Below are positions 1 to 54,205 of a DNA stretch of 54,205 nt, in pieces. A program made the translations under genes and the position numbers. Source of the stretch: Micavibrio sp. (GTDB taxonomy: Bacteria > Pseudomonadota > Alphaproteobacteria > Micavibrionales > Micavibrionaceae); NCBI GenBank assembly GCA_002695035.1, contig NZNU01000037.1, positions 1 to 54,205 on the forward strand, read 5' to 3'. Below the pieces are notes generated by a model. That model did not search any database, was not told where the DNA came from, and saw nothing but the letters and a program-made list of their open reading frames with translations. Every line of letters begins with the position of its first letter. The stretch's first letter is position 1.

Positions 1-43
1 CCGCCAGTAAAGCGAAGCCGTTGCGGGAAAGTTTCTTTGCCAT
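1..43 (-). CDS. 5' end of an unidentified gene (cut by window edge)
   Basis: An ATG on the minus strand at 43 opens a frame that stays open to the window edge and encodes MAKKLSRNGFALLA. A lysine/arginine-rich start followed by hydrophobic residues fits the beginning of a signal peptide. AAAGG lies about ten bases upstream and could be the ribosome binding site. Fourteen codons are too few to name a family. Confidence 0.4.
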   Translation of the reverse strand, partial: MAKKLSRNGFALLA

Positions 44-176
44 GTTTTTAAAGCCTTTATTTTGCTGTTTAGTCCTTCAAATATTTAAACGATACATACT
101 CTCCTGTAAAGACTGCAAATAGACAAAAGCCTCCCGCCTTCATTATAAAGTGGATCAGTAAAACGCCCTGCTTTTC

Positions 177-205
177 TTGACTTTTGAAAGGACAATACAT
201 ATATT
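177..205 (+). promoter_or_regulatory. sigma70-like promoter of the GNAT gene at 214
   Basis: TTGACT (177-182), a 17-base spacer and TATATT (200-205). Only eight bases separate the -10 box from ATG 214, so transcription should begin one to three bases before the start codon. Confidence 0.6.
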
Positions 206-213
206 TAGTCATT

Positions 214-669
214 ATGACAAAAGATACCAAGATTACCCTCGAAGAGGCTAACAATAATATCCTGCTGACACTGGATTTTTGCCAGGTTACTTTGGACGTT
301 TTTCACGCCGAAGACGGCTATCGGCGCCGCGAGGCTTTGAAAGAAGAGTATAAAAACCCACCTGAGAACAGGCGAAACTATGTTATTCGTAAAGGTATCG
401 ACAAAATCGGTGTTGTCGCAATCGAATCCATACTTAGTTCTACCAGTGAAATCAGGGGTTTGGCCCTAAAGCCGGAATTCCGTGGCATGGGCTATCTTCC
501 TCGCATCATCGAAGCGATAGAAGACAAAATCAAAGAAAAAGGCGCGGATAAAGCGGCCTTACAAGCCTTGGGAACACTGCCGGAGGCCTATCGCGGTATG
601 GGCTATAAATACGGCACTTATAAAGTCTCGCAAGACCCGGGCGCCCAGATGACAAAAACGCTGGGATAA
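214..669 (+). CDS. GNAT-family N-acetyltransferase
   Basis: A 151-residue protein with the GNAT fold pattern: a beta strand ending in EIRGLALKPEFRG (about residues 79-91), then RGMGYLPRIIEAIED (90-104), which is the acetyl-CoA pyrophosphate loop and following helix. The final loop position is Leu instead of the usual Gly/Ala, and the C-terminus (YRGMGYKYGTY) resembles GNAT motif B. The frame extends upstream to a TTG at 184, but a promoter occupies that stretch and ends eight bases before ATG 214, so 214 is preferred. No Shine-Dalgarno is present. The substrate cannot be told. lepA follows 59 bases later with its own promoter. Confidence 0.75.
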   Translation: MTKDTKITLEEANNNILLTLDFCQVTLDVFHAEDGYRRREALKEEYKNPPENRRNYVIRKGIDKIGVVAIESILSSTSEIRGLALKPEFRGMGYLPRIIEAIEDKIKEKGADKAALQALGTLPEAYRGMGYKYGTYKVSQDPGAQMTKTLG

Positions 670-691
670 CCTGCGTTCGTCGTAAATTTAT

Positions 692-720
692 TTGCCTGAC
701 TGTCATAAGGCCTGTATAAC
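692..720 (+). promoter_or_regulatory. sigma70-like promoter of lepA
   Basis: TTGCCT (692-697), a 17-base spacer and TATAAC (715-720), followed by eight bases and the lepA ATG at 729. This predicts a leader of zero to two bases. Confidence 0.6.
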
Positions 721-728
721 TTTCACCC

Positions 729-2555
729 ATGAGTGAGAAGCCCAAAACAAAACCGTTAAAAGAAATTCGCAACTTTGCGATTATAGCCCATATCGACCAT
801 GGAAAATCCACACTAGCCGACCGCTTGATCCAGACTTGCGGCGGTTTGGAAGACCGTGAGATGAAGGAACAAGTCCTTGATTCCATGGATATCGAGCGTG
901 AGCGCGGCATTACGATTAAGGCGCAAACTGTGCGTCTTGCCTATACTGCCAAGGACGGAGTGGAATACCAGTTAAATTTAATGGATACGCCCGGTCACGT
1001 TGACTTTTCCTATGAGGTATCACGCTCTCTTGCCTCATGTGAAGGCTCACTTCTCGTTGTTGATGCCACTCAAGGGGTTGAGGCGCAAACCCTTGCCAAT
1101 GTGTATCAGGCCATTGATAACGATCACGAAATTATTCCTGTTATTAATAAAATCGATCTTCCCGCGGCTGAGCCTGAAAAGGTGGCCGAACAAGTCGAAG
1201 ATGTTATCGGACTTCCCGCCGAAGACGCCGTAAATGTTTCAGGGAAATCGGGTATAGGGACACAAGACTTGCTGGAGGCCATAGTCACGCGCCTGCCTGC
1301 CCCTTCCGAAGGTGACGGGGACGCACCGACCAAGGCATTGCTGGTGGACAGCTGGTATGACGCCTATCTGGGGGTTGTGATCCTTGTCCGTGTTATTGAC
1401 GGATATCTTAAAAAAGGCCAGCGCATTCAGTTTTTAAATACGCGCGCCGTACGTGACATTGACCGCGTCGGCTTTTTCTCACCCAAACCTGTCGTGATTG
1501 ATGCGCTCGGGCCGGGCGAGATGGGCTTTATCACTGCCGGTATTAAGGACATTGAGGAAACGCAGGTTGGTGACACGATCACAGAAGAAAAGCGCCAATG
1601 TGCTGAGCGCCTGCCCGGCTTTAAACCGTCTATCCCGATGGTGTTCTGCTCCCTCTTCCCTATTGATGCCTCGGATTTTGAGCATTTGCGCGATTCCCTT
1701 GGCAAACTGAAACTGAATGATGCCTCCCTTCATTTTGAGCCTGAGCAATCGCAAGCCCTCGGCCTTGGTTTCCGTTGTGGCTTTCTTGGGCTTCTTCACA
1801 TGGAAATTATTCAGGAGCGTTTAGAGCGCGAATTTGACCTCGACCTTATCCCGACCGCACCCAGCGTTGTTTATAAAATCCATATGAATAATGGCGAAGT
1901 CATGGATCTTTATAATCCTGTCGATATGCCCGATGTTACGCAAATTGATTATATTGAAGAACCGTGGATTAAGGCGACCATGTTGACCCCGGATGAATAT
2001 CTGGGTGGCCTGCTCCAGCTGTGTGAGGAGCGCCGCGGTATCCAGCAGAACCTGACCTATGCGGGGTCACGCGCCATGCTGGAATATAAACTACCTTTAA
2101 ATGAAATCGTCTTTGATTTTTATGACCGCCTGAAATCCATCTCCCGTGGCTATGCCAGTTTTGATTATGAGGTGATCGGCTATGACAAGAATGATCTGGT
2201 CAAGATGGAAATCCGCGTCAACGGTGACCCGGTCGATGCGCTTGCCATGATTGTCTACCGCCCGAATGCGGAGCGTCGCGGGCGCCAGCTTGCCGAGCGT
2301 TTAAAAGAACTTATCCCGCGGCAGATGTTTAAAATTGCGATACAGGCCGCCATTGGTGGGAAGGTCATTGCGGCTGAACATTTAAGCGCGCTTCGTAAGG
2401 ATGTGACCGCCAAATGTTATGGCGGGGATGTATCGCGTAAGCGGAAACTTCTTGAAAAGCAGAAAAAGGGTAAGGCCAAAATGCGCCAATACGGAAATGT
2501 CGATATTCCGCAATCTGCGTTCATAAACGCCCTGAAAATGGGCGATGATAAGTAG
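729..2555 (+). CDS. lepA: Elongation factor 4 (LepA), ribosome-associated GTPase
   Basis: 608 residues, the normal length for LepA. The N-terminal translational GTPase domain shows the P-loop AHIDHGKST (20-28), switch [10 protein letters not shown], and NKIDLP for guanine recognition. EF-G-like domains follow, and the conserved LepA C-terminal domain ends with the basic segment [20 protein letters not shown]. In known bacteria the protein binds ribosomes and affects translocation and initiation. There is no Shine-Dalgarno; the -10 box ends eight bases before the ATG, so the mRNA is probably leaderless. The stop codon overlaps by one base the GTG of the next, very AT-rich gene. Confidence 0.97.
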
Positions 2556-2923
2556 TGGTAAAATATAAAACTATTTATTATAAAAATCTGTTCTTGTTTA
2601 TATTTTTTGTCGGATTTCTCCATTACTTATCAGGTCTATTGTTTGCATCAATTAGTATTCACCCTTTGTTAATGATTTTGTATTTCATCTGTTTGTTAAA
2701 GGTGTTGCGTATTTTTGAGAATAAACTTGAGCTTACTGTTGGCTATCAACCAAGCTGGGTTCAAAATAATTATTTTTTTAACGTCTTAATTTGGCTTCCC
2801 AGTTTTTTATATTTCTTGGGTTTTGAAATAAATGAGATTACTGATAGTGATTTTTACTCTATAATTTTTGGCTATATATTTTGGTATATAATTGACTTAA
2901 TTAAAATTTTTAAGCTGAAGTAA
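2555..2923 (+). CDS. Orphan small membrane protein, AT-rich
   Basis: 122 residues from a GTG whose G is the last base of the lepA stop codon. About four hydrophobic segments are visible (roughly 10-32, 36-52, 74-92 and 100-118), rich in Phe, Ile, Leu and Tyr. I recognise no family. Base composition drops sharply compared with lepA: the stretch is dominated by A/T with codons such as TTT, ATA and TTA, which suggests recent acquisition. It faces another AT-rich orphan (2934-3356) tail to tail. The GTG start is the only early option and relies on coupling to lepA translation. Confidence 0.55.
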   Translation: MVKYKTIYYKNLFLFIFFVGFLHYLSGLLFASISIHPLLMILYFICLLKVLRIFENKLELTVGYQPSWVQNNYFFNVLIWLPSFLYFLGFEINEITDSDFYSIIFGYIFWYIIDLIKIFKLK

Positions 2924-2933
2924 TACTCTATTT

Positions 2934-3356
2934 TCAGCGTTTATTTTTACATTCTTTAGTTTCTTCAAAACATTTACTACTTTGGCCTTCATGCGGCCAG
3001 CCACCATACCTGCATACTAGCTTGCCAGTCCGCTTTGATATCCATAAATCATCTACATCCAAAGCAAAACCTTCAATAATCCAGTATTTCCCGCAAGACT
3101 TGACACGCCCCTTATTCATGTCTTCAAAATATTTATAAACATTCTTATTGTAATATTTTTCAACTAAAGAAATTTGGTCATTTTTGCTTGGTTTTTTAAG
3201 AGTTGTAACTTCTATTAATGCAATTAATAAAAAAAGTATGACTGTATAAAGGCATACCTTTAGGTAAGTGTCAGGTTTGAAGCCATCTAAAAATTTTTGA
3301 AAAAATTTTCTCACTTTTACAGAATATCGATCTTCGGTTAAGTGAAGATTAAACAA
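2934..3356 (-). CDS. Orphan single-pass membrane protein, AT-rich
   Basis: 140 residues from a TTG start at 3356. Residues about 33-50 form one membrane segment (VCLYTVILFLLIALIEV) after a basic N-terminal tail; the C-terminal half has cysteines in KSCGKYW, KLVCRYGG, SSKCFEE and KECKN, and would be exported if the positive-inside rule holds. No family is recognised. A GAGGGG eight bases before the TTG is a possible ribosome site, but it lies within a terminator-like hairpin (3361-3398); a GTG about 13 codons in is an alternative start. AT content is as high as in the convergent neighbour. Confidence 0.5.
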   Translation of the reverse strand: MFNLHLTEDRYSVKVRKFFQKFLDGFKPDTYLKVCLYTVILFLLIALIEVTTLKKPSKNDQISLVEKYYNKNVYKYFEDMNKGRVKSCGKYWIIEGFALDVDDLWISKRTGKLVCRYGGWPHEGQSSKCFEETKECKNKR

Positions 3357-3360
3357 AAAG

Positions 3361-3398
3361 AAAACCCCTCAGAAACTTAGAGCTTGCTGAGAGGTTTT
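3361..3398 (-). terminator. Rho-independent terminator (minus strand)
   Basis: AAAACCCCTCAG (3361-3372) pairs with CTGAGAGGTTTT (3387-3398) over 12 positions with one C/A mismatch that becomes a G-U pair in minus-strand RNA. On the minus strand the stem is followed by TTTTCTTTTT. It lies upstream of the minus-strand gene ending at 2934, so it would end a transcript coming from beyond 3400. Confidence 0.6.
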
Positions 3399-3403
3399 CG
3401 TAA

Positions 3404-3453
3404 GAGACAGACAAGAAATAAATGATCACGAAGACCATCATTTTGTCTGTCTC
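3404..3453. other. Long inverted repeat, possible structured RNA
   Basis: GAGACAGACAA (3404-3414) is perfectly complementary to TTGTCTGTCTC (3443-3453), and inside it AATGAT (3421-3426) pairs with ATCATT (3437-3442). The result is a hairpin of about 50 bases with one asymmetric internal loop. On the minus strand it is followed immediately by the terminator at 3361-3398, the arrangement of a small RNA gene. No clear promoter was found. Confidence 0.45.
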
Positions 3454-3520
3454 ATGATATACAAACACACCACGCGCCGAAATGTTCCATCGGGTTTTAA
3501 ATTTTTTGACAGTTTTTTCG

Positions 3521-3590
3521 AGATTCCTCCACTCGCCTTTGGTCGGTCGAAATGACGAAAGGGCGATGTCTCGACTTCGCTCGACATGGT
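3521..3590. repeat. Dispersed intergenic repeat, copy 1
   Basis: The core 3521-3556 matches 4416-4451 at 31 of 36 positions; both contain CTCCACTC, CTTTGG and TCGAAATGAC. Copy 1 continues with a stretch around TCTCGACTTCGCTCGACAT (3570-3588) absent from copy 2. Translated on the minus strand it gives the VERSRDIALSSFRPTKG-type peptide often seen as a spurious ORF product in bacterial genomes, so it is treated as a non-coding repeat. Its end may supply the -35 of the next gene. Confidence 0.7.
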
Positions 3591-3618
3591 GCAGCAAAAA
3601 TCCTATTTCAATACACAT

Positions 3619-4416
3619 ATGGACATATTTGGAATAGATTTTACCAGCCGGCCCAGCCGCAAAAAGCCTCTGACCTGCGCCACATGCACATTCGCAGATA
3701 ATCATCTTTCATATAAAATCTTGGAAGAATGGGCGTCATTCACAGAATTTGAACAGTTTTTACAACGTCAATCTGTTGCAGTTACGGGTATCGATTTCCC
3801 CTTTGGTCAGTCAAGACGTTTTATTGAGAACAGTGGCTGGCCCAAAACATGGGACGGCTATATATCCCATGTTGCAACGCTTGAGAGGGAAGAATTCAGA
3901 CAGGTGCTGGAAGACTATAAAAAAGACCGCGCAGATGGCGATAAAGAGCATCGCCGTCAAAACGATATTGCCGCCGGTTCAATCAGCCCCCAGAAATTGT
4001 ACGGCGTACCGGTTGCCCTCATGTTTTATGAGGGTGCGCCAAGATTGCTTCAAAGCAATGTAAGCATTCCGGGTTTACGCAACACGAAGTCCAAACATAT
4101 TGTGGTCGAGGCGTATCCGGGTGTGCTGGCGCGCGCGCTCATAGGGCGTTTATCATATAAAAATGATACGAAGGAAAAACAAACAGTAGAACAGTTTACA
4201 GCTCGAAAAGATATTCTGGCGGGTCTCGGGTCACCTAGCTTTAAAGCGCTATATGGCTTTTCGGTCGATACGCCCGAAAATCTGGTAAAGGACCCGACAG
4301 GTGACAATCTGGATGCTTATTTATGCGCCATTCAGGCGGCCTGGGCTTACAAGAGTAATTTTAAGCGCGCGGAAAAAGCCGATCCGCTTGAGGGATGGAT
4401 TGCACATCCCTTTTAA
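3619..4416 (+). CDS. DUF429 family protein (RNase H-like fold predicted)
   Basis: 265 residues from ATG 3619. The N-terminus MDIFGIDFTSRPSRKK and a second acidic strand AVTGIDFPFG (about 54-63) give the paired aspartates of DUF429, and the C-terminal GDNLDAYLCAIQAAWAY matches the conserved helix of that family. DUF429 members are predicted nucleases by fold; the function is not established. The frame extends back to an ATG at 3586 inside the repeat, but the family N-terminus begins at 3619. A possible promoter (TCGACA 3581-3586, 17 bases, TATTTC 3604-3609) ends nine bases before 3619. The gene sits between two repeat copies, the second starting in its stop codon. Confidence 0.75.
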   Translation: MDIFGIDFTSRPSRKKPLTCATCTFADNHLSYKILEEWASFTEFEQFLQRQSVAVTGIDFPFGQSRRFIENSGWPKTWDGYISHVATLEREEFRQVLEDYKKDRADGDKEHRRQNDIAAGSISPQKLYGVPVALMFYEGAPRLLQSNVSIPGLRNTKSKHIVVEAYPGVLARALIGRLSYKNDTKEKQTVEQFTARKDILAGLGSPSFKALYGFSVDTPENLVKDPTGDNLDAYLCAIQAAWAYKSNFKRAEKADPLEGWIAHPF

Positions 4417-4455
4417 GATTTCTCCACTCATCTTTGGCCGCTCGAAATGACAGTA
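4416..4455. repeat. Dispersed intergenic repeat, copy 2
   Basis: The second copy begins with the last base of the DUF429 stop codon and has the same orientation as copy 1 (3521-3556), with five substitutions in 36 bases (C/T, G/A, C/T, T/C, G/C). It lacks the extension seen in copy 1. The two copies form direct repeats around one gene. Confidence 0.7.
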
Positions 4456-4468
4456 TGTTTCAATATGT

Positions 4469-5131
4469 TTACGGCGACGGGAGTTTCACACCCTGATAAA
4501 GCGTGTAATTAATCGGCTCACCTTCAGCGATACTCTGGAAAGTATAATGGCTTTGAGGGAAAATACCGTGTTCGCGCAAAGCATCTTCCAGATCCTCGGG
4601 GCAATGATGATAGTAATTGAAAAAGTCCCCGCCTGATTTGTCCTTGCGAATTGCGCGCGAACCTTTTTCTTCAAAAGTCCCTTCATAGGCCAGCGTAATA
4701 ATCCCGCCTTCGGCGGTCAGCCTTGCCAGTTCATCCAGCGCATGATCTATATTTTCAACATATTCCAACACACCGCAACTAATCACATGGTCAAACTGCG
4801 CGCTTTCCTCAGGCACATCATCGGTATTCAGGTCAACAAGTGAGAGATGATCATAAGGAACCCGGCCTTTGCGCAGACATAAATCAAGCATTTTGGCAGA
4901 GATGTCACATCCCTTAACCTCAACATTGGCCACTGACATAAATTTATCGGCCAGAAAGCCGGTACCTATTCCTGCCTCAAAAACCTTTTGTCCATCCTCA
5001 AGATGTGGTGCGGCATTTTTTAGAATCTCACCAGGCGCGCTCCACCCCATATCGGTGATGTCACGCTCGTAATTTTCCGCCCATCCATTATAGATATCTG
5101 TTGAAACCAGTTCTTGCCCGTTCGAAATCAT
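4469..5131 (-). CDS. Class I SAM-dependent methyltransferase
   Basis: 220 residues. Motif I VFEAGIGTGFLAD (50-62) is the SAM-binding glycine loop, followed by VKGCDISAKMLDLC (motif II, acidic residue for the ribose), LVDLNTDDVP, and DHVISCGVLEYVENIDHALDEL (motif IV region). The overall form is the UbiE/Methyltransf_11-type fold; the substrate is unknown. ATG 5131 is chosen over 5149 because a promoter (TTGACA, 17 bases, TATTTT) ends six bases before it, whereas 5149 lies inside that promoter. It is transcribed alone, towards the repeat copy at 4416. Confidence 0.8.
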   Translation of the reverse strand: MISNGQELVSTDIYNGWAENYERDITDMGWSAPGEILKNAAPHLEDGQKVFEAGIGTGFLADKFMSVANVEVKGCDISAKMLDLCLRKGRVPYDHLSLVDLNTDDVPEESAQFDHVISCGVLEYVENIDHALDELARLTAEGGIITLAYEGTFEEKGSRAIRKDKSGGDFFNYYHHCPEDLEDALREHGIFPQSHYTFQSIAEGEPINYTLYQGVKLPSP

Positions 5132-5137
5132 GCAGGA

Positions 5138-5166
5138 AAAATATAACAAATTATTTATTATGTCAA
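5138..5166 (-). promoter_or_regulatory. sigma70-like promoter of the methyltransferase
   Basis: On the minus strand TTGACA (5166-5161), 17 bases, TATTTT (5143-5138), then six bases to ATG 5131. A perfect -35 box and no Shine-Dalgarno; predicted leaderless. Confidence 0.6.
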
Positions 5167-5332
5167 TATATATCTTAAGGAAACCCGCAGTTTACTGTAA
5201 TATTATTGCGTTGCAGTGCATTCGAATATTATTTTATTAGTAAAATACGATTCTTTTCGTTGCAATCGTCAAAAATTTATTGCTATATAATTAAATAATA
5301 AAAAATTAAAGAAGTTGAACGGGACTACAAAA

Positions 5333-5382
5333 AAGCCGAAGGGCACATTACCATCAATCGGGGTATAACCCCCGTGCGATGG
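5333..5382 (-). terminator. Probable terminator of the lipoprotein operon
   Basis: Just after the lipoprotein stop (minus strand) lies a two-part stem, CCATC/GATGG enclosing CGGGG/CCCCG (5351-5382), followed by GCCCTTCGGC and six T residues at about 5329-5343. The second stem is short, so the exact end is uncertain. Confidence 0.45.
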
Positions 5383-5391
5383 CTAAGCTAT

Positions 5392-6075
5392 CTAAGGTTT
5401 TTCGACTATATCAGAAGGCTGTATCAAGCCATCAGAAACCATTTTCCTAACAAGATAATCCGCAAAATTACGACCAACGTCCGACCATTCCATTCCGTTA
5501 GGACCGCGTGTTGAAAATTCACCAATCCATAATTTTTGGTAAGACGGCAATTTATGGAATGAGGCTCTGTAAGTTGCTTCGGGTTCTTTGTATACCGTGC
5601 CGGAACGGCCAAGCGGAAAACCTAAGCCGACCCCTACACCAGATCCATAATAGCCGGATCCTCCGTAAACTGAACCTCGCGGTTCAAAGGGAGCACTTTC
5701 GACAAAATCATGGTGAATGTCTTTTGATATATTGGTAATTGTCAGGACGGCCTCATATCCGGTTTCATTAGCCATCCGTCTTTTTGCGTCATTTGTGTAA
5801 TCACGTGTCGGGGGAAATAAGGTTCCTCCTGCCATGGCACGTATTCCCTGAGCACGTAAAGCATTTACCGCCTCACCTTCAATTGCATGGCGTTCGGATA
5901 ATCCCAGCCCTTCAGCAGATACTATTATTGAAGAGAAGTTTTGCCCCTGATAAGCCGGGTCAAAAAAGCTGGTCGATTTTGTATTTGTCACTTGTGCGCA
6001 AGCTGTTAAAAGGCAAAAGCCCACGATAACTGCAAGAAGGTGAAATCTCTTAGAAAGAAGCGTTTTTTTCTTCAT
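5392..6075 (-). CDS. Predicted outer-membrane lipoprotein, unknown function
   Basis: 227 residues with a lipoprotein signal: KKKTLLSKR, a hydrophobic core, and lipobox LLTAC with the modified cysteine at residue 26. The mature part alternates polar strands, with a glycine/tyrosine-rich stretch (about 134-158) before a region ending ADYLVRKMVSDGLI. The overall plan resembles DUF4136-like periplasmic lipoproteins, but I do not claim that family. It begins six bases after the stop of the metallopeptidase-like gene and is probably co-transcribed with it; a TATATA seven bases before its ATG might give a second, leaderless transcript. Confidence 0.7.
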   Translation of the reverse strand: MKKKTLLSKRFHLLAVIVGFCLLTACAQVTNTKSTSFFDPAYQGQNFSSIIVSAEGLGLSERHAIEGEAVNALRAQGIRAMAGGTLFPPTRDYTNDAKRRMANETGYEAVLTITNISKDIHHDFVESAPFEPRGSVYGGSGYYGSGVGVGLGFPLGRSGTVYKEPEATYRASFHKLPSYQKLWIGEFSTRGPNGMEWSDVGRNFADYLVRKMVSDGLIQPSDIVEKP

Positions 6076-6081
6076 AATAAT

Positions 6082-6825
6082 CTATATAGCGCATTTTGGC
6101 TCTGAAGAAAGATACCCTTCCGCTTTATCAAGATACCGGCCAACATTTTTACGGATAAGGCGCCCAAATCGTTCACTGTTACGCTCATCAAGATGCACGT
6201 CATAGCATGGTTTAAATCCGACTAATGCCTTCCGATCCCACATGTGTTTGAAATAACGTGCATCATCATATAAAGGATGATGGGCTTGCATTTTTCCATG
6301 CTTTGCTGCCCTTGCCAAGGCGTTATGCAGTTGGTGATGTTGCTCATGCGTTACCGCTTCCAGCGCCGATAAAAAGTCAGTGAAGAGAAATTCTTTATTA
6401 CTGTTAAGTAAAATTCTGTCGTTATGCGATCCCATGGCTTTGTAATCAAATGCCGTTGCAGCAACTCCGGATTTTTTATTTTTAAGTTCGACCTTAGTCT
6501 TTGGTACATGAACGCCGCAAACGCGGGATTGGATATCAGCCTGCATGTCGACAATTCTTTGAAGCTCAGCAAGCTTTATTTCCCGTGATATGAAAGGCCA
6601 TGCATATTCAAGGTTATTCGTGTCCTCTGAAGATAGCGCATTTGTGAGATTATCAGAGATGTCGCGTATACACTCTCTAAACGTCTCAGAATTTTTGGCA
6701 CTGGCGAGCATTTCCGTCAGCTCAGCAATTTCATTGTCACACAACTCGCCTTGTGCGGAATCTAAAATATGATTGCGTAACCTGATAACGTCACGAAAAT
6801 GCCTGGAAAGGAATTCTGCTCCCAC
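6082..6825 (-). CDS. Putative zinc metallopeptidase-like protein (HEXXH)
   Basis: 247 residues from a GTG at 6825; no earlier ATG exists in frame. The C-terminal half carries THEQHHQLHNAL, an HEXXH motif at 160-164 in a predicted helix, followed some 50 residues later by HLDERNSERFG, where Glu214 or Glu218 could be the third zinc ligand. The N-terminal 100 residues look helical. There is no signal peptide. I recognise no named family; the motif could be coincidental, but the helix context and downstream acidic segment favour a real zinc site. The lipoprotein gene follows six bases after the stop. Confidence 0.55.
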   Translation of the reverse strand: MGAEFLSRHFRDVIRLRNHILDSAQGELCDNEIAELTEMLASAKNSETFRECIRDISDNLTNALSSEDTNNLEYAWPFISREIKLAELQRIVDMQADIQSRVCGVHVPKTKVELKNKKSGVAATAFDYKAMGSHNDRILLNSNKEFLFTDFLSALEAVTHEQHHQLHNALARAAKHGKMQAHHPLYDDARYFKHMWDRKALVGFKPCYDVHLDERNSERFGRLIRKNVGRYLDKAEGYLSSEPKCAI

Positions 6826-6939
6826 GCTTATAAAACCTGCCTGTTAAATTTATTATTATTTTTATTTTTTATATTATTTTTTACTAAGATAAGCCCAGAT
6901 TGTTATCTCGTCAATAAAGGCTTTACTTGCAGCGCAGTA

Positions 6940-6970
6940 AAAAGCCCTTCGCTTACAGGGAAGGGCTTTT
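6940..6970 (-). terminator. Strong rho-independent terminator of the stress-protein gene
   Basis: A perfect 11-base stem AAAAGCCCTTC (6940-6950) / GAAGGGCTTTT (6960-6970) with a nine-base loop and a T-rich tail on the minus strand, 25 bases after the stop at 6995. Confidence 0.85.
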
Positions 6971-6994
6971 CTAATTTCTCTATTTAAAACGTGC

Positions 6995-7489
6995 TTATGC
7001 AGCCATATTGTAGGCATCAGATTCTTCAAATATTTCCTTTGCCTTATCATGTTGCTCATCATTTTCGGGATGAACAGCCAGAAGAACATGCCCTTTATGA
7101 ATATCTTTTTCGTAAAGTTTTGCCTCGTGCTCAGGAATACCGGCGCCGATCAGACCACCCAGAAGGCCACCTGCTGTCGCACCTGTTGCTAGTCCTGCGA
7201 GCCCGCCAACCAGAGCACCTGTGACGACCAGATTTACACCTGGTATAACAATCACACCGGCAGAAGCAACGGCACCTAATATGGCACCAATAATCCCGCC
7301 TGCGGTTGCACCGCCGGCAAAGCCTTCATCTGCACGTGTATGGGTATCAATATTGAAGGTTTTTCCTGCACCCTCATCTGTTGCCACCACACTTATGTGG
7401 TCTTCTGTAATGCCGATTGCCTCCAGACGACGTAGTGCTTCCTCGGCCGCAACACGTGTTTCAAATGTACCTGTTACCATAGAAGTCAT
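6995..7489 (-). CDS. Glycine-zipper general stress protein (YflT-like)
   Basis: 164 residues. The N-terminus (SMVTGTFETRVAAEEALRRL, then GITEDHISVVATDE) matches the beta-alpha-beta start of general stress/YflT-type domains. The centre (about 57-122) is a long glycine/alanine zipper with GGATAGGIIGAILG and GGLLGGLIGAGIP, likely membrane-inserting or self-associating. The C-terminus HKGHVLLAVHPENDEQHDKA returns to the folded domain. Such proteins are typically induced by stress; a role here is inferred from family only. GAGAG upstream of ATG 7489 can serve as ribosome site. It has its own terminator and is separate from the entericidin-like gene, which has another. Confidence 0.75.
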   Translation of the reverse strand: MTSMVTGTFETRVAAEEALRRLEAIGITEDHISVVATDEGAGKTFNIDTHTRADEGFAGGATAGGIIGAILGAVASAGVIVIPGVNLVVTGALVGGLAGLATGATAGGLLGGLIGAGIPEHEAKLYEKDIHKGHVLLAVHPENDEQHDKAKEIFEESDAYNMAA

Positions 7490-7562
7490 AACTAACTCTC
7501 TTTCTATAAATTATTCTCTACAATGCTAACGCTTAATCAGGATAAAAAGTTCTAAACAAAAA

Positions 7563-7587
7563 AAAGCCCCGGCAATACCGAGGCTTT
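7563..7587 (-). terminator. Terminator of the entericidin-like gene
   Basis: AAAGCCCCGG (7563-7572) pairs with CCGAGGCTTT (7578-7587), with one position that is G-U in minus-strand RNA, followed by a run of T residues on the minus strand. It lies 18 bases after the stop codon at 7606. Confidence 0.75.
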
Positions 7588-7605
7588 CTTGCGTCAAAAA
7601 ACAAT

Positions 7606-7764
7606 TTACATTTCACGGTAAACTTCGTTTGAAGTTTCTGTGATTTCTTCACCAGTATGTTCAATATCTTGTCCTGCGCCCGCCATTGTATGACAAGCAG
7701 CCATTGGTAGTGTAGCAGACAGAAGAAGAGCCGCGGCGAATAGAGGTTTCATAAATTTTAACAT
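7606..7764 (-). CDS. Entericidin-like small lipoprotein
   Basis: A 52-residue protein, shorter than common ORF cut-offs. It begins MLKFMKPLFAAALLLSA, has a lipobox PMAAC with the lipid-bearing cysteine at residue 24, and continues CHTMAGAGQDIEHTGEEI, which is the conserved T-x-x-G-x-G-x-D-I-x-x-x-G pattern of the EcnA/EcnB entericidin family (small envelope lipoproteins linked to stress and stationary phase). AAAGGA is well placed before ATG 7764, and a terminator follows the stop. An in-frame ATG five codons in is a minor alternative start. Confidence 0.85.
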   Translation of the reverse strand: MLKFMKPLFAAALLLSATLPMAACHTMAGAGQDIEHTGEEITETSNEVYREM

Positions 7765-7851
7765 GATGTTTTCCTTTCAGTTCGTTTTGAAGTATAACGG
7801 ATGGGCTGAAAAATAGTTCAAAATAAAAAAGATTTTTATCAGGTAAATCAA

Positions 7852-8835
7852 TTGAATAGCACAGATCGCATTATTCGCGCCATGCAAGGCGCTGTAGATA
7901 TCGTTAATGACAGCCCCCATCCGGTCAACAAAGTGTCGGCCTGTCTGTTCTTTGAAGATGACGCCATCTGCTCAACAAATTTATGGCCCGCTTCCATAGA
8001 CGAGAAGCTGGGGCGGGAAACGCGCATAGGTAACAGTAGCGGAACAGTTCACGCGGAAACAGCATGTATATTTAAATCTGATCAGGCTACTGATGGTGCC
8101 TCCATGGCCATTACAGATCCCTTTTGCCCAAATTGCGCCAAAAACATTGTCGAGGCCGGAATAAAATATGCCTATATAGACCATAAAGGGTTTGAAAAGG
8201 AGTTTTGGGGACGGCGTGCAGGCCATTTCAAAAATATGTCCATGGAAATAATGGCGCGTGGCGGAGTCTCAGTATATGAGGTCAACAGAAAGAATAAGGA
8301 CATCACAACGATATATGAACCTGCCCCCGACTATGTGCCTGCCGAAGACAGCCCGGTGGAGATAGAGCCTGAGACAAAAACCGAAACCGCTTTTGAGATG
8401 GTGATTACGCATAAATCGGCCTTGCATTATAATCGCAAAATTGCCGTAGCTCTTGCTGAAACAGCTTCAGGGGATGTATTCAGCCTATGCGTACGCGGTC
8501 ACGCCGTTATCGGGTATTCTATGAAAAAGGATTCCGATATTGACCACATGATGCAGGAAACAGGTAAATATTCTTTCATGCAAGAGCCGCTAAACCGCCT
8601 TCTTATTTATGCCAAGAGGAAAGGTTTTAAAATACTGGATGAATATATTTTCTGCTCTCAGGTGCCAACAGCACGTGAACAGGTCAATTTCATTGGCGCA
8701 GGATATAAGAAACTTAGTATTGGCGATGTCTTCCGCTCCCGTGACCAATCGGGCATAAAAGCCAGAACGCTATTGGAAAAACATGGGCTTATAGAATTCA
8801 GTTCTATTGATTTAAACCTTTCTCAGTATCGTTAG
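7852..8835 (+). CDS. Cytidine/deoxycytidylate deaminase-like protein with degenerate second half
   Basis: 327 residues from TTG 7852, preceded by CAGGTAA as ribosome site. The N-terminal domain has the zinc-deaminase signature: GTVHAETACIF (His67, catalytic Glu69) and DPFCPNCAKNIVEAGIKYAYI (Cys92, Cys95). An acidic linker (about 155-178) leads to a second domain whose IFCSQVPTAREQVNFIGAGY (267-284) parallels the first domain's Cys-x-x-Cys segment but keeps only one cysteine, and no HAE equivalent is present. This looks like a tandem deaminase with one inactive copy. The substrate (dCMP, cytidine or other) cannot be told. The Met at codon 11 is an alternative start. Confidence 0.7.
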   Translation: MNSTDRIIRAMQGAVDIVNDSPHPVNKVSACLFFEDDAICSTNLWPASIDEKLGRETRIGNSSGTVHAETACIFKSDQATDGASMAITDPFCPNCAKNIVEAGIKYAYIDHKGFEKEFWGRRAGHFKNMSMEIMARGGVSVYEVNRKNKDITTIYEPAPDYVPAEDSPVEIEPETKTETAFEMVITHKSALHYNRKIAVALAETASGDVFSLCVRGHAVIGYSMKKDSDIDHMMQETGKYSFMQEPLNRLLIYAKRKGFKILDEYIFCSQVPTAREQVNFIGAGYKKLSIGDVFRSRDQSGIKARTLLEKHGLIEFSSIDLNLSQYR

Positions 8836-8857
8836 ACGCAAACAGTTTTTTTCATAA

Positions 8858-8886
8858 TTGCAACCACCTCTTTTTCCTGCTACCTA
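8858..8886 (+). promoter_or_regulatory. Promoter of the membrane protein gene at 8894
   Basis: TTGCAA (8858-8863), 17 bases, TACCTA (8881-8886), then seven bases to ATG 8894. The -10 is weak but the spacing repeats that seen elsewhere in the window, and the TTG at 8858 belongs to the -35 box rather than being a start codon. Confidence 0.4.
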
Positions 8887-8893
8887 TTTAAAT

Positions 8894-9730
8894 ATGGAAA
8901 AAGAAACTACAAATTTCAGTCAAAAGCTGGGCCGCAGTATCAAGGAAACATCCCTTTCTGCCTCAGTCTGGTTTCCGACGGGGAATTTGTTACTGGCCCT
9001 GGATCAGGCAGAGCCAAGTGGTATTGCCCTTGCCGCAGGAACAACTGCGCTAACCACAATTACCAAAGCCATCAGCAGCTGGCGCGAAAAAGCCAGCTCA
9101 GTGTCTTTTAACGTCCTCGCCTCTGCAAATGCGTATCTTTGCGGTTCTGTTCTTTACAACGGTTTTACCGAAAATGGCGCCGATAAAATGATAACATTTG
9201 CAAATGAGGCTGCCCAGAATAGCTGGTTTGCAGCCTTTGCTTTTGGAGGATGGTCGGTGTGCCATTTTATCAATGGTTATCTTGATAAAAAGCGAGGAAG
9301 TCAGAATTACACAGTAAATGACTCGGACAAGGAAACCTTGTCTTTGGAAAAATACGAAAACTCACGGGATGTAATCAGCAGTATGTCAGGTGCAGCAGCG
9401 GTGCGCGCCAGTTTCCCGGAAGTCCTTGTTTTTGCTGTAGGTGGAGTGAGATCCTTGTTTAACAAAGCGTCCACAACTCTTACACCGAAAAACTGGCGCG
9501 AATATTTTAACAAGCATATGACTACACCACGATTGTTTTCAGCCACTTACATAGTAACGGCCAGCAGCGGTATCGCGAGCGGAGACAGCTCAACCGCGTT
9601 GGCAGCCATGTTTGCGTGGGCGGCGGGACAAGTCCTGATGGAGCCGGAGAAAAACAGCACAGTTCTGTCAGATATAAAATCGTTACGCAAAGAAAAAACC
9701 GCCGCAAATGCGACGGTTTCTCCTGATTAA
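8894..9730 (+). CDS. Orphan multi-pass membrane protein
   Basis: 278 residues; no family recognised. Hydrophobic, alanine/glycine-rich segments occur around TGNLLLALDQ to ITKAI, NVLASANAYLCGSVLYNG, WFAAFAFGGWSVCHFIN, the PEVLVFAVGGVRSLF region, and IVTASSGIASGD to AAMFAWAAGQVLM. A polar stretch (KKRGSQNYTVNDSDKETLS) splits the protein in two, and two halves of similar length may be related. ATG 8894 is chosen over TTG 8858 because a promoter fits between them. Its last codons overlap a hairpin that serves as terminator for the convergent sucB. Confidence 0.55.
   Translation: MEKETTNFSQKLGRSIKETSLSASVWFPTGNLLLALDQAEPSGIALAAGTTALTTITKAISSWREKASSVSFNVLASANAYLCGSVLYNGFTENGADKMITFANEAAQNSWFAAFAFGGWSVCHFINGYLDKKRGSQNYTVNDSDKETLSLEKYENSRDVISSMSGAAAVRASFPEVLVFAVGGVRSLFNKASTTLTPKNWREYFNKHMTTPRLFSATYIVTASSGIASGDSSTALAAMFAWAAGQVLMEPEKNSTVLSDIKSLRKEKTAANATVSPD
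9696..9719 (-). terminator. Terminator of sucB, inside the end of the convergent gene
   Basis: AAACCG(C)CGCA pairs with TGCG(A)CGGTTT (9696-9719), with one mismatch that becomes G-U in minus-strand RNA, followed by TTTTTT on the minus strand. It lies about 20 bases after the sucB stop and within the final codons of the plus-strand gene. Confidence 0.7.
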
Positions 9731-9737
9731 ATACTTA

Positions 9738-11027
9738 TTACAAGTCAAGCAACAGGCGCTGCGGATCTTCCAAAGCTTCCTTAATACGGACAAGGAAAGA
9801 TACACTTTCGCGGCCATCAATGATGCGGTGATCATAGGACATGGCCAGATACATCATTGGGCGTGCCTCAATAGATCCATCGGGCATAACCATCGGACGC
9901 TGCTGAATTTTATGCATTCCTAAAATCGCTGATTGCGGACGATTCAGAATTGGTGTGGACATGAGAGAACCAAATACACCGCCATTTGTGACAGTAAATG
10001 TGCCGCCTTGCATATCTTCCATCGCAATTTTTCCATCGCGCGCCTTACCGGCCAGATCCATAATATCTTTTTCAATCTGAGCCATAGATTTTGTATCACA
10101 ATCGCGAATGACCGGTACAAGCAGGCCTTGCGGTGTTGAAACGGCAACGCCGACATCATAGAAATTTTTATAAACAATCTCGTCACCGTCAATTTCAGCA
10201 TTTACGCTTGGAAATTCTTTCAGTGCGTTGACTGCGGCCTTAACAAAAAAGGCCATGAAGCCCATCTTCACGCCGTGCTTTTTCTCAAAAAGCTCTTTGT
10301 AGCTTTTGCGCACATCCATAATGGCGCTCATATCAACTTCATTAAAAGTTGTCAGGATTGCAGCCGTGCTCTGTGCTTCTTTGAGGCGCTCGGCAATGCG
10401 CTGACGCAAGCGGGTCATGCGGACACGCTCTTCACGTGGCCCCTGATCAGCAGAGTTGCTTACCTGATGTGTTGAGACAGCTTTATGTGCAGGTGTTTTC
10501 GCAATATCTTCTTTATTGCCACCATCTTCCATATGCGCCAAGACATCACCTTTAGTAATACGTCCGTCCTTGCCTGTGCCCTTAATTTTGGACGCATCAA
10601 GCTTGTTATCATTTACAATTTTGCGTACAGCAGGTGATAAGGCCTCATTTGTGTCGCCTTCTTCTGTATCATTCTTTGCATCACCCTTATCATTTGCACC
10701 GGCCTTGAGACCTTCAGGCGTCTTATCAGTCGTTTCCTTATCTGATTTTTCAGTTTTGGAGGACGTATTGGCTGCTGATTTTGAGCCAGAAGCACCCGCC
10801 TCAATCTCACCCAGAACGGTATCAACCTCAACATTTTCACCTTCTGCAACCGTGATTTTAGCAATCACACCGCTTTCAGGCGCATTAACTTCCAAAGTCA
10901 CCTTATCGGTCTCAAGCTCAACAATCGGCTCATCAGCCTGCACTTCATCGCCTTCTTTTTTAAGCCATTGGGCAACGGTTGCCTCGGTTACGGATTCACC
11001 AAGTGTGGGCACTTTAATCGCGGTCAT
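9738..11027 (-). CDS. sucB: Dihydrolipoyllysine succinyltransferase, E2 of 2-oxoglutarate dehydrogenase
   Basis: 429 residues in the standard E2 order: lipoyl domain (1-78) with the lipoylated lysine in ETDKVTLEV (Lys42); an acidic/Ala-Ser-Lys linker; the peripheral-subunit-binding domain [20 protein letters not shown] then [15 protein letters not shown]; a second linker; and the catalytic domain with the active-site [12 protein letters not shown] near the C-terminus. It transfers succinyl groups from SucA-generated succinyl-dihydrolipoamide to CoA. AAAGGAT precedes the ATG. sucA lies upstream on the same strand but is separated by two orphan genes, one of them opposite. No lpd (E3) gene is in the window. 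Confidence 0.96.
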
Positions 11028-11146
11028 GTGATATTTATCCTTTAAATCTGTATGTTCAAAAACATTTTATACGTGCTTAATGTGGCCTGATTGGCCTGAA
11101 AAATCAACCGTGAAAACATGATTTTGCTTAAGAAAGACTAAATATT

Positions 11147-12154
11147 TCAGCCCCAGCGCGCCTTGAAAATATCTGATGGAGCATGCGTTGAAACCTGACG
11201 AGAATCATTCACACTCATATTCCAGGCAATCGAGCCATTATCCAGTTTTGTTTCTCGTACCATACCCATAACGCTATAAGTGCCGGCCTTTGAAAACAGG
11301 TTTTGCAATGCCCCGTCATAAAGAGAATCAACATGGATATAAGGTAAGATAAATTTTTTTTCATCGCGGCCACGTTTACTAAGAAAAATCGCGCGTCCCT
11401 TGACCGAAAATTTATCTTCAAAAAAATCAGCTTCTTTGGGCTTATCGACGTGTATTTCCACAATACGTGGTTCGCCATGATAGGTTTTTTGTCCGCGATG
11501 CGAGGCCAGCTTCTCCTGTAGGCGTCCGAAGCGGCTATTTTCGTAACCATGGCGTGGGAAGCCAAGGCGTATGATAAAATCTTTAAAGCGCATCACACGA
11601 TGGCCAACAATAACATAACTGTCATTTAATCGCCCGCGGTCTTCCTTTTGCATGGCGTCTATAAAATCCTGCACAGATTCCATGCTTTTCGGGGTCAGAC
11701 TACGAAAGCTGTCACCTGTTTCATTGAGATGCAGAATGGCTTGACGGGGATTAAGCTTGCCACCTTTTTCTACGGCATAAGCCGCGCCCTTATTAAAGGC
11801 GTTTCTGGCATCTGGTATATTTAAGTGAAACCGGAAACCGCGGCTTTGATCATATTCAGTACGATCCCCGTCATCTTCGGGATTGGGCATTTTGCAGGTA
11901 ATAGAATGCCTTTGGCCCGGTTTTAGCGAGAAATGCTCGGACGCGCCGCGCAAGGATGATGAGCCGCCGCGAAAAACAGAGCCTGAATGATAATAAAGCG
12001 AAGCACTACAGGACATGCAGTGCAGATGATCCTTATGGATTTGTGGATCATAAGGGACGGTATGCGCCTCCCATGCCGAACCCGGCAAGCGCACAGGTGT
12101 CGGGTCGTATTGCCCGTCTTTTATATATCTTGCCCGCGTCAAAGTAACTGACAT
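11147..12154 (-). CDS. Orphan protein with possible zinc-binding N-terminus
   Basis: 335 residues, no signal peptide, no recognised family. The N-terminal part contains HLHCMSCSASLYYH (Cys46, Cys49) and later RHSITCKM (His83, Cys87), a C-x2-C ... H-x3-C spacing that could bind zinc. The remaining two thirds mix basic segments (VIVGHRVMRFKDFIIRLGFP, KFSVKGRAIFLSKRGRDEKK) with predicted strands, suggestive of nucleic-acid contact but not diagnostic. AAAGG precedes ATG 12154, and TTGACA with a GATAAA-like -10 lies farther upstream. It sits between sucA and sucB and is read in the same direction, 119 bases before the sucB start. Confidence 0.5.
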   Translation of the reverse strand: MSVTLTRARYIKDGQYDPTPVRLPGSAWEAHTVPYDPQIHKDHLHCMSCSASLYYHSGSVFRGGSSSLRGASEHFSLKPGQRHSITCKMPNPEDDGDRTEYDQSRGFRFHLNIPDARNAFNKGAAYAVEKGGKLNPRQAILHLNETGDSFRSLTPKSMESVQDFIDAMQKEDRGRLNDSYVIVGHRVMRFKDFIIRLGFPRHGYENSRFGRLQEKLASHRGQKTYHGEPRIVEIHVDKPKEADFFEDKFSVKGRAIFLSKRGRDEKKFILPYIHVDSLYDGALQNLFSKAGTYSVMGMVRETKLDNGSIAWNMSVNDSRQVSTHAPSDIFKARWG

Positions 12155-12258
12155 ATATAAATACCTTTATCGTTAAATCGATTTGAGTTATGTCAATTTT
12201 TTAACTCTTTGTCAAGATTATTAGAGTAATTTAGCAGAATATAACAAGAGGATTTTTT

Positions 12259-12654
12259 ATGGATTATACATCTAAAGAAGATTTCAGAGCCTCCGCCGAG
12301 GGCATCGAGGTGAGAGGGAAAACATGGGACAACGATGCTTTTTCCAATGTTCACGATAAAATTTCCACCTATCTGGAAGCAGGCGATAATACAGATGCTT
12401 TTAGAGCCGCCTTAAAAAACCCCGCATTTCCTGAAAATGGGCTTAGAGATGCAAATATCGAAAACCCGGCACAGGCATTGAAAAGCATGAGAGACCACGG
12501 TCTTTTACAAGAAAACGGATGTATACCTCTTGGAATTCAGGAGGTTGGAAAGGCGATGTTAAGCAAGGCGCCTTCACAGAAATCTGTACAACCTGAAAAT
12601 AATGGTTTTAAAGAAACAACACTTCACAAAATTGCAAGAATGCCCGGCACTTAA
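12259..12654 (+). CDS. Orphan small acidic protein
   Basis: 131 residues, soluble, mostly helical in appearance, no recognised family. The ribosome site AAGAGGA lies seven bases before ATG 12259. The sequence has a short repeat-like usage of Asn-Pro (KNPAFPENGLRD, IENPAQALKSMRDHG). The gene is transcribed against the suc genes, between the 335-residue orphan and sucA, and ends in a hairpin that overlaps its stop codon. Confidence 0.5.
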   Translation: MDYTSKEDFRASAEGIEVRGKTWDNDAFSNVHDKISTYLEAGDNTDAFRAALKNPAFPENGLRDANIENPAQALKSMRDHGLLQENGCIPLGIQEVGKAMLSKAPSQKSVQPENNGFKETTLHKIARMPGT

Positions 12655-12670
12655 ATTCCTGCCAGGCATT
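12639..12670 (+). terminator. Hairpin terminator between the orphan at 12259 and sucA
   Basis: AATGCCCGGCA (12639-12649) pairs with TGCCAGGCATT (12660-12670) with one mismatch, spans the plus-strand stop codon, and is followed on the plus strand by TTGTTTCTATTTT. The T-rich tail is weaker on the minus strand, where it could still serve sucA. Confidence 0.6.
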
Positions 12671-12676
12671 TTGTTT

Positions 12677-15604
12677 CTATTTTCCTTTTAAAGCCTCTTC
12701 AACCAGACGGGTCTGTTCCTCAACATGCTTGCTGTGCAAACCAGTCGCGGGTGCTGCCGCCGCCTCACGTCCGACATAGCGGGCGCGTGTATTTTTCAGC
12801 TTGGCCTCAGTTAGAACCTCTTCTAAAAGTGGATCTGTGAAGAACCAGTATCCCTGGTTTTTCGGCTCTTCCTGACACCAGATGAATTCAGCATTTTTAT
12901 ACTGGGAAAGCTCCTCAACAAGCGCTTTATGCGGGAACGGGTAAAGCTGTTCAACACGCAAGATAAGGACATCATCAATGCCTAGCTCTTCACGTTTTTC
13001 AAACAGATCATAATAAACCTTACCCGTACAAAGAATAACGCGCTTCATTTTCTCCGGTTTGACAAGATTATCCATGGCATCATCCCATAGAACCCTGTGG
13101 AATGTGCTGCCTTCCGTCATCATAGACGCAGGTGATACAGCCAATTTATGACGCAGCAGTGATTTTGGCGTCATAATAATCAAAGGCTTCCTGAAATCAC
13201 GGTGCATCTGGCGACGCAATGCGTGGAAATAGTTCGCAGGCGTTGTCAGGTTACAAACCTGCATATTGTCTTCCGCACAAAGTTGTAAGAAACGCTCAGG
13301 CCTTGCGGAGGAGTGTTCAGGCCCCTGCCCTTCAAACCCATGTGGCAGCAACATTGTCAAACCCGACATACGCAGCCATTTAGTCTCGCCAGAGGCTATG
13401 AACTGGTCAATGATAACCTGCGCTCCGTTCACAAAGTCTCCGAATTGCGCTTCCCAGCATACCAATGTATTCGGATCTGACAGAGAGTATCCATATTCAA
13501 AGCCAAGAACCGCAAATTCCGACAAAGGGGAATCATGGAATTCAGCATTTGGCTGACCATCTTTTACGTGTTGCAGGGGGATGTATTTTTCTTCTGTTTT
13601 TTGGTCATATAAAATTGCGTGGCGCTGTGAAAATGTTCCACGACCCACATCCTGACCGGAAAGACGTACAGCAAAATTTTCATCCAGCAATGTTCCAAAG
13701 GCTGCGGCTTCTGCAGTGGCCCAGTCAAACCCTTCACCACTTTCAAACATCTTTGCCTTGGCTTTAAGCTGGCGGTCAATTTTTGAATTCAGGTTGAAAT
13801 CATCCGGAACTGTGGTCAGGGTTTCACCGACACGCTTTAACGTCTTTTTGCTAACAGCCGTATTTCCGCGTCGCGCATCACCCGATGCCGTTTTAAGTCC
13901 CGACCATGCACCTTCCAGCCAGTCGGCCTTATTCGGTTTATAGCTTTTCGTGGCTTCAAATGCTTTCTCAAGATATTCGTTAAACTCAGCCATCATTTCA
14001 TCGGCTTCATCGTCCGAAATGACACCCTCTCCCATCAGGCTTTGCGCATATTGTGAGCGTGTTGTTTCCTGACCCTTAATCTTTTTATACATGATTGGCT
14101 GTGTGAAGGATGGTTCGTCACCTTCGTTGTGACCGTGGCGGCGGTAGCACATCATATCAATCACGATGTCTTTTTTAAATTCCTGACGGAATTCAGTGGC
14201 AATCCGCGCGACATGAACAACCGCTTCAGGGTCATCTCCATTTACATGGAAGATAGGTGCAGAAAGCATCTTTGCAACATCTGTCGGATAAGGTCCTGAG
14301 CGTCCGTATTTCGGCATTGTGGTAAAGCCGATCTGGTTATTAATAACAATATGAATTGTTCCGCCGACACGATAGCCGGGCAGTTCTGATATCATAAGTG
14401 TTTCCGCAACAACACCCTGACCCGCAAAGGCAGCGTCCCCGTGGAGAAGCAAAGGCAAAATCTCGCTGGATTCTTTATCGTCAATTTGCACCTGTTTGGC
14501 ACGAACTTTACCGATAACAACCGGGTTCACACATTCAAGGTGAGACGGGTTGGCTGTCAAAGACAGGTGAATTGTATTGCCGTCAAAGTCACGATCTGTC
14601 GATGTTCCTATATGGTATTTCACATCACCGGAGCCTTGAACATTATCGGGATTGGAAGGTTTGCCCTGAAACTGTGCAAAAAGCGCGGTAAAAGGCATAC
14701 CCATAACATTTGTCAATACGTTAAGGCGACCACGGTGGGCCATGCCGATGACAATTTCTTTTAATCCCATCTGACCACCACGTTTCATGATCTGCTCAAT
14801 TGCAGGGATTAGGGATTCACCCCCATCAAGACCAAAGCGTTTTGTGCCTGTGTATTTGGTATTTAAAAACTTCTCCAGCCCTTCTGCCGCAGTCAGTCTT
14901 TGCAAAATGGCACGTTTTCCGTTTTCGGTAAAATCAGTGTGGTTGCGAGGGGCCTCAATACGCTTTTGTATCCAGGCCTTTTCTTCCGGATCTGTCAGGT
15001 GCATAAACTCAACACCTATTGTTCCGCAATATGTCTCACGAAGGATATTTAAAATTTCGCTCAATGTTGCGTAATCACGCCCCAAAACGCCATTAATAAA
15101 TATTTCACGGTTATAATCACTGCTGGTGAAGCCATAATGCCCGGGATCAAGCTCAGGGTAATCCTTCGTCTCCTTTAATTCCAGCGGATCAAGGTGAGAT
15201 ATGAGATGACCACGCACCCTGTAAGCACGGATCAGCATCAGAGCGGCTATAGAATCAGAGGCCATACTCTGCAACTCTTCAGTAGAAAGCCCATCAGGTG
15301 CGTTGATATTTGCGGGCTTATTTTGGCCTTCCATCACTGTTGCCACATCATCTTCAGCTGACATATGCGCAAAACTGCGATTACCGCGCTTGTTCTCAGA
15401 TGGCGTCCAGCTTGCTCCGTTCAACTCGTGCAAAAGCGCGGCCTCATCATCATTTAAATCACCGAAAAAATCGCTCCAGCTTTTATCAACCAAATTGGCG
15501 TTTACCTTATATTGCGCATAAAGATGCGCGATATATTCGGCATTCACCCCGTTTAGAAACATGGATATATCTTTGGTTTTTGAAGCAGAAGACGATGAAG
15601 ACAT
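12677..15604 (-). CDS. sucA: 2-oxoglutarate dehydrogenase E1 component
   Basis: 975 residues, typical for the thiamine-diphosphate E1 of the TCA complex. After the N-terminal SWSDFFGDL segment come the E1 motifs MAHRGRLNVL, LHGDAAFAGQGVVAE, INNQIGFTT, YRRHGHNEGDEP, and in the C-terminal half LLPHGFEGQGPEHSSARPER and WCQEEPKNQGYW. It decarboxylates 2-oxoglutarate and succinylates the lipoyl arm of SucB. AAGG sits nine bases before ATG 15604. Upstream on the same strand are two paralogous small proteins (15673-16825), 68 bases from the sucA start, which may share its transcript. Confidence 0.97.
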   Translation of the reverse strand: MSSSSSASKTKDISMFLNGVNAEYIAHLYAQYKVNANLVDKSWSDFFGDLNDDEAALLHELNGASWTPSENKRGNRSFAHMSAEDDVATVMEGQNKPANINAPDGLSTEELQSMASDSIAALMLIRAYRVRGHLISHLDPLELKETKDYPELDPGHYGFTSSDYNREIFINGVLGRDYATLSEILNILRETYCGTIGVEFMHLTDPEEKAWIQKRIEAPRNHTDFTENGKRAILQRLTAAEGLEKFLNTKYTGTKRFGLDGGESLIPAIEQIMKRGGQMGLKEIVIGMAHRGRLNVLTNVMGMPFTALFAQFQGKPSNPDNVQGSGDVKYHIGTSTDRDFDGNTIHLSLTANPSHLECVNPVVIGKVRAKQVQIDDKESSEILPLLLHGDAAFAGQGVVAETLMISELPGYRVGGTIHIVINNQIGFTTMPKYGRSGPYPTDVAKMLSAPIFHVNGDDPEAVVHVARIATEFRQEFKKDIVIDMMCYRRHGHNEGDEPSFTQPIMYKKIKGQETTRSQYAQSLMGEGVISDDEADEMMAEFNEYLEKAFEATKSYKPNKADWLEGAWSGLKTASGDARRGNTAVSKKTLKRVGETLTTVPDDFNLNSKIDRQLKAKAKMFESGEGFDWATAEAAAFGTLLDENFAVRLSGQDVGRGTFSQRHAILYDQKTEEKYIPLQHVKDGQPNAEFHDSPLSEFAVLGFEYGYSLSDPNTLVCWEAQFGDFVNGAQVIIDQFIASGETKWLRMSGLTMLLPHGFEGQGPEHSSARPERFLQLCAEDNMQVCNLTTPANYFHALRRQMHRDFRKPLIIMTPKSLLRHKLAVSPASMMTEGSTFHRVLWDDAMDNLVKPEKMKRVILCTGKVYYDLFEKREELGIDDVLILRVEQLYPFPHKALVEELSQYKNAEFIWCQEEPKNQGYWFFTDPLLEEVLTEAKLKNTRARYVGREAAAAPATGLHSKHVEEQTRLVEEALKGK

Positions 15605-15672
15605 GTAAGTACCTTATACGTTATATTTTTTTAAAAGAGTTTATATAAAAAACCCGTTACAGGGCTTAATTT

Positions 15673-16230
15673 TTATACATTACGTAAGGCATTTGCAAGC
15701 TCTGACAACGCATTATCTTCAGCCGGGGAAATATTCATTTCCTCGTAAAGTTTGCGATTGGAAATGCGCGCAAAGAAATTGGCAACTTTTTCAACAAACA
15801 CGTCATAATCCATGCCATGATTAACGTCGGTATGATATTCGTCTTCCTGATAAGCTTTTGCAACATCTGTTGCGACCTGCATACACGCGCCTTTGAAAGC
15901 ATCGAGTTCTTGCTGGGATGCGGCAGCCTTTAACATGCGGGCAACAATTGCGGCTTCTGCGACAGCATTATCCGATTCCGCCTTCCATTGCGCATGATAT
16001 CCGGACTGAGATACGGCATTGTCTGCCATTTCCTTTATCAAAGGAAACGCTTTATAGGTTTTTGCCATCTTCTCAAGAACATTATAAAGCTGGGCCTCTT
16101 CAGCCACGTCAGAGCCATGGTCACTTTCACCGGCATCATCGGCATGCGACATCCATATACCTATCTTATAAAAAAGGCCGCTAAGTTGAAATTGCTGGTC
16201 GGGTGTGAATTTTGAAAGTTCGAGTGTCAC
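15673..16230 (-). CDS. Orphan protein, TerB-like paralogue A
   Basis: 185 residues, mostly alpha-helical, no signal peptide. It is homologous to the next gene upstream: FYKIGIWMSHADDAGESDHG matches PYRVGLWMSLADGTGGNASD, AFKGACMQVATDVAKAYQED matches AFKSNLIEIGYNVALAYREF, and the C-termini share NISPAEDNALSELANAL / NISAREREALRQLGESL. The acidic loop after a hydrophobic helix resembles the TerB/tellurite-resistance fold in pattern only; the assignment is inference. It begins 22 bases after the stop of its paralogue and precedes sucA by 68 bases. Confidence 0.6.
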   Translation of the reverse strand: MTLELSKFTPDQQFQLSGLFYKIGIWMSHADDAGESDHGSDVAEEAQLYNVLEKMAKTYKAFPLIKEMADNAVSQSGYHAQWKAESDNAVAEAAIVARMLKAAASQQELDAFKGACMQVATDVAKAYQEDEYHTDVNHGMDYDVFVEKVANFFARISNRKLYEEMNISPAEDNALSELANALRNV

Positions 16231-16252
16231 TATACTGCCTTATATTTTCTCA

Positions 16253-16825
16253 CTAAGCCGCCTCACGTATTTCACGCCCAAGGCTTTCGCCCAATTGGCG
16301 CAGAGCCTCGCGCTCACGAGCGGAGATATTTAAAAGCTCAGCATTAGATTTCATGGCATTTCCACTTATGAAAGCCGAAAACCGTTCTTTCCAAACAACC
16401 CAGTAAGTATTGAGTCTCGACAAAAATCCTGATCTGTAGTCAAATTCGCGGTAAGCAAGCGCAACATTATAACCAATTTCAATAAGATTGCTTTTAAACG
16501 CCTCAATGTCCCCGCGCTCCAATTTTCCATTCAGGGCGGCTATAACATCACGGCATTCTTTAGGAACATCCTCAATATTCTCGACCCAGTTGATCCAGTC
16601 CCCGCGCTCCTTCATACATTCTTCCATAAGTGCTTGCACAAACTGGGATTTCACAAAATCTTCTGAATAAGCCATAATAAGCGTTTCCAACGCCTTTTGC
16701 TCTTCCTTGTCAGATGCATTGCCACCAGTCCCGTCTGCAAGAGACATCCATAATCCCACACGGTAAGGCAGACGAATGGCGGATTGTCTTATTTTCGGGT
16801 CTAGATCTTTGAGAGTCAGCGACAT
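16253..16825 (-). CDS. Orphan protein, TerB-like paralogue B
   Basis: 190 residues from ATG 16825. It shares order and spacing of conserved blocks with the following gene (see 15673-16230), so the two arose by tandem duplication. Distinct features are a basic insert around FLSRLNTYWVVWKERFSAF and the C-terminus REIREAA. The frame reaches back to an ATG at 16879, but a promoter (TTGCAG, 17 bases, TATACT) ends six bases before 16825 and covers that extension, so 16825 is preferred and the mRNA is predicted leaderless. It is divergent from the 874-residue orphan, the two ATGs being 84 bases apart. Confidence 0.6.
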   Translation of the reverse strand: MSLTLKDLDPKIRQSAIRLPYRVGLWMSLADGTGGNASDKEEQKALETLIMAYSEDFVKSQFVQALMEECMKERGDWINWVENIEDVPKECRDVIAALNGKLERGDIEAFKSNLIEIGYNVALAYREFDYRSGFLSRLNTYWVVWKERFSAFISGNAMKSNAELLNISAREREALRQLGESLGREIREAA

Positions 16826-16831
16826 AAAACC

Positions 16832-16860
16832 AGTATAGCAACGCCGGAGCGACCCTGCAA
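16832..16860 (-). promoter_or_regulatory. Promoter of the TerB-like pair (possibly also sucA)
   Basis: Minus strand: TTGCAG (16860-16855), 17 bases, TATACT (16837-16832), then six bases to ATG 16825. No Shine-Dalgarno. Back to back with the promoter at 16873-16902. Confidence 0.6.
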
Positions 16861-16872
16861 TCTTGAAAATTA

Positions 16873-16902
16873 TTGACATAATGAAGTAAAAGGGGATATA
16901 AC
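16873..16902 (+). promoter_or_regulatory. Promoter of the 874-residue orphan
   Basis: TTGACA (16873-16878), 18 bases, TATAAC (16897-16902), then seven bases to ATG 16910. A perfect -35 box; predicted leaderless. Only 12 bases separate it from the opposing -35 box. Confidence 0.65.
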
Positions 16903-16909
16903 TTCCTCC

Positions 16910-19534
16910 ATGGTAAATGGTATTTCACGTTACAATAAACCTCGCATAGCAAACGAAGCTCAAAAAGTTTCTCAGCCGTGGTTCGAAAAAAATGAACATG
17001 GGCAAGCAGTCATGCGCTCCGTGGCAAAGCCTGCTGTTCTTAGCGTGGATAATGCCGTCACTTATTTTGAGGCAGTTCAGATTGATCCCTCAAAAGACCA
17101 ATGGACTATAAAAGAGCACTATTTATCTTCCGAGACAGGTGAATTTATAGATAACGAAAATGATCTTGCTGTGATTGGCCAACATATGACGCATATTCGC
17201 CGATGCAACTTTGACGCAGCCCTTCTTCATATTACGGATTTTGAAACATCAGTTCCTAAAGATGCAAAATATGAGGAGGCTGTGGAATCCTTAGGCAAAC
17301 GTCATTACATATATGCTGCTGAAGGTACAGGAGACTGGTGGTTTGATGTAAACAATAACGCAGTCTCAATCGAAGAAGATCCCGAGCTTACACGCATTAC
17401 AAATAGCAATAAATTACGCGCAGCACGCCGTGCCGAAGACGCCAGAAAACGAGTATCCAACCCGGAAGAGCTTCTTCGATCGAAAAATGCCGTCATCCTG
17501 AAGGAAAGTTTCTTGCCGGCAATACGACCTATCGAAACAGGTAATTTTCTGACACGCATTTTTGATAGCGAAAAACGCGCAGTTTATAAACTACAAAAAG
17601 CCGTCAAAGAAGCAGTTGATGTAAATGACTTCAAAACATATCTCTCCTTGTTGAAGCAAGCAGAACCAGCACATATCTCACTTTTCCCCCCTGAACATGT
17701 AGCAAAATTTCTAGACTTATCTGAAAATGACAAAATTTGTGTCAGCAAAGCATTTACGACCGATCGTATGTGGGAATATTCATATAAAAAAGGGCCACTT
17801 GACCTTGAAGACAAAACCACTCTTCTTCTTGAGGCCTCCAAATTTGATCATCTGGCACGAGCTTTAGGTAATTATAAAATTCATCTTCAGGACGATTGGC
17901 TTAAAAACATGTCGACCCTGCCCGAACTTTATATGGATAAAGCGATGAAACTCTATCTGGAGGCACCGGAATCAGAGCTAAAAACAGAATTCTTCTCCAC
18001 GAACATGATGCGTATGCTTTGTACCCATATAGCCGAGACCAAATCACCAAGAATTTTGCCCGAACATAAAGGGAAAGAGCTTATTAGATTTATAGAGATG
18101 ATCAACAACCGCGCAGATCATGAAAACATATTATTTTCTGCGAAAGATACTAATGAAAAAGGCAGAGATTATTCAAATTTATGCTTCAAACTCATGCGCA
18201 GGCTACATACTTCTCTAGGTGATTATCGCGGGATATCTGCTTATGACATGTTGGGTTTTTATAAAAATTGTGCAAAAAATCCTAAACAGCGCGAAGCGTT
18301 AAGCAATTTTTTTGTCGTGCATGAGCAAATTTTTGGTTCTGATCCTGCGGATTCTTTTTACGCCATTACAGAAAATTCAAAATCATCCAATCGAACTTAT
18401 TTTATAGCTCGCGATGAAGATAAAGGTTTTATGCCTCAACAGCTTGTAGATTATTTTTACGCACAGGAAAAAGTCAGCGCGATGCAAGAATTAGATGCAT
18501 ATCTGGACAGTTTGGCAACTGAAGGCAGCCCAAATTACATTTCTTTTGATAATCAATACGCAACCAGCGGTAATAAGGCTCAACGGCAGTTGGAAATCAA
18601 GGAAGACGGGATTGAAACCCCAAAGAAAATACAACTTTCTGAGACACAAAATGCACACACGAATTTGGCGCAGCCACAACAAGAAGACAAGGCATTAATG
18701 GCTCCTCCACGCAAAGAAACGAAGCTCTCAAAGTGGTTCAACTCTATGAAGATAGAGAGCGCCAGAAAACTGCTTTTTCAGGATTTAAAAGGCGGGAAAT
18801 TTGATTATCAACCTTTCAAGAAACTTGCTGATGAGCTTGAAAGGCCTGATGCTCACGAAATATTTCAAGATGATTTACTCTTCCAGATTTTTGAGAAAGG
18901 GATAGTCAAAAATCAGGAAAATCCAAAGCCTATTAAATACTGCCTCAAATTTACAGATACACGCGCTTTCAAAGACTTAATTATAGGCTCACCTGTTATC
19001 GCAGGAAAATTCAGAACTTTTATTAACGAGTTTTTAATTGAAAAAACCAGAAATCCAGTATCTTCTTACGAAGCAAGCACCGCAGGTTTGGTTAAACAAA
19101 TCGAGGAAACAGATTTTCTTGAAGGTTTTATTTCAGAAGACACGAAGCGACGCATGTCCGCAATTCTAATTGCCAGAGATGGATCTTTTGGAGTTTTAAG
19201 TCATTTAGAGCTATCCAGTAGCATTGATTTTGATGACGATTTCAAAGATTTAATCATTGAAGAAGCCCCGCAATATTCAAATGAAAATGGTGTCGATAGA
19301 GCTCTTAGAAACTATGAAGAAGCTCTTCCTGAAATTGACAGATATTACACTGAACGCAGCGCCTCATTCGATAAGGACAGTCACTCGTCCATTTTTCAAA
19401 TACCAAATGAGGGTCAGACAAGCATACCTCAAATTGAATCTAAAACAGCTTCTTCTTTGATATCCGCAACAAGCATGGACAACACAGAGATTGTAAAAGC
19501 CCCTAACGCCAAGCTTGATGTATTTGAGCTTTAG
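16910..19534 (+). CDS. Large orphan protein (874 residues)
   Basis: A soluble, charged protein without signal peptide or membrane segment and with no family I recognise. Residues 1-200 contain predicted strands (DQWTIKEHYLSSETGEF; DNDLAVIG-like), about 200-560 look helical, 560-640 are low-complexity and Gln/Pro/Lys-rich (AQPQQEDKALMAPPRKETK), and a second helical block follows from LSKWFNSMKIESARKLLF to the C-terminus, which is Ser/Thr-rich. A two-lobed protein with a flexible hinge is likely. It is transcribed against sucD and sucA from a near-consensus promoter; the ATG is seven bases from the -10 box. Its stop is 11 bases from the end of sucD. Confidence 0.65.
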   Translation: MVNGISRYNKPRIANEAQKVSQPWFEKNEHGQAVMRSVAKPAVLSVDNAVTYFEAVQIDPSKDQWTIKEHYLSSETGEFIDNENDLAVIGQHMTHIRRCNFDAALLHITDFETSVPKDAKYEEAVESLGKRHYIYAAEGTGDWWFDVNNNAVSIEEDPELTRITNSNKLRAARRAEDARKRVSNPEELLRSKNAVILKESFLPAIRPIETGNFLTRIFDSEKRAVYKLQKAVKEAVDVNDFKTYLSLLKQAEPAHISLFPPEHVAKFLDLSENDKICVSKAFTTDRMWEYSYKKGPLDLEDKTTLLLEASKFDHLARALGNYKIHLQDDWLKNMSTLPELYMDKAMKLYLEAPESELKTEFFSTNMMRMLCTHIAETKSPRILPEHKGKELIRFIEMINNRADHENILFSAKDTNEKGRDYSNLCFKLMRRLHTSLGDYRGISAYDMLGFYKNCAKNPKQREALSNFFVVHEQIFGSDPADSFYAITENSKSSNRTYFIARDEDKGFMPQQLVDYFYAQEKVSAMQELDAYLDSLATEGSPNYISFDNQYATSGNKAQRQLEIKEDGIETPKKIQLSETQNAHTNLAQPQQEDKALMAPPRKETKLSKWFNSMKIESARKLLFQDLKGGKFDYQPFKKLADELERPDAHEIFQDDLLFQIFEKGIVKNQENPKPIKYCLKFTDTRAFKDLIIGSPVIAGKFRTFINEFLIEKTRNPVSSYEASTAGLVKQIEETDFLEGFISEDTKRRMSAILIARDGSFGVLSHLELSSSIDFDDDFKDLIIEEAPQYSNENGVDRALRNYEEALPEIDRYYTERSASFDKDSHSSIFQIPNEGQTSIPQIESKTASSLISATSMDNTEIVKAPNAKLDVFEL

Positions 19535-19535
19535 G

Positions 19536-19560
19536 AAAAAGCCGCTTAAGCAGCCTTTTT
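19536..19560 (-). terminator. Hairpin terminator of sucD
   Basis: AAAAA (19536-19540) and TTTTT (19556-19560) enclose GCCGC/GCAGC, which pair with one bulge and one mismatch (G-U in minus RNA). The element overlaps the sucD stop codon and ends in TTTTT on the minus strand. Confidence 0.5.
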
Positions 19561-20427
19561 AATCGCCTCAGCAACTGCTTCACCAAGTCCGGCTGGTGTT
19601 TCAGAAACAACAAATCCGCATTCGCGCATTTTCTTTGTTTTGGCCTCGGCTGTATCTTCTGCTCCACCGATAATCGCACCGGCATGACCCATACGTTTAC
19701 CTGGAGGGGCTGTCACACCCGCGATAAATCCGGCAATCGGTTTTTTCGTATCAAGTGAGGCATAATATTCGGCAGCTTCAATTTCAGCTGTTCCGCCGAT
19801 TTCACCAATCATCAATATGGCCTCTGTTTCCGGATCATCCATAAACATTTCAATGCAATCAATGAAGTTTGTGCCGTTTACCGGATCACCACCAATACCG
19901 ATACATGTTGACTGACCTAATCCCACAGCAGCGGTCTGGGCTACAGCTTCGTAAGTCAATGTCCCGGAACGTGAAACAATGCCGACCTTACCACGCTTAT
20001 GAATGTGACCCGGCATAATACCGATCTTGCATTCATCAGGCGTGATCACACCCGGGCAATTTGGACCGACAAGGCGTGAATTTGAGCCTTCAAGAGCGGC
20101 TTTCACCTTAATCATATCCTGAACAGGAATCCCTTCAGTAATGCAGATAATCAGCTCAATTTCAGCGTCTATCGCCTCAAGAATTGCATCTGCGGCAAAC
20201 GGTGGCGGCACGTAAATAACAGAGGCATTGCAGCCTGTTTGCGCCTTGGCCTCGGCAACCGTATTAAATACAGGTAGCCCAAGATGTTCTGTTCCGCCCT
20301 TTCCTGGAGTTACACCGCCAACCATATTCGTACCATATTCCATAGCCTGTTCAGAATGGAACGTACCTTGCGATCCGGTAAAGCCCTGGCAGATAACTTT
20401 GGTGTTTTTATCAACGAGTACTGACAT
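19546..20427 (-). CDS. sucD: Succinyl-CoA synthetase alpha subunit
   Basis: 293 residues. The N-terminal CoA-binding Rossmann domain has [19 protein letters not shown] and [11 protein letters not shown]; the C-terminal domain has [22 protein letters not shown] and the active-site histidine in [11 protein letters not shown] that carries the phosphoryl group. With SucC it converts succinyl-CoA to succinate with nucleotide triphosphate formation. GGAG precedes the ATG. sucC and sucD normally overlap or abut; here a 145-residue orphan and an opposite-strand lytic transglycosylase lie between them. Confidence 0.97.
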
Positions 20428-20455
20428 TTTTGAGATAACTCCTTAAAACTTTATG

Positions 20456-20893
20456 CTAAATATCATTTGCCGCAATGTATTGCGGACGTGAATAAGTCAT
20501 AGCATTTGAGGATATATTTACAAGCCCCAAATTCTCACAATCCGCATGAAATGTTGAGCGTCCCGTTTTGCGGATAAGGCTGTCAATTGTCTCCTGATCG
20601 CTTTCAACGGTTAGAGAAAAGCTGTCACGCTCCCCGCTTGGCTTACCGATAGACCCGACAACCTCACCATAAAGACCAAGCTTACCACACACTTTTCCGA
20701 ACAGTTTTGTAATATCGTGCGGTGCGTTTGGCGCTGCCTTTTCCTCAAAAGACAAACGTAAGGTCAGATCAATATTGCCGGGGTTTCCTTTATAACACCG
20801 CCCGCCCCTTTCAATCGCTTTATAAGCGGTCTCGGCCATTTCATCGCGACGCGCCTGCGGGTTGTTTTTTCTGAGCTGGGTAACTGACCCCAT
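20456..20893 (-). CDS. Orphan protein between sucC and sucD
   Basis: 145 residues, soluble, no family recognised. The start is ATG 20893, which has a full GGAGG seven bases upstream; the frame runs back to 20956 without a better start. The N-terminus (MGSVTQLRKNNPQARRDEMAE) is basic and helical; the middle (NIDLTLRLSFEEKAAPNAPH ... SFSLTVESDQETIDSLIRKT) reads as an alpha/beta domain. It ends 28 bases before the sucD ATG on the same strand and is probably co-transcribed with it, so its promoter may drive sucD. Confidence 0.6.
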   Translation of the reverse strand: MGSVTQLRKNNPQARRDEMAETAYKAIERGGRCYKGNPGNIDLTLRLSFEEKAAPNAPHDITKLFGKVCGKLGLYGEVVGSIGKPSGERDSFSLTVESDQETIDSLIRKTGRSTFHADCENLGLVNISSNAMTYSRPQYIAANDI

Positions 20894-21038
20894 GAAAACC
20901 TCCAATTTTATTATTTTCTTTTTTAAAAGATTAGCGTATTTAAAGCGCCAATTCAAAACGATAATTCAGTTTTTTCTTGCTTATGTCAATATAATTGATG
21001 TATAAATATTTCCATAATAAATAAGCGTGGGTGAGTTT

Positions 21039-22514
21039 ATGACAGATAATACAGTTCAGATAGAAAAAGAAGCTAAAGCAACTTCAAGCCAGGATGGTCG
21101 CTGGGTCATCAAAAGAGACCCCCGAAATTCTTTTCAGAGACTTTGGGAAGATGCGACCAAAGTACAAAAAGGTGCCATGCTGGGCTTAGCCGCTTTAGGT
21201 GGTTGCGCAGCGATTGCGGGCACAGGTGATCCCGATGCCGAAAGATACAGTGTGAGAGTAGATTTGCCTGCACCGACAAAAGGAGAATTTGTGTGTGGTG
21301 TGTATCACGGTGAAAGGTCAGATTATATCATCAAGAATCAGGCTGTGTGTGATGACCTTGAATATATAGTGCCCCAGCGCAATACAACTGTGAGAATTGG
21401 CGAACAATTTCAGGTCGCGGGACTAAACCGCGGAAAATTCTATGCACGCCTTGCTGGTGAAGATAAAGGATATGTTGTCCCACAGGAAAACTACCTTGCC
21501 ATTGTAGAGGCCTATCTGACCAGCATGGGTAATGATGACTATGCAAACCCGGTTCCTTTCGACTTTCTTATTTCAAAATGGAATCTGGAATCAAGACTTG
21601 GCACTTTGCAGTCTTCGCCCTACAGCTCGGCCGAAGGTTTAAACCAGTTTATTGCGGGTACAGGAATACAATTACTTCGCGAAGCCGGCGACCTTTATGG
21701 TTATGATGATGAAAAAGCAATAGCCGACAGAATTTTCAGAGAGCACGGCTCTGATTACGGGCGCGCTTCCAAGAGCTCTGAATATCAGTCTATGCATAAA
21801 CGTGTTTTCCGCGACCCATATATGAGCGCGGTAATTGGTATTCACAACACGATCAGAGGCCTGCAGAAGTTACAGAAGCTGGTCGATGACGGTGAGATGA
21901 TTACCCCTAATCGGGATGAAAACGGCAATTATTATTTAACTGCAAAAGATGCCTATATCGGGCACTTTCTGGGAGCCAATGAGAGAGGAGCGGTCAAATT
22001 TTTTGAAAAGCTAAGAACGCATGCTGCGCATAATATGTGCGATATTTTTGAAGGTGGTGTCTGCAACCGTAACAAATATTTCTTTGTGATTGATGGCGAT
22101 GACGAGCAGCTTATTCAAATGAAAAAGGACAAAGATTATGGACTAGGTAAACATACAAAGCTGATCAGAACTCATAACGGGGAATCCTATGTTGTGCCTG
22201 ATCGCCAGTTTGACGGCTATAAAATGAAGGAGCGCCAGATTGGCACAAACAGCAATGGCGACCCTGTTTACGGCAGAGTGCGCGTTCCTCAGATTCATCT
22301 TAGTGTTGAAGAGTTTTACGAGCGCATGGGCACACGTTGGGGCTTTACAGATGAGCGTATGCCGGATTTGAGCGAATGGAATCCACGCGAATTCGTACCA
22401 ACGGGGAGTGTGGAATATCCATCAGAAAGCTTTGAAGTTGCGCAAGACAATCTCAGACCTTATCGTAAGGCAACCAGATATGTCACAGCAGACAGCGTAA
22501 CTTTTACAATGTAG
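21039..22514 (+). CDS. Membrane-anchored lytic transglycosylase-like protein
   Basis: 491 residues. A 40-residue cytoplasmic tail precedes one membrane segment (about 43-62, KGAMLGLAALGGCAAIAG). An SH3-like region follows (VRIGEQFQVAGLNRGKFYAR ... KGYVVP). The catalytic domain has FLISKWNLESRLGT (Glu184 as the likely acid), SSAEGLNQFIAGTG, and the later DAYIGHFLGANERGAVKFF, matching the AYLAHFLGPGGA-type block of alphaproteobacterial SLT-fold enzymes. It should cleave peptidoglycan glycan strands. ATG 21039 is preferred to GTG 21027 by the position of GTGAG. It lies between sucC and the sucD unit on the opposite strand and ends in a strong terminator. Confidence 0.7.
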   Translation: MTDNTVQIEKEAKATSSQDGRWVIKRDPRNSFQRLWEDATKVQKGAMLGLAALGGCAAIAGTGDPDAERYSVRVDLPAPTKGEFVCGVYHGERSDYIIKNQAVCDDLEYIVPQRNTTVRIGEQFQVAGLNRGKFYARLAGEDKGYVVPQENYLAIVEAYLTSMGNDDYANPVPFDFLISKWNLESRLGTLQSSPYSSAEGLNQFIAGTGIQLLREAGDLYGYDDEKAIADRIFREHGSDYGRASKSSEYQSMHKRVFRDPYMSAVIGIHNTIRGLQKLQKLVDDGEMITPNRDENGNYYLTAKDAYIGHFLGANERGAVKFFEKLRTHAAHNMCDIFEGGVCNRNKYFFVIDGDDEQLIQMKKDKDYGLGKHTKLIRTHNGESYVVPDRQFDGYKMKERQIGTNSNGDPVYGRVRVPQIHLSVEEFYERMGTRWGFTDERMPDLSEWNPREFVPTGSVEYPSESFEVAQDNLRPYRKATRYVTADSVTFTM

Positions 22515-22530
22515 GTGAATAATCCCAATT

Positions 22531-22570
22531 AAAAAAAAGCGCGCTGGATATTTCCGACGCGCTTTTTTTT
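22531..22570. terminator. Bidirectional terminator between the transglycosylase gene and sucC
   Basis: A perfect 13-base stem: AAAAAAAAGCGCG (22531-22543) with CGCGCTTTTTTTT (22558-22570), loop of 14 bases. It provides a U-run in both directions for two convergent genes. Confidence 0.9.
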
Positions 22571-22589
22571 CGTATATATAATTTTAGAC

Positions 22590-23795
22590 TTAAGCAGCAG
22601 CCTCATGCTTTTTCGTTGCATCAACAATCTTGCGGGCGGCATCGCCAAGGTCATCGGCAGCAATAATCGGTAAACCCGAATTGTTCAGGATGTCTTTCCC
22701 TTTTTCAACATTTGTTCCTTCCAGGCGCACAACGAGAGGTACACTCAAAGACACTTCTTTTGCCGCGGCAACCACGCCTTCGGCAATGATGTCGCATTTC
22801 ATAATTCCACCAAAGATATTAACAAGAATACCTTTAACATTCGGATCGGAGAGAATGATTTTGAACGCGGCTGTCACTTTCTCGGTATTGGCTCCGCCAC
22901 CAACATCCAAAAAGTTTGCAGGTTCACCGCCATAATATTTGATGATGTCCATTGTCGACATGGCAAGTCCCGCACCATTAACCATACATCCGATATTGCC
23001 ATCGAGAGCAACGTAAGACAGGTCATATTCATGTGCTTCCTGCTCTTTTTCATCTTCTTCATCCTTATCGCGCAATTCCGCAATTTTTGGATGACGGAAT
23101 AAAGCATTGCCATCGAAAGACACTTTCGCATCCAAGGCCATGACTTCGTTTTTGTCAGTGACAATCATAGGGTTGATTTCAACTGTATCAGCATCTGTTT
23201 CAACATAAGTCTTATAAAGCGCGTTGAAGAATTTTATAGCGCTTTTCAAAGCCGCACCCTCAAGTCCAAGCGCAAAGGCAAGCTTGCGAGCGTGAAAGCC
23301 CTGCATACCTGTGACAGGGTCAATGCCGACTTTTACAATTTTTTCGGGTGTGTTTTCGGCCACATCCTCAATATCCATTCCACCTTCCGTAGACACAACA
23401 AATGTCAATTCTGACTTGGCACGGTCTAGCAGGATAGAACAGTAATATTCCTTTGAAATATCCACGCCATCAGTCACATAAAGGCGTTTCACTTCCTTGC
23501 CTTCTTCGCCAGTTTGTTTGGTCACAAGAACATTGCCCAACATGGCTTCTGCGGCGTCCCGCACATCGTCCAAAGTTTTACAAAGCCTGACACCACCCTT
23601 GCCTTCAGGATTATTGGTAAAATGTCCGGCACCGCGTCCACCTGCGTGAATTTGCGCCTTTACAACATAAAGTGGGCCTGGCAGGCTTTCTGCGGCTTTT
23701 ACAGCCTCATCCACTGTAAAGGCCACCTTGCCATCAGGCACGGCAACGCCATATGATTTCAAAAGGTCTTTGGCTTGGTATTCATGAATATTCAT
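22590..23795 (-). CDS. sucC: Succinyl-CoA synthetase beta subunit
   Basis: 401 residues from ATG 23795: [20 protein letters not shown] is the canonical SucC start, with AAAGGA before it; the frame's upstream extension to 23858 is ignored. The ATP-grasp domain shows [16 protein letters not shown] and LYVTDG, and the C-terminal domain has the nucleotide/CoA-ligase motifs [29 protein letters not shown] and [13 protein letters not shown]. An acidic insert ([16 protein letters not shown]) interrupts the normal spacing before the ALDGNIG block. It is the most upstream of the four suc genes. Confidence 0.97.
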
Positions 23796-23958
23796 GTGTC
23801 TTTCCTTTAGAAGGTTACGTTTTAGTCTTAAAATCTTTTCCGAGTCTTTATGTATCACGGCTTACGTTTAAGAAAAAGGGAGAAATCGTGAAACAGTCTG
23901 AATCATGTGGAAATAGACACTTATAAAGCATTGAAAATGTTACCTGCTTTGATGTTAT

Positions 23959-23987
23959 TTGATTTTAATGCGCCCATCCTTTATACT
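23959..23987 (+). promoter_or_regulatory. Promoter of the 238-residue orphan
   Basis: TTGATT (23959-23964), 17 bases, TATACT (23982-23987), seven bases to ATG 23995. No Shine-Dalgarno. Confidence 0.6.
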
Positions 23988-23994
23988 TCGAATT

Positions 23995-24711
23995 ATGAAT
24001 AGTACTGCCCAAACCAGTTTTGCAAAAGAACTTGATCACCGCGATGCCGGATTTTTGCCACATGGCACTGTCGCCTCGGAAACACCTTCGCTTTTAAACA
24101 ATGATGTTTGGAGCCGTATTTTTACAGATTTCCGTTCCGGTGGTGTTGTCCAAGGGCGCACCGTTGGTTCACATTCTATTGAAGGTCGTGCCGGCGCTGA
24201 TAATCAGGGCACGGATGCTGAAAAGGCCGCGTTTTTAAAACGCGCCCAGATGCAAAGAATATTTGCCTCAACCGCTATAGGCGCTCAGTACTTCACGCCG
24301 CAAAATATTGCAATAAGCAGTCATGCCTTGGAAGATTTGCAAGACGCGTTGGAAAATCTGGAGCTAAGCTCGGGCATAAAAGTACGTGATCCTGAAATTA
24401 CCGATGCGGTAGATAGCAAAATTGAGGAATATGATATTACACCTGAAGATCTGGGTGTATCGCCAAATGCCGCACCTCAAGATGCAGATTCAATGATGGA
24501 AAACTTACAACGCAACAGACCTGAATTATTTAATCAGGGCGCGCCTGAGGTAAATAGGCCCTGTATCACTGCACGCGAAATCGAAAGCATGTGTGATGGT
24601 CAGGGCTATGACCCTGAAATGTCTTCACTGTTCGTATATGGTGTGATCAGACGCGAAGCCGTTACAGAAGTTGCCCCCAAGCCCGAATTGGCCGGCCCCG
24701 CACCGTCATAA
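23995..24711 (+). CDS. Orphan acidic protein (238 residues)
   Basis: No recognised family, signal peptide or membrane segment. It begins MNSTAQTSFAKELDHRDAG; residues about 45-75 are Gly/Ser-rich (FRSGGVVQGRTVGSHSIEG), the middle is helical (KRAQMQRIFASTAIGAQYF; SSHALEDLQDALENLELS), and the C-terminus is acidic and proline-rich. ATG 23995 is chosen because the promoter ends seven bases before it and overlaps the upstream extension to 23959. It opens a run of four plus-strand genes ending with two peptidoglycan hydrolases, each apparently with its own promoter. Confidence 0.55.
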   Translation: MNSTAQTSFAKELDHRDAGFLPHGTVASETPSLLNNDVWSRIFTDFRSGGVVQGRTVGSHSIEGRAGADNQGTDAEKAAFLKRAQMQRIFASTAIGAQYFTPQNIAISSHALEDLQDALENLELSSGIKVRDPEITDAVDSKIEEYDITPEDLGVSPNAAPQDADSMMENLQRNRPELFNQGAPEVNRPCITAREIESMCDGQGYDPEMSSLFVYGVIRREAVTEVAPKPELAGPAPS

Positions 24712-24811
24712 TACTCTAAGTTATAAAGCCACTTATTTTCCTTTATTTAACAATATTTTCAGTGGTTTATCAGCGTTAACTTATGTTAACTAAAATTTTA
24801 CCTATTTTCCA

Positions 24812-24817
24812 TATACT
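24812..24817 (+). promoter_or_regulatory. -10 box of the coiled-coil orphan gene
   Basis: TATACT (24812-24817) with six bases to ATG 24824. No good -35 lies at 16-18 bases; TTAACT at 24786-24791 is 20 bases away. Geometry agrees with the leaderless pattern of the window. Confidence 0.4.
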
Positions 24818-24823
24818 AATTGT

Positions 24824-25963
24824 ATGAGTTTTAATACTAGTCATGCATATGAAGAAGAGAGTTTCGCCGCATCTGTCGATGGCGGCTTCTTTGCCAAGCA
24901 TAACGTTATGGTGAATGATTTTGCCACAGTATCCGGGCAGGGCTTTGACGCCGAGGCTGCCGAATTAACAAATGCAGGCTCGAGCTCGCGTATTAGCGAC
25001 CACGTTAATCAAAGAGATTTTGATAACATGAATGACTTTGGAGCCAATCCCGACGTTCTGGCAGGAGACTCTTTAAATTATACCGCCCATGAAGCTGGTG
25101 AAGTTGCCATGGGTGATGAAGGCAGACTTAAGAAAAATTATGATGATGAAATTGAGCGTGTTTTTGAGAAAAGCGCTGACACGATGGAAGAATTCTGGAC
25201 AAACATAATCGAGAATGCCAACCGAGGCCCTTCTGAAGCCTTTTATAATGAGATGAGCACAGGCATTCAAAATTATAAAAATTATCTAGATGAACAGGCT
25301 AGACTCGCAGCCGAGGCCGCCCGACAAGCTGAGATCGAACGTCAAATGGAAATGCAGCGCCAAATGGAAGCGCAGCGTCAAGCCGAGTTAGAACGTCAAC
25401 AGCAGGAGATGCACAAAAACAACCACGACATTTCCAATGGTGAAAGCCAGTACTTTACTTTAGGCAATGGTTTGAATAATGATCAACAAGCACTTAAACG
25501 CGCCAATCCAGACGCTGAAGAAAACGAATCTGACCTTTCCAGAGGGAGGCGTTATGGTCCTCACGGAAAAGGAAACCGCCGCTGGAAACATGATGGTAAC
25601 GAAGCAGAGCAAGACGCTTCTGTAAGCCAAAAGTCTGAAAATACAGTTGCGGACTCGGCTGATAGCCCGCCTAGTCAAACTTTACAATCACCGGAAAGAT
25701 ACACTTCTTATGCAGATTCCATTGGTATAGGCTCAGCGGCTCAAGCCCCTGTGAATATAAATGTCATTGCCACCGAAGACCTGAAAATTGATCTTCCTGA
25801 AATTGATCTAAGCAGTAGTTTTGCAGAAAGTGTTACGCCTTCTGCCCAACCAGTTGCCCCTGCAGCGGCCCAATCTTCTACTCCAACAGAAGCAAGCACA
25901 TCTGTAGCGCAGGATCATGAGGAATTAAAGGTTTCATCACCCGCAGTTCCCGCAATTGGCTAA
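24824..25963 (+). CDS. Orphan protein with central Gln/Glu/Arg coiled coil
   Basis: 379 residues without signal peptide or recognised family. Residues 1-150 are acidic (MSFNTSHAYEEESFAASVDG ...), about 155-198 form a charged helix with a repeated ERQMEMQRQMEAQRQAELE-type pattern, a coiled coil. The C-terminal half is disordered in appearance: arginine-rich (DLSRGRRYGPHGKGNRRWKH) then Ser/Ala/Pro-rich (SAQPVAPAAAQSSTPTEAST). Such a build is common in secreted substrates, scaffolds and polar localisation factors, but none can be assigned. There is no Shine-Dalgarno. About 210 bases of very AT-rich sequence without a gene separate it from the M23 peptidase gene. Confidence 0.55.
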   Translation: MSFNTSHAYEEESFAASVDGGFFAKHNVMVNDFATVSGQGFDAEAAELTNAGSSSRISDHVNQRDFDNMNDFGANPDVLAGDSLNYTAHEAGEVAMGDEGRLKKNYDDEIERVFEKSADTMEEFWTNIIENANRGPSEAFYNEMSTGIQNYKNYLDEQARLAAEAARQAEIERQMEMQRQMEAQRQAELERQQQEMHKNNHDISNGESQYFTLGNGLNNDQQALKRANPDAEENESDLSRGRRYGPHGKGNRRWKHDGNEAEQDASVSQKSENTVADSADSPPSQTLQSPERYTSYADSIGIGSAAQAPVNINVIATEDLKIDLPEIDLSSSFAESVTPSAQPVAPAAAQSSTPTEASTSVAQDHEELKVSSPAVPAIG

Positions 25964-26138
25964 GCCTCTACTTTTGTATTTTCTTTAATTATATATTTAC
26001 GGATTTATACGCATACTTGATTGATATATCTGTGCGATTTTCATTGCTGCAAATATAAAAATTTATAAACAAATTTAATGATTACATAATTACACTAAGT
26101 ATAATAAGTAACTGAAAATTAATACTTTTTGAATATAA

Positions 26139-26168
26139 TTGGTAATGAATATAAGAGTTCTATAGAAT
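26139..26168 (+). promoter_or_regulatory. Promoter of the M23 peptidase gene
   Basis: TTGGTA (26139-26144), 18 bases, TAGAAT (26163-26168), six bases to ATG 26175. No Shine-Dalgarno. The preceding 25964-26138 is AT-rich and holds nothing else I can identify. Confidence 0.5.
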
Positions 26169-26174
26169 ATAAAT

Positions 26175-27284
26175 ATGGCTACAACAGCAACACAAGAAAG
26201 AGATCCACAAATACAGCAACCCGCACCTGCGGTTGTTTCTGCACCGCCTGCAGCTTCAATCCGTCCTGAAACTGCGGTTGCAAGCCCTCCTCCCGCATCC
26301 TCTATCCGGCAACAACAGCCCGATGCAGAGGCTCAAATGCGTAACGATAGAATGGACAGGCATAATGAACATGATCAGGCGACTTTGCGCCAGCGTGTTC
26401 AAGAAGAAGCTGAGACCAGAGCACGTGAAGAAGGTCGTGAGATTACACCTGAAGAAACAGCACTTCTAGATGAATCAGTAGAACGTACTCAGCAAGTGGC
26501 TGATGGTATGCCTGATATGGTGACCGAGAATATCGGTATGGGTATTTTCATGACAATTATTATGGAAGTGTTTGGCATGGGTCAGGCAAACGGTAACAGT
26601 TTTGAAGGCATGGACATAGAAGGCCTTATTGGTCAGATGTTCTCCTCACTTATTCCCGGCCTTGGTATTGCAGGTGCTGGTATGGCCGGTCCAGGACATG
26701 ATGGACATGATCATGACGGTCCTTCAATAGAAGGGGGAAGCACCTTCTCTTCAGATGGTAATGTAACATTACAATTCCCTATAAAGGGTGATTATCGCAC
26801 AGGCCAAGATGTAGTACACCGTGGTGGATCACGAATGCATGAGGGAGGGGATTACCCTGTTGCTTCAGGCACTGATCTTTACGCTGCCGCTGAGGGGCGT
26901 GTACATAACGTAGGTTACAATGCCTCAGGCTGGGGTAAATATATTGATATTGATCATGGCAACGGCGTATTTACACGTTATGCTCACTTAAGTGATGTTG
27001 ATGTTAGAGAAGGACAAACTGTAGGCCCGGACACAGTTATTGGCCAAAGTGGCAGTACAGGGCGCTCTGATGGGCCTCATCTTCACCTTGAAGTAGGAAT
27101 TGCTGATAGTAATGGCAGATATCAGATTGTAAGCCCGGCAAGCGCTATGGGTCAGAATCTTGGTGACAGCTCAGTCAGACAGGGTCTGATTAATGAAGCA
27201 AGAGAGTCATATCAGCAAGCAGGACTTGGTCACAAACAAGGTATGAACGCAACGCCAGAATACCACGGCCCGGTAATATCTTAA
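26175..27284 (+). CDS. M23 (LytM-type) peptidase-domain protein without signal peptide
   Basis: 369 residues. The C-terminal M23 domain (about 195-325) is complete: zinc ligands in MHEGGDYPV (His222, Asp226) and PHLHLEVG (His304), with His302 and His271 (RYAHLSDV) as the usual catalytic histidines. It should cut peptidoglycan stem-peptide cross-links. The N-terminus is unlike secreted LytM proteins: Ala/Pro/Gln-rich with an internal repeat (PPAASIRPET, PPPASSIRQQ), a charged helix, a methionine-rich hydrophobic stretch (118-135, IGMGIFMTIIMEVFGMG) and a Gly/His/Asp-rich linker (173-182). With no Sec signal, export would need another route. GH108 follows on the same strand. Confidence 0.85.
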   Translation: MATTATQERDPQIQQPAPAVVSAPPAASIRPETAVASPPPASSIRQQQPDAEAQMRNDRMDRHNEHDQATLRQRVQEEAETRAREEGREITPEETALLDESVERTQQVADGMPDMVTENIGMGIFMTIIMEVFGMGQANGNSFEGMDIEGLIGQMFSSLIPGLGIAGAGMAGPGHDGHDHDGPSIEGGSTFSSDGNVTLQFPIKGDYRTGQDVVHRGGSRMHEGGDYPVASGTDLYAAAEGRVHNVGYNASGWGKYIDIDHGNGVFTRYAHLSDVDVREGQTVGPDTVIGQSGSTGRSDGPHLHLEVGIADSNGRYQIVSPASAMGQNLGDSSVRQGLINEARESYQQAGLGHKQGMNATPEYHGPVIS

Positions 27285-27316
27285 CCTATTGAAAAATATA
27301 GATTTTTTAAGTTGCT

Positions 27317-27346
27317 TTGCATTTATTAGGAAAGATACGCTAAAAT
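27317..27346 (+). promoter_or_regulatory. Promoter of the GH108 gene
   Basis: TTGCAT (27317-27322), 18 bases, TAAAAT (27341-27346), six bases to ATG 27353. No Shine-Dalgarno. Confidence 0.55.
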
Positions 27347-27352
27347 ATAAAC

Positions 27353-28378
27353 ATGGTACAAGAAACAGTTAAATCACAAGCTCTAGGCACTACCAGCCAT
27401 GCCGCGTTGGCCATAGGCAATGCTGGGGGTATTTCCGGTAACGGAATAACAGAGAGATTTTCTAATCCTGCAAGACAAGGTGCCTTGGATTTGAACCAAG
27501 AAGCTGAAGCAACAAATACGAATAATTTCAATATGGTTAGCGGAGCAAAACCATATTCTCAGGAGCCAAGCGCAAATACAGGCCGTGAAGTTTCACGCGA
27601 GGATGAAGGTTATGTCCTTCTTATGCTTCTTGGACATTACTACGAATCCACTGCCGAATTGAATGGGCAGAATTTAGACCCTGAACAGATCGAGCAAATG
27701 ATCAAAGATCTGGAAGGTATAGAGCTTGATTCTAATGGTGATATTGACCTTACATCAGCCTCTACTTCCGCCGCTCTAGCAACTGGTGTAACCTCTGCCG
27801 CTGCAGGTCTTTCTGCTGCTCAGCTCAGAGAAAACGGTGCATTTGACGGTAGTTACGATGAAGCCTTTGACAAGGTTCTGGCTCATGAAGGTGGTTGGCA
27901 TGATGGAAAATATGACGCCGGAGGAGCCACAGTGTTCGGTATAGCGTCTAAATACCACCAAGGAACATATAATGAAGTAATGGGTCTTTTGAGATCAGGC
28001 GACCGTGAAGGAGCACTTGAGGTAACAAAAGATTTCTATAAGCGTGAATTTTGGGATAAGGCAGGAATTGAAAATATTTCTGATCCAGCCGCCCGTCTAG
28101 TTGCATTTGACACGGCGGTGAATGCCGGTGTTGGTAAAGCCAGACAACACATTGCTACAGCCTCCAGAAATGACGGGGTAGCAGATGGTAATGAGTTGGT
28201 CGATTTAAAAAGAAATCATTATGCAAGTCTAAACGCCACGGGTAAGGCTGTTTACACAAGAAATTATAGAGGTTGGATGAATCGTTGTGACAGTCTTCAG
28301 GAAGATGTAGATCAGGTTTATGCCTCTGCCAGAACTCCTGCCTTGGCTGCTAATGAGCCGCAGTTGGCACTCGGATAA
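27353..28378 (+). CDS. Glycoside hydrolase family 108-type muramidase
   Basis: 341 residues. The C-terminal domain matches GH108/secretion-activator lysozymes: AFDKVLAHEGGWHDGKYDAG with the catalytic Glu in HEGG (Glu179), GGATVFGIASKYH, FYKREFWDKAGI, and VAFDTAVNAGVGKA, followed by a PG-binding_3-like tail (LVDLKRNHYASLNATGKAVY ... YRGWMNRCD). It should cleave the MurNAc-GlcNAc bond. Residues 1-160 are unusual for the family: polar, Ala/Asn/Ser-rich, with a helix around YVLLMLLGHYYESTAELNG, and no signal peptide. Phage endolysins of this family are shorter. Own promoter; the gene ends before the convergent HTH-like pair. Confidence 0.85.
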   Translation: MVQETVKSQALGTTSHAALAIGNAGGISGNGITERFSNPARQGALDLNQEAEATNTNNFNMVSGAKPYSQEPSANTGREVSREDEGYVLLMLLGHYYESTAELNGQNLDPEQIEQMIKDLEGIELDSNGDIDLTSASTSAALATGVTSAAAGLSAAQLRENGAFDGSYDEAFDKVLAHEGGWHDGKYDAGGATVFGIASKYHQGTYNEVMGLLRSGDREGALEVTKDFYKREFWDKAGIENISDPAARLVAFDTAVNAGVGKARQHIATASRNDGVADGNELVDLKRNHYASLNATGKAVYTRNYRGWMNRCDSLQEDVDQVYASARTPALAANEPQLALG

Positions 28379-28417
28379 TAAAAACCCCATAAAATTTTTA
28401 AAGAGTAATATTTAAAG

Positions 28418-28443
28418 CCCGTGACCTTTTTTCAAGGCGCGGG
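28418..28443. terminator. Hairpin between the GH108 gene and the HTH-like pair
   Basis: CCCG (28418-28421)/CGGG (28440-28443) enclose CCTT (28425-28428)/AAGG (28434-28437), overlapping the stop codon of the minus-strand gene; TTTT follows on the plus strand. Confidence 0.4.
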
Positions 28444-29655
28444 ATTTTCCTTAATGTCTGCAGCTGTTGAGAAACTGTCCAGATCCAGATTCAACCAGGT
28501 TTCGAAATCACCAAACATCAAAACACGATTACGGTAAAACCCTTGCGCTGTCTGCCCTAAAGTTTTTTCAAATATACGTTCAGATGCGTCGCATTTTTGC
28601 TCATTATTTGCGATTTTAGCTTTGAGAAGTTCAGCAGCCTTATGACGCGCAAGATAATCACCTAGAACATATTCCAAATGATCCAGTCTTTCGTTTTTTG
28701 ATGAAAAACTGTTTCCTAATTTGTCTTTTACAACCTTTATCATTTCACCGAACTGTTCCGGATTATGTCTCAATACTATGCTTAAGGCATTTTCCCTGTC
28801 AGCACCTTTGTGATTACGCGCCATGTCCCAATTTTCCACTAATTGCAAAACGCTTTTACTGTCATCATAGTAAAATTCAGAAAGCATATCGAGCACCGCA
28901 TTCCGACTGCCCTGTAAATCTGCCTCCATATCTTCGATTTTGCTTTTCCAGACAGGCATATCCTTTTCGAGAAAGCTTCTGTAATGCGCCATACGGAATT
29001 CGCCGCTAAGGGCTATATCTATAGGCACAGCCTTATCCTCATCACCCGGCATGAAGTAAAAAGAAGCCGGGTTTCCGGCGCTACCGCTAAACGCAGTTGA
29101 GAACAAATTATCTGTTTCAACACCACGTGGAGCCATTGTTTTTTCCCAATGGCCATCAACACTTTCAAAAAATTTTTTATACGCGGGGTATTTTTCGGAA
29201 AAATTCGCAATGTTTGAAATTTCCTGCCGCAATGCCTGCTTTGACAAATTGCGGTCAAAAATTTTCGTATCCGGATCCAGAATCATTTTTTTATGTAGCT
29301 TGACCAGATTCTCAGGCATAGGCGCACCCAGACGAGGCTTAAAGAAATGATAGGGGTGAATTTCAAGAAATGCGCAAATTTCCATCATTTGTTCCGGCTC
29401 TGGAAATATTTGATGCCAGTCAGGCGCACGCCCTTCCCCATAGCCCCCATAAAGCCTTATCATTTGTTCCGGCTTTCCTGTTAAACAAGGTAGATCGTCA
29501 ATATCATAGCCCTGCTGGACACTAAGTGTTCTTATCGGATGTGTTTTATAGGCACTAAAATCATCCGGGATGACATTACCGCCCGGATCCTTTACAAATT
29601 TTTTCCGGGTCGCAGGAAAGTCTGTGGGATATTCGATAATTTCTTGACCTACCAT
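28432..29655 (-). CDS. HTH-like orphan, paralogue 1
   Basis: 407 residues, soluble. The N-terminal 130 residues carry IRLYGGYGEGRAPDWHQIFP then EPEQMMEICAFLEIHPYHFF, which resembles the end of an XRE-type helix-turn-helix (index residues then 'alpha-helix, P, Lxx-FF'); the first helices are atypical. The rest is helical with no recognised family and ends around KCDASERIFEKTLGQTAQGF. It starts 13 bases downstream of its paralogue's stop and is likely in the same operon. The two share the block CAFLEIHPYHFFKPRLGAPM / CKKMDVHPSELFTPAYGNPL. Function unknown; a DNA-binding regulator is a guess. Confidence 0.6.
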   Translation of the reverse strand: MVGQEIIEYPTDFPATRKKFVKDPGGNVIPDDFSAYKTHPIRTLSVQQGYDIDDLPCLTGKPEQMIRLYGGYGEGRAPDWHQIFPEPEQMMEICAFLEIHPYHFFKPRLGAPMPENLVKLHKKMILDPDTKIFDRNLSKQALRQEISNIANFSEKYPAYKKFFESVDGHWEKTMAPRGVETDNLFSTAFSGSAGNPASFYFMPGDEDKAVPIDIALSGEFRMAHYRSFLEKDMPVWKSKIEDMEADLQGSRNAVLDMLSEFYYDDSKSVLQLVENWDMARNHKGADRENALSIVLRHNPEQFGEMIKVVKDKLGNSFSSKNERLDHLEYVLGDYLARHKAAELLKAKIANNEQKCDASERIFEKTLGQTAQGFYRNRVLMFGDFETWLNLDLDSFSTAADIKENPAP

Positions 29656-29668
29656 ATCTTATACCCTC

Positions 29669-30853
29669 CTAAAACTGTGTCGGTTGCTGGGTCTTTCCAG
29701 AGTTTACGCTTTCACTTTGCATATCATTACAACGATCAAGAAACACAGGGTTTCTGTGTGTCAGAAGGCTGTTTTGGTAATATTCAGTCGCCACCTGCCC
29801 TTTTCGGGAATTAAGCATTTTATCGCATTTGCCAAAAAGAGATTTTTTGTCGCGCCCCTTTTCCCATTTGTCTTCCAGATACTCCCATTCGGTGAAAGCA
29901 GAAAGATAAACGCTTATAGCCTCACCCATCTCTATACACTCAGATCTGAACTCTTCATTTCCGGATATGTTCTTTACCTCGGCATTTTCTTTCAAAGTTC
30001 CAAGACTTTGTGGAAAACGAACAAGCACACCAATATTGTCAGAAATATCAGCTGCGTCCTGGCGCAAATATTCCCATTTTTCGAGATTTTCAAGAAGGGT
30101 GGCCACCTCTTCTTCATAAATATTTTCCAATCGTGCTGAAAGCTCGCCTCTTGCAGTTTGAGCCGCCTCTTTTTTGGCGTCGCATTTTTCCTTAATCGTC
30201 AACAGAGGCAATTCAATGCGCGCCAGAAAATGGTCAATACGGGTTTGTGCATTATTATTTTCTGCAACGGTAACAACGCGGCCTGACATTTCGAAATTTT
30301 TAGTAATGCTTTGCGTGTCGCCTTCAAGGCAAACTTGCCTTTCACGCGCATCATTGGTTAGCCTGCGCTCTTTCTGATTATAGGCCTGCCATTCTGTATC
30401 AACATAACGAAACAGCTCTTTAAGCTCTGAATTATCTCTGAAAAACATATCAGAATAATGACTGTCCAGATCAAGTGTCTCACGGGATTTGGCTCGTAAG
30501 GGATCAGGTAGTGATTCATCCATAATGATGGAGACATGAAGCTCTGTCAGTTCTTTAGGCAAGGGATTACCGTAGGCAGGTGTGAATAACTCACTGGGAT
30601 GAACATCCATTTTTTTACAAACCCAGGCCAAAGAATCAGCCGATGGAAAATCGAATTCTTTCTTACCGGAAGTTTTCTCGGCGTAACCGCTGTAACGCGA
30701 TGCGAAAATTTCGGGACTTTCCCAAGGCGGGACAATTTCTTCCAGATCCATATCGGCCATAATGGCCTGAACATGAATAGGGTGAAGGCCTTCTGCCCCG
30801 CTAAAATAATCTTTATCGCTAAATATTTCGGTAATTTTATTACCTTTTTTCAT
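29669..30853 (-). CDS. HTH-like orphan, paralogue 2
   Basis: 394 residues, homologous over most of its length to the next gene. The N-terminus reads IHVQAIMADMDLEEIVPPWE ... SADSLAWVCKKMDVHPSELF, again with the XRE-like closing helix. Common later blocks include PKELTELHVSIIMDE (against PENLVKLHKKMILDP), GVLVRFPQSLGTLKEN (against IVLRHNPEQFGEMIKV) and GKCDKMLNSRKGQVATEYYQ (against QKCDASERIFEKTLGQTAQG). GGGAG lies seven bases before ATG 30853 and a TATAAA-type -10 farther upstream, so this first gene is not leaderless, unlike most orphans in the window. Confidence 0.6.
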   Translation of the reverse strand: MKKGNKITEIFSDKDYFSGAEGLHPIHVQAIMADMDLEEIVPPWESPEIFASRYSGYAEKTSGKKEFDFPSADSLAWVCKKMDVHPSELFTPAYGNPLPKELTELHVSIIMDESLPDPLRAKSRETLDLDSHYSDMFFRDNSELKELFRYVDTEWQAYNQKERRLTNDARERQVCLEGDTQSITKNFEMSGRVVTVAENNNAQTRIDHFLARIELPLLTIKEKCDAKKEAAQTARGELSARLENIYEEEVATLLENLEKWEYLRQDAADISDNIGVLVRFPQSLGTLKENAEVKNISGNEEFRSECIEMGEAISVYLSAFTEWEYLEDKWEKGRDKKSLFGKCDKMLNSRKGQVATEYYQNSLLTHRNPVFLDRCNDMQSESVNSGKTQQPTQF

Positions 30854-30932
30854 GTTTAAACTCCCTGATTATTACGATTTTATACCATAATTATGGGAAT
30901 TTCTAAAGTAGAATTTTCTTAATTACTAAAAA

Positions 30933-32180
30933 TCAGGACAGTCCGAGAAAATCCAGCTGCCACTCCAACTCCTTTTTGGAAAGAGGATAATCTGTACCGC
31001 CACGAGGATTCATAATTTCCGCAGAAGGCACCTTGGCAATTTCCCTTTGTACAGCCAATGCCGTACGCATAGAAAATCCAGCTTTCCAAACAAGGGAAAT
31101 TGTGGGCTTGGGCGCGTGAAGCTCCATCACTTTTTTAACATCTTCAACAGATACACCAGCCTTGGCGGCCAGCGCATATTCGACAAATTCCCTGTCACGC
31201 ACACCGATGGCATCCATAATAAACTCATCATCAAGTTCACCTTTGGCATGAGCCTCCTGAACACGTTCCAGGGTCGTTTTTCCACTGTCTTCTTCTTCCA
31301 GAAAAGCCAGGCGCCTTTTAAAGGCTTTACTGATATCCCCGATCTCCCGGTTATCAAAATCCGTTCTTTCAAGTAAAATATCCCGAACTGACTGATCGGC
31401 ATAGAAAGCCATTTCCTTGGCAAGTTCTGGCGGTAAATGCGGATTGGAAGCCAGAGGTTTATGCCAGTCTGGTAAATCTTTGGCTTTCTGTACGATAGAT
31501 GTGAGGGTGTTTACCGCAATTTCGGCACCCGTGTTTCCTATCAAAGCCAACGTCCCGGGTTCATCCTCCGTTTCATAAACCGCCGTGGACAAAGCTTCGG
31601 AAACTTTTTCGCGCGAAGCAATGGCGGACACCGCCCAGCTTGCCGGATGGGATTTCAATATTTCGATCAAATCCTCATCTGGCAGCAATATACAATAGCG
31701 CAAAACCGGCTCAGACACTTCCCGTTCAATATCTTTGGCCAGTTGCAGCACGACTTTCGGCGGTGCGTGGGCATGATCTTTTAGCGCGCTCGACAGGGCT
31801 ACCCTTATTTTGAGCACTTCATCCAGTGCCAGCGCACCGAGTGCGTTGACCGCAAAAGTATAAATCTGGCTCTGTTTGTCTTCAGAAAGTTGTGGGAGCA
31901 AATGAATAAGGCGTTCAGCCAATGCGAGACGTACGTCTATATCACTGTCTTTGGATAACACCGAACTGGCTTGTAAGGGCGTAGAAGAATTACCTGCAAC
32001 TGCGCGCCGGACGGACGCTTCCTCATCATGTTCTGCCAGATAATATAATATATCAGGAGACGTTTCTTTGCTTTTGGCCAGCTTCATACGATCAGGGACA
32101 GAGCCATCACTGGCCAGCTTCTTCTCTTCTGACCGGTCCGGGCGAGAGAGGCCAAGGCGCCTTTTCAACCTATCCAACAT
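30933..32180 (-). CDS. DUF2336 domain protein
   Basis: 415 residues built of HEAT-like helical pairs, e.g. SKETSPDILYYLAEHDEEAS, VRRAVAGNSSTPLQASSVLS, DSDIDVRLALAERLIHLLP, and further repeats such as SNPHLPPELAKEMAFYADQS. This is the DUF2336 pattern, found mainly in alphaproteobacteria and of unknown biochemical role. The N-terminus MLDRLKRRLGL is basic. The last segment ends DYPLSKKELEWQLDFLGLS. Its ATG lies within the end of zapE (11-base overlap), so the two are translationally coupled at the tail of the scp-tat operon. Confidence 0.8.
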   Translation of the reverse strand: MLDRLKRRLGLSRPDRSEEKKLASDGSVPDRMKLAKSKETSPDILYYLAEHDEEASVRRAVAGNSSTPLQASSVLSKDSDIDVRLALAERLIHLLPQLSEDKQSQIYTFAVNALGALALDEVLKIRVALSSALKDHAHAPPKVVLQLAKDIEREVSEPVLRYCILLPDEDLIEILKSHPASWAVSAIASREKVSEALSTAVYETEDEPGTLALIGNTGAEIAVNTLTSIVQKAKDLPDWHKPLASNPHLPPELAKEMAFYADQSVRDILLERTDFDNREIGDISKAFKRRLAFLEEEDSGKTTLERVQEAHAKGELDDEFIMDAIGVRDREFVEYALAAKAGVSVEDVKKVMELHAPKPTISLVWKAGFSMRTALAVQREIAKVPSAEIMNPRGGTDYPLSKKELEWQLDFLGLS

Positions 32181-33279
32181 TTTCGAAATCTTTCAGATAA
32201 TGTGTTGATCCCATTTCCTGCACACGGGAGAGGGTGCGTTCAAACTCAAATTTATGTGTTTTACCTTCAAATATCTCAGTTATCGGCTTTTCTGAAGAGA
32301 GTACCAGCATTTTCTTTTTATCGTATAAAACATCAATCAAAGACATCAGGCGTTTTGATTCATTTCTCATTGTTTCATCCAGAACAGGTACATCTTTTAA
32401 AAATATCACATCATATCTTTCAGCAAGCTTAAGATAATCCTCCGCGCCTAAGGGTTTTTCGCATAATTCGTTAAATGTAAATTCCGCCACGTTTTTTGCA
32501 GCCGCCCTGACTTGCAACTCACGACCACGCAATTTTATTTTTTCATGTCGTTTTTCCGCGCCACCTGTCAGATCGGAGAAAAGATTGTCCATTTGATCCT
32601 GCTCATTTTCTCCAAAGTAGACTTGTTTTTCATGCAAACCTGTACGCCTGTAATCGCGCCCGCCTTCAAGCGGCACAGAGATCATCAATCTTTTTATAAG
32701 TTCAATGAAAGGTATAAAACGCGCCCTTTGCAAACCCCCTTCATAAAGGCGGTGGGGTGGCCAGTTACTGGTCATGATAATAAACAGACCGTTATTAAAC
32801 AGTGAGGTAAAAAGGCGCGACAAAATCATCGCATCGGCCACATTTGTTACATGAAACTCATCAAAACATAATAATTTATAAGCTTTAGATAGCTTTGCGG
32901 CATAGGCATCCAGAGCTTTATCAGCGCCCTTTCCTTTTCCACCTTTCCTGTATTCATGCAGGAAATCATGTACCTCAATCATAAACTCGTGAAAATGTAT
33001 GCGACGCACAGATTCTGATTGTGAGACCTCTTCACAAAAAATATCCATGAGAACGGTTTTTCCACGTCCGACAGGCCCAAAGATATAGGCACCTTTATAA
33101 GGACTGTCGGCATTCCCCGATTTAGAGAAGAACCCCCATGACCGGGATTTTGGTATCAGGATTTTATCGCGTAAAACGCCCATCGCGTTTAACGCCTCTA
33201 CCTGACCCGCATCGGGGGTGAGGTTTCTGTCTTCAAATCCTTTCCGCGCCCAATCAGACAGAGGAGGATTTACCGACAT
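32170..33279 (-). CDS. zapE: ZapE/AFG1-type AAA ATPase
   Basis: 369 residues. Walker A IFGPVGRGKTVLMD (67-80), Walker B KLLCFDEFHVTNVADAM, then the AFG1 block IIMTSNWPPHRLYEGGLQR and the C-terminal YDVIFLKDVPVLDETMRNES. In proteobacteria ZapE acts with the divisome and the homologous mitochondrial AFG1 in protein quality control. The start ATG 33279 overlaps the 3' end of tatC by 26 bases, and the stop overlaps the next gene, so it belongs to the scpA-tat transcript. Confidence 0.92.
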   Translation of the reverse strand: MSVNPPLSDWARKGFEDRNLTPDAGQVEALNAMGVLRDKILIPKSRSWGFFSKSGNADSPYKGAYIFGPVGRGKTVLMDIFCEEVSQSESVRRIHFHEFMIEVHDFLHEYRKGGKGKGADKALDAYAAKLSKAYKLLCFDEFHVTNVADAMILSRLFTSLFNNGLFIIMTSNWPPHRLYEGGLQRARFIPFIELIKRLMISVPLEGGRDYRRTGLHEKQVYFGENEQDQMDNLFSDLTGGAEKRHEKIKLRGRELQVRAAAKNVAEFTFNELCEKPLGAEDYLKLAERYDVIFLKDVPVLDETMRNESKRLMSLIDVLYDKKKMLVLSSEKPITEIFEGKTHKFEFERTLSRVQEMGSTHYLKDFENVG

Positions 33280-34051
33280 ATTTCACCAGCAGAATTGAGA
33301 GTTCATATAAAAGAAGGATAGGAATCGCCAGACAAACCTGAGATATAATATCCGGCGGCGTCAAAAATGCTGCTACGAGGAACACGACGACAACCATATA
33401 ACGTCTTTTCTTTGCAAGACCTTTTGCGGTGACAAGCCCGGCGCGACCCAAAAGGCTGAGCAAAACCGGAAGCTGAAAGCAAAGCCCGAACGCAAAGATC
33501 AAAACCATTATCAGATCCAGATACTCAGATACCCGCGCTTCGAGTTGTATCGGCAGAACGGTCTGTGTCGCCCCACTTTGAAAACTGAGGAAAAAAGGAA
33601 GAGCCAATGGCAAGACAACATAATATACCAGCGCCCCACCACAGAAAAACAACACTGGTGTCGCAATTAAAAATGGTAAAAATGCGTATTTTTCATCCCT
33701 GTAAAGCCCGGGGGCGATAAATTTCCAGATTTGCATGGCAAGTATCGGGAAGCTGACAAACAGCCCCGTAAAGAAAGAGACTTTCAGATATGTGAAAAAC
33801 GCCTCGGCCAGTCCGGTATAAATCAGGCGCTGCGTACCGCCGGAGGTTACCGCCATTGCATCAGCCAAAGGTTTGACCAGAAAACCGTATATATGTTCTT
33901 TAAACAAATATGAAACGGCCGTTGCCAGTACGATTGCGGCAACCGCCATTAAAAGGCGCGACCGCAACTCCAGCAAATGCTCCATGAAGGTTTTAGACGT
34001 ATTCTTATCTGTATTATTTTCTTCTTTGGGGATAGAAACATTTAAAGACAT
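33254..34051 (-). CDS. tatC: Sec-independent translocase subunit TatC
   Basis: 265 residues with six predicted membrane segments. The N-terminal KTFMEHLLELRSRLLMA is the TatC signature for the cytoplasmic N-tail that recognises the twin-arginine signal; later PLALPFFLSF and LLSLLGRAGLVTAKGLAKKR (loop) and AAFLTPPDIISQVCLAIPIL are typical. It forms the receptor core with TatB. It begins five bases after tatB and overlaps zapE. Confidence 0.96.
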   Translation of the reverse strand: MSLNVSIPKEENNTDKNTSKTFMEHLLELRSRLLMAVAAIVLATAVSYLFKEHIYGFLVKPLADAMAVTSGGTQRLIYTGLAEAFFTYLKVSFFTGLFVSFPILAMQIWKFIAPGLYRDEKYAFLPFLIATPVLFFCGGALVYYVVLPLALPFFLSFQSGATQTVLPIQLEARVSEYLDLIMVLIFAFGLCFQLPVLLSLLGRAGLVTAKGLAKKRRYMVVVVFLVAAFLTPPDIISQVCLAIPILLLYELSILLVKYVGKSSSV

Positions 34052-34056
34052 GGGCT

Positions 34057-34386
34057 TTACTCATCGCTTCCTTTTGTGTCCTTGCGCAAGTCGCGGAGGA
34101 AGCTCAGCTCCATCTCGATCTCATCCTGCTCTTTTTCCTCTTCAAAAAAATTCTCGTCAGGAAAACGGCCTGTATTTTCAGAACCATATCTCTTTTGCTC
34201 TTCTTTTTGCAGCTCGGTTTGCTGCATGAAATCGTCAAACTGGCTGGAAAGAGCATAGCGCATATATTGAATCCGGCGGAAAAATTTGCCAAGTCCATAC
34301 ATGAGTTGCGGCAATTCTTTTGGCCCGATCACCAAGATAGCGATCAGGAGAATAAAAACAATTTCTGTCCAGCTGACATCAAGCAT
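34057..34386 (-). CDS. tatB: Twin-arginine translocase subunit TatB
   Basis: 109 residues: MLDVSWTEIVFILLIAILVI membrane helix, the GPKELPQLMYGLGKFFRR hinge and amphipathic helix, then an acidic C-terminal tail (FPDENFFEEEKEQDEIEMEL). Glu in the membrane-proximal start and the GPKELP hinge distinguish it from TatA. The usual N-terminal order MLDVSW agrees with TatB. Confidence 0.93.
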   Translation of the reverse strand: MLDVSWTEIVFILLIAILVIGPKELPQLMYGLGKFFRRIQYMRYALSSQFDDFMQQTELQKEEQKRYGSENTGRFPDENFFEEEKEQDEIEMELSFLRDLRKDTKGSDE

Positions 34387-34413
34387 TAGAAATAAAGCCT
34401 TGCCTTTCGGGCG

Positions 34414-34611
34414 TTAGTTAAGCGTATCTTTGGGGCCCGGGGCTTTATCAGCCTTTTGCGGTGAGGCGTTTTCTTCCTCATCACGCATACCGCGCTTAAA
34501 GCTTTTTATACCTTCGGCCATATCGCCCATAATCCGGGGCAGCTTGCCTGCGCCGAATAAAAGCATGATAAGTGCAACAACAATTAAAATTTGCCAGATA
34601 CTGGGGGACAT
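34414..34611 (-). CDS. tatA: Twin-arginine translocase pore subunit TatA
   Basis: 65 residues: [20 protein letters not shown] membrane helix followed by [20 protein letters not shown] amphipathic helix with the TatA FG..K-LP hinge, then a short charged tail. TatA oligomerises to form the passage for folded twin-arginine substrates. It begins three bases downstream of scpB. Confidence 0.94.
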
Positions 34612-34614
34612 GTT

Positions 34615-35277
34615 TTAAGCCTCTTCTTTCATATCTTCATTAGTCTGAGCGTCATCTTCGACACTCTCATCAGGTAATATAGTACGTTCAGTGTCTTCTG
34701 TCTCGTCTTCATCGAAAAGTTCTCCCGTACCCGGTATTGTTTCAATAGCCGGACGGCGATCAAGAAGGCCTGCGGATTTCAGTTCATCAAGTCCGGGCAA
34801 ATCTGTCAATGCTTCAAGACGGAATTGGTCAAGAAAAGCATTCGTGGTCACCCATGTAACAGGCCGTCCCGGTGTTTCACGACGGCGCCCCGGCTTTACC
34901 CAGTCCTGTTCCAACAAGATATCAAGTGTGCCCTTACTTACCGCCACGCCTCTGATATTTTCAATTTCGGCCCGTGTCACGGGTTGGTGATACGCAATAA
35001 TGGACAAGGTTTCAAGCGCGGCGCGTGACAGGTTGCGCGTTTCTTCCTTTTCCAAAACAAGATGCTCGGATACGTCTGACGAAGTGCGCATCGCCCACGC
35101 CCCGCCTACTTCAGTAAGTTCAACGCCTCTGTCTGTATAGTCATTTTGCAGGTCTTTTAAAATTGCGGCAAGATCCGCCTCCTCCGGCAGTCTTTCCCGA
35201 ATAACACTGGATGGCAGCGGGTCAGCAGAGGCAAAGAGAAGTGCCTCGACAACTTTTTTTTGTGTTGTTTTATCCAT
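34615..35277 (-). CDS. scpB: Segregation and condensation protein B
   Basis: 220 residues. Two winged-helix domains: KKVVEALLFASADPLPSSVI at the start, then ALETLSIIAYHQPVTRAEIE and RGVAVSKGTLDILLEQDWVK, the most conserved part of ScpB. The C-terminal tail is acidic. It binds ScpA and the SMC kinesin-like condensin for chromosome compaction. The gap from scpA is three bases. Confidence 0.94.
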   Translation of the reverse strand: MDKTTQKKVVEALLFASADPLPSSVIRERLPEEADLAAILKDLQNDYTDRGVELTEVGGAWAMRTSSDVSEHLVLEKEETRNLSRAALETLSIIAYHQPVTRAEIENIRGVAVSKGTLDILLEQDWVKPGRRRETPGRPVTWVTTNAFLDQFRLEALTDLPGLDELKSAGLLDRRPAIETIPGTGELFDEDETEDTERTILPDESVEDDAQTNEDMKEEA

Positions 35278-35280
35278 ATA

Positions 35281-36132
35281 TCACGCCTCTTCTCTGGCTT
35301 GCAGCTTCTCACGCAGATAAATGGGGCGGAACAATCCATCCTGCTTTATCTCTGCTGTCCCCTGTTTAGCCATTTCAAGCCCTGCTGTAAACAGGGAGGC
35401 CAAAGCAGAGCGCGTAAACAACGGATCATCATCGGTTTTATCCGGTAAAAACGAATCAAGGGTGGCCCAGACACTGTAAGGGCCTTTTCGCGGCAGGTTG
35501 CCAAGCATGGTTGTCATCCTGGATACCGCATCTTCCGTTGACATCAAATGGAAGTTTTCAAGTTTGTATTCACTGTAGGTTCTGCGGCGCTCAATTGATC
35601 CATAGGCCTGCAGTAAGTCAAAAATGCCAACTTCATATTCGGTGGAAAATTTTGTTTTTATACGCTCAGGCGCACCGCGTGCAAAAGTATCAACGCCAAG
35701 CTGTGGACGCGACATCAATATTTCACCGGCATTTTGCATGGCCTCCAACCGTCGTAGCTGGAACTGCAAGGCTTCCGCCATCTGCTCACCCGTAAGCTCC
35801 TCCTCATCGTCTTCTTGCTGAGGCAGGAGAAGTCTGGACTTCAGGTAAGCCAGCCAGGCCGCCATAACCAGATATTCAGCCGCCAACTCAAGACGGAGCT
35901 CCTTGGCGCGGTCTATAAAGGCTAAATATTGCCGGACAAGCTGCAAAATTGAGACATGGCGCAAATCCACTTTTTGGGAGCGGGCCAAATCAAGCAGCGC
36001 GTCAATCGGCCCTTCATAGCCGTCAATCTGCAACAAAAGACGCTCGGACTCATCCTCAAGCTGCACCGGCTTCCGGGGTGGGTCTTCCTCGAAATTCTCG
36101 TTTGATAAGGTTACTTTAATCGTATCGGTCAT
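35281..36132 (-). CDS. scpA: Segregation and condensation protein A (kleisin)
   Basis: 283 residues. The N-terminal LLQIDGYEGPIDALLDLARS and KVDLRHVSILQLVRQYLAFI contact the SMC neck, AAEYLVMAAWLAYLKSRLLL completes the domain, an acidic linker follows (QQEDDEEELTGEQ), and the C-terminal winged helix includes FTRSALASLFTAGLEMAKQG. It is the first gene of the run scpA-scpB-tatA-tatB-tatC-zapE-DUF2336, whose intergenic gaps are a few bases or overlaps. A possible promoter is TTGCCA, 17 bases, TAAATA about 26 bases upstream of the ATG. Confidence 0.94.
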   Translation of the reverse strand: MTDTIKVTLSNENFEEDPPRKPVQLEDESERLLLQIDGYEGPIDALLDLARSQKVDLRHVSILQLVRQYLAFIDRAKELRLELAAEYLVMAAWLAYLKSRLLLPQQEDDEEELTGEQMAEALQFQLRRLEAMQNAGEILMSRPQLGVDTFARGAPERIKTKFSTEYEVGIFDLLQAYGSIERRRTYSEYKLENFHLMSTEDAVSRMTTMLGNLPRKGPYSVWATLDSFLPDKTDDDPLFTRSALASLFTAGLEMAKQGTAEIKQDGLFRPIYLREKLQAREEA

Positions 36133-36299
36133 AAAAACAGTCTGATTTTTGAAACTATTTATGACTATAACCCTTATCTGGCAAGCGTTTCCAGTGAAAA
36201 ACGAAATTTATCCCGCATCCTCGAATAACGCTGTGCGCATTGGTTCGCACATCAATCTATGGCTTTTACAGATATTTTGGCTTACTCTTGGAAATTGTT

Positions 36300-37061
36300 A
36301 TGGGACTTGTATCAGGCTTTATCAAATTTAATCAACGGCTGTCACTTGCTTTTGACAAGCTTTTACCGCGCTCCATGACGGTTTTCGGAACGACAGATTT
36401 TCACGCTTCCCTATTGCCAAAATATATTGAACCTGACTGGATGGTTTATGACATTGGCGGTGGCAAAAGACCCTTTATAACCAAAGACTGGAAATCCCGC
36501 GATAACATTACTCAAATCGGTATTGATATTGATGAGTCCGAACTCAAAAAAGCTCCAGACGGCGATTATGATCACATAATGGTAGAAGATATTACTTCGT
36601 ATCGCGGTAAGGGGGATGGCGATGCGGTTGTCAGCCGCTCCACCTTGGAACATGTCAAACATACAAAACCTGCCCTTAAAGGCATGGCCTCAACCCTTAA
36701 ACCAGGTGGTATTATTATTGCCTTTGCGCCCTGCCGAAACGCCTTATTTGCGAAGTTGAATTTAATCATACCCGAAAAGCCAAAGCATAAATTGCTGGCC
36801 GCAATATATGGTGAACAAGCCAAAGTCATGGGGTTCAAGGCTTATTATGATGATTGCTCCCCATCCCGTATGGAAGAAAATATAAAAGATCTGGGCCTGG
36901 AAATTGTTGAGCGGCGCATCTACTGGATGAGCAATTATTTTATGGTTTTTGCGCCGTTTCACATACTCTGGCGCATTTACCAGCTTATCATGCGAAAGGC
37001 TGGCATGGATGATTTATGCGAAGGGTTTGCTTATGTTTTGCGCAAGCCGGAAAAAGGCTAG
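36300..37061 (+). CDS. Class I SAM-dependent methyltransferase (Methyltransf_11-like)
   Basis: 253 residues from ATG 36300; the upstream frame to 36240 begins with TTG and has no ribosome site. WMVYDIGGGKRPFI is motif I (SAM loop with GGG), IGIDIDESELKKAP motif II, AVVSRSTLEHVKHTKPALKG the motif IV region, and LKPGGIIIAFAPCRNALFAK follows. A hydrophobic C-terminal helix (FMVFAPFHILWRIYQLI) suggests membrane association, as in lipid or glycan methyltransferases; the substrate is unknown. Its stop overlaps that of the convergent EamA gene by four bases. Confidence 0.75.
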   Translation: MGLVSGFIKFNQRLSLAFDKLLPRSMTVFGTTDFHASLLPKYIEPDWMVYDIGGGKRPFITKDWKSRDNITQIGIDIDESELKKAPDGDYDHIMVEDITSYRGKGDGDAVVSRSTLEHVKHTKPALKGMASTLKPGGIIIAFAPCRNALFAKLNLIIPEKPKHKLLAAIYGEQAKVMGFKAYYDDCSPSRMEENIKDLGLEIVERRIYWMSNYFMVFAPFHILWRIYQLIMRKAGMDDLCEGFAYVLRKPEKG

Positions 37062-37933
37062 CTTTCAAGTCGTCCAGACGGGTGGCGGATTAAAAACAGA
37101 CCTGCTCCGCATATAATCACAATCCCCGCAATCGTCCATATGTCGGGAATATCGGCAAATAGAAGCCATCCCAACAGCACACCCCAAACTATTTGAATAT
37201 AATGAATGGGTGCAAGAAGTGACGCAGGTGCCAGTGTAAAGGACAGGGGCAACAAGACAGTCCCAACCATACTTGCTGTTCCTGCGAGCAGATAAAGAGG
37301 CCAGGCACCGGAGGGCGGCAAAGCGCCCGTAAAGAAGGACAAAGTTCCGGCCACTACCAGAATGAAGAACAAGGCATAAAAGGCAAAGGCAAAACCGTTA
37401 TCCTTTTGCGGGCCTATCTTGGTGGCCAGCACATTCATGCAGGCAATAAAAAAAGCAGTGCCTATTGCCGTCAAATATCCAATGGACATCACATTAAAGC
37501 CCGGCCTTAATATAACAAGAACACCCAAAAGCCCAAAGATGATGGTTATAACAGCCACCTTGGATACCGTCTCATTCAAGTAAATCCGTGCCAGAAGGGC
37601 TGTCAGAAATGGTGCGCAAAATATTAAAGAATACGCCGTTGCCAGCGGTAAAAGCGAAAAGGTGTAAACGGCCAGCAAAAACTGGAAACATACGGTCATA
37701 CCCCGCAAAATATGCAGCCCTCGTTTTTCAACAAAAAAAACAGATTTTAATTTACCGCTCGGTACCCCGTAAGCCACCAGCCAGGCCATACCGACAGCAG
37801 AGCCCAGAAAAGCGTTAGTCGCAAAATCTGTTTGGGCGCTTAAAACCTTGTAAACAGCATCACCGATTGAAAAGCCGGTAAAGCCAAGAAACGATAATAT
37901 CATTGCGAATAATCGGGGGGAGGTACTCATCAT
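37058..37933 (-). CDS. EamA/DMT-family transporter
   Basis: 291 residues with ten predicted membrane helices in two EamA repeats (first repeat ends around the RIYLNETVSKVAVITIIFGL block, second ends WLLFADIPDIWTIAGIVIIC). RAMP-type FSIGDAVYKVL and LPLATAYSLIFCAPFLTALL are characteristic of the drug/metabolite transporter superfamily. The substrate cannot be predicted. Two consecutive ATGs (37933, 37930) can start it. Confidence 0.88.
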   Translation of the reverse strand: MMSTSPRLFAMILSFLGFTGFSIGDAVYKVLSAQTDFATNAFLGSAVGMAWLVAYGVPSGKLKSVFFVEKRGLHILRGMTVCFQFLLAVYTFSLLPLATAYSLIFCAPFLTALLARIYLNETVSKVAVITIIFGLLGVLVILRPGFNVMSIGYLTAIGTAFFIACMNVLATKIGPQKDNGFAFAFYALFFILVVAGTLSFFTGALPPSGAWPLYLLAGTASMVGTVLLPLSFTLAPASLLAPIHYIQIVWGVLLGWLLFADIPDIWTIAGIVIICGAGLFLIRHPSGRLES

Positions 37934-38100
37934 GCTGAATACATAAGCTTATTTTTCGATTCTTTTCCACAATAATTAAACAGATTTATAAAAAGGCTCT
38001 GGATTTTTACCTCCGCTCGGGCATCATGGTCATGTTTAAAAACCGGATAAAATGAAAACAGCTCTTGATATCTTAACCTGACTCTGCCACCTATATACTT

Positions 38101-38604
38101 ATGATGACTGACGACGATACACTTCGATACGATAAAATGGTTGAAAACGCTCTTCGCGGCGTTGTGCGCGATGCCGTTCAGGAAGTCGTGGATAACGGCC
38201 TTCCGGGCGACCACCATTTTTACATCACTTTTTTGACCGAACATAAAGGTGTAAAAATCCCTGATTATCTCCATGAAAGATATCCGGGCGAAATGACCAT
38301 CGTTTTGCAGTACCAGTTTTCGGATCTTTATGTAGATGACGAAATTTTTGAAGTAACTCTGTCCTTCAACAATAAGCCTGAAAAACTTGTTATACCGTTA
38401 AATGCTATCAGCATTTTCGCCGATCCTTCTGTGAATTTTGCCCTGCAATTCCAGCCTTTGGGCGATATGGAAGATGATTTTGACCCGACCCCACCAGATG
38501 GTGACGGACCAGGCGAAGACCCATCTTCCCAAAAGAAAGACAAAAAGGGCGGTGATGATTCTACAGGCGAAGTTGTCTCTTTAGATAAATTCCGTAAAAA
38601 ATAG
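38101..38604 (+). CDS. sspB: ClpXP adaptor SspB (alphaproteobacterial type)
   Basis: 167 residues. The core RYDKMVENALRGVVRDAVQE, DHHFYITFLTEHKGVKIPD and GEMTIVLQYQFSDLYVDDE is the SspB-alpha substrate-binding domain; the C-terminus GEVVSLDKFRKK carries the short XB-type motif that tethers SspB to ClpX. It delivers ssrA-tagged and other proteins for ClpXP proteolysis. Two ATGs are adjacent; a TATATA ends six bases before the second (38104), so if leaderless the protein starts at MTDDD. Confidence 0.92.
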   Translation: MMTDDDTLRYDKMVENALRGVVRDAVQEVVDNGLPGDHHFYITFLTEHKGVKIPDYLHERYPGEMTIVLQYQFSDLYVDDEIFEVTLSFNNKPEKLVIPLNAISIFADPSVNFALQFQPLGDMEDDFDPTPPDGDGPGEDPSSQKKDKKGGDDSTGEVVSLDKFRKK

Positions 38605-38606
38605 CT

Positions 38607-39572
38607 ATGGGTCAGCCCATAGAGCCCGACCTCTATCTGGACATATCTTCAGGTTTGGACAACGCGTGGCTTGATGTATTTAACAGCTTACCGCGCTCGA
38701 ATCTTTTACAGGCCCCCAATACCGCAATAGCCTTGATGCCCGTTAAAGGCCAAAGGCCGTTATGGGGGAAAATCTTACAAAACGGGGAAATTATCGGTAT
38801 TTTCCAGCTGGCGCAGGCCGGCATAATGAAAAATCTGCTTCATGCCGTTATACTTGACCGCGGCCCCCTTTTTCTTTTGGACCACAACACATCAGAAAAC
38901 AGCCTCGCTTTTTTCAGCGCCTTTAACCAGAAATTTCCCGCACGTATTGGACGCAAACGGCGCCTACTTCCAGAACACCCACATAGCACCGAATTTGAAC
39001 AAGCCCTTATAGAAAGCGGATATAGAAGGGTTAAGGGAAGCAAGCCGTATAAAACAGCGTGGCTGGACTGCAAACACAGCGAGGATTTACAGCTTACCGC
39101 CATGCGTAAAAACTGGCGCGGCGCTTTAAAAAAAGCTTTGAACAAAGATATCAGGATTAAATGGGATACACCGCAAAATCACATAAAACACGTACTTCTT
39201 CACTACAAGGCAGATGTGGAAATGCGCGGCTATACCGCAACAGATGCGAAAACTCTGCAACGCCTGATGAGGCAATACGCCACGATGAAAGATCTCTGGA
39301 TTGGCCGGATGGAATCGCCCCGGGGCTTGGAATCTTTCATGGTTTTTTTCAGGCACGGCGCAAGCCTTACCTATCAGGCAGGGTGGAGCAGCAGGGCTGG
39401 AAGAGAGGCCAACGCGCACCATCTTATTTTATGGCAGGCTCTTGGGGAGATGCGAGAAGCCGGATTAAAGACACTCGATTTAGGAGGCATAAATGAAGAT
39501 GAAACAGGCATTACCCGTTTCAAAACAGGTACAGGCGCAAATCTTGCCACTTTATCTCCGCTATATTCTTAA
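38607..39572 (+). CDS. FemAB/GNAT-like acyltransferase
   Basis: 321 residues, two bases after sspB. It has a FemAB-type layout: a first GNAT-like half (WLDVFNSLPRSNLLQAPNTA, then GKILQNGEIIGIFQLAQAG), then the second half with YKADVEMRGYTATDAKTLQR and the Fem-like finish HHLILWQALGEMREAGLKTL DLGGINEDETGITRFK, with the 'DLGGI...GI..FK' signature of peptidoglycan/lipid-targeting acyltransferases. The substrate is unknown. It overlaps the following DUF3108 gene by 80 bases. Confidence 0.7.
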   Translation: MGQPIEPDLYLDISSGLDNAWLDVFNSLPRSNLLQAPNTAIALMPVKGQRPLWGKILQNGEIIGIFQLAQAGIMKNLLHAVILDRGPLFLLDHNTSENSLAFFSAFNQKFPARIGRKRRLLPEHPHSTEFEQALIESGYRRVKGSKPYKTAWLDCKHSEDLQLTAMRKNWRGALKKALNKDIRIKWDTPQNHIKHVLLHYKADVEMRGYTATDAKTLQRLMRQYATMKDLWIGRMESPRGLESFMVFFRHGASLTYQAGWSSRAGREANAHHLILWQALGEMREAGLKTLDLGGINEDETGITRFKTGTGANLATLSPLYS

Positions 39573-40362
39573 CGGCTTTTTTTTGCTGGGCGCATTGATC
39601 GCATTTTCCCTTTCTGCTTATGCACAAGATAGCGCCGAAAAAATCTATGATTACAAAGTTTATGCTGGTGGAATAAATGCCGTAGATGCACAGCTTCGGC
39701 TTGAACAAACGGACAAAAATTTCGAAACCGAGCTTAAAGCCATTACCCGTGGGTTTATTGGAAAGATAGCGCCTTGGGAAGGCGTGTATTTTACTAAAGG
39801 CTTTTTTAACCAAGCCGATCAGGCTCGTCCACAAACACATATCGCACAATCTACGTGGCGCGGAGATACGGAAATCAAAACATTTCACTATGATAATAAA
39901 GGCCGTTTTGAGTCCCTGACGATAGTGGAGAAAGGCAAAGATAAAACACCCGATGATATAGATGCCAAGCTGGCCAAAAACAGTGTAGACCTTTTATCTG
40001 CCATGTTGAATGTCATGAACACATCAGTTCAAAGTAATGAGTGCAGCGGCTCGTTTAACGTCTTTGATGGTAAGCGACGGTTCAAGCTATGGTTCAAACC
40101 GCTTGGACGTGAAACGCTTTCTAAAAGCAAATATTCAGCTTATGCCGGTCCTGCGCTCAAATGCGAAGTAGAAATTTTCCCCGATGGCGGGCGATGGCAC
40201 GAAAAGCCCCGAGGGTGGTTATCCATTCAGGAGCAGGGCCGCGATAAAGGTGCTCTTCCTTTGATCTGGCTCGCCAAAGTTGGAGAGAACGAGCATGTAA
40301 TTCCCGTCAAAATGCAGGTGAAGACGGATTACGGTGTTTTATTTATGCATCTAGTCAATTAA
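39493..40362 (+). CDS. DUF3108 exported protein
   Basis: 289 residues. An N-terminal signal segment (YILNGFFLLGALIAFSLSAYA, cleavage likely after AYA44) leads to the DUF3108 domain, beginning KIYDYKVYAGGINAVDAQLR and continuing GKIAPWEGVYFTKGFF. Function of the family is unknown; it is envelope-located. The start ATG lies inside the preceding gene and has TAGGAGG six bases upstream, an unusually strong site for an 80-base overlap, so it is probably translated independently. Confidence 0.8.
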   Translation: MKMKQALPVSKQVQAQILPLYLRYILNGFFLLGALIAFSLSAYAQDSAEKIYDYKVYAGGINAVDAQLRLEQTDKNFETELKAITRGFIGKIAPWEGVYFTKGFFNQADQARPQTHIAQSTWRGDTEIKTFHYDNKGRFESLTIVEKGKDKTPDDIDAKLAKNSVDLLSAMLNVMNTSVQSNECSGSFNVFDGKRRFKLWFKPLGRETLSKSKYSAYAGPALKCEVEIFPDGGRWHEKPRGWLSIQEQGRDKGALPLIWLAKVGENEHVIPVKMQVKTDYGVLFMHLVN

Positions 40363-40400
40363 ACAATTCACTCTAAATTAATATTGAAAGGCAGAAACGT

Positions 40401-40931
40401 ATGAAAATATTTGGAAAGCTCACAACAACCGCATTGGCAACCGGATTTTTAATTTTCTCTTTTAACGTACAGGCACAGGATACTATGAAACGTACAGCAC
40501 CCGAAGACCTTACTCCTATTCAAAAATATGTCACCCAGCATGACGGAACGGAAAAGGCATTTGATAATGAATATTGGGATAATAAAGAAGAGGGTATTTA
40601 CGTGGATGTTATATCCGGTGAGCCTTTATTCTCCTCAACCGATAAATTCGACAGCGGTACGGGATGGCCCAGCTTCACAAAGCCCATCAAAGATGAAAAA
40701 GTTACTAAGCATAGTGACCGCAAGCTTTTTATGGAGCGTACCGAAGTCCGGTCAAGTGGATCTGATTCGCATCTTGGACATGTTTTTGATGATGGCCCCA
40801 AAGCAGAAGGTGGTAAGCGCTACTGCATTAACTCAGCGTCACTTCGCTTCATTCCGAAAGACCAGCTTGAAGATGAAGGATATGGCGAGTACTCATCCTT
40901 GTTCGAGCAAAGCTCTAAGCCTGTAGAATAA
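40401..40931 (+). CDS. msrB: Exported peptide-methionine (R)-S-oxide reductase MsrB
   Basis: 176 residues. Residues 1-25 form a Sec signal peptide ([17 protein letters not shown]), so it works in the periplasm. The MsrB domain shows [25 protein letters not shown] and [14 protein letters not shown] with the catalytic Cys142. The four zinc-binding cysteines found in many MsrB proteins are missing ([14 protein letters not shown] where CxxC is usual), and I see no resolving cysteine; recycling would need an external thiol donor. AAAGG lies before the ATG. It follows DUF3108 by 38 bases. Confidence 0.92.
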
Positions 40932-40968
40932 GCGCTTAAATACGAAAAAATAAAAGTTTTTATGCCTC

Positions 40969-40998
40969 TGGACAGGATTATATCGCTCGGCATAAACT
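40969..40998 (+). promoter_or_regulatory. Promoter of glmU
   Basis: TGGACA (40969-40974), 18 bases, TAAACT (40993-40998), six bases to ATG 41005 (and directly adjoining ATG 40999). The spacing picks 41005 as the start of a leaderless mRNA. Confidence 0.5.
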
Positions 40999-41004
40999 AT
41001 GCCC

Positions 41005-42357
41005 ATGAATAATAAGCGCGCACATCCTTTAGAAATCATTATCCTTGCCGCCGGATCAGGCACAAGGATGAAATCCTCACTACCCAAGGTCATGCACGAG
41101 ATTGCAGGACTGCCGATGATATCCCATGTCACAAAACTGGCCGAATCTCTTAATCCGGATACAGTAACAGTGGTGGTTGCGCCTTCCATGGACGATGTTG
41201 CCAGTACGGTAAGCCCTCATAGCACTGCAGTCCAGAAAACCCCGCAAGGTACAGCAGATGCTGTAAAAGCCGGATTACAGAATACGCGTACGGAAGAAGG
41301 GTCTTTGCTGGTTCTTTATGGGGACGGTCCTTTGTATACCAAAGAGACTTTGCAGGCATTTGTCTCCGATTATGAAGAAAATAATGGGTGCGGATTGTCT
41401 TTCCTTGCTATGAAGCCTGAAAATCCATTCGGTTACGGGAGGATGATAACTGATGAAAACGACCATGTTATAAGGATCGTTGAACAGAAAGAGGCCAATG
41501 CCGAAGAGCAGAGCATAAACCTCTGCTGGACAGGTGTTATGTGTGGTGATATCGCCAAGATCCGCAACTGGATTGAAAAAATTGATAATAACAACAGCAA
41601 GGGCGAATATTACTTAACTGATCTGCCCAAAATCGCCCGGGAAACGGATAGCGATAAAACCTGTTACAGCCTCTGTGCCGAAGAAGAAAGTCTGGGCGCA
41701 AACACACGGGGCGAACTTGCAAAGCTGGAGGCTAAAATGCAAAAAAGATTACGCGAAAAAGCGATGGAGAACGGTGCCACCCTCATAGACCCCGACAGCG
41801 TCACATTTTCAGAAGATACCGTCTTAGGACAAGATGTTATTGTGGAACCAAATGTAATTTTCGGGCCCGGTGTACGTGTCGGTGATAAGTGCCGTATTCG
41901 CGGCTTTTCCTATCTTGAAGACGTTATCCTTGAAAAGGGTTGTGTGATAGGGCCGTTTGCGCGGTTACGACCCGGTACGCATCTGGAAGACGGCGTTAAA
42001 GTCGGAAATTTTGTCGAGGTTAAAGGCAGCCATATGGGCAAAGGCGCAAAGGCCAACCATCTGGCCTATATCGGTAATGCCGAAATCGGTGCCGGATCAA
42101 ATATAGGTGCCGGAACAATTACTTGTAATTATGATGGCTTCGATAAACACAAAACAACAATTGGCGAAGGCGTCTTTGTCGGCTCCAACTCTACTCTGGT
42201 TGCACCTCTCACACTGTCGGATGGAGCATATGTCGCCGCAGGCAGTGTCATTACCAAAAATGTTCCCGAAGACACACTGGCCGTTGCGCGTGCGCGCCCC
42301 ATCATGCGCGATGGATGGGCCAAATCGTACCGCGAAAGAAAAAGCAAAAAAGACTAA
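41005..42357 (+). CDS. glmU: Bifunctional GlmU: N-acetylglucosamine-1-P uridyltransferase / glucosamine-1-P acetyltransferase
   Basis: 450 residues from ATG 41005 (ATG 40999 adds two residues). The N-terminal pyrophosphorylase domain starts IIILAAGSGTRMKSSLPKVM; the C-terminal left-handed beta-helix has hexapeptide repeats and the acetyltransferase block FVEVKGSHMGKGAKANHLAY IGNAEIGAGSNIGAGTITCN. It makes UDP-GlcNAc for peptidoglycan and LPS. A promoter ends six bases before 41005 and there is no Shine-Dalgarno. A GNAT gene (12 bases after) and glmS follow. Confidence 0.95.
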   Translation: MNNKRAHPLEIIILAAGSGTRMKSSLPKVMHEIAGLPMISHVTKLAESLNPDTVTVVVAPSMDDVASTVSPHSTAVQKTPQGTADAVKAGLQNTRTEEGSLLVLYGDGPLYTKETLQAFVSDYEENNGCGLSFLAMKPENPFGYGRMITDENDHVIRIVEQKEANAEEQSINLCWTGVMCGDIAKIRNWIEKIDNNNSKGEYYLTDLPKIARETDSDKTCYSLCAEEESLGANTRGELAKLEAKMQKRLREKAMENGATLIDPDSVTFSEDTVLGQDVIVEPNVIFGPGVRVGDKCRIRGFSYLEDVILEKGCVIGPFARLRPGTHLEDGVKVGNFVEVKGSHMGKGAKANHLAYIGNAEIGAGSNIGAGTITCNYDGFDKHKTTIGEGVFVGSNSTLVAPLTLSDGAYVAAGSVITKNVPEDTLAVARARPIMRDGWAKSYRERKSKKD

Positions 42358-42369
42358 TCCGCCATTCAG

Positions 42370-42864
42370 ATGAGCTTTAAAATACATCCCTTAAGTAGTT
42401 TCCCGGATGCGACGCAGATATGCGCGGCATGGAGCTTTGGAGAATGGGGACAGTCAAACCCCGGTAAAAACCTGTCTGATGCTGTGGAGAGATATAAAAA
42501 AACCGCGCGTGATATGGATGACAACTTACCTGCCAGCTGGTTGGCAATTCTTGATAATATTGTCATTGGCATGGCTTCGCTCAAAATCAGTGATCATCCC
42601 GATCTGCTAAATCTAAGCCCTTGGCTTGCATCTGTTTATGTGCATACGGATTACCGCGGTACAGGGGTTGCCAAAGCGCTTTGCTTACATGTTAAAAAAG
42701 AAGCGCAAAAGCGTGGCTTTGATAAACTTTATCTTTTCACGCATACAGCTGAGAGCATGTATTCCAAACTGGGTTGGCAGAAAATCAGAGAGCTGAAAAC
42801 ACACAATCCCGCGCAACAAAATCCTGATATTTTAATGGTTGCCGACCTGATCGCGCCACGGTAG
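42370..42864 (+). CDS. GNAT-family N-acetyltransferase
   Basis: 164 residues. PWLASVYVHTDYRGTGVAKA LCLHV carries the acetyl-CoA loop (RGTGVA), followed by KLYLFTHTAESMYSKLGWQK, the GNAT motif B. Placement 12 bases after glmU and before glmS suggests co-transcription with amino-sugar genes; the acceptor is unknown. Confidence 0.85.
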   Translation: MSFKIHPLSSFPDATQICAAWSFGEWGQSNPGKNLSDAVERYKKTARDMDDNLPASWLAILDNIVIGMASLKISDHPDLLNLSPWLASVYVHTDYRGTGVAKALCLHVKKEAQKRGFDKLYLFTHTAESMYSKLGWQKIRELKTHNPAQQNPDILMVADLIAPR

Positions 42865-42899
42865 GACTTGCCCTGTTACGTCCTGTAAGATAGAGTTAT

Positions 42900-42928
42900 T
42901 TTTCAAACCCTTCTTCCCAAGGTATATT
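42900..42928 (+). promoter_or_regulatory. Promoter of glmS
   Basis: TTTTCA (42900-42905), 17 bases, TATATT (42923-42928), seven bases to ATG 42936. The -35 is moderate. No Shine-Dalgarno. Confidence 0.45.
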
Positions 42929-42935
42929 TTTCAAC

Positions 42936-44762
42936 ATGTGCGGAATAATTGGAATATTATCAAATGAATCTGTGGCAACCCGTGTTTATCAGGGTTTATC
43001 GCGTCTTGAATATCGCGGCTATGACAGTGCGGGTATTGCGACACTTAACGAAACAGGCGCAATAGAGCGGAAGCGCGCCGAGGGCAAGCTGGTCAATTTG
43101 AAAGACAAGTTGGAGACCGAACCTTTACAAGGGAAAATTGGCATCGGTCATACACGCTGGGCGACACATGGTGGCCCGACAGAGCGTAATGCACACCCTC
43201 ATGCAACGGATAAAGTCGCCGTTGTCCATAACGGCATTATTGAAAATTATAAAACCTTGAAATCCGGACTGGAAGGCAAAGGCCATGTTTTCAAAACGGA
43301 GACCGATACAGAGGCCGTGGCCCACCTGATTACCGATTACATGAATGACGGACTCGCACCGAAAGAGGCCGCCTTTAAGGCCTTTGGCCGTCTGGAAGGC
43401 GCCTTTGCATTGGCTGTTCTTTTTGCAGATCATCCCGATATGATGGTTGGTGTACGCCAAGGTACGCCCCTTGCGCTTGGCTATGGTGAGGGGGAAATGT
43501 TTCTGGCCTCGGATTCTTATGCCCTCGCCCCCTTTACCCGTAAAATCACGTTTTTAGAAGATGGTGACCGTATTCTCCTGACCCGTGACGCGGCCGAAAT
43601 TTCAGATTCAAAAGGCCTTCCTGTAAAACGTGAAGTCCGAGTGACCGCACAAAGTGGTGCCAATTCCGGCAAAGGCGAATACGCTCATTTTATGCTGAAG
43701 GAAATTTATGAACAGCCCTCCGTGATTGGTGACACTCTGAATTCCTTTGTTAATCCGGCAACTGGTAAAATTACATTCCCTGATGATATTGTTGCTACGT
43801 TAAAGGCCGCACCGCGCCTGACACTCATTGCCTGCGGAACAGCTTTTTACGCCTGTATGGTTGCCAAATACTGGTTTGAACAGGTGGCACGCATTCCATG
43901 CGAAATTGATGTCGCGTCCGAATTTCGTTACCGCGAGGCACCCATGCCGGATGGCGGGGTTGCCATCTTTGTATCCCAATCCGGCGAAACGCTTGATACA
44001 CTGGAAGCCTTGCGTTATTGCAAGCGACAGAACCAGAAAATCCTGTCTATCGTCAATACAATTGAAAGTACGATTGAGCGGGAATCCGATATGGTACTGC
44101 ACACATTGGCTGGCCCTGAAATCGGCGTGGCCTCCACCAAGGCCTTTACAACACAGTTGACCACACTTGCCTGCCTCACACTTGCCGTTGCCCGCCATAA
44201 AGAAACCCTTGAAAATAGTGATGAATTTGCACAGGCTTTGCGGGAAATACCTGCAACGGCCGCACAAATTTTGAAATATGATAGCGATATCCAAAAAATT
44301 GCAGATGATGTCGCAAAAGCGCGTGATGTCCTTTATCTGGGGCGCGGCGCACTGTACCCACTGGCATTGGAAGGCGCTTTAAAGCTCAAGGAAATTTCCT
44401 ATATCCATGCCGAAGGCTATGCCGCCGGTGAAATGAAACACGGGCCAATCGCCCTTATTGATGAGGCCGTACCGATTGTCGTTGTTGCGCCTGCCAATGA
44501 CCCTTTATTCGAAAAAACGGCTTCTAATGTGCAAGAGGCCGTTGCACGAGGCGGGAAAGTTTTTCTGATTTCTGACCAGAAAGGCACAGCTGAGCTAAAA
44601 GACTCCAGTCGCTGGACGGTGGAACTAGGGGACGTACACCCCTTTGTCGCACCAATCCTGTACGCCATTCCTGTCCAGTTACTTGCTTACCATACTGCTG
44701 TTGCCAAGGGTACCGATGTTGACCAACCGCGCAACCTCGCCAAATCCGTTACAGTTGAATAA
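42936..44762 (+). CDS. glmS: Glutamine--fructose-6-phosphate aminotransferase (isomerizing)
   Basis: 608 residues. The N-terminal glutaminase begins MCGIIGIL with the nucleophile Cys2; GHTRWATHGGPTERNAHPH is typical. Two SIS domains follow (CGTAFYACMVAKYWFEQVA, IFVSQSGETLDTLEALRYCK; LYLGRGALYPLALEGALKLK), ending with DQPRNLAKSVTVE. It makes glucosamine-6-phosphate, the step before GlmM and GlmU. A promoter ends seven bases before the ATG; no riboswitch or ribozyme is visible in the short upstream gap. Confidence 0.97.
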   Translation: MCGIIGILSNESVATRVYQGLSRLEYRGYDSAGIATLNETGAIERKRAEGKLVNLKDKLETEPLQGKIGIGHTRWATHGGPTERNAHPHATDKVAVVHNGIIENYKTLKSGLEGKGHVFKTETDTEAVAHLITDYMNDGLAPKEAAFKAFGRLEGAFALAVLFADHPDMMVGVRQGTPLALGYGEGEMFLASDSYALAPFTRKITFLEDGDRILLTRDAAEISDSKGLPVKREVRVTAQSGANSGKGEYAHFMLKEIYEQPSVIGDTLNSFVNPATGKITFPDDIVATLKAAPRLTLIACGTAFYACMVAKYWFEQVARIPCEIDVASEFRYREAPMPDGGVAIFVSQSGETLDTLEALRYCKRQNQKILSIVNTIESTIERESDMVLHTLAGPEIGVASTKAFTTQLTTLACLTLAVARHKETLENSDEFAQALREIPATAAQILKYDSDIQKIADDVAKARDVLYLGRGALYPLALEGALKLKEISYIHAEGYAAGEMKHGPIALIDEAVPIVVVAPANDPLFEKTASNVQEAVARGGKVFLISDQKGTAELKDSSRWTVELGDVHPFVAPILYAIPVQLLAYHTAVAKGTDVDQPRNLAKSVTVE

Positions 44763-44968
44763 TAAACCTTTGAGGGGATTCCAGATATAGACCACCTCAT
44801 GTACATTTTATGATTTCATAAGATTATCTTCGCAAATCGCAATGTGCTATTGCCGATGGGTACAAAGCCTATTACCATGATTCACACTATTTGAAGGTCG
44901 AGGCGCAAAGCTTTGGCTCCGATAGTTAAAGATATTGACACGTGGTCATTTTGAGGGAAAATTTTATC

Positions 44969-45676
44969 ATGCACAGAATTAATCATCATTCAGACAAGCA
45001 GCTTAATTCCTTATGGTGGTTGTGGCTGCCTGTAACAGCTTTGATTGTGCAGGTTATCCTGGAACTGGTCCTTCCTGCCAATGTCAGAAGCATGTTGATG
45101 TCAGAATGGGGCCCACATGAAACATTGCAGTTTTTGGTCTCGGCCATAGCTTGCGCAATTTGCGCGCAGCTGTTGCTGGACAGATATGTCCGCCAGAATC
45201 TGTTTCTTTTTGCCTGGATAGCAATTGCTTTTCTCGGCACGCTCTATATTGCCGGGGAAGAAATCAGCTGGGGACAATGGATTTTCCAATGGACAACCCC
45301 CGAAAACTGGGCTGCCATTAACGACCAGCAAGAAACAAATCTGCACAATACCTCCTCATGGCTGGATCAAAAGCCAAGACTTTTACTGGAAATCGGCATG
45401 ATTGTCGGCGGTCTCATTATACCACTGATATTGAAGTATAAGCCGGATGCGCTGCCGGCAAAATTCAGAATCATATACCCACCAATTATCCTGATGCCTG
45501 TGGTTTTATGCGCGGAATTACCAAAACTGGTTGAGAAAATCGGTGAAGTTATAGATATGATGCTCTTCATGCGGGTTAGCGAAATTAATGAGCTTTATAT
45601 GTTCTACTTTATACTTCTTTATATGATTATTTTATCTGGGCGCATAAAAGATCGACCACTCAATGAGAAACCATAA
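44969..45676 (+). CDS. Orphan multi-pass membrane protein with GEEISWGQW motif
   Basis: 235 residues, start ATG 44969 (Met10 of the longer frame from 44942, which begins with GTG inside a promoter-like TTGACA region). About six membrane segments: WWLWLPVTALIVQVILELVL, LQFLVSAIACAICAQLLLD, FLFAWIAIAFLGTLYIAG, IGMIVGGLIIPLILKY, IIYPPIILMPVVLCA, LYMFYFILLYMIILSG. A striking polar motif GEEISWGQWIFQWTTPENW followed by QQETNLHNTSSWLD sits at the third segment and looks catalytic or substrate-binding. I have no family name. TTGACA (44935-44940), 16 bases, GAAAAT ends six bases before the ATG. Confidence 0.6.
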   Translation: MHRINHHSDKQLNSLWWLWLPVTALIVQVILELVLPANVRSMLMSEWGPHETLQFLVSAIACAICAQLLLDRYVRQNLFLFAWIAIAFLGTLYIAGEEISWGQWIFQWTTPENWAAINDQQETNLHNTSSWLDQKPRLLLEIGMIVGGLIIPLILKYKPDALPAKFRIIYPPIILMPVVLCAELPKLVEKIGEVIDMMLFMRVSEINELYMFYFILLYMIILSGRIKDRPLNEKP

Positions 45677-45681
45677 AAAAA

Positions 45682-45710
45682 CGGCCTGACTGCTATTTAC
45701 AGAAAGGCCG
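45682..45710 (+). terminator. Terminator after the membrane protein gene
   Basis: CGGCCT (45682-45687) pairs with AGGCCG (45705-45710) across an 18-base loop, followed by CTTTTAAAATTTTT. The flanking A and T runs extend the stem. Confidence 0.5.
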
Positions 45711-45739
45711 CTTTTAAAATTTTTCAGGATAGGACAGAT

Positions 45740-46279
45740 TTATTTATCTTCTTCATCCTCATCTTCGCTCTCTTCATCTTCAAGCTCATCATCCAGATCC
45801 AGATCGCCGTCCAGACCTTCCAGATCAACTTCGCTTTCCTCATCATCTAGATCTTCATCCAGATCGCCGTCAATTTCTTTTAAGGCTTCCAGATCGGGAT
45901 CGTCTTCATCATCTGAATCATCATCAACAAGAGGATCATCAGAGTCCATGTCCACTTCTTCTACGCCGAGGTCATCTTCATCTTCGTCCTCGTCTTCATC
46001 CTCATCATCCATGTCCTCATCATCTTCGTCCTCGTAATCGTCTTCATCATCGAGATCCTTGGGTGATTTGGATGTCTTGGCCTTGGCCTTTGAGGGCTTG
46101 GCAGTATCAGCGGCACCTCTGGCTTTGCGTGATTTAACCTTTACGTCACCTGTAAATTCAGTATCGCAGTTAGGACATACGATAGGACGTTTATTCATGT
46201 CATAAAAACGTGTGCTGCAAGACAGGCATATACGTTTCAAACCGCGCGGGTCCGCGACTGTCGGTGTGGACGTTGGCAT
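45740..46279 (-). CDS. Zinc-ribbon, acidic FYDLN-type protein (TIGR02300-like)
   Basis: 179 residues. The N-terminus RGLKRICLSCSTRFYDMNKR PIVCPNCDTEF is a four-cysteine zinc ribbon with the FYDLN motif as FYDMN, and the rest is an extremely acidic tail of Asp/Glu runs (EDEDDEDMDDEDEDEDEDED, later LDDEESEVDLEG). This architecture is characteristic of the alphaproteobacterial FYDLN_acid family; its molecular role is not established. TTAAGGAGAG precedes ATG 46279. It is divergent from the thiolase gene. Confidence 0.88.
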   Translation of the reverse strand: MPTSTPTVADPRGLKRICLSCSTRFYDMNKRPIVCPNCDTEFTGDVKVKSRKARGAADTAKPSKAKAKTSKSPKDLDDEDDYEDEDDEDMDDEDEDEDEDEDDLGVEEVDMDSDDPLVDDDSDDEDDPDLEALKEIDGDLDEDLDDEESEVDLEGLDGDLDLDDELEDEESEDEDEEDK

Positions 46280-46463
46280 GGGCGTTTTCTCTCCTTAAAA
46301 CTTTATTTTCTAATCTGATATGGGATTGCATGATTTACGTACCATGTCAAACCCAAATCGCTTTTTCATGGTGGATATTATAGACGAAAAATCTATTTCC
46401 TATATAGTAGATAATTGAAAAAAATAAAAGTTAAGCCACCTATCCATAATCAGGAGTATATAC

Positions 46464-47591
46464 ATGCACACACCAGTCGTTCTTTGCGGTTTTAAACGCT
46501 CACCCATGCATTTTGCAAATAAAGGAGCATTGGCCCATGTGCGCCCTGACGATATGGCCGCAAAAGTCATCTCCGCCCTGTTGGAGAGCACAAGCGCAAA
46601 TGCTGGCGATATTGAGGATTTGCTTATGGGATGTGCCTTTCCTGAGGCCGAACAAGGATTTAACGTGGCCAAGATTGTCGGCCAGATTATCGGTCTTCCG
46701 GAATCTGTCGCCGGCGCAACTGTTAACCGCTTCTGTGGTTCATCCATGACAACCATCCAAATGGCCGCAGGTTATGCGCAGATGAATGCGGGTGAATTAT
46801 TTATTGCCGCGGGCGTTGAGTCGATGAGCCGCGTCCCGATGGGCGGGTTTAATCCAATGCCAAACCCCAAACTTGCCGAAGACTTTCCACCTGCCTATAT
46901 GAGCATGGGCATTACGGCCGAAAATCTGGCCAAGAAATATGATATTGCCCGTGATGCACAGGAAAAATTTGCGGTGAACTCACACCATAAGGCTGCAAAA
47001 GCGGCTGAATCCGGCAAATTTGACGATGAAATAGTCGCAATTGACGGCATCGATAAAGACGGAACAATCAGACCAGATTCCTCTGTTGAGAAGCTGGCAA
47101 CTCTCAATCCGGCCTTCGATGCAAACGGGACAATCACAGCAGCGACTTCGTCTCCTTTGACTGACGGGTCGGCAGCAGTTCTCGTTGCTACGGAAGCTTA
47201 CGCCGATAAGCACAATTTACCGAAACTGGCACGTATCAAATCTGTAGCTGTTGCCGGGTGTAAAGCTGAAATTATGGGCATTGGTCCTGTTCCGGCCTCA
47301 AATAAAGCTTTGGAGCGCGCGGGCCTAAAAATGTCTGATATCGGTTTGATTGAACTGAATGAGGCATTCGCCGCACAGTCACTTTCCGTCATAAAAGAAA
47401 TGGGCGTTTCAGAAGATATCGTCAATATCGACGGAGGCGCAATCGCGCTTGGTCATCCGCTTGGAACATCCGGCGCACGGATTACTGGAAAGCTTGCCTC
47501 TCTCATAAACCGCGAAGATGTAAAATACGGCCTTGCCACAATGTGTATTGGTGGTGGACAAGGTACAGCCATCGTGCTTGAGAAGATATAA
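46464..47591 (+). CDS. fadA: Acetyl-CoA acyltransferase (thiolase)
   Basis: 375 residues. The nucleophilic Cys91 lies in TVNRFCGSSMTTIQMAAG; the second half has NEAFAAQSLSVIKEM, the His of GGAIALGHPLGTSGARI, and the C-terminal Cys in TMCIGGGQGTAIVLE. It cleaves 3-ketoacyl-CoA in beta-oxidation; the pairing with the next gene supports that direction over biosynthesis. CAGGAG precedes ATG 46464. The two-gene unit is divergent from the FYDLN protein. Confidence 0.93.
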   Translation: MHTPVVLCGFKRSPMHFANKGALAHVRPDDMAAKVISALLESTSANAGDIEDLLMGCAFPEAEQGFNVAKIVGQIIGLPESVAGATVNRFCGSSMTTIQMAAGYAQMNAGELFIAAGVESMSRVPMGGFNPMPNPKLAEDFPPAYMSMGITAENLAKKYDIARDAQEKFAVNSHHKAAKAAESGKFDDEIVAIDGIDKDGTIRPDSSVEKLATLNPAFDANGTITAATSSPLTDGSAAVLVATEAYADKHNLPKLARIKSVAVAGCKAEIMGIGPVPASNKALERAGLKMSDIGLIELNEAFAAQSLSVIKEMGVSEDIVNIDGGAIALGHPLGTSGARITGKLASLINREDVKYGLATMCIGGGQGTAIVLEKI

Positions 47592-47620
47592 AGCTCTCAA
47601 AACAAAAACTGGTAGGAATT

Positions 47621-50023
47621 ATGACCAAAATTAAAAAAGTGGCCGTGCTTGGTGCGGGATTGATGGGCAGCGGGATTGCCGCGCAAATTGCAAATGCTGG
47701 TTATCCGGTTATTTTGCTGGATATCGTGCCCAAAGATGCAGGTGATGACCGTTCAAAACTGGCCAGAGGCGCAATTGAGAAAATGAAACAGGCCAAGCCG
47801 CCGGTTTTCATGGGTCGTAATTCGCATAAAAATATTACTCCGGCCAATCTGGAAGATGATCTTGAGCAATTAAAGACATGTGACTGGGTTGTGGAAGTCG
47901 TTTTGGAAGATCTGGATATCAAGCACCAGACATACAAAAAAATCGCGCCTCATTTAAAAAAGGGTGCAATTATATCCTCGAATACCTCAACTATTCCGTT
48001 GGAAATGCTGGTCGAACCAATGGATCAGGATTTTAAAGATAATTTTGTTATCACACATTTTTTCAATCCGCCGCGTTATATGCGCCTTTTGGAACTGGTC
48101 AGTGCGCCAAACACAAACAACGCGGCCGTTGAGGCGGTACGCGACTTTTGCGATGTGCAACTGGGTAAGGGTGTAGTTGTTTGCAATGACACGCCGGGGT
48201 TTATTGCCAACCGCCTTGGTGTTTTCTGGCTGACAACGGCTTTAAATACCGCCATCGAACAAGGTATCTCTGTTGAGGCGGCTGACGCCGTCATGTCGAA
48301 ACCTGTTGGTATTCCAAAGACTGGTGTGTTCGGGCTTCTCGACCTGATCGGTATTGATTTGATGCCACATCTGTCAAAATCCCTGCTGTCCACCTTACCT
48401 GACGAAGACGCGTACAGGGATTCATTTGTCGATCATGCATTCCTCCACTCAATGATCCAGGATGGCTTCACAGGACGAAAAGGGAAAGGTGGTTTCTACC
48501 GAATTGACACAAGTGAGGGTAAAAAAGAAAAACAGGCATTATCCCTTCACCCTGATAATTTCGATTTAGGACAATACAAGCCCGCGCAAAAAATTGATCT
48601 GGAGTCAATCAAAGCGGGCAGACAAGGACTAAAGGCCGTTCTGGAAACAGAAGATGAAGGCGGCAGATTTGCAAAAACTGTACTTTTAGAAACTCTGGCC
48701 TATGCCGCGTCACTTGTCGGGGAAATCGCCGACACTGTTGCCGATATAGATGAAGCCATGCGACTGGGATATAACTGGAAGCAAGGCCCTTTTGAGATGA
48801 TTGACGCGCTTGGAGTTGACTGGTTTGTTTCCGAATTAAAAGCCAAGGGGATAGATGTTCCCGCCATTATGGATAGGCTGGACGGGCAAAGTTTTTATAC
48901 CGTTAAAGGTGAAAAGCCACATTACTTCGGAACAGATGGTAAGTACCATCCTGTTGAACGCGCTGAAGGTGTACTTCTTCTTTCAGACATTAAACTGGCC
49001 TCAGACCCCCTCATAAAAACGGATAGTGCCAGTGTATGGGATATCGGAGAACATATTTTATGTTTCGAATTCACAGGCAAAATGAATGCTTTGGATGAAC
49101 CCGTCTTTGACGCCTATCACAAGGCCATAGATCTTATCGGAGATGGCAAAGGTAAATATAAGGGCCTTGTTGTTTATAATGAAGGGGCACATTTCTCAGC
49201 TGGTGCAAATCTGGCAATGGCAATAGAAGCGATGAAAGCCGGACGTTTTGAAGACGTAGCACGTCTCGTAAAAGGCGGTCAGGAGGCCTATATGGCGCTT
49301 AAATTCGCGCCTTTTCCCGTTGTTGCCGCACCTTTTGGAATGGCTTTAGGGGGCGGATGTGAAATTCTGCTGCATGTCGATCACGTACAGGCACATGCCG
49401 AAACTTATGCAGGTTTAGTCGAGGTCGGTGTCGGGCTTATCCCCGGATGGGGCGGATGTAAGGAGATGCTCCTGCGTTATCAGGCACGCGAAGCAGGTGC
49501 GTATGACAAACATACGGGCGGTAAGACAATCTGGTTTTCGCCTAAAAACACACCAATGGGTGCCATACGCGAGGCGTTCCAAACGATCGGAACGGCAAAA
49601 GTATCAACGTCAGGAGAAAATGCCAAAGAGCTGGGTTATTTCAAACCCACAGATAAAATCACAATGAACCGTGACCGGCTTTTATTTGATGCACGGGCCA
49701 AGGCCATAGAACTTGCGAAAGATTATACCGCACCTGAACAGGTCACCTCCATCCGTTTGCCCGGCAAAACGGCCAAGGCTGCACTTGATATGTCGGTGCA
49801 GGATTTAAAGACAGCCGGCAAGGCAACACCTTATGATGTAACTGTATCCTCCCATTTATCTTACGTGCTTTCAGGGGGAGATGATGCCGATATGACACAT
49901 GAAATCTCGGAACAGGATATTCTGGATTTGGAATTTCAGGAATTTATGAAACTGGTTCGTGAAAGCGGTACGCATGATCGCATTGAACATATGCTGACCA
50001 AAGGCAAGCCGCTAAGAAACTAG
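47621..50023 (+). CDS. fadN: Bifunctional 3-hydroxyacyl-CoA dehydrogenase / enoyl-CoA hydratase
   Basis: 800 residues with the dehydrogenase first (KKVAVLGAGLMGSGIAAQIA, NAD-binding; ...VITHFFNPPRYMRLLELVSA; GFIANRLGVFWLTTALNTAI) and the crotonase-type hydratase last (VVYNEGAHFSAGANLAMAI, then PFGMALGGGCEILLHVDHVQ, VEVGVGLIPGWGG). This order is that of Bacillus FadN rather than E. coli FadB, where the hydratase is N-terminal; the symbol is given on architecture. It completes beta-oxidation with the thiolase 29 bases upstream. TAGGA precedes the ATG. Confidence 0.93.
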   Translation: MTKIKKVAVLGAGLMGSGIAAQIANAGYPVILLDIVPKDAGDDRSKLARGAIEKMKQAKPPVFMGRNSHKNITPANLEDDLEQLKTCDWVVEVVLEDLDIKHQTYKKIAPHLKKGAIISSNTSTIPLEMLVEPMDQDFKDNFVITHFFNPPRYMRLLELVSAPNTNNAAVEAVRDFCDVQLGKGVVVCNDTPGFIANRLGVFWLTTALNTAIEQGISVEAADAVMSKPVGIPKTGVFGLLDLIGIDLMPHLSKSLLSTLPDEDAYRDSFVDHAFLHSMIQDGFTGRKGKGGFYRIDTSEGKKEKQALSLHPDNFDLGQYKPAQKIDLESIKAGRQGLKAVLETEDEGGRFAKTVLLETLAYAASLVGEIADTVADIDEAMRLGYNWKQGPFEMIDALGVDWFVSELKAKGIDVPAIMDRLDGQSFYTVKGEKPHYFGTDGKYHPVERAEGVLLLSDIKLASDPLIKTDSASVWDIGEHILCFEFTGKMNALDEPVFDAYHKAIDLIGDGKGKYKGLVVYNEGAHFSAGANLAMAIEAMKAGRFEDVARLVKGGQEAYMALKFAPFPVVAAPFGMALGGGCEILLHVDHVQAHAETYAGLVEVGVGLIPGWGGCKEMLLRYQAREAGAYDKHTGGKTIWFSPKNTPMGAIREAFQTIGTAKVSTSGENAKELGYFKPTDKITMNRDRLLFDARAKAIELAKDYTAPEQVTSIRLPGKTAKAALDMSVQDLKTAGKATPYDVTVSSHLSYVLSGGDDADMTHEISEQDILDLEFQEFMKLVRESGTHDRIEHMLTKGKPLRN

Positions 50024-50035
50024 CCAAAATAATGT

Positions 50036-50063
50036 TTGCGAAATTCATGGAATGAGTTATAGA
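50036..50063 (+). promoter_or_regulatory. Promoter of the orphan gene at 50072
   Basis: TTGCGA (50036-50041), 16 bases, TATAGA (50058-50063), eight bases to ATG 50072. No Shine-Dalgarno. Confidence 0.5.
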
Positions 50064-50071
50064 CAGCTTCT

Positions 50072-50959
50072 ATGGATACTTATATCATGCAAATCACCGA
50101 TTTTTTCTCTCTGGTCCTTGAAAAGCTTGAGGTATATTTCTCAGCTTTTGTGCTATTTATTACCAGCCACATACCGGAAGCCATAGAAGTTTTTAAGGCA
50201 TTGAACACCCCTTTCGGTGTGCTTGCCCTTGCTTCCATTATCGGATTTATCGTCAGTCATTTCAATCTGCGCCGCGCCATGTCGCAAAATATTTTCCCCG
50301 GCACGCAAGCCGTTTTGTATACGACTTTTTATGAGCCGACAGGCGAGATAAACCCTGTTACAGGCAATGAATTTCATAACCAGAAAATGCGTGTTGTTCA
50401 CCATGCCGTGGATATCGGGCCGATTTTTCATCCTTCAGTCAGAAAACGTATAATGGATGCCCTGCGGGGTGCGGTTGAAAAATGTGATGAAAATAAGAAT
50501 TTCATCGTTTTTCAAAACCTGACATCACGTCGTCCTTTCAAAAGAAGAAGGCTTACGCATTTGCGTGAACGTATTGCGACACGTTGGACGAATTATTTTG
50601 AAAGCCAGATGAATACTAAAGGTTTTGAGACTTTTGTTCATCACCCGCGCGAAATCCTGATTGCCCATAAAATTTTCCCGGTAATGATAAATGCACGGTT
50701 GTCACGCAGTCGTCAGATCAGGATCGCCTATATCCATGAAGCATGGCTGGAAGGAAAAGAATTCCCTGATATAGAAGATGTCTGCTTTGAAAACCTGGAT
50801 GGAAGTTTCGATAATAACCCGGATCATGTTCTGGCAGGATACTGGCGTGTCAACAAAACCATTATAAATGCCTTAAAAACTGATCCTGATCTTTACAGGG
50901 ATTGCCATGTGGAATTTTACACTGGCGAGAAAAAGACTATCCCCCTTCCTAAGATATAA
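50072..50959 (+). CDS. Orphan protein with N-terminal membrane segment
   Basis: 295 residues, no family recognised. Two hydrophobic stretches near the N-terminus (about 22-35 and 47-62, FGVLALASIIGFIVSHF) anchor it, and a basic soluble domain follows (RRPFKRRRLTHLRERIATRW). The remaining part mixes strands and acidic patches and ends HVEFYTGEKKTIPLPKI. It has its own predicted promoter and a strong terminator, so it is a single-gene unit behind the fad pair. Confidence 0.55.
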   Translation: MDTYIMQITDFFSLVLEKLEVYFSAFVLFITSHIPEAIEVFKALNTPFGVLALASIIGFIVSHFNLRRAMSQNIFPGTQAVLYTTFYEPTGEINPVTGNEFHNQKMRVVHHAVDIGPIFHPSVRKRIMDALRGAVEKCDENKNFIVFQNLTSRRPFKRRRLTHLRERIATRWTNYFESQMNTKGFETFVHHPREILIAHKIFPVMINARLSRSRQIRIAYIHEAWLEGKEFPDIEDVCFENLDGSFDNNPDHVLAGYWRVNKTIINALKTDPDLYRDCHVEFYTGEKKTIPLPKI

Positions 50960-50983
50960 AAAAACCGCCTTGCGGCGGTTTTT
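50960..50983 (+). terminator. Strong rho-independent terminator
   Basis: AAAAACCGCC (50960-50969) pairs perfectly with GGCGGTTTTT (50974-50983) around a four-base loop, directly after the stop of the orphan gene. It can also serve the convergent small lipoprotein gene ending at 51001. Confidence 0.88.
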
Positions 50984-51000
50984 CCTTAAATCAGAACCAA

Positions 51001-51141
51001 TTACTTGGCTTGTGATCTTGTGAAAACAACGTCACCTTGCTGTGAAGAAGATGAGTAGTATCTGTCATTGGCTTCGCCTGTGCTGCAAGCTGCTGTTGCA
51101 AGAACAAGAGCGAAAACAGGAAGAACTTTCAATAGTTTCAT
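51001..51141 (-). CDS. Small predicted lipoprotein
   Basis: 46 residues from ATG 51141, which has GGAG upstream; the longer frame to 51213 has no such site. MKLLKVLPVFALVLATAAC is a lipoprotein signal with lipobox ATAAC and the lipidated cysteine at 19, followed by a short polar tail STGEANDRYYSSSSQQGD. Too small for a named family. Confidence 0.7.
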   Translation of the reverse strand: MKLLKVLPVFALVLATAACSTGEANDRYYSSSSQQGDVVFTRSQAK

Positions 51142-51368
51142 GGTTAACTCCATCGTTATTGTTAGAATTACTTTGCTTGAGTACCATTTAAGTCGATAAA
51201 TCGTTGAAGTCAAATATTAAAGAAGGCCTTGATTATGAATCCATTTAATATGATGCAGAAAAGACACACTTACCTTATTCAAATATAACATGCACTTATC
51301 CGGCTTTAAAGAAATTTTAACACCTTTCCTAAAGACTAGGTAAACATAATTCCAGGAAAGGGTCATTT

Positions 51369-51893
51369 GTGTTTTATTTGTTATTACCAATTCTAGCGGG
51401 TGTTTTTTGGGCTGTATGTTATACGTTTATGGAACAGTCCTTGCAAAATGTAAGCATAGCCACATGGTATTTCGTCGGGGGTGTCGTTTCAATACTCATA
51501 TCCCTTCTGTTACTGCCTAAGATGACCGGAAGTGGTGTAGATATAAAACCTCTGCTTAAAAAGGAAATTTTCATCGTTCTTGTAGTTGCGATTGTAAGTG
51601 CAAAAATTGCAGACATGTCGATTGCCTTTGCTCTTACAAAATCACCTGCGACATTCGTGGCCTTTGGTGAAATATCATACGTTCTTTTCGTACCTTTCGT
51701 GGCCCTGTTCATATTCAAGGACAATCAGATTACAGCACATACGATGGGTGGCGGGCTCGTCGTTTTCCTTGGTATATCCATCTTACTATTTGGACAGCTG
51801 AAAGGAAAAGCCGACTCCAACGCACTTAATATTGCTCAGGAGGACGCCCCTGTAACACTTGCTGTGGCCGAGACAGGCCATATGGTTGATTAA
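51369..51893 (+). CDS. Half-size EamA/DMT-type membrane protein
   Basis: 174 residues from a GTG start with AGGAAAGGG upstream. About five membrane segments, e.g. LLLPILAGVFWAVCYTFMEQ, WYFVGGVVSILISLLLLP, IFIVLVVAIVSAKIADMSIA, PATFVAFGEISYVLFVPFVA, GGGLVVFLGISILLFG. The FVAFGEISYVLFVPFVALFI block resembles one EamA repeat. Half-length members may pair as dimers; alternatively this is a shortened gene. The C-terminal tail is polar. Confidence 0.6.
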   Translation: MFYLLLPILAGVFWAVCYTFMEQSLQNVSIATWYFVGGVVSILISLLLLPKMTGSGVDIKPLLKKEIFIVLVVAIVSAKIADMSIAFALTKSPATFVAFGEISYVLFVPFVALFIFKDNQITAHTMGGGLVVFLGISILLFGQLKGKADSNALNIAQEDAPVTLAVAETGHMVD

Positions 51894-51914
51894 CGACAAC
51901 AAACGGGAGAGTGC

Positions 51915-52346
51915 TTACTGCCCCTGGGCATGTTGCGCCATGAAAAGTGTGACAGATTTTTGCGCCTCGTCCTTAAGACGTTCCTGAGTTTCAGGGCTTG
52001 GCGACGTTTCTTCACCTTTAAGGGGTATGTCGCACTGACAACAGCTATTAAGTCCCCCCTCTATTACAACCAGATTGTGTTTTCCTGCCTCATGCAGCAC
52101 TTCCGCGGCCTTCATAGCACGTACACCAGATTTGCACAAAACATACAAAGTTTTACCTTCAATATCGCTCCTGATGTCTGAGACTTTTATTTTATGCAGC
52201 GGCACATGTAGGCTATCGCAATCCGGGGCCATTATCTTTGCTTCAAATTCACTGCGCACATCAAGAAGCATCTCATCGTTTCTGAGACCGTCAGATTTTA
52301 GTTTCTCAACAAATTCCTGCGCCAGTATTGTTTCTATATGATCCAC
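51915..52346 (-). CDS. Rhodanese-like domain protein
   Basis: 143 residues, GTG start with AAGGAG upstream. ILAQEFVEKLKSDGLRNDEM LLDVRSEFEAK opens the rhodanese fold, and the active loop is YVLCKSGVRAMKAAE with Cys71. The C-terminal tail is disordered. Single-domain rhodaneses carry sulfur or phosphate-linked roles; the exact one is unknown. It is convergent with the half-size DMT gene and starts nine bases downstream of the antiporter stop. Confidence 0.85.
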   Translation of the reverse strand: MDHIETILAQEFVEKLKSDGLRNDEMLLDVRSEFEAKIMAPDCDSLHVPLHKIKVSDIRSDIEGKTLYVLCKSGVRAMKAAEVLHEAGKHNLVVIEGGLNSCCQCDIPLKGEETSPSPETQERLKDEAQKSVTLFMAQHAQGQ

Positions 52347-52355
52347 TTAAGCTCC

Positions 52356-53351
52356 TTATACCTGATTTATAGATGTATAGGCCAGATATCCCATATAGGC
52401 AATATAGGCCACAAGAAAGACTGCTCCTTCGCGCCGGACAATTTTCCAGCTTGTTGCTGATACGACCATTAATCCCAGTGTCGCGACAAGCAACACCCAG
52501 ATATCAAGTTGGAGAATTTCCGGCGGGATCGCTATCGGGTGTATGAGAGCCGTCACTCCCAAGATGGAGAGAATGTTATAGATATTGGAGCCGATAATAT
52601 TGCCGTACGCCATATCCCCTTGTTTTTTCAAGGCCGCCATAAGGGAGGCTACAAGTTCAGGTAAGGACGTACCGATTGCAACAATAGTCAAACCGATAAC
52701 GGTATCGGACACGCCCATGGATTGGGCTAATGCCGTACTTCCATCCACCAGGAATCTGGCCCCTAAAAACACGAAAATCAGACCGATCACAAATTGTAAT
52801 ATTGAATAAAGAAAGCTATGCCTGAACCCTTCAGCAACAGTAACTTCTGCCACACCGTTTTCTTCCGGCTCAAGTTCGGGGATACCTATATCTGAGGTCT
52901 CAATCTTACCCTTTTTTTCCAGCCAAATTGAGTAACCTATATAGCCACCAAGCACTGCCAGAAAAAGTATTCCGACGGGTCTGGAAATAAACCCTGTGAA
53001 GGCCACTGCCAGAAAAGCAAGTGTTGCCAAAACCATGAAAACACCGTCTTTTTTAAAGGCCGCTTTGTCACAGGCCAGCGGGACTATCAATGCTGTTGCA
53101 CCGAGTATAAGAAAAATATTGGCGATATTTGAACCGACGACATTTCCGATTGCAATGCCCGGTTTATTATCCAAAGCCGCCAGTATGCAGGTTATAAGTT
53201 CGGGCGTGGACGTACCAAAACCAACAAGAACAAGCCCGATCAGAAGCGGGGATATATCCAGCTTGCGGGCAATTGCAACCGAACCGTTAACAAGGTTTTC
53301 ACCACCCCAAAAAAGAAGGGCAAGTCCGCTGATGATTAAAATGGCCGTCAT
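52356..53351 (-). CDS. Sodium/calcium exchanger-type membrane protein (CaCA, YrbG-like)
   Basis: 331 residues with ten predicted membrane helices in two inverted halves. The exchanger alpha repeats are clear: ISPLLIGLVLVGFGTSTPEL then GIAIGNVVGSNIANIFLILG, and VSDTVIGLTIVAIGTSLPEL then DMAYGNIIGSNIYNILSILG. A polar central loop (about 155-180) splits them. It probably exports Ca2+ or handles Na+/Ca2+; ion choice is not readable. The rhodanese gene follows nine bases downstream. Confidence 0.92.
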   Translation of the reverse strand: MTAILIISGLALLFWGGENLVNGSVAIARKLDISPLLIGLVLVGFGTSTPELITCILAALDNKPGIAIGNVVGSNIANIFLILGATALIVPLACDKAAFKKDGVFMVLATLAFLAVAFTGFISRPVGILFLAVLGGYIGYSIWLEKKGKIETSDIGIPELEPEENGVAEVTVAEGFRHSFLYSILQFVIGLIFVFLGARFLVDGSTALAQSMGVSDTVIGLTIVAIGTSLPELVASLMAALKKQGDMAYGNIIGSNIYNILSILGVTALIHPIAIPPEILQLDIWVLLVATLGLMVVSATSWKIVRREGAVFLVAYIAYMGYLAYTSINQV

Positions 53352-53429
53352 ATTTCAAAATTCTGTTGGAAGTGTTTCGCTGATATTGTTTATCTAATAT
53401 TTAACTCAATCTAACTGAAATCCGGAATA

Positions 53430-54205
53430 ATGCAAATGCACATCTCTAAATACTTCACAAAGAAGCGGGCCCTCATAGCACTGGCTATTATTACAGGATT
53501 GGTCTTAATTATCGTTGTAACGGAAGAGGCTCTGGATATTTATGCAGAAAAGAAGGAAAACAAAGCCTTTGCCGCGCTTGCCCCGGATTTTATCTCGCTT
53601 TGCCTTGAGGATACAAACCGCTCCGACCACAGCTTCATACTTGGAAGACTTAGACAATGTGTCTATGACAATAGTATCCATAATGTAGATGAGGAATTTT
53701 ACGCTCATTGGCGCGCACCAACGTCAGATAAATTACGCCGCATCATGAATTTCGCAAAGGGTGATGCAATGGAGCCACCGCATATGGAATGTTCCACCCG
53801 TACGGAGGTTCTTGAAGAACTGTATCTTTTCATGGGATATGACACTAAAAAATATATTGTGGCAAAACCTGCCAATGAATTTCCAGATCATGTTTTAGTC
53901 GAGGTTCTAAACCCTGATACCACAAAAAAAGAACTACACGACCCTACTTTTAATGTGAGCTATAATCATTTGGGAACAGGAAAACGGCTTAGTGCTATTG
54001 ATGTTCTTCAAACACCCATTTTCGAAATAGTTGCATGCAGCAATAGTGGGGAATGCTCCAGACAACAAATGATGAATGACATAGAACCATTATTTATGAA
54101 AATGCAGCATTATTACGGTTTATTCTATCACAAACCAGACACGGGGAATAAGGACGGCATTCTCTCCATCAATAAAAGCCGTTTTGACCCTGAACAGAAA
54201 TTTGA
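53430..54205 (+). CDS. Transglutaminase-like membrane-anchored protein (5' part; cut by window edge)
   Basis: An open frame from ATG 53430 (or 53436, which CCGGA and a possible -10 favour) to the right edge, at least 258 residues. One membrane segment, ALIALAIITGLVLIIVV (14-30), then a soluble part. Three blocks in order match the transglutaminase-like catalytic triad: MECSTRTEVLEELYLFMGYD (Cys121), PDHVLVEVLNP (His154) and ELHDPTFNVSY (Asp171). Length between them (33 and 17 residues) is normal for the fold. Substrate unknown. Divergent from the antiporter gene. Confidence 0.65.
   Translation, partial: MQMHISKYFTKKRALIALAIITGLVLIIVVTEEALDIYAEKKENKAFAALAPDFISLCLEDTNRSDHSFILGRLRQCVYDNSIHNVDEEFYAHWRAPTSDKLRRIMNFAKGDAMEPPHMECSTRTEVLEELYLFMGYDTKKYIVAKPANEFPDHVLVEVLNPDTTKKELHDPTFNVSYNHLGTGKRLSAIDVLQTPIFEIVACSNSGECSRQQMMNDIEPLFMKMQHYYGLFYHKPDTGNKDGILSINKSRFDPEQKF

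Follow-up and report, generated by a model that had tools for sequence, protein, structure and literature searches.

When two genes start back to back, 84 bases apart, do their promoters act on one another, or is each gene read on its own? The question is raised by the 54,205-nucleotide stretch of DNA analysed here (the window), in which a pair of TerB-like genes diverges from an 874-residue orphan. The genomic context of this locus matters more than the crowding of its promoters; the two-promoter arrangement itself is ordinary architecture in a genome where close divergent gaps are common.

Two probable promoters in an 84-base gap

Read directly from the sequence, the two ATGs (16825 on the minus strand, 16910 on the plus strand) enclose a gap of 84 bases (16826–16909), and 12 bases (16861–16872) lie between the facing −35 boxes, exactly the geometry that the first-pass annotation had given. 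The features of the locus, with reference to the sister species NAT608, are:

12677..15604, minus strand: sucA, downstream of the TerB-like pair, named from its sequence as 2-oxoglutarate dehydrogenase E1
15650..15667, minus strand: weak terminator-like hairpin after TerB2 and before sucA (1 found against 0.0 expected in 140 bases)
15673..16224, minus strand: TerB2, 183 residues, a tandem copy of TerB1 that has diverged to 24% identity
16253..16825, minus strand: TerB1, 190 residues, predicted to be an all-helical TerB-like protein
16832..16840, minus strand: extended −10 box TGC-TATACT of the putative TerB1 promoter (hexamer at 16837–16832, immediately preceded by TGC), 6 nt before ATG 16825; kept in the sister, 8 nt before the ATG
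16860..16855, minus strand: weak −35 box TTGCAG of the putative TerB1 promoter, a 3/6 match to TTGACA; kept in the sister with the same 17-nt spacer
16861..16872, no strand: 12-base stretch separating the −35 boxes, A/T-rich and mostly conserved in the sister, with no inverted repeat
16873..16878, plus strand: −35 box TTGACA of the putative orphan promoter, identical in the sister; spacer 18 nt here, 17 nt there
16897..16902, plus strand: −10 box TATAAC of the putative orphan promoter, 7 nt before ATG 16910; identical in the sister, 9 nt before the ATG
16910..19534, plus strand: orphan, 874 residues, antisense to the suc cluster, with a variable linker between two conserved parts (about 1–550 and 605–850)
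19546..20427, minus strand: sucD, whose stop faces the orphan stop across 11 nt

The TerB1 frame has a further in-frame ATG upstream, at 16879. This extension is likewise open in the sister, where indels shift the frame and hence change the encoded residues, which makes ATG 16825 the credible start; since the residues differ although the DNA blocks are kept, the blocks are not conserved for coding.

On the orphan side, TTGACA-18-TATAAC matches the consensus at 11 of 12 positions and is the only site to reach at least 11/12 in the 54-kb window, against a mean of 1.2 such sites in 10 Markov copies of it; the hexamers are near-consensus and 18 nt apart here and 17 nt in the sister, within the 16–18 nt of sigma-70-type promoters. 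Its −10 box ends in C, not T. The TerB side combines a −35 box matching at only three of six positions with a −10 box matching at five and preceded by TGC, and is also conserved in the sister. A generic promoter scan of 14000–22000, which requires T at position 6 of the −10 box and at least 4/6 in the −35 box, returned 16 promoter-like sites against 16.3 expected in shuffles and listed neither gap promoter—results that would suit a reading in which A/T-rich sequence has produced both by chance and transcription really starts elsewhere. We give this reading hardly any credence: it is because of those two demands that the scan passed over both sites, and simulated intergenic DNA yields a site of at least 11/12 on the correct strand of an 84-base gap with a probability of about 0.002 (about 0.00025 with the −10 box 5–9 nt before the ATG), and an extended −10 box at the corresponding place on the minus strand with one of about 0.003. 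Moreover, the sister keeps both box pairs at near-identical spacing. As the gap as a whole is 72% identical between the species, near the bottom of the 71–93% range of eight intergenic regions that include it, it is the position of the conserved blocks and not the overall level that supports the promoters; four-fold synonymous sites are 39–50% identical in eight of 12 genes and 61–78% in the other four. Because the sister species retains them, both divergent promoters are probably real, and the earlier proposals of a divergent pair and of a near-consensus promoter for the orphan are borne out.

Proposed leaderless transcription or coupling across the gap

Each −10 box lies right next to its start codon, a point absent from the first-pass annotation. 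With −10 boxes 6–9 nt before the ATGs (7 nt for the orphan and 6 nt for TerB1 in the window; 9 and 8 nt, respectively, in the sister), the spacing expected of leaderless genes, the likeliest mechanism would be two independent sigma-70-type promoters back to back within the gap, each starting transcription on the ATG of its gene, or one to two bases from it, to give a leaderless mRNA. The minus-strand promoter would yield a TerB1-TerB2 mRNA, perhaps ending at the hairpin before sucA, and the plus-strand promoter the mRNA of the orphan. From the observed boxes, spacings and conservation we infer the starts, the leaderless translation and the promoter strength. By eye, no Shine-Dalgarno-like sequence precedes either ATG in the sister; in the window, AAGGGG at 16890–16895 might serve as a ribosome site, poorly placed at 14 nt from ATG 16910. 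Of 531 candidate ATGs in 405 kb sampled from the genome, 37, both gap promoters included, have a −10-like box 6–9 nt upstream, where about 22 would be expected from the mean at 10–60 nt, a modest excess that rests on predicted starts.

The hairpin after TerB2 is identical in stem and loop in the sister, yet a terminator scan of the sister does not list it; its fold z is only −1.7 and −1.4, and terminator-like sites in 14000–22000 show no excess (8 against 8.9 expected in shuffles).

The first-pass annotation had suggested instead that polymerase at one promoter could block the other, or that a regulator between the −35 boxes could switch between the TerB-like pair and the orphan. Such coupling would agree with the 12–13 bp between the −35 boxes in both species, with the largely conserved stretch between them and with E. 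coli divergent starts 64 bp apart that are described as partly overlapping in the available text of PMC4469952. We nevertheless consider it doubtful, having found no sign of it—there is no inverted repeat that could form an operator palindrome within 16800–16930 (the sister gap has one 7-nt, A/T-only pair), and small gaps are frequent here, with 21 of 50 divergent ORF pairs at most 107 bp apart, as called mechanically from the furthest start and counting the gap under study and two overlapping pairs. A search for a TTGACATAA regulon was also discarded: four copies fell in the window and one in the other 351 kb sampled, for a total of five against about 6.9 expected.

Relatives without the orphan also bear on coupling. 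A −10-like box lies within 60 nt of TerB1 at 11 of 18 loci, against 3.4 expected; these 18 starts comprise the window, the sister (L027) and 16 of 20 relative loci, with L035, L039, L045 and L046 excluded for unclear start or context (on the same grounds, alignment A5 omits both L046 ORFs and, from L039, the first ORF). In the third member of the genus, which lacks the orphan, the box lies 7 nt before the TerB1 ATG. Boxes in orphan-free relatives indicate that shared regulation of TerB1 and the orphan is not an ancestral state, and because there are many of them, the TerB1 promoter is probably the older of the two. Taken jointly, independent leaderless promoters, an older TerB1 promoter and the later entry and partial loss of orphan genes described below form an explanation that we regard as probable.

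The TerB-like pair and the orphan in the suc cluster

The position of the TerB-like pair within a conserved suc cluster, and of a lineage-specific orphan antisense there, was missed by the first-pass annotation. Within the taxonomic family, 96 of 104 genomes contain the TerB-like family. Of 20 relatives examined at this locus, chosen from 36 matching genomes that include the window's own and the sister's, 16 have it between sucD and sucA. The pair is retained there in most of these relatives while unrelated antisense genes come and go around it: antisense ORFs of at least 200 residues occur in the sucC-sucD interval at 8 of 16 loci and in the sucD-TerB1 interval at 4 of 16.

Assignment to a TerB-like fold is made with modest confidence. 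A structural comparison (VIA) ranked 2h5n and 2ou3 highest, at Z 6.7 and 6.0 (next row 4.1) and at just 10–12% identity, using a predicted model with a best pLDDT of 70 (41–59 in the other four models); we take these rows as a lead, not proof. The entry 2h5n (PG1108) is presumably a TerB-like structure, and 2ou3 is titled a tellurite resistance protein of COG3793. Foldseek with the same model gave no match below E 1. When 38 members were compared with Pfam at E up to 1, 40 families were hit, and TerB was absent from the best 25 of these—because families were ordered by member count and best E, a TerB match at the cut-off would be among those listed—and neither window protein matched it. The 38-member profile drew a single row from PDB sequences (1rtw, E 0.019 over 65 profile positions). 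An Rfam search of 15500–17200 gave a lone row far below cut-off, taken as chance, and a literature search returned nothing linking TerB with sucA in Alphaproteobacteria.

The orphan is a rare lineage-specific gene antisense inside the suc cluster, occurring in 2 of 104 genomes. In the sister, a 509-residue gene occupies the orphan promoter, and the 850-residue orthologue begins on the base after its stop. The 509-residue gene and the orphan-type protein are paralogues 26% identical, compared with 68% between orthologues, so that the duplication predates the species split; the window's assembly (95.65% complete) holds no second copy. From this synteny and paralogue order we infer the direction of gene loss: within this genus, a tandem pair of paralogous orphan genes under a single promoter would have entered the sucD-TerB1 junction in the opposite orientation, and the window lineage probably then lost the first, leaving the second to be read from that promoter and start. 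As the third genus member lacks both genes, the loss is polarised only by divergence.

The earlier suggestion that the orphan be split at about 560–640 fits the drop in identity to the orthologue at residues 551–600 (12%) and its recovery at 601–650 (48%), and the impression that it carries no recognisable domain held up in five library searches, which gave only rows with E 0.14 or worse. The best were not credible: a restriction-endonuclease-like domain in Pfam (E 0.27, 39 residues) and a family of unknown function in PHROGs (E 0.14). NCBIfam, PADLOC, PDB sequences (by profile) and viral contigs gave zero matches. Across 385 genomes of the class, the orphan profile found three weak partial matches (E 3e-4 to 0.007 per genome), the best by eye a TPR-like lipoprotein, which we take as chance similarity of helical repeats; a separate search gave two more weak rows (E 0.01 and 0.03). 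The predicted structure, which looks mostly helical, has a mean pLDDT of 38.9, with values between 53 and 80 only at about 691–820, and Foldseek with this low-confidence model found nothing below E 0.08 and is given no weight. No known large family was matched in the library searches.

With the orphan on the opposite strand between suc genes, the suc genes might be co-transcribed through the antisense genes, whose mRNAs would act as antisense RNA on the operon. The layout fits the definition of a non-contiguous operon in the available text of PMC7154746 (an opposite-strand gene inside a one-direction cluster), the recurrence of antisense ORFs agrees with it, and no terminator-like site lies around the facing sucD and orphan stops (19400–19700) in the window. 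We judge this reading very improbable, however. A strong two-way hairpin, whose arms the sister also keeps, separates sucC from a 495-residue antisense gene (z −5.6 and −5.7); the sister carries one terminator-like site, against 0.4 expected, immediately after sucD; and TerB1 seems to have a promoter of its own. A further reading, also quite unlikely if slightly less so, would make the TerB-like pair an accessory, so far overlooked, to the 2-oxoglutarate dehydrogenase/succinyl-CoA synthetase step, retained next to those genes across one bacterial family; the orphan family would then be its lineage-specific partner or counterpart, with expression driven by the facing leaderless promoter. The suc-linked pair is a tangible starting point for studying the roles of TerB-fold proteins other than tellurite resistance.

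Comparison with known systems

Like the solved TerB-like proteins 2h5n (PG1108) and 2ou3, the family described here is predicted to be all-helical; it differs from TerB proper in that Pfam TerB is not among the matches listed for its 38 members and in its low identity to those two structures. The suc locus shares with non-contiguous operons the interleaving of opposite-strand genes with a metabolic cluster, as set out in the available part of PMC7154746, but here a strong terminator-like hairpin separates sucC from the first antisense gene.

Divergent transcription from one short region is also a property of bidirectional promoters with overlapping −10 and start elements, which the available text of PMC10268837 defines by divergent starts 7–25 bp apart; here, the two −10 boxes are separate and the predicted starts about 84 bp apart. 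The E. coli promoters of ilvY/ilvC, fepA/fes and appY likewise lie back to back, with adjacent or touching polymerase sites (available text of PMC4469952); in comparison, the present pair is predicted from sequence.

Finally, the predicted starts at the ATG, the lack of a clear ribosome site and the alphaproteobacterial host are shared with the leaderless mRNAs of Alphaproteobacteria, of which the available texts report 375 in Caulobacter crescentus (PMC4117421) and 119 leaderless TSS-gene pairs in Zymomonas mobilis (PMC7566282). Unlike those, the mRNAs proposed here are predicted from −10 placement and conservation, and they would come from a pair of promoters pointing in opposite directions out of a single gap. 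For such an arrangement the locus is a clean and conserved candidate, in a little-studied lineage.

Probable divergent promoters in the TerB1/orphan gap

Read directly from the sequence, the gap between the ATG of TerB1 (16825, minus strand), one of the TerB-like pair, and that of the 874-residue orphan gene (16910, plus strand) is 84 bases long and holds two predicted divergent promoters, for which the boxes, spacing and numbers of the first-pass annotation were all correct:

16873-16878, plus strand: orphan-side -35 box, TTGACA
16897-16902, plus strand: orphan-side -10 box, TATAAC, after an 18-base spacer
16860-16855, minus strand: TerB1-side -35 box, TTGCAG
16837-16832, minus strand: TerB1-side -10 box, TATACT, after a 17-base spacer

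Twelve bases (16861-16872) separate the two -35 boxes. The weak -35 box of the TerB1 promoter fits with the presence of an extended -10 (TGC precedes TATACT), and the orphan promoter, earlier described as near-consensus, is the sole site in the window with at least 11/12 matches, against a mean of 1.2 such sites in 10 Markov copies of the window. Over 14000-22000, a generic sigma-70 scan picked up neither gap promoter and showed no surplus (16 sites versus 16.3 expected in shuffles). Simulations of intergenic DNA put the probability that an 84-base gap carries, on a given strand, a site with at least 11/12 matches at ~0.002, falling to ~0.00025 when its -10 box must lie 5-9 nt before an ATG; for an extended -10 with at least 5/6 matches 5-9 nt before an ATG, which the TerB1 promoter has, it was ~0.003.

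Both promoters are retained in the sister, the second species with an orphan orthologue (genome G002, whose contig appears to be NZVS01000078.1 of the MAG 'Alphaproteobacteria bacterium isolate NAT608'), as TTGACA-17-TATAAC and TTGCAG-17-TATACT, with -35 boxes 13 bases apart. Of 12 genes compared between window and sister, eight are 39-50% identical at 4-fold synonymous sites and four 61-78%, so recent divergence does not explain the exact conservation of the boxes. At 72% identity, the gap falls at the low end of eight intergenic regions, itself included (71-93%); the case for these putative promoters is one of conserved blocks, not of mean gap identity. An upstream ATG at 16879 could lengthen the TerB1 reading frame, which is open there in the sister as well. 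Across this extension, frame-shifting indels give different residues in the sister while DNA blocks are retained. The blocks therefore do not owe their retention to coding, and the credible TerB1 start is ATG 16825. It is probable that both gap promoters are genuine, work independently of each other and produce leaderless transcripts.

Probable leaderless starts and promoter crowding

The -10 boxes end 7 bases (plus) and 6 bases (minus) from the respective ATG in the window, and 9 (orphan side) and 8 (TerB1 side) bases from it in the sister. A transcription start ~6-8 bases past the -10 box would lie at or beside the ATG of each gene. By eye, no Shine-Dalgarno-like sequence precedes either ATG in the sister; the window does have AAGGGG 14 bases ahead of ATG 16910, a distance too great for a usual ribosome site. 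In 405 kb of the genome (the window plus 351 kb), -10-like boxes stand 6-9 bases before 37 of 531 candidate ATGs, both gap promoters included, versus ~22 expected from the mean at positions 10-60 before candidate ATGs. Both mRNAs are therefore predicted, probably, to be leaderless, as is known from bacteria related to the host: 375 leaderless mRNAs are reported in Caulobacter crescentus (PMC4117421) and 119 leaderless TSS-gene pairs in Zymomonas mobilis (PMC7566282).

Elsewhere in the window, four successive plus-strand genes at 23959-28378 (250 residues, 379 residues, an M23 peptidase and a GH108 protein) each have a -10 box 6-7 nt ahead of the ATG, and TTAA-N6-TTAA upstream of the 379-residue gene is retained in the sister. 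The sequence TTGACATAA occurs four times upstream of genes in the window, at 5166 (minus), 12196 (minus), 16873 (plus) and 20989 (minus), and once in the other 351 kb; three of the four window copies are present in the sister's fetched region, which stops short of the fourth.

The crowding of the -35 boxes had been taken to mean that polymerase at one promoter could block the other, or that a common regulator could act between them. Such interference or shared regulation is possible; nothing points there, as no inverted repeat was found in the gap and small gaps are common. Among 50 divergent neighbouring ORF pairs in the 405-kb sample, called mechanically from the furthest start, 21 have gaps of at most 107 bases (two of them overlapping pairs, and one the TerB1/orphan pair itself, whose gap counts as 30 bases when measured from ATG 16879), and a close divergent layout is ordinary for this genome. 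Shared bidirectional promoters, as defined in PMC10268837, have divergent starts 7-25 bp apart; the predicted starts here are ~84 bp apart, outside that range, which argues that the gap is not such a promoter.

The orphan and its proposed origin

The orphan occurs in 2 of 104 genomes of the family, the window's and the sister's, and a pattern search of genome contigs, which detects close relatives only, matched it in the sister alone. Purifying selection seems to act on it, as the orthologues share 68% amino-acid identity and match at half of their 4-fold sites; residues 51-150 are best conserved (84-90% identity), and residues 551-600 are just 12% identical. As the first-pass annotation had it, no domain is recognisable: nothing credible turned up in libraries of domains, phage families, defence proteins or solved structures. 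The structure prediction it proposed gave a poor, mostly helical model (pLDDT 38.9), and no segment looks sufficiently hydrophobic to cross a membrane as a helix (the highest mean over 19 residues is 0.89). Model and sequence together suggest a two-part protein that is mostly helical and probably soluble.

In the sister, it is a 509-residue paralogue (515 residues if an upstream TTG is taken as the start) that has the promoter and the start ATGGTAA; the base after its stop is the first of the 850-residue orthologue. The paralogues are 26% identical, well below the orthologues, so the duplication predates the split of the two species. No second orphan-type copy was found in the window's assembly, which is 95.65% complete. 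Comparison of the two genomes suggests that the window lineage most likely lost the 509-residue gene, in which case the orphan start would now bear its promoter and first bases.

The TerB-like pair within the suc cluster

Searched with a 38-member profile, 98 of the order's 142 genomes have the TerB-like family: 96 of 104 in the window's family versus 2 of the 38 others. Genomes carry one to four matches. Of 20 relative loci chosen from 36 matching genomes, 16 have the TerB genes between sucD and sucA and co-oriented with them, as in the sister; three more have them near one of the two, and at the last (L035) neither was seen. At 18 loci that include the window and the sister, 11 TerB1 starts have a -10-like box within 60 nt (3.4 expected). 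The third genus member, which has no orphan, has one 7 nt before the TerB1 ATG, so that the TerB1 promoter seems to exist independently of the orphan. The terminator-like hairpin after TerB2 has an identical stem-loop in the sister, where the terminator scan does not list it; its folding is unremarkable, and such sites are not commoner than expected in 14000-22000 (8 versus 8.9 in shuffles).

No Pfam family fitted the TerB-like proteins, and no Pfam TerB match was seen. For TerB1, the best of five AlphaFold models reached pLDDT 70 (others 41-59), and Foldseek gave no match below E 1. A second structural comparison placed 2h5n (Z 6.7), a TerB-like protein, and 2ou3 (Z 6.0), titled a tellurite resistance protein, ahead of the next match (4.1), although Z values of this size may arise by chance for helical proteins. 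The name 'TerB-like' suits these proteins fairly, as candidate members of the family. What merits further study is the pair inside the suc cluster.

In 16 loci with sucC and sucA both in view (window, sister and 14 relatives), the sucC-sucD junction carries an antisense ORF of at least 200 residues in 8 and the sucD-TerB1 junction in 4, which makes the cluster a putative insertion site. By phmmer, most occupants are unrelated to one another, bar a few pairs and the group of the 495-residue gene. That gene (21027-22514, plus), antisense to sucC and sucD, lies between sucD with a 166-residue ORF and sucC and weakly matches a transglycosylase (PHROG 4067, E 0.012); several ORFs at this junction look lysozyme-like by eye. 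In relative L041 (3201-6618, minus), two antisense genes, of 312 and 813 residues, occupy the sucD-TerB1 junction; they are oriented like the orphan and have no detectable similarity to it. No terminator-like site was found in the window where the stops of sucD and the orphan face each other; the sister has one just past sucD. Between the 495-residue gene and sucC there is a hairpin:

22528-22572: strong two-way terminator-like structure (fold z -5.6 and -5.7)

Its arms are conserved in the sister, and the simple terminator scan does not list it, the loop being too long by the scan's rules. Given this predicted hairpin, suc co-transcription through the antisense 495-residue gene is unlikely. 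In layout, the suc cluster with its antisense genes resembles the non-contiguous operon described in PMC7154746.
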